Below, one piece after another: positions 1-32,387 of a stretch of DNA of 32,387 bases (its first letter is position 1; every line of letters begins with the position of its first letter). A program made the translations under genes and the position numbers. The stretch comes from Pseudomonadota bacterium (GTDB taxonomy: Bacteria > Myxococcota_A > UBA9160 > UBA4427). The stretch spans positions 1 through 32,387 of the forward strand of contig JAPUKG010000125.1 of assembly GCA_027295775.1 (NCBI GenBank), in the 5' to 3' direction. The notes beneath the pieces are model-generated. The model did no database searches and had not been told where the DNA came from. It saw only the letters and a list, made by a program, of their open reading frames with translations.

Positions 1-2
1 AC

Positions 3-140
3 TACGACAAGGACCACATCATCAAGCGCAGCAAGATGCGGGGTCTGACCGGCGTCGTCTTCAAGAAGCCGGTCGATCCGGCGCGGCTCCGCCAGGTGAT
101 CGTCGAGACCGTGCACGGGACGTCGGACGCTTCGAAGTAG
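3..140 (+). CDS. C-terminal fragment of a response-regulator-like protein
   Basis: This is the last 45 codons of a gene that begins before the window, ending at TAG. The readable peptide contains GVVFKKPVDPARLRQVIVETV. A hydrophobic strand followed by Lys-Lys-Pro and a helix of the form DPARLRQ matches the end of a phosphoacceptor receiver (REC) domain, where the conserved Lys-Pro follows beta-strand 5. The protein stops about 25 residues later, so no C-terminal output domain follows, which would suit a single-domain regulator or an REC-terminated protein. It converges on comF with only two bases between the stop codons. The fragment is short, so the family call is tentative. Confidence 0.5.
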   Translation, partial: YDKDHIIKRSKMRGLTGVVFKKPVDPARLRQVIVETVHGTSDASK

Positions 141-142
141 CG

Positions 143-850
143 TCAGCCCGGGTCCGCTCGGGGGCTTCTTCGGGTCCAGGCGAGGCACACGCCCACGACG
201 CGGCGCGCGCCCGCGCGGCGCAGCTCGCGCGCGGCCTCTGCCAACGTGGCGCCCGTGGTGACCACGTCGTCTACCAGCCAGATGTCGCGGGGTGCGGGTC
301 CCCGCGCGTGAAACGCGCCGGCCACGTTGCGGGCGCGCGCGCGGCGGTCCAGACCCGTCTGGCTCTCGGTGTCGCGCACCCGCGAGAGCGCACGGGGAGC
401 GAACCGGGCCTTTCGGGTGCGCGCGATCTCTCGCGCGATCAACGCGGCCGGGTTGAACGCGCGGGCGCGCAGCTTGCGCGGATGCAGGGGCACCGGCACG
501 ACAAGGTTCGGCGGCGGTCCGGGCGCGCGGCGGGCCACCTCTCGCGCCAGCTCCCGGATTACCGCCCCGGGCCCGGGATCCAGTCCCGCGAGTCCGCGTG
601 GTGGGTACTTGAAGCGCCGGATCCAGCGCTCGGCGTCGCCGGCGAAGGCGACCGCGGCGACGCAGTCCGAGAGCGCTGGCACCGACGGACCTGTCTGGTG
701 GTCCGGGAGCCACGGCAGTCGCTCGCGACAGCGTAAGCACAGCCCGTCATCGGGCCGGCACGTGCTGTCGTCGGCCGGGCGGCGCACGCCGCAGTCGGCG
801 CAGCGAGGAGGGAGCAGGAGATCGAGGAAAGCGGACCAGGGATGGGTCAC
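143..850 (-). CDS. comF: ComF-family phosphoribosyltransferase-like protein
   Basis: A 235-residue protein with the two-part ComF layout. The N-terminal zinc-finger-like segment carries two CxxC pairs (CADC near residue 17 and CLRC near residue 38). The C-terminal type I phosphoribosyltransferase domain has the PRPP-binding loop IWLVDDVVTTGATL near residues 193-206. The conserved RxFNPAALIAREIAR segment typical of ComF is also present. ComF proteins are linked to DNA uptake in naturally competent bacteria, but many carriers are not known to be competent, so the role here is uncertain. It lies 99 bp downstream of gpmI on the same strand and may be the last gene of that operon. Length is normal for the family. 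Confidence 0.9.
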   Translation of the reverse strand: MTHPWSAFLDLLLPPRCADCGVRRPADDSTCRPDDGLCLRCRERLPWLPDHQTGPSVPALSDCVAAVAFAGDAERWIRRFKYPPRGLAGLDPGPGAVIRELAREVARRAPGPPPNLVVPVPLHPRKLRARAFNPAALIAREIARTRKARFAPRALSRVRDTESQTGLDRRARARNVAGAFHARGPAPRDIWLVDDVVTTGATLAEAARELRRAGARRVVGVCLAWTRRSPRADPG

Positions 851-949
851 TGGGCCCTGCGCGGGACCGGGGCTGGCGCGAGTGTACTGTCGATCGCCCG
901 CTTGTCGCGAGGTTCCCGCCCATCGTCCGGACGAAGACCGCGCCCGTGA

Positions 950-2488
950 CTATGCGATCAGCGAGCGGCCCGTCATCTGCTCGGGGAGCGGAAGCCGGAG
1001 CAACTCGAGGATCGTCGGGGCGAGATCCGCGAGGGTTCCGTCGCGGATCTTTCGGCCGCCGGGATCGCGGGTCACCCAGTAGATCGGCACCGGGTTGGTG
1101 GTGTGGGCCGTGTGGGGCTCGCCGGTTTCGGGGTCGGTCATGAGCTCGCAGTTGCCGTGGTCGGCGGTGACCAGGGCCTGGCCGCCCCGCTCGAGCACGG
1201 CGCGCATCACCCGGTCGAGGCAGGCATCGATGGTCTCGACCGCCTTCACCGCAGCGGGCAGGATGCCCGTGTGCCCGACCATGTCCGGGTTGGCGTAGTT
1301 GACCAGGATGAAGTCGTAGCCGCCCTCCTCGATGCGTCCGAGCAGGGTCTCGGTCAGCTGGAAGGCGCTCATCTCCGGCTTGTGATCGTAGGTGTGGACG
1401 TCCCGCGGTGACGGGATGAGGACCCGGTCCTCGCCGGGGAAGGGCTGCTCGAGGCCGCTGTTGAAGAAGAATGTCACGTGGGCATACTTCTCGGTCTCGG
1501 CCATGCGGAGCTGCGACAGGTTGGCCCGGGCCAGGATCTCGCCCAGGATGTCGTGCGGGATCTCTCTCGAGAACGCGACGGGCAGCTGGTACTCCGAGTC
1601 GTACTCGGTCATGCACAGGAAGCCAGCGAGGTCGACCACGCGCTCGCGCTCGAGCTGACCCGCGAAGCGGTCCGGCGCGGCGCCCGTGATCGCGTTGGTG
1701 AGCTCGCGGGCGCGGTCGGCGCGGAAGTTGAAGAAGAAGAGGCCGTCGCCATCCTCGAGCGCGCGCCCGCCCTCGACCACGGTGGGCACCACGAACTCGT
1801 CGCCCTCGTCCCGGGCGTAGGCCTGCTCCACGGCGGCCGCCGCGCTGGGAGCCGCGACGCCCTTTCGCGACACGATGGCGTCGTAGGCCCGCCGGATGCG
1901 GTCCCAGCGGTTGTCCCGGTCCATGGCGTAGTAGCGCCCGATCACCGTCGCCACCCGGCCACCCGCGCGCTCCACGTGGGGGACGAGCTCCTTCACGTAG
2001 CCCAGTCCGGAGCGGGGCGGCGTGTCGCGGCCGTCGAGGAAGGCGTGCACCGCCACCGGGATCTCGCGCTGGCGGCAGACGTCGAGGAGCGCGCATAGGT
2101 GCTCCTGGTGACTGTGCACGCCGCCGTCGGAGACGAGGCCCATCAGATGAACGGTCCCGCCGCTCGCTTCGAGCGCGGCGAGCAGGGCCTGGAACGGGGC
2201 GTTCTGCTCGAGCTCTCCCAGCGCCAGCGCCCTGGAGATCCGGGTCATGTCCTGCTCGATGATGCGGCCCGCCCCCATGGTCATGTGGCCGACCTCGGAG
2301 TTCCCCATCTGACCCGGCGGGAGGCCCACCGCCTCGCCCGAGGTCTCGAGCCGGGCCGTCGGGTAGCGGTTCGCGGCGTCGGCGAAGAAGACGCCGTGGG
2401 CCACCGCGGTGGCGTCGGACGCGCCGCCGTCGCCGATGCCGAAGCCGTCCAGGACGACGAGCATCACCGGCCCGCGCCCCGCGCTCAT
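950..2488 (-). CDS. gpmI: 2,3-bisphosphoglycerate-independent phosphoglycerate mutase
   Basis: A 512-residue GpmI, the usual length, interconverting 3- and 2-phosphoglycerate in glycolysis and gluconeogenesis through a phosphoserine intermediate with two metal ions. Visible signatures are the N-terminal metal site VLDGFGIGD (Asp14), the catalytic serine loop MGNSEVGHM (Ser64), the substrate-loop DGRDTPP, and the C-terminal metal ligands in NYANPDMVGHTG and TADHGNCE. The frame stays open far upstream, but the ATG at 2488 starts the family N-terminus and overlaps the rsfS stop as ATGA, so it is chosen as the start. Cytoplasmic. It is the sixth gene in a tightly coupled leftward operon. Confidence 0.96.
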   Translation of the reverse strand: MSAGRGPVMLVVLDGFGIGDGGASDATAVAHGVFFADAANRYPTARLETSGEAVGLPPGQMGNSEVGHMTMGAGRIIEQDMTRISRALALGELEQNAPFQALLAALEASGGTVHLMGLVSDGGVHSHQEHLCALLDVCRQREIPVAVHAFLDGRDTPPRSGLGYVKELVPHVERAGGRVATVIGRYYAMDRDNRWDRIRRAYDAIVSRKGVAAPSAAAAVEQAYARDEGDEFVVPTVVEGGRALEDGDGLFFFNFRADRARELTNAITGAAPDRFAGQLERERVVDLAGFLCMTEYDSEYQLPVAFSREIPHDILGEILARANLSQLRMAETEKYAHVTFFFNSGLEQPFPGEDRVLIPSPRDVHTYDHKPEMSAFQLTETLLGRIEEGGYDFILVNYANPDMVGHTGILPAAVKAVETIDACLDRVMRAVLERGGQALVTADHGNCELMTDPETGEPHTAHTTNPVPIYWVTRDPGGRKIRDGTLADLAPTILELLRLPLPEQMTGRSLIA

Positions 2489-2871
2489 CGCGCGGACTCC
2501 TGCAGGGATGCCTCGGGTCCCAGCTGGAGGTCCAGCGGCGGCGCGTCGCTCCAGAGGCGCTCCAGGTCGTAGTGCTCGCGCACCTCGGGCTCGAAGACGT
2601 GCACGATCACGTCGCCCAGGTCCAGCAGTACCCAGCGGCCCTCGTCCATGCCCTCGACACCGAGCGGCTTCTCGCCGAGCGCGCGAAGGCGCTCGAGGAT
2701 GCCGTCGGCCACGGCGCGGACCTGGCGGCTCGACCGTCCCGTGACGAGCACGAAGGTGTCCGCGATCGAGCTCACCTCGCGCATGTCGAGGGCGACGGGC
2801 CGCTCGGCCTTGCGCTCGAGGGCCGCGTCCACGATGAGCTGCGCCTTCTCCACGCGGCCCAGCGCGCTCAC
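2485..2871 (-). CDS. rsfS: Ribosomal silencing factor RsfS (DUF143)
   Basis: A 128-residue RsfS/Iojap protein, which binds ribosomal protein L14 on the large subunit and blocks subunit joining when nutrients are short. Recognisable family blocks are VALDMREVSSIADTFVLVTG, the SSRQVRAVADGI helix, EGMDEGRWVLLDLGDVIVHVF and the REHYDLERLWSDAP tail. The start is the GTG at 2871, which overlaps the nadD TGA as GTGA; the ATG of gpmI overlaps its own stop in the same way. The nadD-rsfS pairing is one of the most conserved bacterial neighbourhoods and supports both calls. The C-terminus runs about 20 residues past the core. Confidence 0.95.
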   Translation of the reverse strand: MSALGRVEKAQLIVDAALERKAERPVALDMREVSSIADTFVLVTGRSSRQVRAVADGILERLRALGEKPLGVEGMDEGRWVLLDLGDVIVHVFEPEVREHYDLERLWSDAPPLDLQLGPEASLQESAR

Positions 2872-3557
2872 GGGCGGGCCTCCGCGCGGTCCCGGTAGCA
2901 GCCGCTCTTCTCCACCTCGCGGCGCACCGGCTCGGGCAACCAGTAGCGGGTCGACCGTCCCTCGCGGATCCGCTGGCGAATTCCCGATGCGGAGACGTCG
3001 AGCCCGCGGATCTTGACCGCACGGATCCAGTGGTCCGACACGCGATGTCGCCCCGAGAGCCCGTCCTCGTCGAACTCGATCTCGTCGCGCATGTACTCCG
3101 GAAGCCACGCCGCCAGTCTTCCGTCCCGCTCCGGCGGTCGCGTCATCACCGCGAAATGGGCCAGCGCGAACAGGGCCTTCGGCTCGCGCCAGGTTCCGAT
3201 CTCGCAGAAGGCGTCGTGGCCGATGATGAAGACCGGGACGGCGGGCGCCAGGCGTCGGCGCAGCTCCACCAGCGTGGTCACCGAGTAGGAGGGTCCCTCG
3301 CGCTCGACCTCGATGGGGTCCACCTCGAAGCGAGGGTTCGACGCCACCGCCAGCTTTACCCACTCGAAGCGCTGCTGGGCCGGGGCGATCTCTTCGCCGT
3401 CGCTCTTGTGGGGCGGGCGGGCGCTCGGTACGAAGATCACCCGCTCGAGCCCGAGACACTCGGCCACCTCCTCGGCGGCTCGGAGGTGTCCCAGGTGGAT
3501 CGGGTTGAAGGTCCCGCCGTACACCCCAACCGCGTTTCCCGCGTCAGGCGCGGTCAT
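2868..3557 (-). CDS. nadD: Nicotinate-nucleotide adenylyltransferase
   Basis: A 229-residue NadD, transferring AMP from ATP to nicotinate mononucleotide to make deamido-NAD in NAD synthesis. The nucleotidyltransferase signature GGTFNPIHLGHL (the GTFxPxHxGH motif) sits near residues 14-25. The FVPSARPPHK substrate loop follows. The C-terminal SASGIRQRIREG is the ISSTxIR-type motif that contacts ATP. The ATG at 3557 is chosen because it overlaps the proA stop as ATGA and places the signature at the usual distance from the N-terminus. The frame is open upstream, but that extension is antisense-type noise. Fourth gene of the operon. Confidence 0.96.
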   Translation of the reverse strand: MTAPDAGNAVGVYGGTFNPIHLGHLRAAEEVAECLGLERVIFVPSARPPHKSDGEEIAPAQQRFEWVKLAVASNPRFEVDPIEVEREGPSYSVTTLVELRRRLAPAVPVFIIGHDAFCEIGTWREPKALFALAHFAVMTRPPERDGRLAAWLPEYMRDEIEFDEDGLSGRHRVSDHWIRAVKIRGLDVSASGIRQRIREGRSTRYWLPEPVRREVEKSGCYRDRAEARP

Positions 3558-4810
3558 TCGCCGAGCTGACCGTCCCCGTAGAGCACGAACTTGCGCGTGG
3601 TGAGACCTTCCAGGCCCATGGGCCCGAAGGCGTGCAGCTTCGAGGTCGACACGCCGATCTCGGCGCCCAGACCCAGGCGGAATCCGTCGGAGAAGGCCGT
3701 CGAACAGTTGACGCCGACCACCGAGGAGTGGAGCCGCCGCAGCCACTCCTGGCTGCTCGCGTAGTTGTTTGTCACGATGATGTCGGTGTGCTCGGAGCCG
3801 TAGTCGCGAACGTGCTCGATCGCGGCGTCGAGTCCGTCCACAACGCGCACGGCCACGATCGGCGCCAGGTACTCGGCCACCCAGTCCTCGTCGGACGCCG
3901 GCCTGGTCCCGCCGAACACCTCGCACGTGACCGGGCAGCCGCGAATCTCCACGCCCTCCTCGTGCAACCCCTTGAGGACGTGGGGGAGTGCGGTGTGCGC
4001 GGCCTCTCGGTGACAAAGGATCGTTTCGAGCCCGTTGCACAGGGCCATCTGGCGCAGCTTCGAGTCGATGGCGATCCGGCGGGCCATTTCTGCGTCCGCG
4101 CTGGCGTCGATGTAGACGTGACAGACGCCCTTGTCGTGGGCGATGACCGGGATGCGCGACTCCCGCTGCACCTTCCGGATCAGGCCCGGGCCGCCGCGCG
4201 GAATGATCAGGTCGATGAAGCGGTCCGCCTGCAGCATGACGTCGATGGCGGCGCGGTCCGTGGTGGGGACGACCACAACGGCGTCCTCGGGCAGGCCGAC
4301 GTCATGCGCTGCCGCGCGCAGCTCCTCGCCGAGCGCGCGGTTCGAGTGGATCGCTTCCGATCCGCCGCGCAGGATGACGGCGTTGCCCGCCTTCACGCAC
4401 AGGACCGCGGCGTCCACGGTAACGTTCGGCCGCGACTCGTAGATCATGGCCACGACGCCCAGCGGGATGCGCATACGGCCCACGCGCAGCCCGTTGGGGC
4501 GGACCCGCATCTCGCTGATCTCCCCCACCGGGTCCTCGAGGTGGGCCACGTCGCGGACGCCCTGGATCATGTCGCGCCACTTGCTCTCCGACAGCGCGAG
4601 CCGGTTCACGAGCGGCTTCGACACACCGGCCGCCTCGGCCTCGCGCATGTCGCGGGCGTTGGCCTCGAGGATGGCCTCGCGGCCCGCCTCCAGGCGCTCG
4701 GCCACGCGCTGGAGCCACGCGTTCTTGACCGGCGTGCCGAGCTCGCCCGTGACGCGCGAGGCGGTCCGGGCCCGCTCCGCCAGCTCCAGGATCTGCCGCT
4801 CGAGACTCAT
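3554..4810 (-). CDS. proA: Gamma-glutamyl phosphate reductase
   Basis: A 418-residue ProA, reducing gamma-glutamyl phosphate to glutamate semialdehyde with NADPH in proline synthesis. It belongs to the aldehyde dehydrogenase fold. Visible family blocks include GVVAMIYESRPNVTVDAA, AGNAVILRGGSEAIHSN, LIIPRGGPGLI, the catalytic-cysteine region ALCNGLETILC and the C-terminal STAFSDGFRLGLGAEIGVSTS. Length matches the family. It overlaps proB upstream and nadD downstream by ATGA at each side, which implies translational coupling with its pathway partner ProB, as seen for proBA in many bacteria. Confidence 0.97.
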   Translation of the reverse strand: MSLERQILELAERARTASRVTGELGTPVKNAWLQRVAERLEAGREAILEANARDMREAEAAGVSKPLVNRLALSESKWRDMIQGVRDVAHLEDPVGEISEMRVRPNGLRVGRMRIPLGVVAMIYESRPNVTVDAAVLCVKAGNAVILRGGSEAIHSNRALGEELRAAAHDVGLPEDAVVVVPTTDRAAIDVMLQADRFIDLIIPRGGPGLIRKVQRESRIPVIAHDKGVCHVYIDASADAEMARRIAIDSKLRQMALCNGLETILCHREAAHTALPHVLKGLHEEGVEIRGCPVTCEVFGGTRPASDEDWVAEYLAPIVAVRVVDGLDAAIEHVRDYGSEHTDIIVTNNYASSQEWLRRLHSSVVGVNCSTAFSDGFRLGLGAEIGVSTSKLHAFGPMGLEGLTTRKFVLYGDGQLGE

Positions 4811-5940
4811 CCGCGGGGCTCCACCAGGACGAGATCGTCGCGGTGGATGACCTCGTCGCCGTTCGAATATCCTAGCACCCGCGCGATCTCCCTTGTCGAG
4901 TGCCCCTGGATGCGAGCCACCGCCTCGGCCGGGTACGCGGTCAGCCCGCGCGCCACCTCGCGTCCACCCTCGTCGACGCAGGCCACCGAGTCGCCGATGC
5001 GGAAGCGGCCGCGGACCTCCACGACGCCGGCGGGCAGGAGGCTCCGTCCGCGGGTCGTGAGCGCGCGGACCGCCCCTTCGTCGATCACCAGCTCGCCCCG
5101 CGTGCGCGCGGTGAAGGCCAGCCAGTGCTTGCGACTGGCCATGCGCTCGCCCGGCAGGAAGAGGGTGCCCACGTCGTCTCCGTCGATGACGCGCTCCACG
5201 ATGCCCGCGGTTCGCCCGTTGCAGAGCACGGTGGCCGCTCCCGACTTCGCGGCAGCGCCGGCCGCCTCGAGCTTCGTGATCATGCCGCCGCGACCGAAGG
5301 AGCTGTCGGAGCCCGCCGCCGCCCTGCGGATCTCCGGCGTGATCTTCTCCACGGTCTCGATCAGGGGCGGGATGGGACTTCCGGCCACGGGCTTCGCAAC
5401 GTGGAGACCGTCTACATCCGTCAGGATGATCAGCAGGTCGGCCCCCACCAGGTTGACGATGGTTGCGGACAGGTTGTCGTTGTCCCCGAAGCGGATCTCC
5501 TCGGTCGAGACCGTGTCGTTCTCATTCACCACGGGAACGACGCCCAGCCGCAGGAGCTCGAGCAGCGTGTGCCGCGCGTTCAAGAAGCGCTCGCGCTCCT
5601 CCAGGCCGTCGCGGGTCAGCAGCACCTGGGCCACCTGCCTTCCCAGCTTCCCGAAGCGCCGCTTGTAGAGCTCGACCAATCCGATCTGACCCACCGCGGC
5701 GGCGGCCTGCATCGCCGGGATCGAGCCGCGGAGCTGCTTCCAGCCGAGCTCGCTCGCGCCCACGGCGATCGAGCCCGAGGAGACGATCACCACCTCTCGT
5801 CCCCCGTCCATCAGGGCCGAGACCTGGCGGGCCAGCTGGGTGAACGCGCGCGGGCGCACTCCGCCGCTTCCGATCAGCGTGCTGCTCCCCACCTTGACGA
5901 CCACGCGCCGGACGCGCTTCATGAGCTGGCGCCGGTTCAT
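4807..5940 (-). CDS. proB: Glutamate 5-kinase with C-terminal PUA domain
   Basis: A 377-residue ProB, phosphorylating glutamate to gamma-glutamyl phosphate, the first and usually proline-inhibited step of proline synthesis. The amino-acid-kinase domain begins VVVKVGSSTLI and contains IVSSGSIAVGASEL, VPVVNENDTVS, FGDNDNLSA and the FGRGGMITKLEAA block. The last ~90 residues (from about ELVIDEGAVRAL) form the PUA domain found in most bacterial ProBs. The ATG at 5940 overlaps the obgE stop as ATGA and is preferred over the internal ATG seven codons later. ProB and ProA act in sequence, so their adjacency is functional. Confidence 0.96.
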   Translation of the reverse strand: MNRRQLMKRVRRVVVKVGSSTLIGSGGVRPRAFTQLARQVSALMDGGREVVIVSSGSIAVGASELGWKQLRGSIPAMQAAAAVGQIGLVELYKRRFGKLGRQVAQVLLTRDGLEERERFLNARHTLLELLRLGVVPVVNENDTVSTEEIRFGDNDNLSATIVNLVGADLLIILTDVDGLHVAKPVAGSPIPPLIETVEKITPEIRRAAAGSDSSFGRGGMITKLEAAGAAAKSGAATVLCNGRTAGIVERVIDGDDVGTLFLPGERMASRKHWLAFTARTRGELVIDEGAVRALTTRGRSLLPAGVVEVRGRFRIGDSVACVDEGGREVARGLTAYPAEAVARIQGHSTREIARVLGYSNGDEVIHRDDLVLVEPRG

Positions 5941-6977
5941 GATCCCACCGCGCTCCCGACGGCGTCGAGAGCGGTGACCATCTGGCGCAGCAGCTCGGGT
6001 GCTCCCTCCCCGGTGGCCCCGGACGTCCACACGAGCGCGGCGCAGCGCGAGCGCAGCGCGTCCTCGACCGCCGTCAGGCGACCGCGCTCCGAGACCACAT
6101 CGACCTTGTTGAGCGCCACGATCTCCGTTCGCTCCAGGAGGGCCGGCTGGTAGCGGCCCAGCTCCTTGCGGACGACCTCGTAGTCGGTGATCGGGTCGCG
6201 TCCCTCGAACTCCATGGCGCCGACGTCGAGCAGGTGGACCAGCACGCGGGTCCGCTCGATGTGGCGCAGGAACCGGTCACCGAGGCCGACGCCCTTGCTC
6301 GCGCCCTCGATCAGCCCCGGGATGTCGGCGACGACGAAGCGCCGGTCGTCCAGCTCGGCCACGCCGAGCGAGGGCACCAGGGTGGTGAACGGATAGCTCG
6401 CCACCCGCGGCCGGGCGGCGGAGATGCGACGCAGGAGCGTCGACTTCCCCGCGTTGGGGAGACCGATCAGACCGACGTCCGCCACGAGCTTCAGGGTCAG
6501 GCGAAGGGAGCGGGTCTCGCTCGGCTGCCCCGGCTTGGCGAAGTCGGGCGCCTGGCGCGTCGAGGTGGCGAAGTGGGAGTTGCCCGCACCGCCCCCGCCG
6601 CCCCGGGCCAAGACGAAGCACTGGCCGTCCTCGGACAGGTCGACCAGCGGCTGCTCTCCGCCGGCGCCCTCGTCGAATACCACCGTGCCGACCGGAACGC
6701 GCAGCTCCACGTTGCGCCCGGCCACCCCGTTCTTTCGCGCGCCCTGTCCGCGGGCCCCCGCATCGGCGCGGATCTCGCGGCGGTAGCGGTAGTCGAGCAG
6801 CGTCCTGAGGCCCGGGTCGGCCACCAGCACCACGTCTCCGCCCTTCCCCCCGTCGCCACCGTCCGGCCCGCCCCGGGGCACGAACCTCTCCCGCCGCATG
6901 CTCACGCACCCGTCCCCCCCGCGCCCCGAGGACACGGTGATGCGGACTTCATCCACGAAGGCGTCGGTGGGCTTCAT
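5937..6977 (-). CDS. obgE: Obg-family ribosome-assembly GTPase
   Basis: A 346-residue Obg/CgtA GTPase, needed for large-subunit maturation and stress signalling. The glycine-rich Obg fold occupies residues 1-160 (GRGGDGCVSMRRE, GGPDGGDGGKGGDVV, GGGGGAGN). The GTPase domain follows with P-loop GLPNAGKST at 172-180, switch FTT, DIPGLIEGAS and NKVD. There is no long C-terminal OCT domain; the protein ends soon after the G domain, as in E. coli-like short forms. It is the first gene of the housekeeping operon. In most bacteria rplU and rpmA lie directly upstream; here that position is taken by ~50 bp and then the structured repeat. Confidence 0.97.
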   Translation of the reverse strand: MKPTDAFVDEVRITVSSGRGGDGCVSMRRERFVPRGGPDGGDGGKGGDVVLVADPGLRTLLDYRYRREIRADAGARGQGARKNGVAGRNVELRVPVGTVVFDEGAGGEQPLVDLSEDGQCFVLARGGGGGAGNSHFATSTRQAPDFAKPGQPSETRSLRLTLKLVADVGLIGLPNAGKSTLLRRISAARPRVASYPFTTLVPSLGVAELDDRRFVVADIPGLIEGASKGVGLGDRFLRHIERTRVLVHLLDVGAMEFEGRDPITDYEVVRKELGRYQPALLERTEIVALNKVDVVSERGRLTAVEDALRSRCAALVWTSGATGEGAPELLRQMVTALDAVGSAVGS

Positions 6978-7030
6978 CGCGGCGGAGACATTAGCCCCGA
7001 TGGGGACAGCCTACACCGAGCCGCGCCTCC

Positions 7031-7446
7031 AGCCTTCTGAACTTCGCTCAGCTCACACCAGGCGAAGCCTGGTGTGGCCTCGCTGCGCGGTCGCGTCTGT
7101 GCCCCGAGGTCTAACGACTGCCGTGCACGCTTCCTTGCCGCATCGGGCCGTGCCTGGCCCTACCATGGTCGCCCGTTGCCTCTGTGGCACTGACCCTCGA
7201 CGGAAGGCTGTTTCTTCCTACGGCGCGAAGCGCTTCCTGTAAGGGGGTGGGTGGGGGTCGTCGCGCGGAGGGCCTCAAGGCCCTGACCGGAACCATTCAG
7301 CAACCCCCAGGACCTTTGCAGCACCCCCGATGCCCACCCCCCGAGGCTTGTGGGTCGGCACGGTGCCCAGATCCGCTTCAAGCCACGCTTTGTCACCGGA
7401 TGAGAGGCCCGGAGCGCGACGACCCCCACCCGCCCCCAGGAGGAGA
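7031..7446 (-). repeat. Left copy of a ~415-bp structured intergenic repeat
   Basis: Read on the minus strand, this segment aligns end to end with 31939-32337 at roughly 80% identity or a little more by hand, including a perfect 25-nt match (7279-7303). Together with short flanks it fills the whole gene-free stretch between obgE and the lipoprotein gene at 7465. It begins 19 bp past that gene's stop and ends about 50 bp before the obgE start. Predicted structure on the minus strand: a 24-bp outer stem, an inner pairing (7398-7406 with 7366-7374), an AGGGCC/GGCCCT hairpin at 7269-7284 and a terminal 10-bp hairpin at 7054-7076. I do not recognise the family. Confidence 0.85.
7243..7437 (-). repeat. 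195-bp inner unit with 24-bp near-perfect inverted termini (left copy)
   Basis: The G-rich arm 7243-7266 and the C-rich arm 7414-7437 are complementary at 23 of 24 positions. The arm is built of runs of five, three and five guanines followed by TCGTCGCGC. As RNA this would close a long stem around about 147 nt; as DNA it resembles the terminal inverted repeats of a miniature element. No target-site duplication is visible at the edges, and sequence beyond the termini is also conserved between the two copies, so a simple miniature transposon is not the best explanation. Confidence 0.8.
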
Positions 7447-7464
7447 CCTCGCGTCCTCGCGGAG

Positions 7465-7827
7465 CTAGAGACCAGCCTCTTCCCGCGGGTCGTAGTCGAC
7501 GCGGATGGCCTTGAGTGCGCCCGAGTACTGGTTGCGCGAGAAGACCACGCGGCCCATGCCCCGGTACAGCCAGTCCGTGCGCCGCGTATCGGGGCCCCAG
7601 TAGAAGGGAATCCAGCGCTTGCCGGTCTCATAGGCGACGGCGTGATCCGGATCGCCCAGGACCTCGCGCACCCGGACGTCGCTCATCCCGAGCCGCACCC
7701 GCGAGAGGGGACTGCTCGCCGGGATCGCCGCCGCCTCGTCTCCGGAACGAGGCCCGGATCCGGGGGCACAGCCCACGACCGCGGTGAACGCGGCGGCGAG
7801 AAGCAGCAGCGGGATGCCAGCGGTCAT
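7465..7827 (-). CDS. Small BamE/SmpA-like outer-membrane lipoprotein
   Basis: A 120-residue predicted lipoprotein. The N-terminus has a hydrophobic signal (IPLLLLAAAFTAVVGC) ending in a lipobox with Cys20. The mature part contains RLGMSDVRVREVLGDPD, the pattern of SmpA/OmlA/BamE-type domains, followed by strands including WLYRGMGRVVFS. BamE itself assists beta-barrel assembly in the outer membrane; whether this protein does is unknown. The ATG at 7827 has a GGTGG sequence eight bases upstream; an in-frame GTG at 7839 is the alternative. It is divergent from the ketosynthase gene with about 60 bp between starts, so it may be co-regulated with the pigment locus. It is followed 19 bp later by the structured repeat. 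Confidence 0.7.
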   Translation of the reverse strand: MTAGIPLLLLAAAFTAVVGCAPGSGPRSGDEAAAIPASSPLSRVRLGMSDVRVREVLGDPDHAVAYETGKRWIPFYWGPDTRRTDWLYRGMGRVVFSRNQYSGALKAIRVDYDPREEAGL

Positions 7828-7852
7828 CGGTGAAACCACCGTTCGCCGTCAG

Positions 7853-7883
7853 TATACTCCCGCCCGTCCTGGGCACCGAGGGG
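7853..7883 (+). promoter_or_regulatory. Candidate -10 element and Shine-Dalgarno for the ketosynthase gene
   Basis: TATACT at 7853-7858 matches the -10 consensus at five of six positions and would place transcription start near 7865. GAGGGG at 7878-7883 then sits six bases before a TTG at 7890, which decides the start codon of the ketosynthase. The flanking AGTATACT is palindromic, so the same bases could serve the divergent lipoprotein gene. No convincing -35 is visible in either direction. Confidence 0.45.
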
Positions 7884-7889
7884 AAACGA

Positions 7890-9881
7890 TTGACAACCGC
7901 GCTGCGTCCCCCCTGTCGACTCGCTGCCATGGGCATGATCAACGCCCTTGGCAGCGGCTCCGAAGAGATCGCGCCGCGGCTGCTCGCCGGCGACCAGTCG
8001 GGCTTCCGGGAACGGGACGATCTGGTGCCCGGCCGCACGCTCCTCCTGGGCGAAGTGAAGGGACCGCTTCCCGAGATCCCGGAGCGCCTCCGGCGCTACG
8101 CGTGCCGCAACAACCGGCTCGCGCTGGCGGCCCTGGAACAGATCGACGAGCCGATCCGGGAGGCGATCCGCGCGGTCGGGCCGACCCGGGTCGGTGTGGT
8201 GGTCGGGACCAGTACCTCGGGGGTCGGTGACGCGGAGGCGGCGCTCCGGCACAAGGCCGAGACCGGCGGATTGGACCCTTCCTTCCACTACGACCAGCTC
8301 GAGTTCGGGGGAGCGGCGGGCTTCGTCGCGGACTGGCTCGGCGTCTCGGGTCCGGTGTTCTCGCTCTCGACGGCGTGCTCCTCGGGTGCCCGGGCCCTGG
8401 CGTCGGCGCGCTCGCTCCTCGCTCTGGGCCTCTGCGACGCCGTCGTCGCCGGCGCCGTGGACTCGCTGTGCGGGCTCACGACCAACGGCTTCTCGGTGCT
8501 CCAGGCGATCTCCGACGAGCTCACCAATCCGTGTAGCGTCAACCGCAAGGGCCTGACCCTGGGCGAGGGAGCCGCCCTCTTCCTGGTGACCCCCGAAGCC
8601 GGAGGTGTCCAGCTGCGCGGCGTCGGGGAGTCCAGCGAGGCGCACCACATGTCGGCGCCCGATCCCGACGGACTCGGCGCCGAGGCGGCCATGCGCGCCG
8701 CCCTCTCGGACGCCGGCGTGGAGCCCGGCGCTGTCCACTACCTCAATCTCCACGGGACCGGCACGCCCCTCAACGACAGCATGGAGTGCGCGGCCACTTC
8801 GCGCGTGTTCGGGCCCGCTCTTCCTTGCAGCTCGAGCAAATCCCTCGTCGGCCACACCCTGGGCGCCGCCGGGGCCATGGAGGCGGGCTTCTGTTGGCTG
8901 ATGCTCGACGCGGTTCGCGGCGCTCGGGGAGAGCTCCCGCTGGTGCCCCACTGCTGGGACGGGGTGCGCGACCCGGAGCTGGCGGAAATCCACCTGGCGG
9001 CCAAGGGGGAGTCCGTGCGCTGCGACAGCGGCGCGCTGGTAATGACCAACTCGTTCGGGTTCGGAGGCAACAACTGCACGCTGGTGCTGGGCGTCAGCGA
9101 GGCCGCAGAGCCGGCAGTAGAGCCGACGGTCCGACCGGATCCCGAGATCGCCGCCACCGTCGAAGCCTGGTCGGCCTGGGCACCCGGGCTCGTGGACCGG
9201 GACGCCTGGCGGAAGTGGGCCGCAGCGCCGAGCCGCATCGGAGACGGCGGCCCGCCAGATGCTCGCTTCATCCCCGCCATGCTGCGGCGGCGCTGCACGC
9301 CGCTCACCCGGATCGTGGTCACGGCGGCCTTCGACTGTTGCGACGAGGCGCGGCGCAGAGACGTGCGCACGGTATTCGCGTCTCGCCACGGCAGCATCAA
9401 CGAGTCCATCGATCTGATCGAGGCCGTCGTCTCGCGCGAGAAGATCTCGCCCATGAAGTTCAGCCACACGGTGCACAACGCCCAGGCCGGGCTCTTCTCC
9501 ATCGCCGCGGGCAATCGCGAAGCGTCGAGCTCGCTGGCAGCCCAGGGGGACACCTTCCTCGGCGGATTCGTCGAGGCGCTCTGCCATCTGCAGCGCGAAC
9601 CGGACCGGCCGGTGCTGCTCATCCTGGGCGACGTGCCGCTGGCGCCCACGTTCGCGCCGCTGTGCGACGAGGTGCCGGCCTCCTACGGTCTGGCGCTCCT
9701 GTTGACGACAGGGGGCGAGGGCACACGGCTGGGCTTCCGGATTGGCGGCGGCGATGCACCCTCCCCGTCGGAAGAGCGGCCGTGGCCCGACGCTCTCGAG
9801 TTCCTTCGCTGGCTCCTCTCGGGGGAGCCCTCCGTCTCGCTGGAGTCGCGTGGCCGCCGCACTTCGTGGACGCGCCGCTAG
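7890..9881 (+). CDS. Ketosynthase fused to ketosynthase chain-length factor (APE type)
   Basis: A 663-residue protein with two modules. Residues 1-402 are a FabF-like beta-ketoacyl-ACP synthase with an intact Cys-His-His triad: Cys163 in STACSSG, His288 in NLHGTGTPLND and His322 in KSLVGHTLGAAGA. It ends with the family motif NSFGFGGNN. Residues ~422-640 match the Ketoacyl-synt_2 chain-length-factor domain of APE loci (FASRHGSINESIDLIEAV, PMKFSHTVHNAQAGLFSIAAGN, DTFLGGFVEALCHL). In characterised APE systems these are separate ApeO- and ApeC-type proteins acting as a pair; here they are one polypeptide. It should elongate the ACP-bound polyene with malonyl units. The TTG start is chosen because of the upstream GAGGGG and because the first beta strand of the KS fold lies just after it. 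LolA follows after 18 bp. Confidence 0.9.
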   Translation: MTTALRPPCRLAAMGMINALGSGSEEIAPRLLAGDQSGFRERDDLVPGRTLLLGEVKGPLPEIPERLRRYACRNNRLALAALEQIDEPIREAIRAVGPTRVGVVVGTSTSGVGDAEAALRHKAETGGLDPSFHYDQLEFGGAAGFVADWLGVSGPVFSLSTACSSGARALASARSLLALGLCDAVVAGAVDSLCGLTTNGFSVLQAISDELTNPCSVNRKGLTLGEGAALFLVTPEAGGVQLRGVGESSEAHHMSAPDPDGLGAEAAMRAALSDAGVEPGAVHYLNLHGTGTPLNDSMECAATSRVFGPALPCSSSKSLVGHTLGAAGAMEAGFCWLMLDAVRGARGELPLVPHCWDGVRDPELAEIHLAAKGESVRCDSGALVMTNSFGFGGNNCTLVLGVSEAAEPAVEPTVRPDPEIAATVEAWSAWAPGLVDRDAWRKWAAAPSRIGDGGPPDARFIPAMLRRRCTPLTRIVVTAAFDCCDEARRRDVRTVFASRHGSINESIDLIEAVVSREKISPMKFSHTVHNAQAGLFSIAAGNREASSSLAAQGDTFLGGFVEALCHLQREPDRPVLLILGDVPLAPTFAPLCDEVPASYGLALLLTTGGEGTRLGFRIGGGDAPSPSEERPWPDALEFLRWLLSGEPSVSLESRGRRTSWTRR

Positions 9882-9899
9882 GCCTGCGCCCGGGTCCCC

Positions 9900-10562
9900 A
9901 TGAAGCGCCCGATCCGACTGCTCGCGTCGCTCGTCCTCGTCGCCGCCGGCACCTGCGCCCCGGCCTGGGCCACGGAGCTCGAGAGCCTGACCCTGGAAGA
10001 GCTCATGCGCGGCATGGCGGGGACCGCGGGCGTACTCGCCGAGTTCCGCGAGGTGAAGGACGTCAGTCTCCTCTCGGCTCCCATCGTGAGCGAGGGCACC
10101 CTCTACTTCATTCCCCCGGATCGCATGGCGCGACACACCCGGAGCCCCAGCCGCTCCGCGCTGATCGTGGACGGAAGCGCGATGCGGCTGTGGGACGAGG
10201 CCGGGGACGTCGAGGTGGATCTCTCGGGCAACCCCGTGGCCCGGCTCTTCGTCGAGAACTTCATCGTGCTCTTCAACGGTGACCTCGAGGCGCTGCGGCG
10301 CCGGTACGAGCCCGAGTTCGAGTCCGGAGGCGAGGGCTGGACCCTGTCCCTGGTGCCCCGGACGAAGCCGGCGTCGGACCTGATCGCCCGGATCACCCTG
10401 CGCGGCGACGGCACCGCGCTCCGCCAGATGGAAGTGGCCGAGACCGACGGGGACCGCACCGTAACGACCTTCACCGCCGTGGAGGTAGATCGCCCGTTCA
10501 GCGAAGACGAGATCCGGCGGGCCTTCCGGACTTCCTCCGCCGAGCCCGCCGCCGACCGGTGA
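9900..10562 (+). CDS. LolA-like outer-membrane lipid carrier of the APE locus
   Basis: A 220-residue secreted protein. Residues 1-24 form a signal peptide (KRPIRLLASLVLVAAGTCAPAWA). The mature part reads like the LolA-related carriers of APE loci: EFREVKDVSLLSAPIVSEGTL, then the beta strands GTLYFIPPDRMARHT and ALIVDGSAMRLWDEAG. LolA proteins carry lipoproteins through the periplasm; the APE versions are inferred to carry the lipid-linked pigment to the outer membrane. It ends in a GTGA overlap with the MMPL gene, so the two are translated together and probably work together. Confidence 0.85.
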   Translation: MKRPIRLLASLVLVAAGTCAPAWATELESLTLEELMRGMAGTAGVLAEFREVKDVSLLSAPIVSEGTLYFIPPDRMARHTRSPSRSALIVDGSAMRLWDEAGDVEVDLSGNPVARLFVENFIVLFNGDLEALRRRYEPEFESGGEGWTLSLVPRTKPASDLIARITLRGDGTALRQMEVAETDGDRTVTTFTAVEVDRPFSEDEIRRAFRTSSAEPAADR

Positions 10563-12928
10563 GGCTCCGCGCGGTCCGTGCCGGTCTGCTCGTCAGCCTG
10601 ATCGGCATGGCGATCTACTGCGCGCTGCACCTGCGCATCGAGACGAATGTCCTGCACTTCATGCCCCGGGACAGCGACTCGGAGCGAGCGCGGGTCTCGG
10701 CGCGCCTGGCGGACAGCGATCTCACTCGCACCATGGCGCTGTCCATTGGCGGCGACGATCCAGCCTCGGCCCGCGCGACGGCGCTCGAGCTGGCGGAGCG
10801 CCTGGCCGAGCGCCCAGAGGTCGCCTGGGTGCGCACCGGCGTCGACACCGAGTCGCTCCGGTCCCTCTACGAGCTCTACTTCCCACGGCGACACGCCTTT
10901 CTGTCCGAAGATCCGGAGCGGGAGATCCCCGAGCTCCTCTCGGAGGACGGACTGCGCAGCCGGGCCCGGGCGCTCAAGCGCGACCTGGCCCTTCCCGCCT
11001 CGACCCTGCTGGAGGAGCTGGCGGGCGCGGATCCGATCGGGGCCTTCCGGCGCATCGTCGAGCGCTTCCGCGGCAGCCAGTCCGCGATCCGGATGGAGGG
11101 CGGTCAGTTCGTCTCCCGCGACGGTCGCTTCGCGATCGTGCTCCTGGCGACCCGCCAATCCGCCTTCGACTCGGCCAGCCAGGGCCCCCTCCTCGACTTC
11201 GTACGGAGCTCGTTCCAAGCGCTGTCCGAGTCCCGGGGCGGCGGCCTTGTGCTCGAGATGAGCGGCGCCAACCGCTTCGCCGTCGAGTCCGAGCGCCGCA
11301 TCAAGCGCGACATCTATTGGATCGGCGCCTGCTCGACCGTGGGCCTGGCTCTGATCTTCATGAGCCTCGTGGGCGGGCTGCAGCGCTTCATCCTGGTGGC
11401 CGTGCCGTCCGCGTCGGGAATCCTGGTGGCGACCACCCTGGGTCTGCTCGTATTCGGGACCCTGGACGGCCTCACCATGGCGTTCGGCGCCGCCATGATG
11501 GGCGTCGCCATCGACTACTCGATCCACCTGATGATCCATCACGGCCTCTCGCCGCCTTCCGAGACGCCGGAGCGAACCGCCCGCCGGCTGCGGGGAACCC
11601 TGACCCTCGGCGCCGCGACCACCATGGCGAGCTTCGTCGGGCTCGCCCTCACTGCGTTCCCCGCGTTTCGGGAGATGAGCTTCTTCGCCATCGTCGGCCT
11701 GGGCGCCGCCCTCGCGATGACCCTGGTCGCCCTGCCCGGTCTCCTCGGCCTGTTCGGCCGCGCGCGGCGCGTACCCCCGCGCGCCGCGCGGCTGGCGTCG
11801 CTCCTGGGCCGCGGAGTGATCGGTCTGCGCGCCCGTCCGCGCGCGCTCGCAGCGCTGCCGGTGGCGCTGGTCCTGCTGGCCCCCCTCGTGTTGCCACGGC
11901 TCCAGTTCGTGGACGACTTGTCCCAGCTCGGCGATCTCGACCCCGCCCTCTTCGAAGAGGACCGCCGGGTCCGCGAGCGCATCTCCCGCTTCGACGCGAG
12001 TCGCTTTGTCATCGCCACCGCCCCCGACGTCGAGGCTGCGGTCGCCCTCAACGACGAGATCCACCGCCGGCTCGAGGGCGTCGTGCGGGACGGCGGCCTC
12101 GACGGGATGCGCTCGCTCCACGCGCTCCTCTGGTCTCAGGAGCTCCAGCGCCGCAACCTGTCTGCGCTCGCCGAGCAGGCGGATGCGGATCTCGGCGCGA
12201 GGCTTCAGACCGCCTTCGCCGAAGAGGGCTTCCGGCCCGACGCCTTCGCCGAGTTCGCGCTCTATCTCGAGTCCGCCCCGCAGCCGTTGACGCTCGCCGA
12301 GCTCGAGGCGTCTGGCCTGGGCGATCTGCTCTCGCCGTGGATCTTCGCCCTGGGCGACCGCACCGCCGTCGCCATCTACCTGCGCGGCGTCCACTCGGTG
12401 GAGGCGATCGAGTCTGCCATCGCAGACCTGCCGGGCGTCTATCTCTTCGACAACCGCACCTTCATCAACGATGTCTACGGCGAGTTCCGGCGCACCACGC
12501 TCCGACAGATGCTCGTCGGAGGCGGCCTGGTGCTACTGCTCCTGCTGCTTCGCTACCGGCGCTGGCGCCCGAGCGTGGCGGCCTTCCTGCCCGCGGCCCT
12601 GGTCGCCATCGCGCTCCTCGAGGTCTTCTCGATCACGGGCGTCGAGGTGAACCTCCTCCACGTGATGAGCCTGATCATGGTGCTGGGGATGGGCGTCGAC
12701 TACGGGATCTTCGTCGTCGACAGCGCCGACGAGCCCGACCGGCTCGGCGCCACCATGCTGAGTCTGCTCGTCTCGTGCGCGACGACGGTCTTCGTGTTCG
12801 GCACCCTCGCGATCTCGTTCCACCCGGCGCTGAGGGCGATCGGCCTCACGGTGGGCCTTGGCATCCTGCTGGCGCTGCTGTTCGCTCCGGTCTCGCTGCT
12901 CCTCGTGAAGACGCGGGCAAGTGTTTGA
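10559..12928 (+). CDS. MMPL/RND-family exporter
   Basis: A 789-residue inner-membrane transporter of the MMPL/HpnN type. It shows the RND plan twice: one N-terminal helix, a periplasmic domain (about 30-250), a helix bundle (250-400), then a second helix near 430, a second periplasmic domain and a final bundle (about 625-785). The proton-relay aspartates lie in GVAIDYSIHL (Asp319) and GMGVDYGIFVVDS (Asp714). This family exports lipids and lipid-linked molecules. The GTG start at 10559 overlaps the LolA-like gene's stop by four bases. It converges on the next gene with only six bases between stop codons, leaving no room for a conventional terminator. Confidence 0.9.
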   Translation: MRLRAVRAGLLVSLIGMAIYCALHLRIETNVLHFMPRDSDSERARVSARLADSDLTRTMALSIGGDDPASARATALELAERLAERPEVAWVRTGVDTESLRSLYELYFPRRHAFLSEDPEREIPELLSEDGLRSRARALKRDLALPASTLLEELAGADPIGAFRRIVERFRGSQSAIRMEGGQFVSRDGRFAIVLLATRQSAFDSASQGPLLDFVRSSFQALSESRGGGLVLEMSGANRFAVESERRIKRDIYWIGACSTVGLALIFMSLVGGLQRFILVAVPSASGILVATTLGLLVFGTLDGLTMAFGAAMMGVAIDYSIHLMIHHGLSPPSETPERTARRLRGTLTLGAATTMASFVGLALTAFPAFREMSFFAIVGLGAALAMTLVALPGLLGLFGRARRVPPRAARLASLLGRGVIGLRARPRALAALPVALVLLAPLVLPRLQFVDDLSQLGDLDPALFEEDRRVRERISRFDASRFVIATAPDVEAAVALNDEIHRRLEGVVRDGGLDGMRSLHALLWSQELQRRNLSALAEQADADLGARLQTAFAEEGFRPDAFAEFALYLESAPQPLTLAELEASGLGDLLSPWIFALGDRTAVAIYLRGVHSVEAIESAIADLPGVYLFDNRTFINDVYGEFRRTTLRQMLVGGGLVLLLLLLRYRRWRPSVAAFLPAALVAIALLEVFSITGVEVNLLHVMSLIMVLGMGVDYGIFVVDSADEPDRLGATMLSLLVSCATTVFVFGTLAISFHPALRAIGLTVGLGILLALLFAPVSLLLVKTRASV

Positions 12929-12934
12929 CGCCCT

Positions 12935-14302
12935 TCACTCTCCCAGGAGATCCGTCCGCAGCTGGTCGCGGAAGATGTGGTGCTCCGCCGCGTTGAAGAC
13001 ACCTTCCTGGTACACGTGGGTCACGTTGAGGCGGCCGCCGCGCAGGCTCAGAGCCGTGCTGCTCCCCGGAGAGGGGGGAACCGGCGGTACGTGGAAGGCG
13101 TTCTCGATCGGCGCGCCCAGAAAATGCTCGAGGCCCGGCAGGAAGTCGGCGGTATAGGCGAAGAAGAACGAGCACAGCTCACCCCGCAAGCTGCGGCGCG
13201 CGACGTATGCGTAGACGCGCTTCGGCGCATAGCGAGCAAAGTCCATGGCGTGGATCCCGCTCTCGACGAAGCCCGCCTTGATCGACGCGAGCCGCTGCTC
13301 CTTCAGCGCCTCGAGCAGGCCCTGAAAATCGTCGGCTTGTCGGGGGAGCACCTGGAACCACAGGAGTGACACCTGGGTGCGGAAGATCTCGCCCTCGGCG
13401 CCCTTGGGTCGAACGCTCACCGGCAGGGGCACCACGAAGCTCCCGGGATCGACGCCGCGCGCCTGGAAGACCGCGTAGTGGGCGCGAATGGTCGCCGCCA
13501 TGTAGAACAGCATGGGCGTGAGGAAGCCCGCCTGGTCGACCGCGCGCTTCACCACGTGCTCGGTCTGGGCCGGGTCGAGGGTGAGTACGTGGTAGCGCAG
13601 GGCCTGGCGGACCCGGCGCCGCGGGCCAGAGAGGGAGCGCAGCGGGTGCGCAGCGAAGCCCTCCATGTGCGTCTGCCACTCGCGGGCGAGATCCCCGCGC
13701 TGGCGCAGGCTCAGGACCGGCCCCCCCCGGCCGCTCTGCGCCGCGGGCCCCAGTGACTGGGCGCGGGAGAGGCTGTCGGGCCGGCGTTCGCCCCGAGCGC
13801 ACGCGTCGAGGAAGCGAACGAACTCCTCGCTGCCGGAACCGTCGAGGAGCATGTGCGCCCAGGAGAGGGCGAGGTCGGTTCCCCGCGTCCCGCCCGAGTA
13901 GCGAACCGCGTCGAGGCGCAGCAGGTCACCCCGCCGAATCGAGTGGCGCTCGTTCAGGCGCTCGAAGAAGAGCGGCGGAACGCCCGGGCCACTGCGCTCT
14001 GGGGACTGGGCGTCGTGGACCTGGAGCCGGGGCGGGACGCCCCGGCCCGCCTTGTCGATTCGGTACGCGGGCGGTCCGAGACCGAAGCGGCGCCGGACGG
14101 GGGCCGACAGGATGGGGTTCGCCGGGGTGATCTCCCGGAGGATCTTGCGCAAGCTGCCGACGTCGAAGCCCGGGCCCAGGCGCAGGACGAGCTGGGAGAT
14201 GTGGTTGGCCCGGTTGCAGCGTCGGATCTCATCGTCGAAGGCGCGAAGGAAGGCGTCGGCCCCGGTCAGGGGGATGAGCTCAGGACCCCGCGAGCTGCTC
14301 AT
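12935..14302 (-). CDS. HxxxDG acyltransferase, condensation-domain/WS-DGAT-like
   Basis: A 455-residue protein with the catalytic motif HMLLDGSG (His150, Asp154, Gly155), the HxxxDG signature of NRPS condensation domains, wax-ester synthases and acyltransferases of the same fold. An N-terminal segment (IPLTGADAFLRAF, QLVLRLGPGFDVGSLRKIL) resembles the first lobe of that fold, and VVPLPVSVRPKG resembles the second-lobe strand. It probably joins an acyl group, likely carried on the adjacent ACP, to an amine or alcohol acceptor; the acceptor is unknown. Its ATG lies inside the ACP gene, a 23-bp overlap, so the two are co-translated. The gene is not part of the usual APE core. Confidence 0.75.
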   Translation of the reverse strand: MSSSRGPELIPLTGADAFLRAFDDEIRRCNRANHISQLVLRLGPGFDVGSLRKILREITPANPILSAPVRRRFGLGPPAYRIDKAGRGVPPRLQVHDAQSPERSGPGVPPLFFERLNERHSIRRGDLLRLDAVRYSGGTRGTDLALSWAHMLLDGSGSEEFVRFLDACARGERRPDSLSRAQSLGPAAQSGRGGPVLSLRQRGDLAREWQTHMEGFAAHPLRSLSGPRRRVRQALRYHVLTLDPAQTEHVVKRAVDQAGFLTPMLFYMAATIRAHYAVFQARGVDPGSFVVPLPVSVRPKGAEGEIFRTQVSLLWFQVLPRQADDFQGLLEALKEQRLASIKAGFVESGIHAMDFARYAPKRVYAYVARRSLRGELCSFFFAYTADFLPGLEHFLGAPIENAFHVPPVPPSPGSSTALSLRGGRLNVTHVYQEGVFNAAEHHIFRDQLRTDLLGE

Positions 14303-14555
14303 GGACGCAGTCGGCCAGGCTCTCGCAGGACTCGAGCATCTCCGGGGTGAGCAGGCTCTCGTCCACCCACACGCCGGTCTTCTCCTCGATGGTGAGCATG
14401 AGCTGGGTGACAGCGAGCGAGTCGAGACCCGTCGCCACGAGATTCGAGGATGGCGTGAAGCTCTCGTCGACGGTCAGGAGCTCGTCGCGCAGGATCTCGA
14501 AGACTACCTTCACCAGGGCTTCCCGCGTCCAATCCAAGTCTGCCGTCCCTCTCAC
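14280..14555 (-). CDS. Stand-alone acyl carrier protein
   Basis: A 91-residue carrier protein with the phosphopantetheine site NLVATGLDSLAVTQLML (Ser46 with the GTG start) between two predicted helices. Length and charge fit a type II ACP/PCP. The start is not certain: GTG at 14555 is used, and a TTG at 14537 preceded by AGAGGG is a good alternative that would shorten it by six residues. It overlaps the HxxxDG acyltransferase by 23 bp and is divergent from the halogenase-like gene. That grouping suggests a dedicated carrier for one aryl or acyl unit, separate from the two ACPs at 28333-28859. Confidence 0.9.
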   Translation of the reverse strand: MRGTADLDWTREALVKVVFEILRDELLTVDESFTPSSNLVATGLDSLAVTQLMLTIEEKTGVWVDESLLTPEMLESCESLADCVHEQLAGS

Positions 14556-14640
14556 GCCTCGAGCGTCGGCTGATCTTATCCAATGCAGCGGCCTGCGACG
14601 AGTTGGCCGCACCGGACCCGTGGGATATCGTTGCCGACGA
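14556..14640. promoter_or_regulatory. Divergent promoter region between ACP and halogenase-like genes
   Basis: An 85-bp space between two divergent starts. On the minus strand a TAAGAT at 14573-14578 matches the -10 consensus at four of six positions and is the same hexamer seen in the promoter of the long leftward operon at 29714. On the plus strand TTGGCC (14603-14608) and TATCGT (14626-14631), 17 bp apart, form a weak candidate that would start transcription almost at the ATG. Both calls are by eye. Confidence 0.3.
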
Positions 14641-15891
14641 ATGGGGAAGCGGCGCATTCGCAGCGTGGCCATCTTGGGGGGCGGGCCCGCCGGTGCGAGT
14701 CTCGCGACCTATCTCGCGCGAGCCGGTCTGGAGGTCACCCTGTTCTCCGCCGGGAAGCGCCCGCCCATCATCGTCGGCGAGTCCCTGGTTCCGGCCATCG
14801 TCCCGTTCCTGCGCGAGCTGGGGATCGAGGAGGAGGTCCGGTCCTACAGCGTGTACAAGGGCGGTGCCACCTTCGTCCTCGGCCGCGACGAGGCCATGAG
14901 CTTTCGCTTCTACGAGGTGCGCGGGGCGGCGACCACGTACTCCTACAACGTGCCGCGCGACAAGTTCGACGAGTCGATCCTGGACGCCGCTCGGCGGGCG
15001 GGGGCACACGTGGTCGCCCACGGTGCCCGCGTGGAGCGGGTCGGCGACAGCGATCGGGTGCGACTCAGCGACGAGACGCTGGCCGCCGCATCGGACGTGC
15101 TTTCCAGCCAGCCCGACTTCATCGTCGACGCCGGCGGACGGCGCCGGGTGCTGCCCCGGCTGATGGGCGTCGAGGCCGTCGAGGGCGAGCGAAAGGACAC
15201 GGCCCTCCACGCCCACATCGAAGGGGTGGAGGTGGAGATCCCCGGCAACGTCCACACGGATCGACTCGAGCACGGCTGGTGCTGGCGGATTCCGCTGCCC
15301 GGCCGCGTGTCGCTCGGCTTCGTCGTCGACACCGAGTACATCATGAAGTTCGGCAACTCGCCGGAGGAGCAATTCGACAACTACATCCGGCACGACCCGG
15401 TGATCAGTCCGTGGGCCGCGCCGGCGACCCGGGTCACGCCGGTCGTGAAGTACACGAACTACCAGCTCTGCTCGGCGCGGGGCGTCGGAGCCAACTGGGC
15501 CCTGGTGGGCGACACCTTCGGATTCGTGGACCCGGTCTTCTCGAGCGGGGTGTTGATCGCGCTCCAGAGCGCCGAGCTCCTGTCCCGAGCGATCCTGTCC
15601 GGAAGCGACCGGGCGTTCCAGCGCTACGAGAGGGAGGTGTCGCGCATCATCACCGCGTGGCAGCAGGTGATCGGTCTGTTCTACAACGGGCGGCTGCTCA
15701 CGATGTTCAAGGTCGGCCAATTCGTTCGTAAGACGCGGCTGGGACGGGTGATGGACTTCCACTTCAGCAAGTACATGCCGCGGATCTTCACCGGCGAAGC
15801 CGCGACCAGCCGGTACAGCCTGGGCCTGGTGCGGTTCATGGCGAACTACGGGCTGATAGGCAACGACCCGCGTGAACTCGAGATCCGCTGA
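14641..15891 (+). CDS. Flavin-dependent halogenase-like oxidoreductase 1
   Basis: A 416-residue flavoprotein. The dinucleotide-binding motif GGGPAGAS sits at 13-20, the halogenase-type GES at 46-48, and WCWRIP at 213-218 matches the WxWxIP signature of flavin-dependent halogenases. The second FAD motif GDTFGFVDPVFSSGV starts at 290. YKGGATFV (Lys73) falls where halogenases of the phenol/pyrrole class carry a catalytic-lysine segment. A halogenase of carrier-bound or free aryl substrate is inferred, but related monooxygenases share much of this pattern. Reduced flavin would have to come from a reductase not seen here. ATG at 14641 has no strong Shine-Dalgarno. A CrtI-like gene follows 30 bp later on the same strand. 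Confidence 0.75.
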   Translation: MGKRRIRSVAILGGGPAGASLATYLARAGLEVTLFSAGKRPPIIVGESLVPAIVPFLRELGIEEEVRSYSVYKGGATFVLGRDEAMSFRFYEVRGAATTYSYNVPRDKFDESILDAARRAGAHVVAHGARVERVGDSDRVRLSDETLAAASDVLSSQPDFIVDAGGRRRVLPRLMGVEAVEGERKDTALHAHIEGVEVEIPGNVHTDRLEHGWCWRIPLPGRVSLGFVVDTEYIMKFGNSPEEQFDNYIRHDPVISPWAAPATRVTPVVKYTNYQLCSARGVGANWALVGDTFGFVDPVFSSGVLIALQSAELLSRAILSGSDRAFQRYEREVSRIITAWQQVIGLFYNGRLLTMFKVGQFVRKTRLGRVMDFHFSKYMPRIFTGEAATSRYSLGLVRFMANYGLIGNDPRELEIR

Positions 15892-15921
15892 GCACGCCGG
15901 CGCGGGCAGGCGGCTCGCCCG

Positions 15922-17463
15922 GTGAGGTTCCACCGGGAGTCGAAGCGCGACGCCTACGACGCCATCGTCGTGGGCGCCGGGATTGGCGGTCTCACCGCGG
16001 CGTCGCTGTTGGCGCGCGCCGGTCGCCGCGTGCTGGTCGTGGAACGCCACGATCGAACCGGCGGGTACGCCCACTCGTTCCGGCGCAGCCGCTACCTGTT
16101 CGACTCGGCGGTGCACATGGTCGGCGGCTGCGGTCCCAGCGGACGGGAAGGGGAAGGCCTTCTGTTCCGGCTGCTCGACACCCTCGGTGCCGGGGACCGG
16201 TGCGTCTTCCGGCCGATCGATCCCTGCTACACGGCCTACTATCCGGACCTGCGCATCTCGGCGCCCACCGGACTCGAGGAGTTCGTTCGGGCGCACCTGG
16301 CGGAGTTTCCCCGCGAAGAGAAGGGCCTCCGCCAGCTCGTGCAGGACTGTGTGAACATCCGCACCGAGATCAGCGCCGCCGGCGATCTGGCCAGTCCCTT
16401 CGACGTGATGCGCCATCCGACGCGCTTCCCCACCCTGTTGCCCTACCGGCGGGCGACCCTGGCGGACGCCATGGACGCGCACCTGTCCGACCCCCAGCTG
16501 AAGGCGCTGTTCGGAACCCTCTGGCCGTACCTCGGACTTCCGCCGTCGCGGGTCTCCTTCCTGTACTGGGCGACCATGCTGCTCAGCTACGTCCAGGACG
16601 GCACCTACTACTGCCGGGGGAGTTTCCAGAGCTTCGCCAACGCCCTGGCCGACGCCGTCGAGGAGCGCGGCGGCGAGGTGCTGCTGCGCAGCCCGGTGCG
16701 CCGCATCCGGGTCGAGGGCGGCGAGGTCCGCGGCATCACCCTGGAGAACGGCCAGCGCATCGAGGCGCCGCTTGTGATCTCCAATGCGGATCTGACCCAG
16801 ACTGTCGAGGAGCTGGTGGGCACGTCGGCCTTCCCGCGGCGATTCGTCCGCACGCTGCAGCGACTGACACCCTCGGTGTCCGCCTTCGTCGTGTACGCGG
16901 CGACGGATCTCGACCTGACCCACTTCGATGCGAGCCACGAGTCGTTCCTGTACCGGACCTGGGATCACGACGAGTCGTATCGGGCCGTCCTGGCGGGCGA
17001 GCCCTCCTGGGTGACCGCGACCATCCCCACCCTGTCGGATCCCACCCTCGCCCCGCGCGGCGAGCACCTGATGATCCTCACCACCCTGGTGCCCACGACA
17101 CCGACCCGGCACTGGGGCGACGAGAAGGAGCGCTTCACCCAGGCCATGCTGCGCGCCGCGGACGAGCGCTTCCCGGGACTGACGAGTCGGCTCACCTTCG
17201 CCGAGGGCGCCACTCCACGGACCATGGAGCGCTACACCCGCAACACCGACGGCGCCATCTACGGCTGGGCCGTTTCCCCGGGACAGGTGGGACCGGGCCG
17301 CCCCGCCAATCGGACGCCGATCCGGGGTCTGCTGCTGGCCGGACACTGGACCCAGCCCGGGGGCGGTGTCTACGGCGTCGTCACCTCGGGCGTCGGCGCG
17401 GCGCGCGAAGCGCTCGGTTTCACCCGGGACGCCGAGCTGTGGAAGGCCCTGGCGGAGGCCTGA
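15922..17463 (+). CDS. CrtI/phytoene-desaturase-family flavoprotein A
   Basis: A 513-residue COG1233-type oxidoreductase, the family of phytoene desaturases, carotenoid isomerases and retinol saturases. The FAD site is [20 protein letters not shown] near residues 15-34 with GGYAHSF after the acidic ERHD. The C-terminal block [18 protein letters not shown] is the family's second cofactor signature. No phytoene synthase or other carotenoid gene is nearby, so the likely substrate is the aryl polyene; desaturation, cis-trans isomerisation or saturation are all possible. GTG start at 15922 lies 30 bp after the halogenase-like gene, so they are probably co-transcribed. The stop codon lies in the loop of a perfect hairpin. 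Confidence 0.85.
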
Positions 17464-17471
17464 GGCCTCCG
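17453..17471 (+). terminator. 8-bp perfect hairpin with the stop codon in its loop
   Basis: CGGAGGCC (17453-17460), TGA (17461-17463) and GGCCTCCG (17464-17471) form a perfect GC-rich 8-bp stem whose three-base loop is the stop codon of the CrtI-like gene. It lies between two convergent genes and may act as a terminator or transcript-end stabiliser. There is no following T-run, so it is not a classical intrinsic terminator. Confidence 0.45.
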
Positions 17472-17508
17472 TCCGCCGGGGTCGCGGGCCGAAACTGGAC
17501 GCGCCCCG

Positions 17509-18918
17509 TCAGCGCAGCGCCGCCCGGGCCGCGTAGTACCCGCCCAGCCCGTGAACACCGCCTCCCGGCGGAGTGGACGCGGAGCACAGGAAGATCCGCG
17601 GGTTCGGGGTGCGGTAGGGAACGAGCCGCCGGGTGGGCCGAAAGAACAGCTGGCCCAGGTCCGACACCCCGCCGTTGATGTCGCCCCCGATGTAGTTGCT
17701 GTTGTAGCGGGCAAGGTCGGCGGTGTTCATCACGTGGCGCCCGAGAACGCGGTCGCGAAAGCCCGGGGCGTAGCGCTCCATCTGGGACTCGATGATGTCC
17801 GTCATATCGCGGGTCGAACCGCTCGGCACGTGACAGTAGGCCCAGCCCGTGTGCCGTCCCTCGGGCGCGCGCGTCGGATCGAACAGGCTCTGCTGGGCCA
17901 CCAGGACGTACGGGGTCTCGGAGTGGCGCCCCTGCCAGACCGCGCGCTCGCCGGCCGCGATCTCGTCGAGGGTGCCTCCCAGGTGGACGGTGCCGGCCCG
18001 CGCGCACTCGGCCGCGCGCCACGGGATCGGTCCGTCCAGCGCCCAGTCGATCTTGAACACGCCGGGACCGTGGCGGAAGCGCCCGAGCCGCCGGAGGTAC
18101 CCGGCGGGCAGCGCATCCCCCGCGATACGCGCCAGCTCCACCGGCGGAACGTCGAACAGGAGCGGTCCGGAACTCGGCAGCTCGCGAAGGGAGGAGATTC
18201 GGACCCCCGTCACGATCTCGCCGCCGAGCGAGCGCAGCAGGGAGGCCAGCGCGTCGCTGATCGCCTGAGAGCCACCCCGGGGCATGGGCCAGCCGGTGGC
18301 GTGTCCCGCGATGCCGAGCATCAGGCCGATGGCCGCCGAGGGCATGCGCTCGAGCGGAAGCACCGAGTGCGCCGCCAGCCCCGCGAAGAGCGCCCGGGCC
18401 GCCTCCCCACGGAAGGTGCTGCGCGCCAGACCCGCGGCCGATCGCAGGCCGCGCAAGCCGAACCGCGCGAGTCGAATGGGATGTCGGGGCACGCGGAGCG
18501 GCCCCATGGCGTCCGCGGCCAGGTCGACCCAGTGCTCGACGAAGCCGCCGATCCAGCGCGGGTAGCGCGCCGCATCCTCGCCCAGGGTCTTGGCCGTCTC
18601 CTCGACGGAGCGCAGCAGCAGGACCGCGCTCCCGTCGTCCAGCGGGTGGGCCAGCGGCGCATCGGGGTGAACCCACTCGAGACCGTGCTCCTCGAGCGGG
18701 AGGGAGCGGAGGAAGGGAGAGGCGATCGCCATCGGGTGGATCGCCGAGCAGATGTCGTGGCGAAAGCCCGGGAGAGTGAGCTCGGCGGTGCGCGCGCCGC
18801 CGCCCACGGTCTCCGCCGCCTCGAAGACGACGACGGAGCGGCCAGCCTGGGCAAGCGCGACGGCCGCCGCGAGACCGTTGGGACCGGTCCCCACGACTGC
18901 GGCATCCCGGTCTTCCAA
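17509..18918 (-). CDS. CrtI/PYROXD2-family flavoprotein B
   Basis: A 469-residue COG1233-type oxidoreductase, distinct from the one at 15922. The FAD motif is [19 protein letters not shown] near residues 8-26, followed by [16 protein letters not shown]. The C-terminal block [18 protein letters not shown] is typical of the PYROXD2-like branch. [12 protein letters not shown] and [17 protein letters not shown] also recall that branch. Substrate unknown; polyene oxidation or isomerisation is inferred from position. The apparent start is TTG at 18918 with no clear Shine-Dalgarno. It converges on the first CrtI-like gene across a 45-bp gap and is divergent from the spermidine-synthase-like gene. 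Confidence 0.8.
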
Positions 18919-19047
18919 CGCCGTGGCTCAGACCGACGTCTGCGGCGAGGTTCGCGACACGCCGGCATTCTGACGCAGATGGCAGGGGCACGCCGAGGGA
19001 GGCTGGCGGCCTCATGGGCCTCCCCGGCGCGGCTAGAATGGCCCGCC
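18919..19047. promoter_or_regulatory. Divergent region with a TAGAAT -10 close to the next start codon
   Basis: A 129-bp space between divergent genes. TAGAAT at 19034-19039 (five of six -10 bases) ends only eight bases before the ATG at 19048, which would give a leaderless or nearly leaderless message. The same CTAGAAT string recurs at 29778-29784 before the ammonia-lyase gene. No clear -35 or leftward promoter is visible. Confidence 0.4.
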
Positions 19048-21279
19048 ATGGCCCACCCGCGGCGGATCTCTCGCTGGAGCCTCTGGACGGTGGTCCTGCT
19101 GTCCGGCGTATGCGGTCTCACGTGGGAGGTGCTGTGGCAGCACCACACCTCGCTCGCGCTGGGCGTCTCCGCATTCGGCACCGCGCTGACCCTCGCCTCG
19201 CTGATGGCGGGGCTCGGGCTGGGGGGGCTGCTCGCGGCCCGGCTCGCCCGCGGGCCCTGGCTGCGCCGTCCCCTCGCGGCCTACGGAGCGGCCGAGCTCG
19301 CCATCGGAGCGGGCGGCATCTTCGTTCCCCTGGGTCTCGGGCTCCTGGGTGATCTCGACACGGCGCTCTACGCGCGGTCCCCAGCCCTGGCGGGCGGCGC
19401 CCAGATCCTCGGCACAGCGCTCCTGCTCCTGGTTCCCGCCACCGCCATGGGCGCCACGATTCCGATCCTCGCGCCGTATGCCGCGCGGGTCGGAACCGGC
19501 GTGGCGGCGATCTACGCACTGAATGTGACGGGGGCGGTGGCCGGCGTGCTGCTGGCGACCTTCGTGAGCCTGCCCCTCCTGGGCGTGGATGGGACCGGCC
19601 TGGTGACAGCCGCCCTGAACGTCGCCGTCGCCGTCTGGGCGTTCGCGCAGCGGGGCGCGTCCGCCGTCCAGCCACCGGAGCCGTGGCGGGGCTGGCCGTC
19701 CCGCCGGGTCCTCTGGCTCGCGGGCAGCACCGGCTTCGCCATCTTCGTGCTCGAGGTCTCGTGGTTCCGCTCTCTGCGCGCGCTCCTCCAGTCGACCACC
19801 GAGTCGTTCGCCGTCATCCTGGCGACCTTCCTGCTGGCCCTCGCCCTGGGCGGCGCCCTGGCCACGCGACTGCGCCGGCGCGCCCACGACTTCAGCGCCA
19901 TCCAGCTTTGGATCATCCCGCTGGCCGCGCTGGGCATCGTCTGCGCCACCCCGGCCATCGACTCCCTGGACCACTGGGCCCTCGCCGTCCTCCCGGGCTG
20001 GGCCTTCTCGTTCTCGTCCCCCGCGGCGCTGTCGCTCCGCTTCGCGCTCGTCTTCGCCGTGGTGGCGGTGCCCATCACCCTGCTGGGTGTGATCTTCCCA
20101 TGGCTGCTGGCGGAGAATCAGACCACCGGTGGCGCCGGCCGACTCTACGCGGTGAACACGGTCGGCGCGGTGGCCGGCGCGCTGCTCGCGGGGTTCGTGC
20201 TGCTGCCCTGGCTGGGCGCCACCGTCACCAGCTGGATCGCGGGCGGCGCGGTGCTGGCCAACGGCGCACTCGGGGTCCACTCGCGAGCCCGCGCCCTGCC
20301 GGCCGTCGCCGCGGCGGCTCTCGCGGTCCTCGTGATCGCCGGCACCGGGAGTCCCGGGGCGCGTCTCCGGGCTCGCGGCCTCGGCTCGGCGAGCTGGGTC
20401 GAGCTCCTGTTCCTGGAGGAGGGCCCGGACAGCACCGTCTCGGTCGTGCGCAACGCCCATGGCCGACTCGCCCTGGTCATCGACGGCTTCGTCGTCTCCG
20501 GAGAGGGCGTCGGCAGCGAGTACATGGAGTGGATGGGCCACCTGCCTGCGATGGCCGCGCCGCGGCTGGAGAACGCCCTGGTCATCTGCTTCGGCATCGG
20601 TCAGACGGCCAACGCCGTGCGCCAGCACCGCCCGGGCGCGCTCCACCTGGTCGACGTGAACGAAGCCGTCTTCGCCGCGGCAGACCTGTTCGAGTCGAAC
20701 CAGGGCGTCCTGGACGACGAGGTCGTCCGCCAGACGGTGATGGACGGGCGCGCCTTCCTGCGCCGGGTGGACGCGCGCTACGACGTGGTGACCCTGGAGC
20801 CCATGGCGCCCAACTTCGCCGGGACCAACAACCTCTACTCCCGCGAATTCTACGAGCTGATCCGGGAGCGGCTGGCGCCCGACGGGGTGGTGGCCCAGTG
20901 GCTCCCCTTCCACCTGATCGCGCCGAGTCACATGCGCGCCATGGTCGCCGCCTTCCACGCGGTGTTCCCCTACACGCGCCTCTGGATCGCGCCCGGCACC
21001 ACGGGCATCCTGATCGGCGGCCCCGCGCCCTGGGAGCTCCGCCCCTCCGAGATCGACCTGCCGCTCTCCCAGCCCGCCATCGAGCGCCGCTTCGCCCTCG
21101 ACTACGAACAGCTCGAAACCATGGTCGCCGGCTGGACGCCGGTCACGGACGACAACCAGCTCCTCGCCTACGGCTACGACCGCCTGCGGCGGCCAGACGA
21201 CGATCAGAAGAACTGGAGCGCCCGGTTCTCGAGCGAGAACCAGATGATCATTCGCCGCTACCGCAGGGGGGGACTCTGA
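19048..21279 (+). CDS. Membrane-anchored spermidine-synthase-like protein
   Basis: A 743-residue fusion of about a dozen hydrophobic helices (residues ~10-455) to a SAM-dependent-transferase fold (about 480-743). The C-terminal half has a nucleotide-binding-like VICFGIGQTANAV near 510, the acidic HLVDVNEAVF, and LEPMAPNFAGTNNLYSREFYEL, which is how fused MFS/spermidine-synthase proteins read. The aminopropyltransferase GGGxG is replaced by FGIGQT and the catalytic DxxDP-type Asp region reads LEPMAP, so true spermidine synthesis is doubtful. It may transfer a group at the membrane, possibly to the pigment. ATG at 19048. It converges on the next gene with ten bases between stop codons. Confidence 0.75.
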   Translation: MAHPRRISRWSLWTVVLLSGVCGLTWEVLWQHHTSLALGVSAFGTALTLASLMAGLGLGGLLAARLARGPWLRRPLAAYGAAELAIGAGGIFVPLGLGLLGDLDTALYARSPALAGGAQILGTALLLLVPATAMGATIPILAPYAARVGTGVAAIYALNVTGAVAGVLLATFVSLPLLGVDGTGLVTAALNVAVAVWAFAQRGASAVQPPEPWRGWPSRRVLWLAGSTGFAIFVLEVSWFRSLRALLQSTTESFAVILATFLLALALGGALATRLRRRAHDFSAIQLWIIPLAALGIVCATPAIDSLDHWALAVLPGWAFSFSSPAALSLRFALVFAVVAVPITLLGVIFPWLLAENQTTGGAGRLYAVNTVGAVAGALLAGFVLLPWLGATVTSWIAGGAVLANGALGVHSRARALPAVAAAALAVLVIAGTGSPGARLRARGLGSASWVELLFLEEGPDSTVSVVRNAHGRLALVIDGFVVSGEGVGSEYMEWMGHLPAMAAPRLENALVICFGIGQTANAVRQHRPGALHLVDVNEAVFAAADLFESNQGVLDDEVVRQTVMDGRAFLRRVDARYDVVTLEPMAPNFAGTNNLYSREFYELIRERLAPDGVVAQWLPFHLIAPSHMRAMVAAFHAVFPYTRLWIAPGTTGILIGGPAPWELRPSEIDLPLSQPAIERRFALDYEQLETMVAGWTPVTDDNQLLAYGYDRLRRPDDDQKNWSARFSSENQMIIRRYRRGGL

Positions 21280-21289
21280 TCACCGTGGG

Positions 21290-22045
21290 CTACGAGGAGG
21301 ATTCCGCGGCTTCCCTCGCCATCTGCTCGCGCATGTGGCGGATGTAGGCGGATGAGCGCCGGCCCGCCTCGGTCGCCTCCGCTGGGAAGAACTGCGCGAA
21401 CGTCCGATCGATCGGCCCGTTGCGGAAGTAGTAGCGGAACCAGGCCTTGCGCACGACGAACTCCACCAGCGAGATCAGGCCCATCAGCGCATACACGCCG
21501 TAGCGCGTGTACGCCTCCCAGGTCGAGACGGGCGCGGCTACGGCCAGCCCCGCGATCCCGAGCGCGTTCAGCGCGAAGAAGCCGACCCAGAACACGGTGA
21601 GCTTGCGCAGGTACGGCCGGATGAAGTCGGGGGCCCAGGGGTGGAGCCAGCGGACGCCGCGCTCCAGCAGTGACACCTCCTGTCGCAGACTGCCCAGGAA
21701 GACGAGCGCGAGCAGGGCGTAGACACCGGCGGGGACCAGCAGCAGGAAAGTGCGCTCCTCGAAGAGCGCCGCCAGGATCGGCAGGGCGACCAGCGCGCCG
21801 CGGGAGGCGCGGCCCGCACCGTCGGAGAGGCGACTCGCGCGGCGCACCCCGAACAAGGTCAGGCCGGCGAAGGCTGCCAGCGCGACGGCGCTCACGCGAA
21901 CTCCGAAGCGCTCGGTGGTCGCCGAGGCGAGGACCGGGTAGCCCAGGAGCAGGGCGGCGTAGATCAGGGCCGTCACGACCTGGCTGGGCTGGATCGGGGT
22001 CCGAAGCGTGTTCGGCGGGCGCGGCGGAAGCGACGCTTCAGGCAA
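21290..22045 (-). CDS. COG4648-family membrane protein of the APE locus
   Basis: A 251-residue inner-membrane protein with five or so hydrophobic segments. The part from FFALNALGIAGLAVAA through YALMGLISLVEFVVRKAWFR resembles the COG4648 membrane proteins that accompany APE loci; their function is unknown. The C-terminus is a charged cytoplasmic-looking tail (FFPAEATEAGRRSSAYIRHM). The start appears to be TTG at 22045, overlapping the upstream flavoprotein gene by eight bases; an internal GTG before the first helix is an alternative. It is the last gene of the long leftward operon. Confidence 0.75.
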   Translation of the reverse strand: MPEASLPPRPPNTLRTPIQPSQVVTALIYAALLLGYPVLASATTERFGVRVSAVALAAFAGLTLFGVRRASRLSDGAGRASRGALVALPILAALFEERTFLLLVPAGVYALLALVFLGSLRQEVSLLERGVRWLHPWAPDFIRPYLRKLTVFWVGFFALNALGIAGLAVAAPVSTWEAYTRYGVYALMGLISLVEFVVRKAWFRYYFRNGPIDRTFAQFFPAEATEAGRRSSAYIRHMREQMAREAAESSS

Positions 22046-23621
22046 GGGGCCGGTCGAGCAGGAAGGTGGTGAGGGGCAGCTCCTCGTGGCACTCGCCGGA
22101 TTCCCGGTCGAGGATCGACAGGAGCTGATTGCGGACCGAGTTGAAGATCTTGGCCTGGCGGCGGAACACCTCCTTGCGGGTCCGCGGCTGTCCGACCTCT
22201 TCGACGAAGTCGATGTGGTTCAGTCCGTGGTAGAAACAGCCCTCGTTCTCGCGGAAGTACTCGCCGCGCGTCCGCAGCGCCGCTTCGCACTGCTGGAACA
22301 GGTCCGAGAAGTTTCGCAGCGACTGGAGCACCAGCTCCTCGAGGCGGAGCTGCCGGCGGAGCCACGACGGATTCAGGTGCTCGTCGCGCATGTAGGAGTG
22401 CACCCAGAGGTTGTAGTAACAGCCGATGTCGAAGTCCCACTTCACCCGGGCGAGCTCCATGCTGCCCATGCAGTCGTAGAGGTTGCGGAAGAGCAGCAGC
22501 GTAGCCTCGTGGCGAAACTTCATGAAGCGGTCGTACAGGTCGCATTGCTCGGCCAGCGCCGCTCGGTCCTCACCCGCAAAGTCCCTGCGGATCAGATCCA
22601 CCAGGAAGTCGTTCTCCAGGGCGATGAAGTCGCCGCCCGGGCTGTAGAACGGATCCAACGAGGTGGCGGCCTCGCCGGTGAGACCCCAGCGGTCGGGGTG
22701 GAAGAACCGCCGCGTCCCGTATGCGATCTGGCTGTAGCTGCTCACGTCGACCATCTTCGCGTCAGCCAGCAGATCCCGGATCGCGCGATGCTCGTCCAGG
22801 AAGGCGCGAAAGCCCTCGGGCGTGCGCAGTCCCTTCTTCTGGGCGACCCGCTTCCCGGTTACGCCCATGCTGATCAGGCCGCCGCGCAGCGGGATCATCC
22901 AGATCCAGTAGCCCGGGTACCAGAAGTGGCTCGTCGAGAGGCGGCGGCTGGTGTGGCGGACCGCCGCACGCCACTCCTCGGTGCCCGCCTCGTCGATGTC
23001 GGCGACGTTCTCGAAGCGGCCCCACACCGAGCCTACCCGGTGGATCTCTTCGCGAACGCGCAGGTCCGCGATCCCCGCGACCAGCCCCGCCCGGCCGCTG
23101 GCGTCGACGAGCCAGCGGCAGGAGTGGCTCGTCGTCGTCCCGCCGCTGCCGCCGCGGACGCGAAAGCGGTGGGGCTCCCCGCCCGCTCCCAGCTCGATGC
23201 CGGTCACCTGCACGCCCTCCCGGACGCGTACGCCGTCGCGCCGGTTCATGTCCAGGAGGTCCGCCTCGAACCGCGCGCGGTCGAGCTGGAAGCTCGGGTG
23301 GAGCGGCAGGCCGTCGGTGCCCATCTCGCCCATGCGGTGGATCTGGAGGCTGCGGTCGCAGTCGTCGAAGAAGTAGCGGAGCCCGTTCTTCGGCAGATGG
23401 GACTCGTAGAGATACTGGGTCAGACCCTGACGGCGGATCAGGTAGCTGGCCTGGATCTCCACCGTGGCCTCGCCCACCTTGAACGAGCGCTCCGTCGATT
23501 TCTCGAACACGCCCACGGAGAGCTCGGGAGCGCTGCGGCGGAGCTGCCGCGCGAGCAGATTTCCCGCGAGCCCACCGCCGATGATGGCGACATTGAGATC
23601 GACTGCATCTCCGACCGTCAC
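22038..23621 (-). CDS. Flavin-dependent halogenase-like oxidoreductase 2
   Basis: A 527-residue flavoprotein with GGGLAGN at 15-21, the GEAT segment at 50-53 and WIWMIP at 239-244, which fits the WxWxIP halogenase signature. PKNGLRYFF (Lys78) resembles the KxGLRFFF segment of the halogenase-like proteins found in flexirubin and APE loci. A second FAD block TGEAATSLDPFYSPGGDFIAL follows near 330. The C-terminal ~150 residues are helical and specific to this subfamily. It is only distantly similar to the flavoprotein at 14641. Halogenation or hydroxylation of the aryl head is inferred; the sequence does not decide which. GTG start at 23621, 25 bp after the ketoreductase gene. Confidence 0.75.
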   Translation of the reverse strand: MTVGDAVDLNVAIIGGGLAGNLLARQLRRSAPELSVGVFEKSTERSFKVGEATVEIQASYLIRRQGLTQYLYESHLPKNGLRYFFDDCDRSLQIHRMGEMGTDGLPLHPSFQLDRARFEADLLDMNRRDGVRVREGVQVTGIELGAGGEPHRFRVRGGSGGTTTSHSCRWLVDASGRAGLVAGIADLRVREEIHRVGSVWGRFENVADIDEAGTEEWRAAVRHTSRRLSTSHFWYPGYWIWMIPLRGGLISMGVTGKRVAQKKGLRTPEGFRAFLDEHRAIRDLLADAKMVDVSSYSQIAYGTRRFFHPDRWGLTGEAATSLDPFYSPGGDFIALENDFLVDLIRRDFAGEDRAALAEQCDLYDRFMKFRHEATLLLFRNLYDCMGSMELARVKWDFDIGCYYNLWVHSYMRDEHLNPSWLRRQLRLEELVLQSLRNFSDLFQQCEAALRTRGEYFRENEGCFYHGLNHIDFVEEVGQPRTRKEVFRRQAKIFNSVRNQLLSILDRESGECHEELPLTTFLLDRPLA

Positions 23622-23646
23622 GCGCGCGTCCCTCGCTCGAACGGTA

Positions 23647-24381
23647 TCACAGCATTCCTCCGTTCACCGAGATCACCTGTCCAGTAATGTAGGCGGCAGC
23701 GTCGGAGAGGAGGAATGCGACGGCCGCCGCCACCTCCTCGGGCTTGCCCAGGCGCCGCAACGGGATCAAGCGCGAGAGCTCTTCCACCGGCGCACCGACG
23801 AGCATCTCGGTCTCGATCAGTCCAGGCGCGACGCAGTTGACGGTGATCTGCCGCTTGGCCAGCTCCTGGGCCAGGGATTTCGCCGCGCCGATCAGTCCCG
23901 CCTTCGAGGCGGCGTAGTTCACCTGGCCCCGGTTGCCGGCCAGTCCCGCCACCGACGAGATCGCCACCACCCGACCACCCCGGTGGGCGCGCACCATGGG
24001 CATGACCAGGGGATGAAGGACGTTGTAGAACCCGTCGAGGTTGGTTCGCAGCACGCGGTCCCACTTCTCTCCGGAGAGCGCGGGGAAGGGGGCGTCGTCG
24101 TGGACGCCGGCGTTGCAGACAACACCGTAGTAGGGCCCCTTGCCGGCCACGTCCGCAGCCAACACCTCGCGGCAGGCCTCGCGATCGGAGACGTCGAAGG
24201 CGAGCAGGGACGCGGGGCCGCCGGCCGCCTCGATCCCAGCGGCCACCTGCTCCGCCTCGGCCTTTCCGCTCCGGTACGCCAGCGTGGGCGCGAAGCCGTC
24301 CTCGGCCAGCTTCACGGCGATGGCCCGGCCGATTCCCCGGCTGGCTCCGGTGACCAGGACTCGGCGCTGCTCGTCGCTCAT
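23647..24381 (-). CDS. 3-oxoacyl-ACP reductase (FabG-like, SDR)
   Basis: A 244-residue short-chain dehydrogenase with cofactor motif TGASRGIG (11-18), CNAG (89-92), and the catalytic Ser142/143-Tyr156-Lys160 set in ISSVAG and NYAASKAG. It ends with the FabG-type ITGQVISVNGGML. It should reduce the beta-keto group after each condensation by the KS-CLF, the role of ApeQ in characterised APE systems. The ATG overlaps the upstream dehydratase stop as ATGA. Confidence 0.92.
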   Translation of the reverse strand: MSDEQRRVLVTGASRGIGRAIAVKLAEDGFAPTLAYRSGKAEAEQVAAGIEAAGGPASLLAFDVSDREACREVLAADVAGKGPYYGVVCNAGVHDDAPFPALSGEKWDRVLRTNLDGFYNVLHPLVMPMVRAHRGGRVVAISSVAGLAGNRGQVNYAASKAGLIGAAKSLAQELAKRQITVNCVAPGLIETEMLVGAPVEELSRLIPLRRLGKPEEVAAAVAFLLSDAAAYITGQVISVNGGML

Positions 24382-24836
24382 TCTGGAATCCCCAGCTCCG
24401 CCGCGTCCCGCGCGACGTACACGTTGAGTCGACCGGAAACGATCGGCTCCCCACCGGCGGCGTGTGCCACGACGCCCTCGAACGCCGTCAGCCCGATCGT
24501 CCCGCGCACATGGCGGACGCTCACGTCCAGGGCGTGGCCGGGCTCGAAGTCCGCCGCCCGGATCTCCACCCGGCGCGAGCCCAGGAAGAGGCCCGGGCGT
24601 GGGGCTTCGCCGTGGGCGCGGGCGACGAGCCCGCCGTGGGCCGCGACGCACTGGGCCATGTACTCGATGCCGAGCCAGGCGGGTACGCGTCCGAGCTCGT
24701 CGGCGAAGAGCGTGCTCCGCTCGGGATCGACGCGGCAGACCGTCTCGTCCGGCGTGTGTGCGAGCACCCGCGACAGCAGGCACATGGGCCCCGAGTGGGG
24801 CACCAGCTCTTCGATCGCCGGAAACGCGTCGCTCAT
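24378..24836 (-). CDS. 3-hydroxyacyl-ACP dehydratase (APE hot-dog type)
   Basis: A 152-residue hot-dog-fold protein. VPHSGPMCLLSRVL at 12-25 is the N-terminal signature of APE-type dehydratases related to FabZ, and WLGIEYMAQCVAAHGGLV (54-71) is the central helix with Glu58 in the catalytic position. It would remove water to form each double bond of the polyene; the ApeP role is the closest match. A second dehydratase domain is fused into the protein at 25774. Overlaps its neighbours on both sides by ATGA. Confidence 0.88.
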   Translation of the reverse strand: MSDAFPAIEELVPHSGPMCLLSRVLAHTPDETVCRVDPERSTLFADELGRVPAWLGIEYMAQCVAAHGGLVARAHGEAPRPGLFLGSRRVEIRAADFEPGHALDVSVRHVRGTIGLTAFEGVVAHAAGGEPIVSGRLNVYVARDAAELGIPE

Positions 24837-25777
24837 GCCTTGGGCCAGAACGGATAGAAGTTGAACCACTGATAGGGCGTGCGAATGCAGTGCTCCTGCA
24901 GGATAGCCACGTACCGCTCCAGGAGGTCCTGGCCGTACTTCTCCCGCTCGGCGCGGGGGACACCGCTGCGGTCGCCGATCGAGCGCAGCAGAGTCCGGTA
25001 GTGAGAACGGCCCTCGCGCACGCACAGGGCCACGAAGACGGGACACCCGAGCACGCCGCCCAGCAGGAAGGGACTCAGCGGGAACGCCGTCGGCCGGCCC
25101 AGGAAGGTGGTCTGTGCCACGCGCTCGCGCGCGCCCGGACTGAGTCGGTCTGCCAGGACCGCCACGAACTCGCCGCGCTCGATGCACGAGCGGATGGTGA
25201 AGGTGGTGCGCATGGAGCTCGGGTCCAGCGGAATCACCCTCACCGTGCTGCGCGGGTCCAGCTTCTCGAAGAAGCGGTTGATGCGCTCGGCGTTGTCTGT
25301 GTACATGAGCACGTTCACCACGAGCCCGTACTCGTCCGACAGCACGCGCAGCATGTCGAAGCTGCCCAGGTGCGCGGAGAGCAGGATTCCGCCCCGTCCC
25401 GTGCGGGCCGCCGAGAACAGCTTGCCGCTCTCGTCGTGGGTGAAGCGGTAGGCATCGATGCCGCCGCCCCAGACCACCACTCGATCGAAGATATTGATCG
25501 AGAACTCGAGGATGTGCCGGAAGACCGAGAGCCGGGTCGGCGGTCCGCCCAGGGCGGCGCGTCCCTCCGGCGACGCGGCGAGGGCCTCCAGGTACTGCCG
25601 GGACGCGGCCCGGGCGACTCCCGTTCGCAGGTAGAAGTAGACCGCCGCGCCGTAGATCAGGATCCAGGACGCGCGCTGGCCGAGGGTATTGTGGAACCAC
25701 GCGAGGAAGCGCAGCGCCCCGATCGAGCCCCGCTCCGCCACCGTCGACCAGATCGTGCTCGGCGCCGGCTCGCTCAA
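24833..25777 (-). CDS. LpxL-like membrane acyltransferase
   Basis: A 314-residue protein of the lauroyl/myristoyl acyltransferase family that also finishes lipid A. The HxxxxD catalytic motif is AHLGSFDML (His136, Asp141). An N-terminal hydrophobic helix (ASWILIYGAAVYFYL) anchors it to the inner membrane, and the tail YQWFNFYPFW is typical of APE-locus members. It probably moves the polyene acyl chain onto a lipid or sugar-lipid. In several APE loci this enzyme is fused to the glycosyltransferase; here the glycosyltransferase sits in the preceding protein and the two are separate. The TTG start at 25777 is chosen because it overlaps the upstream stop as TTGA. Confidence 0.88.
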   Translation of the reverse strand: MSEPAPSTIWSTVAERGSIGALRFLAWFHNTLGQRASWILIYGAAVYFYLRTGVARAASRQYLEALAASPEGRAALGGPPTRLSVFRHILEFSINIFDRVVVWGGGIDAYRFTHDESGKLFSAARTGRGGILLSAHLGSFDMLRVLSDEYGLVVNVLMYTDNAERINRFFEKLDPRSTVRVIPLDPSSMRTTFTIRSCIERGEFVAVLADRLSPGARERVAQTTFLGRPTAFPLSPFLLGGVLGCPVFVALCVREGRSHYRTLLRSIGDRSGVPRAEREKYGQDLLERYVAILQEHCIRTPYQWFNFYPFWPKA

Positions 25778-28314
25778 GGTCGCCCCCGGAGGTGCCGGGA
25801 GAGGAGCCGCGGCACCCGCGGAACCATGCTCCCGAAGAAGCGGGTGTAGACCCCCGCCAGCCGCAGATCGTCCCACACGACGTCGAAATGGGAAAGTCCG
25901 TGGGGGTTGTAGACCACCTTCGTCGGAATGGTAACCACCCGGGCACCATTCCAGAAGAGCCGGACCAGGAGCTCGGGATCGAACTCCATGTGGTCGCCAG
26001 TCTCGCTCTCGTCGATGACTCGGAGCACGGCGTCGACGGGCAGGCCGCGGAAACCGCACAGCGGGTCCCGGATCTCCCCGGATAGGGTGAAGAACCAGAC
26101 CAGCACGCGCGAGATCTGCCGGCCGTAGAGGCGGCTCTTCGGCACGCTCTCGTCGAAGATCGGCGTGCCCAGCACCAGGGCCTCGGGGTCGCGCCGCCAG
26201 GCCTCGAGAAAGCGCGGGACGTCGGCGGCATCGTGCTGGCCATCGGCGTCGAGCTGGATCACGTGGCTGAAGCGCCGGTGCGCGGCCAGCCGGTAGCCGG
26301 TCTTCAGCGCCGCGCCCCGACCGCCGTTCTGCTTGCGCCGGTGGACCTCGACCCACGGGAAGTCGTGCGCGATTGCCGCGAGCACCTCCTGGGTGGCGTC
26401 GTCGCTCCCGTCGTCGATCACCAGACACGGGAGCTCGTGCGCGGCGAGGGCCTCGACGACGCCGCGGATCTCGTCCTTGTGATCGTAGATGGGGATCAGC
26501 AGACAGGGGTTCAGGCTCGCGTCGGTGGACAGCAGGCAGCGGCCGCTGGCGAACAGGCGATCGCCGTCCGACAGCCGGAAGCGAACCCGGTCCCCGCCCG
26601 GGGCAATCTCGACGCGGAGCTCGAAACGCTGGTCCGGCTGGAGCACCTCCGCGAACTTGAGCGCCTCAACGGCGCGGAGCCGAGGGGCCCGGCCCGTGAG
26701 CTCGCGCGCGGCCGAGAGCGCCCAACCGAGCTGGACCACGCCCGGCACGATCGGGAGGCCCTCGAAGTGTCCCTCGAGGTGGGCCAGATCGGCGGGCACG
26801 CGCAGGCGGCGCACGAGATGGTCCGGCCCGCGCTCCTCCGCCTCGAGGATGGGCTCGCGCGGTCGTTTCTCTTCCGCCTCGCGCTGCTCTTCCGTGTCGA
26901 ACAGGGAAGCCAACGCCGGGGCGGTGATCTTTCCCTGATGGTCCCGCGGCAGCTCGTCGACGTAGCGCCACGCACGGGGCAGGAGTACGCGATCCCAGTC
27001 GGCCGCCAGGTGCTCGCCCAGGATGCGGCCCACCGTGCGCCGACCCGCCGCGCCGATCGCTGTCCGGCCCGCCTCGGTCGGGACCACCACGGCGGCGAGA
27101 CGCATCTCCCCGGCCTGCTCCAGGGCCACCAGCGCCGCCTCGGCCACCAGGCCGTGGCCGCGCAGGCGCGCCTCCATCTCGGGGAGCGAGACCCGCTTCT
27201 CGCCGATCTTCACGTCGCGATCCGCGCGGCCCAGGAGCTCGAAGCCACCGCCCTCGAGCGGACGCATCCGGTCGCCCATGGTGAAGCGCGCCCCACCCGC
27301 GCGGCCGGTCTCCTCGCCCACGCTCACGAAGGGCGACGTCACGATCAGCCGCCCGTCTTCCTCCTCACGCTCGATGTGGACCGGCGCAAACGGGGTCCAG
27401 GCTCTTGGCTTGCCGCGCCCCGCTTGCCGCCAGGCGACGCCGCCGGTCTCGGTGGAGCCGAAGATCTCGTGGGGCGCCGAGCCCAGCGCGCTGTCGATGG
27501 CGAGCGCTGTCGCCTCGTCGAGGGGGCCCCCGGACGAGAACACCGCGCGGCAGGTGCCGGCCAGCCCGGGCAGGTCCACGTGGACCTTGATCCGACGCAG
27601 GTGCGTGGGCGTGGCCATCAGCGCGCAGTCCCCGCTTCGCCGCATGCGCGGCAGGAGCTCGCCGGGCTGGAGGTAGGCGTGGGTGCAGAAGGGACGGCCC
27701 GCGGCCAGGGGCCACAGGGTCCGGAAGAGCAGACCGTATACGTGCTGGTGCGAGACGGTGGCGAAGATCCGGGTCGACTCCCCCAGCTCGTCGCCGAACC
27801 GCGTCTCCAGATAGCGAACCTCTTCGTCCAGATGGCGGAGCGCCTTGGGCACGCTCTTGCCCGGGCCGCTCGTTCCCGACGTATAGAACTCGGCGAAGGG
27901 CGCCGCCGGATCCAGAAGCTCCCAGTCTTGTGCGCCCGACGGCGCAGGCGCCGGCTCGAGCGCGTGGAGCCTCGGCATCCCGGCGAGCTCCTCCTCCCCG
28001 ACACCCGGGTCGACGATGGCGCCAGCCAGGTCGCCCCTCAACCGGCGCAGGGTTCCCGCCGCGCCGTTGGGCGCGAGCACGGCGCTCGTGCCGGCGTGGG
28101 CCAGCGCCATCAGACCGACCGCGCTGGCGTAGGAGTCTTCGGAGTAGAGCAGCCAGCGGCCCGGCCCCGCCGCGGCGATGGCGGGCAGGAGTGCGGCGAC
28201 CCGGGTCTCGAAGTCAGCCCAGCTTCGGGTCCCAGCCGGACCGAACGCCACCTCGGTGTCGGCGGGGCGGCCAACCTTCAGCAGCTGGAGCAGGTCGAGG
28301 AAGCGAGGGGACAC
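25774..28314 (-). CDS. Acyl-AMP ligase - dehydratase - glycosyltransferase fusion
   Basis: An 846-residue three-module protein. Residues 1-470 are an adenylate-forming ligase: P-loop YTSGTSGPGK (144-153), FGSTETGG (285-292), GRADRDVKIGEKR (362-374) and the C-terminal catalytic lysine in DHQGKI (Lys462). Residues 490-598 are a hot-dog dehydratase with HFEGLPIVPGVVQ (His516). Residues 602-846 are a family-2 glycosyltransferase with VIDDGSDDA and the DxD motif LDADGQHD (689-691). The ligase probably activates an aryl acid and loads it on an ACP, the dehydratase works on the growing chain, and the glycosyltransferase modifies the product or its lipid anchor. These correspond to separate ApeH-, ApeI- and glycosyltransferase-type steps. 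GTG start at 28314, 18 bp after an ACP gene. Confidence 0.9.
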   Translation of the reverse strand: MSPRFLDLLQLLKVGRPADTEVAFGPAGTRSWADFETRVAALLPAIAAAGPGRWLLYSEDSYASAVGLMALAHAGTSAVLAPNGAAGTLRRLRGDLAGAIVDPGVGEEELAGMPRLHALEPAPAPSGAQDWELLDPAAPFAEFYTSGTSGPGKSVPKALRHLDEEVRYLETRFGDELGESTRIFATVSHQHVYGLLFRTLWPLAAGRPFCTHAYLQPGELLPRMRRSGDCALMATPTHLRRIKVHVDLPGLAGTCRAVFSSGGPLDEATALAIDSALGSAPHEIFGSTETGGVAWRQAGRGKPRAWTPFAPVHIEREEEDGRLIVTSPFVSVGEETGRAGGARFTMGDRMRPLEGGGFELLGRADRDVKIGEKRVSLPEMEARLRGHGLVAEAALVALEQAGEMRLAAVVVPTEAGRTAIGAAGRRTVGRILGEHLAADWDRVLLPRAWRYVDELPRDHQGKITAPALASLFDTEEQREAEEKRPREPILEAEERGPDHLVRRLRVPADLAHLEGHFEGLPIVPGVVQLGWALSAARELTGRAPRLRAVEALKFAEVLQPDQRFELRVEIAPGGDRVRFRLSDGDRLFASGRCLLSTDASLNPCLLIPIYDHKDEIRGVVEALAAHELPCLVIDDGSDDATQEVLAAIAHDFPWVEVHRRKQNGGRGAALKTGYRLAAHRRFSHVIQLDADGQHDAADVPRFLEAWRRDPEALVLGTPIFDESVPKSRLYGRQISRVLVWFFTLSGEIRDPLCGFRGLPVDAVLRVIDESETGDHMEFDPELLVRLFWNGARVVTIPTKVVYNPHGLSHFDVVWDDLRLAGVYTRFFGSMVPRVPRLLSRHLRGRP

Positions 28315-28332
28315 GCCGGGGGCCCCGACCCT

Positions 28333-28593
28333 TCACGCGGAGGCGCCGTGAGCGCGCTCGCTCACGAACGCGACGACATCTCTCACCGTGCGCAGGGACC
28401 CGAGGTCCTCGTCCTCGATGGTGACGCCGACCTCGTCCTCCAACGAGTGGGCCAGCTCGACAGCATCGAGGCTGTCCAGGTCGAGATCGTCCATCAAGTG
28501 CGCTCCGGGCTGAATCTGGTCGTCGGGGACGTCGAACAGGGTGCGCAGCAGCTCCCGGACGGTCTCGAAGGCGGTCTCGGAAGCGAGGTTCAC
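28333..28593 (-). CDS. Acyl carrier protein (second of the operon pair)
   Basis: An 86-residue type II ACP with phosphopantetheine site DDLDLDSLDAVELAHSLE (Ser41), acidic overall. GTG start at 28593 overlaps the preceding ACP's stop as GTGA. APE loci characteristically hold two adjacent ACPs, proposed to carry starter and extender or elongating chains separately; which does which cannot be told here. Confidence 0.94.
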   Translation of the reverse strand: MNLASETAFETVRELLRTLFDVPDDQIQPGAHLMDDLDLDSLDAVELAHSLEDEVGVTIEDEDLGSLRTVRDVVAFVSERAHGASA

Positions 28594-28859
28594 TTCGTCC
28601 GGTTCTCCGTCACGAATCCAGCCAGGCTCCGGACCGAGGAGAAGAGCTCCTGGTTCTTCTCCGGGTCCTCCTCGACGGTGACGCCGTACCGCTCCTCCAG
28701 CGCGATGGCCAGCTCGAGAGCGTCGATGGAGTCGAGGCCGAGCCCCTCGATGAACAGGGCCGCTTCGCTCTCGATCTCTTCCGGGGCGACGTCCTCCAGG
28801 GCGAGCACCTCGATGATGAGCTTCTTGATCTCCAGTTCCAGGCCTTGCAGGTCAGCCAC
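28590..28859 (-). CDS. Acyl carrier protein (first of the operon pair)
   Basis: An 89-residue type II ACP with site FIEGLGLDSIDALELAIALE (Ser44). GTG start at 28859, overlapping the upstream acyltransferase gene by eight bases. The segment EEDPEKNQELFSSVRSLAGF after helix III is the pattern of the first ACP in APE loci. Its sequence is clearly different from the second ACP, so they are not a recent duplication. Confidence 0.94.
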   Translation of the reverse strand: MADLQGLELEIKKLIIEVLALEDVAPEEIESEAALFIEGLGLDSIDALELAIALEERYGVTVEEDPEKNQELFSSVRSLAGFVTENRTK

Positions 28860-29667
28860 TTTCCATCCTCTTGAGGAACGCTTCCCGCAGCTCTGCCGTG
28901 AGCTTTCGGGCCGCCAGACCGGCGGAGTCTCCGGAACTGGCGTAGGGCTTGGGTGAAATCGGATCGAGAGTGCGCACTGTCACCTGGAAGGACCGGTCCG
29001 GAACGTCGTACCACTTCTGGCCCTTCAACAGAGTAGGCGGATCGCAGGTGATCAGCACGGGGAGAATCTCGTGGCCGCTGCGCAGCGCCACATGGGCGGC
29101 GCCCCGCTTGAACGGACCCAGGCCGCTTCGGGGCGAGCGCGTGCCCTCCGGAAACACGAGGACCGTGCGCCCCGCCCGCAGGCGCGCGGCGCACTCGTTG
29201 ACGACGGCCGCCCCTCCGTCGTTGCGGACGTAGCCAGCCGCCGTGACGGCGCCCCGCAAGGTCGGATTCTCGGCGCGCTTCACATTCACGATGCAGTCCA
29301 CCTGGGGCATTATGGAGCCCAGCACGCACATGTCGATCAAGGTGGGATGATTCGCCACGACCAGGACGGCGCCCTCGCCCTTCAGGCGGTCCGCGCCCTC
29401 GGTGCGGAGCGTCATGACGCCGGCCTTGACCATGTACCAGATGAACAGGCAATAGCCGCGGTGGATCACGCGCTGCGCGCGCAGATCCGGTGGGAGGTCG
29501 CGGGAGAGACGGCGCGCGACCGGGATCACCACGGCCGCGAGCGCCACGCTGATGGTGCCAAACAACAGGAAGGCAGCTCCGGTTCGGAGCACCCGCGACA
29601 CGCGGGAGATTCGAGCGCCAGTGCCCCTCAGCTCAGCACCCCCAGGGGAAAGTTCTGTTCGGATCAC
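28852..29667 (-). CDS. PlsC-like 1-acylglycerophosphate acyltransferase
   Basis: A 271-residue membrane acyltransferase. A hydrophobic helix spans about residues 30-50 (AAFLLFGTISVALAAVVIPV). The HxxxxD motif is NHPTLIDM (His107, Asp112) and the second motif FPEGTRS lies near residue 173. The family acylates lysophosphatidic acid; APE-locus members are inferred to help anchor the polyene in a lipid. It is the first gene of the long leftward operon. The GTG at 29667 is preceded by a convincing promoter at 29714-29742. Confidence 0.88.
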   Translation of the reverse strand: MIRTELSPGGAELRGTGARISRVSRVLRTGAAFLLFGTISVALAAVVIPVARRLSRDLPPDLRAQRVIHRGYCLFIWYMVKAGVMTLRTEGADRLKGEGAVLVVANHPTLIDMCVLGSIMPQVDCIVNVKRAENPTLRGAVTAAGYVRNDGGAAVVNECAARLRAGRTVLVFPEGTRSPRSGLGPFKRGAAHVALRSGHEILPVLITCDPPTLLKGQKWYDVPDRSFQVTVRTLDPISPKPYASSGDSAGLAARKLTAELREAFLKRMESG

Positions 29668-29713
29668 GGCAACGGCCGGGAAGCAAAGCGAAAAAGTGAG
29701 CCCAGACGATTCG

Positions 29714-29742
29714 ATCTTATCACTGCGCGATTTTCCAGTAAA
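29714..29742 (-). promoter_or_regulatory. Promoter of the long leftward APE operon
   Basis: On the minus strand TTTACT (29737-29742) and TAAGAT (29714-29719) are separated by exactly 17 bp. Each matches the sigma-70 consensus at four of six positions. The region is locally AT-rich against the GC-rich surroundings. Transcription would start near 29707, about 40 bases before the GTG of the PlsC-like gene. Confidence 0.5.
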
Positions 29743-29756
29743 CGACCGAAGCGGCT

Positions 29757-29784
29757 AGGACAGGCGGAGCCCGGCCGCTAGAAT
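29757..29784 (+). promoter_or_regulatory. Candidate promoter of the ammonia-lyase gene
   Basis: AGGACA (29757-29762) and TAGAAT (29779-29784), 16 bp apart, lie back to back with the leftward promoter. The -10 matches five of six consensus bases and shares CTAGAAT with the region before 19048. Transcription would begin about 66 bases before the ATG at 29858. Confidence 0.4.
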
Positions 29785-29857
29785 CGGGCCGCCCGCAGCG
29801 CCGACGCTGGTCCCGCTGGTCCGGTTGGAATCGTCGGGGCTGGCGCCCAGCGTAACC

Positions 29858-31435
29858 ATGGCACTCGGAACACCGAAGTCGACCGCCGAGACAGCCGCGC
29901 CGACGTCGGAATGCGTGATCGGGAGAGAGGCGCTCACGATCCGCGACGTCCTCGCCTTGGCCCGGGGCGATCGTCGAGCGGTGCTCGACGGGGATCCGGA
30001 CTACCGCGCACACCTGGATGCCGCGCGCCGCACCGTCGAGAAGCACCTGGAGGCGGGAAGTCCCATCTACGGCGTGACCACGGGCGTGGGAGCCTCGATC
30101 CAGAACGAGATCCCCGCGGACCGGCGTGACGAGCTCCCCCTCAACCTGCTGCGCTTCCACGGCACGGGGACCGGCCCCATCCTCGGCGAACTGGAGGCCG
30201 CCGCGATCGTCGCGGTGCGCCTGGTGTCGCTGGCTCGGGGCTACTCGGGGGTCCGCCCCGTCTTGTTGGAGCGGCTGTGCGAGCTGCTCAACAACCGGCT
30301 GCTCCCCCGCGTGCCCGAGGAGGGATCGGTGGGCGCGAGCGGAGACCTGACTCCGCTGTCGTACCTGGCCGCGCTTGTCGTCGGGGAGCGGGAGGCCTCC
30401 CTGGACGGCCGTGTCATGACGTCCGCCCAGGCCCTGGCGGAGGTAGGTCTCGAGCCCCTCCGCCTGGCGCCCAAGGAGAGCCTCTCCATCATGAACGGCA
30501 CCAGCGTGATGACGGCGCTCGGGTGCGTGGCGGTGGAGCGGGCGCAGCGGCTAACGCGGGTCGCGGCCGCAGTCACCGCCATGAACGTCGACGTCACCCG
30601 CGGCAACCCCGGCCACTTCGACGCGCGCATCTTCGAACTCAAGCCGCATCCAGGGCTGCAGCGCGTGGCGGCGTGGATCCGGGACGATCTCGACGTCGAC
30701 GCCGGCGGACCCGGCGAGCCCGCTCGGCTCCAGGATCGCTACTCGATCCGCTGCGCGCCTCACGTGATCGGCGTCCTGGCCGACGCCCTCGACTTCACCG
30801 TGCGCATCCTCGAGACCGAGCTCAACGGCGTCGACGACAACCCGCTGATCGACCCCGAGCGCGGGGACATCCTGCACGGCGGAAACTTCTACGGCGGCCA
30901 CGTGTGCTTTGTCATGGACGCGCTCAAGACCGCCGTGGCCAACGTGGCGGATCTGCTCGACCGCCAGCTCTCCCTGGTCTGCATGCCCGAGACCAGCGGC
31001 GGGCTGCCGGAGAACCTGATCGCCGGCAACGGAGAGGGGCGTGTCCTGCACCACGGCTTCAAGGCCATGCAGATCACGGCTTCCGCCCTGACCGCCGAAG
31101 CGCTGAAGCTGACCATGCCGGCCAGCGTGTTCAGCCGCAGCACGGAGTCGCACAACCAGGACAAGGTCAGCATGGGCACGATCGCCGCGCGCGACTGCCT
31201 GCGCATTCTCGAGCTGACCGAGACCGTCACCGCGATCGTCCTGCTGGCGGCGTGCCAGGCCCTCGATCTGCGCGAAGGGGGAAGCCAGCTGCCCACGCCC
31301 CTCGCGATCCGGGACACGGTGCGCAAGACGGTGCCCATGCTGCGCGAGGACCGTCGGCAGGATCGCGACATCCAGCGCGCCCTCGAGCTGATCCGTTCGG
31401 GCGGTCTGCCGCTCCCCGGCCTCGATCCCGCTTGA
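29858..31435 (+). CDS. HAL/PAL/TAL-family aromatic amino acid ammonia-lyase
   Basis: A 525-residue lyase with the self-forming MIO cofactor triad Ala160-Ser161-Gly162 in GSVGASGDLTPLSYLA. Further family blocks are PIYGVTTGVG (Tyr71), NGVDDNPLID, GGNFYGGH and STESHNQDKVSMG. In APE and flexirubin loci this enzyme makes the aryl-acrylate starter from an aromatic amino acid. The selectivity pair, which is typically Ser-His in histidine lyases, Phe-Leu in phenylalanine lyases and His-Leu in one tyrosine-lyase class, aligns with Phe100-His101 here (NLLRFHGTG), so the substrate is not obvious. ATG at 29858 is chosen; the frame opens earlier at a TTG. Its stop overlaps the next start as TTGA. Confidence 0.9.
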   Translation: MALGTPKSTAETAAPTSECVIGREALTIRDVLALARGDRRAVLDGDPDYRAHLDAARRTVEKHLEAGSPIYGVTTGVGASIQNEIPADRRDELPLNLLRFHGTGTGPILGELEAAAIVAVRLVSLARGYSGVRPVLLERLCELLNNRLLPRVPEEGSVGASGDLTPLSYLAALVVGEREASLDGRVMTSAQALAEVGLEPLRLAPKESLSIMNGTSVMTALGCVAVERAQRLTRVAAAVTAMNVDVTRGNPGHFDARIFELKPHPGLQRVAAWIRDDLDVDAGGPGEPARLQDRYSIRCAPHVIGVLADALDFTVRILETELNGVDDNPLIDPERGDILHGGNFYGGHVCFVMDALKTAVANVADLLDRQLSLVCMPETSGGLPENLIAGNGEGRVLHHGFKAMQITASALTAEALKLTMPASVFSRSTESHNQDKVSMGTIAARDCLRILELTETVTAIVLLAACQALDLREGGSQLPTPLAIRDTVRKTVPMLREDRRQDRDIQRALELIRSGGLPLPGLDPA

Positions 31436-31917
31436 AGCTCGGGCCGATCTTCGTCACGGTATCGACCGCCGCGGCCGTCTCCGTGGCCGGGTGCGAGTCC
31501 CTGTACCTCGCCCTGTACCGGCCTCCGACGCTTCCCGACTGCCCGGGCGAGCTGGTGCCGACCGGGGCGATTCCCGGCGAGTTCGTGTGGCGCGAGCGCG
31601 TCCGCGTGGTGGGGGGCGACGTGGAGGCGACCTTCGACCTGGTCATCGAGAAGCGCGCCGACCAGCTCGTCCTGGTCGGCTTCAACGAGTTCGGAGCCAA
31701 GGCGTTCTCGGTCGTGCAGCGCGGAACCGAGGTCGAAACCCTGCGCCACCTCGGCCCCGCCACCCCCGTCCCCCCCGAGAACATCCTCCGCGACCTCCAC
31801 CGGGCCCGCCTGGGCGCGCCCCCGGGCGACGCCACCATCGAGGAGAGTGCAGGCGGGACGGAGATCGACAATCCAAGCTGCGGTTATCGCGCTACGTGGG
31901 TCCGGGCAGTCTTCTGA
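31432..31917 (+). CDS. DUF3261-like outer-membrane lipoprotein
   Basis: A 161-residue lipoprotein. Signal KLGPIFVTVSTAAAVSVAGC ends in a lipobox with Cys21. The mature part (GEFVWRERVRVVGGDVEATFDLVIEKRADQLVLVGFNEFG) is beta-rich and resembles the DUF3261 lipoproteins that accompany APE loci; their function is unknown but presumed to be in outer-membrane placement of the pigment. The TTG start at 31432 overlaps the lyase stop as TTGA, consistent with the overlap habit of the whole locus. The structured repeat begins about 20 bp after its stop. Confidence 0.75.
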   Translation: MKLGPIFVTVSTAAAVSVAGCESLYLALYRPPTLPDCPGELVPTGAIPGEFVWRERVRVVGGDVEATFDLVIEKRADQLVLVGFNEFGAKAFSVVQRGTEVETLRHLGPATPVPPENILRDLHRARLGAPPGDATIEESAGGTEIDNPSCGYRATWVRAVF

Positions 31918-31922
31918 ACGGT

Positions 31923-31946
31923 GGGTTTCCTCCTGGGTTTCCTCCT
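31923..31946 (+). repeat. Perfect 12-bp tandem duplication at the repeat boundary
   Basis: GGGTTTCCTCCT occurs twice in a row (31923-31934 and 31935-31946), immediately before the G-rich arm. The left copy of the element has a single TCTCCTCCT at the same place, so the duplication is specific to this copy. Confidence 0.8.
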
Positions 31947-32337
31947 GGGGGTGGGTGGGGGTCATCGCGCTCCGAGGCCTCTAATCCGTCGGCAAAGCGT
32001 AGCTTGAAGCAGATTAGAGCACCGTGCAGAACCACAAGACTTTGGGTGGTGGGCATAGGGGGTTCTGTAAATGTCGTGGGGATTGCTGAATGGTTCCGGT
32101 CAGGGCCATGAGGCCCTGCGTGCGACGACCCCCACCCACCCCCTAGAAAAAGCGCTTCGCGCCATAGAGCGAAGCAGCCTTCGGCGGAGGGTCAGTGCCA
32201 CCAAGGTAGTGGGCAGCCATGGTAGGCACAGGCACGGCCCGAGGCCGCAAGGGAGCGTGCACGGCAGTCGTTGAGACCGCGGAGCCCAAACGCGACCGCG
32301 CAGCAGGCCGGTAGGCCTGCGAAGTTCAGAAGACTGG
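31939..32337 (+). repeat. Right copy of the structured intergenic repeat
   Basis: It aligns along its length with the reverse complement of 7031-7446, with the strongest match in the first ~205 bp (about 85% by hand). It fills the gene-free end of the window. Predicted plus-strand structure: outer stem 31947-31970 with 32121-32143; an 8-bp stem CTCTAATC/GATTAGAG (31979-31986 with 32012-32019) enclosing a small AAGC/GCTT hairpin; CAGGGCC/GGCCCTG at 32101-32118; and a 7-bp hairpin at 32303-32320. A frame shared with the left copy for about 20 codons breaks at an indel, so it is non-coding. Confidence 0.85.
31947..32143 (+). repeat. 197-bp inner unit with near-perfect inverted termini (right copy)
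   Basis: The arm 31947-31970 pairs with the segment ending at 32143 apart from one A-C mismatch and one G-U wobble. The left copy has its single mismatch at a different place (C-A), where this copy has a pair. Unit length is within two bases of the left copy. Confidence 0.8.
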
Positions 32338-32374
32338 ACCGCGCAGCGAGCCGGAGGCGAGCGGAGTTCAGAAG
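32296..32374 (+). repeat. Two tandem tail modules (CCGCGCAGC ... GTTCAGAAG)
   Basis: Module 1 (32296-32332) and module 2 (32339-32374) both begin CCGCGCAGC and end GCG(A/G)AGTTCAGAAG, 37 and 36 nt long with six bases between. Module 1 holds a perfect 7-bp hairpin with a GGTA loop; the middle of module 2 (CCGGAGGCGA) does not form an obvious one. The left copy has one such module (7034 to about 7088) with an unrelated hairpin. The window ends 13 bases after module 2, so more modules may follow. Confidence 0.65.
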
Positions 32375-32387
32375 GCCGGGCGCCAGT

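Follow-up and report, generated by a model that had tools for sequence, protein, structure and literature searches.

Large structured RNAs of the kind listed in Rfam, HEARO among them, have many stems and occur in many copies. The bacterial MITEs, ERIC and Correia included, are short, non-autonomous, palindromic repeats that are dispersed between genes and have imperfect inverted ends. The BOX elements of pneumococci are modular repeats whose transcripts would fold strongly; no transposase has been identified for them, and they lie between convergent genes more often than expected, an excess that was read as the sign of mobile, tolerated elements (PMC3049150). REPs are palindromes tagged with GTAG or CGTC that often lie near RAYT genes (PMC3733652), and in Escherichia coli those within 15 nt of a stop codon have been reported to cause ribosome stalling and mRNA cleavage (PMC12306157).

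The window (the whole stretch of DNA analysed, 32 387 nt) is one entire contig of a 3.98-Mb draft genome that is 91% complete, and carries two copies, A and B, of a structured element (Table 1). As the original prediction had it, these are two real structured copies with the same stems: they are 83–85% identical in alignment, the 24-nt arms of the outer stem can be located in both, and inverted matches found with a repeat finder between 7113–7342 and 32044–32272 show complementarity of 81% over 144 nt and of 90% over 101 nt. The GGCC hairpin is, as described, closed by ATGA on a 7-bp stem in copy B and by TTGA on a 6-bp stem in copy A, the placing of the element at gene 3′ ends was correct, and the element has no Rfam match at either the gathering or a permissive threshold (the single match returned, to a snoRNA, was a chance one). 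For each half of copy B the predicted fold is stronger than in any of 200 dinucleotide shuffles (z −4.3 and −2.9). The tail hairpins of the two copies are unlike each other. Of the bounds first proposed for copy B, the start at 31939 falls within the left end of the element, where the family's left motif GGGTTTCCTCC lies at 31923 and the upstream ORF stops at a TGA (31915–31917) inside the terminal-repeat remnant; the right end is at 32337, and a second REP-like unit comes after it.

Table 1. Positions in the window of the two repeat copies and their parts.
Feature	Position	Strand	Basis
Repeat copy B, left terminal-repeat remnant to right terminal repeat	31907..32337	+	Alignment to copy A and other copies
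Repeat copy A, between an ORF (7465–7839, −) and obgE (5937–6977, −)	7029..7450	−	Alignment
Copy B left terminal-repeat remnant CAGTCTTCTGAAC, inverted relative to right end	31907..31919	+	Local match to CCAGCCTTCTGAACTTCGC, 0/1000 shuffles as good
Left boundary motif of the repeat family, GGGTTTCCTCCT, two tandem copies	31923..31946	+	Copy alignment
Copy B outer stem, left arm, 24 nt	31947..31970	+	Sequence, fold, stem alignment
Copy B outer stem, right arm, 24 nt	32120..32143	+	Sequence, fold, stem alignment
Copy B GGCC hairpin, CAGGGCC-ATGA-GGCCCTG	32101..32118	+	Sequence, stem alignment
Copy B 3′ helix, first arm, family consensus GCGGCAAGGGAGCGT, tandem G.A mismatches	32244..32258	+	9/10 standard pairs identical, 18 copies
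Copy B 3′ helix, second arm ACGCGACCGCGCAGC	32290..32304	+	Invariant, 18 copies
Copy B tail hairpin, GCAGGCC-GGTA-GGCCTGC, REP-like, stem exchanged between copies	32303..32320	+	
Copy B right terminal repeat CGAAGTTCAGAAGACTGG	32320..32337	+	23 own-genome occurrences at ≤1 mismatch; reversed-pattern control 0
Second REP-like unit ACCGCGCAGCGAGCC-GGA-GGCGAGCGGAGTTCAGAAGGCCGG, unit type found order-wide	32338..32379	+	Sequence searches
Copy A outer stem, left arm	7414..7437	−	
Copy A outer stem, right arm	7243..7266	−	

The copy number of two originally given proved far too low. A covariance model built on the 3′ domain of the element gave 31 dispersed matches in the same genome, which we take as about 31 copies, and BLAST with the element gave 51 pieces. 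The element is non-coding, from ~150 to 430 bp long, and no associated ORF was found in copies having both ends. Identity among copies is 70–98% in the core, so that recent movement is unsupported. Many copies lie at contig ends, as is usual for repeats in drafts, and the draft mixes strains; L013 and L014 apparently represent one locus in two strains. Two pairs of contigs (L068/L078 and L074/L079) considered as strain variants are really 141-base assembly overlaps.

Beyond this genome the full element gave no convincing match to the covariance model in 79 other genomes of the order and nothing in 29 other genomes of the family. Across the order, matching is essentially limited to the final 30 bases, which form a REP-like palindrome, GCGCAGCGAGCC-GGA-GGCGAGCGRAGTTCA, and two weak matches to the model (genomes G052 and G059, E about 0.004–0.008) are probably this tail unit. 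An exact-pattern scan of GTDB contigs returned three matches in unrelated bacteria, about the chance expectation; viral contigs gave no exact-pattern match, and plasmids and phages no match. Judging from the sequences searched, the repeat family is confined to this organism. Many genomes of the order have the tail unit GCGCAGCGAGCC-GGA-GGCGAGCGAAGTTCA close to gene ends, as single or tandem units (e.g. L031, L033, L034 and L039); it is apparently an undescribed REP family with tandem G.A mismatches.

Alignment of the copies reveals a modular element, in which middle parts are present or absent between conserved ends. Common to the aligned copies are the left end GGGTTTCCTCCTGGGGG, the outer stem, the 3′ domain and the right end (a hairpin followed by GCGAAGTTCAGAAGRCTRG), but about 10 copies lack the middle, outer stem and inner stems included. 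Two copies at unrelated loci (L011 and L016) have the same internal deletion junction, with no evident microhomology, and also have neighbouring variants in common, so that a deleted form was itself copied. Another deletion is the same in L022, L025 and L078 and lies at a short direct repeat, GGGTCA; on its sequence it could have arisen more than once. The copy at L009 is interrupted between outer stem and 3′ domain, at about 1438–1500 of that locus, by a GC-rich palindromic repeat of another kind.

The right end carries an imperfect inverted terminal repeat, CCAGYCTTCTGAACTTCG, of which remnants are seen at some left ends. When this repeat was sought at the left side of 20 copies, four (L001, L008, L015 and L022) had a match that none of 1000 shuffles equalled, in three (L003, L009 and L017) the match was marginal, and in the remaining copies it was absent. 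Reading of the junctions revealed no target-site duplication in copies with both ends, although old copies may have lost theirs. None of the 23 sites with the right-end pattern was recognized as belonging to a transposase-bearing autonomous relative, the draft being one that breaks at repeats. A retroelement origin (group II intron or retron) was also considered and was rejected for want of a reverse transcriptase, there being no RVT_1 match in the 91% complete genome.

Comparison with relatives gives a second view of the insertions. In one gene (L079) the protein ends KKKGLEKPAF* here and KKKGLEPRSS* or KKKGLEPQSS* in its orthologs: the PAF and the stop are supplied by the end of the element, the original last codons and stop having been replaced. 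For another gene (L015) ortholog alignments end at residues 441–444 of 446, in C-termini that are not cleanly readable, which as a sequence comparison is consistent with the same kind of C-terminal replacement. rpmA and obgE are adjacent and free of the element in five family members; in this genome each borders a copy: rpmA, on contig C418 (L008), leads into one, and obgE, on contig C30 (the window), has copy A upstream. This split may be the product of a rearrangement between copies, or the assembly may have joined two places through the repeat; the join of the flanks at copy A is accordingly doubtful. In the window (5937–7465), obgE is preceded by copy A and then by an unrelated biosynthetic cluster, in place of the rpmA–obgE order of the relatives. 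The cluster (7830–31435) encodes an ammonia-lyase, a beta-ketoacyl synthase, two acyl carrier proteins, a FabG-like reductase, phytoene-desaturase-like and halogenase-like enzymes and an exporter-like protein, and resembles an aryl polyene or flexirubin-type pigment cluster. Synteny at L005 provided no usable empty site. One gene end is present on two contigs, at L010 (C456) and L022 (C420), with 98.6% identity over 284 bp, and the element it carries is reversed in one relative to the other, CTAG standing at the junctions; on sequence the arrangement suggests a local inversion or independent insertion.

In a raw count, at least 13 of the 24 loci that could be assessed have the right end of the element ~10 bp or less from the stop of a convergent gene. 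The loci accepted, with peptides read by eye, were L005, L012, L015, L016, L017, L020, L021, L022, L062, L070, L074, L078 and L079, and in five of them (L012, L015, L016, L021 and L079) the stop codon is the element's own TGA. Another right end (L007) is probably at a convergent stop too. In several loci the left end is 8–44 bp from a further stop. A gene starts beyond the right end at L011, L013 and L026 and, as read by eye, at L006, where an automatic call of a gene end was rejected as the reverse strand there holds the start of a membrane transporter. Directly after the element in the right flank of L013, just upstream of the gene start, is a palindrome, TTTTTGACGGATCGTCAAAAA, that is perhaps an operator.

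The original prediction held that differences between copies often keep or move pairing, a claim that failed when more copies were compared. Covariation was compared with shuffles using 6–18 copies per helix. In the outer stem no measure rose above shuffles: the right arm is near-constant and the left arm freely variable, and one seeming change on both sides was an alignment effect at an indel. The outer-stem mismatch that had been read as preserved pairing is C.A in most copies and A.C in copy B, with the left arm changed against a near-constant right arm, so that pairing has been lost and left unrepaired. The GGCC hairpin likewise had no covariation above shuffles, nor did the 3′ helix or two small stems; the 3′ helix, with two 15-nt arms and tandem G.A mismatches, is nearly unvarying. 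Only the 7-bp tail hairpin swaps stems. Here AGGCC/GGCCT, GGGGC/GCCCC and GAGGC/GCCGA interchange, giving more paired cells than any of 500 shuffles, but these are block exchanges, hence few events, and are located in the REP-like part. The covariance-model search and covariation test that had been put forward as a check found copies throughout the genome but no covariation for most of the element, an outcome that the original prediction had itself named as a refutation. Its proposal that RNA is the selected product is not supported.

Constraint is evident in the 3′ domain when variants are divided by how they are distributed. Of the variants present in more than one copy, the 35 helix columns hold 2 and the 82 other columns 154 (P about 1e-22, with cells treated as independent). 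Private variants number 4 in the helix versus 32 elsewhere (P = 0.01), or 5 versus 23 (P = 0.21) when the locally rearranged L021 is left out. This fits source copies being constrained in the 3′ helix and inserted single copies not being clearly constrained, although the numbers are small and gene conversion between copies is possible, the variants that separate L013 from L014 being family-wide ones. As shared variants are depleted in the 3′ helix and private ones are not clearly so, the structure would be needed for spread more than at each site.

Set beside the described systems, the element resembles the BOX of Streptococcus pneumoniae in its modular, variable middle, its non-coding nature, its predicted stable fold, the lack of a known transposase and the capacity to create or alter ORF ends (PMC3049150). 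It differs in that modules are lost by deletion and not repeated and in being found in one organism only, and the likeness described here is one of organization. With MITEs it shares small size, non-autonomy, palindromes, intergenic dispersal and imperfect inverted ends, but the left terminal repeat is weak and, as far as the sequences go, the resemblance stops short of MITE membership in the strict sense, neither a target duplication nor a partner transposase having been found. The palindromic tail, the stem exchange and the closeness to stop codons recall REPs and REPINs with their RAYTs (PMC3733652, PMC3116915); the whole element is, however, about 10 times longer than a REP, its tail palindrome has neither GTAG nor CGTC tag and it is not beside Y1 transposase genes. 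A large multi-stem predicted structure in many copies is also what HEARO-type RNAs have, but this element is without an Rfam match and, in copies having both ends, without an associated ORF.

These comparisons bear on how the family is to be explained. We consider that it is most probably a non-autonomous, mobile, palindrome-rich repeat family, similar to BOX, ERIC and MITEs and with a REP-like tail, that is spread by an enzyme acting in trans. Mobility is indicated by the dispersal of the copies, by the deletion derivative at two unrelated loci and by insertion relative to relatives; of the clean mobile-element boundaries with target duplications that the original prediction had set against its own RNA interpretation, mobility is thus supported and target duplications were not seen. 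That interpretation, a multicopy non-coding RNA family (a stand-alone RNA or a riboregulator) whose stems are selected as RNA, draws on the strong predicted folding, the near-invariant 3′ helix and the compensatory swaps of the tail hairpin, and has little support beyond folding: the other helices do not covary, about 10 copies have lost the outer and inner stems by large deletions, the family is absent from the rest of the order and from Rfam, and the paired helix shows no clear depletion of private mutations. We judge it very improbable. An artefact of assembly or binning, which the many copies at contig ends and the mixture of strains might bring to mind, can hardly be the answer when copies differ by 2–30%, sit inside contigs between unrelated genes and in one case have altered a protein C-terminus to match.

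The positions at stop codons would also be expected of a portable gene 3′ end, that is, a two-sided terminator or mRNA-stabilizing hairpin retained for that role, as has been proposed for some REPs. The right ends close to convergent stops, the left ends 8–44 bp from another and the reported effects of E. coli REPs near stops (PMC12306157) all speak for such a function, but the stems are not followed by a U-run such as intrinsic terminators usually have, depletion of private mutations is not clear, and insertion is least harmful at these same positions, an argument made for BOX and IS elements (PMC3049150). Such a role would account for retention and not for spread. We regard it as unlikely, if possible. 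There is a small chance that stop codons are targeted by the right end, or that selection favours it there, in which case many unrelated genes would receive one and the same structured 3′ end (sometimes with the last residues PAF as well), which might act as a shared module of post-transcriptional control. Movement of a REPIN-type element by a REP-associated tyrosine transposase (RAYT) has in its favour the REP-like palindrome of the tail, which recurs across the order, and Y1 transposases are commoner where the tail unit occurs (11 of 16 genomes, versus 11 of 44 without it), an association that is confounded by kinship. The tail palindrome nevertheless lacks the GTAG or CGTC tag, reading of 30 Y1 loci across the order revealed no close REP unit other than one near-match at a locus edge, and the sole Y1 transposase in this genome is divergent and does not have the element at its flanks. 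We therefore think a RAYT improbable as the mobilizer. If the family is instead a mobile repeat of the BOX or MITE type, as we favour, an enzyme acting in trans would copy the element to new sites, recognizing it for mobilization by its hairpins and its invariant 3′ helix, and the pile-up at gene 3′ ends would reflect tolerance of insertion there, with the 3′ ends of nearby mRNAs possibly affected as a side effect.

The structured repeat family is thus real and was previously unlisted in Rfam, and is of a kind of repeat already known. It adds a repeat family for a little-studied order and illustrates that strong folding in two copies of a repeat does not imply an RNA gene. The loci at which an end of the repeat lies at a stop codon could be used to test the effects of such repeats on mRNA 3′ ends.
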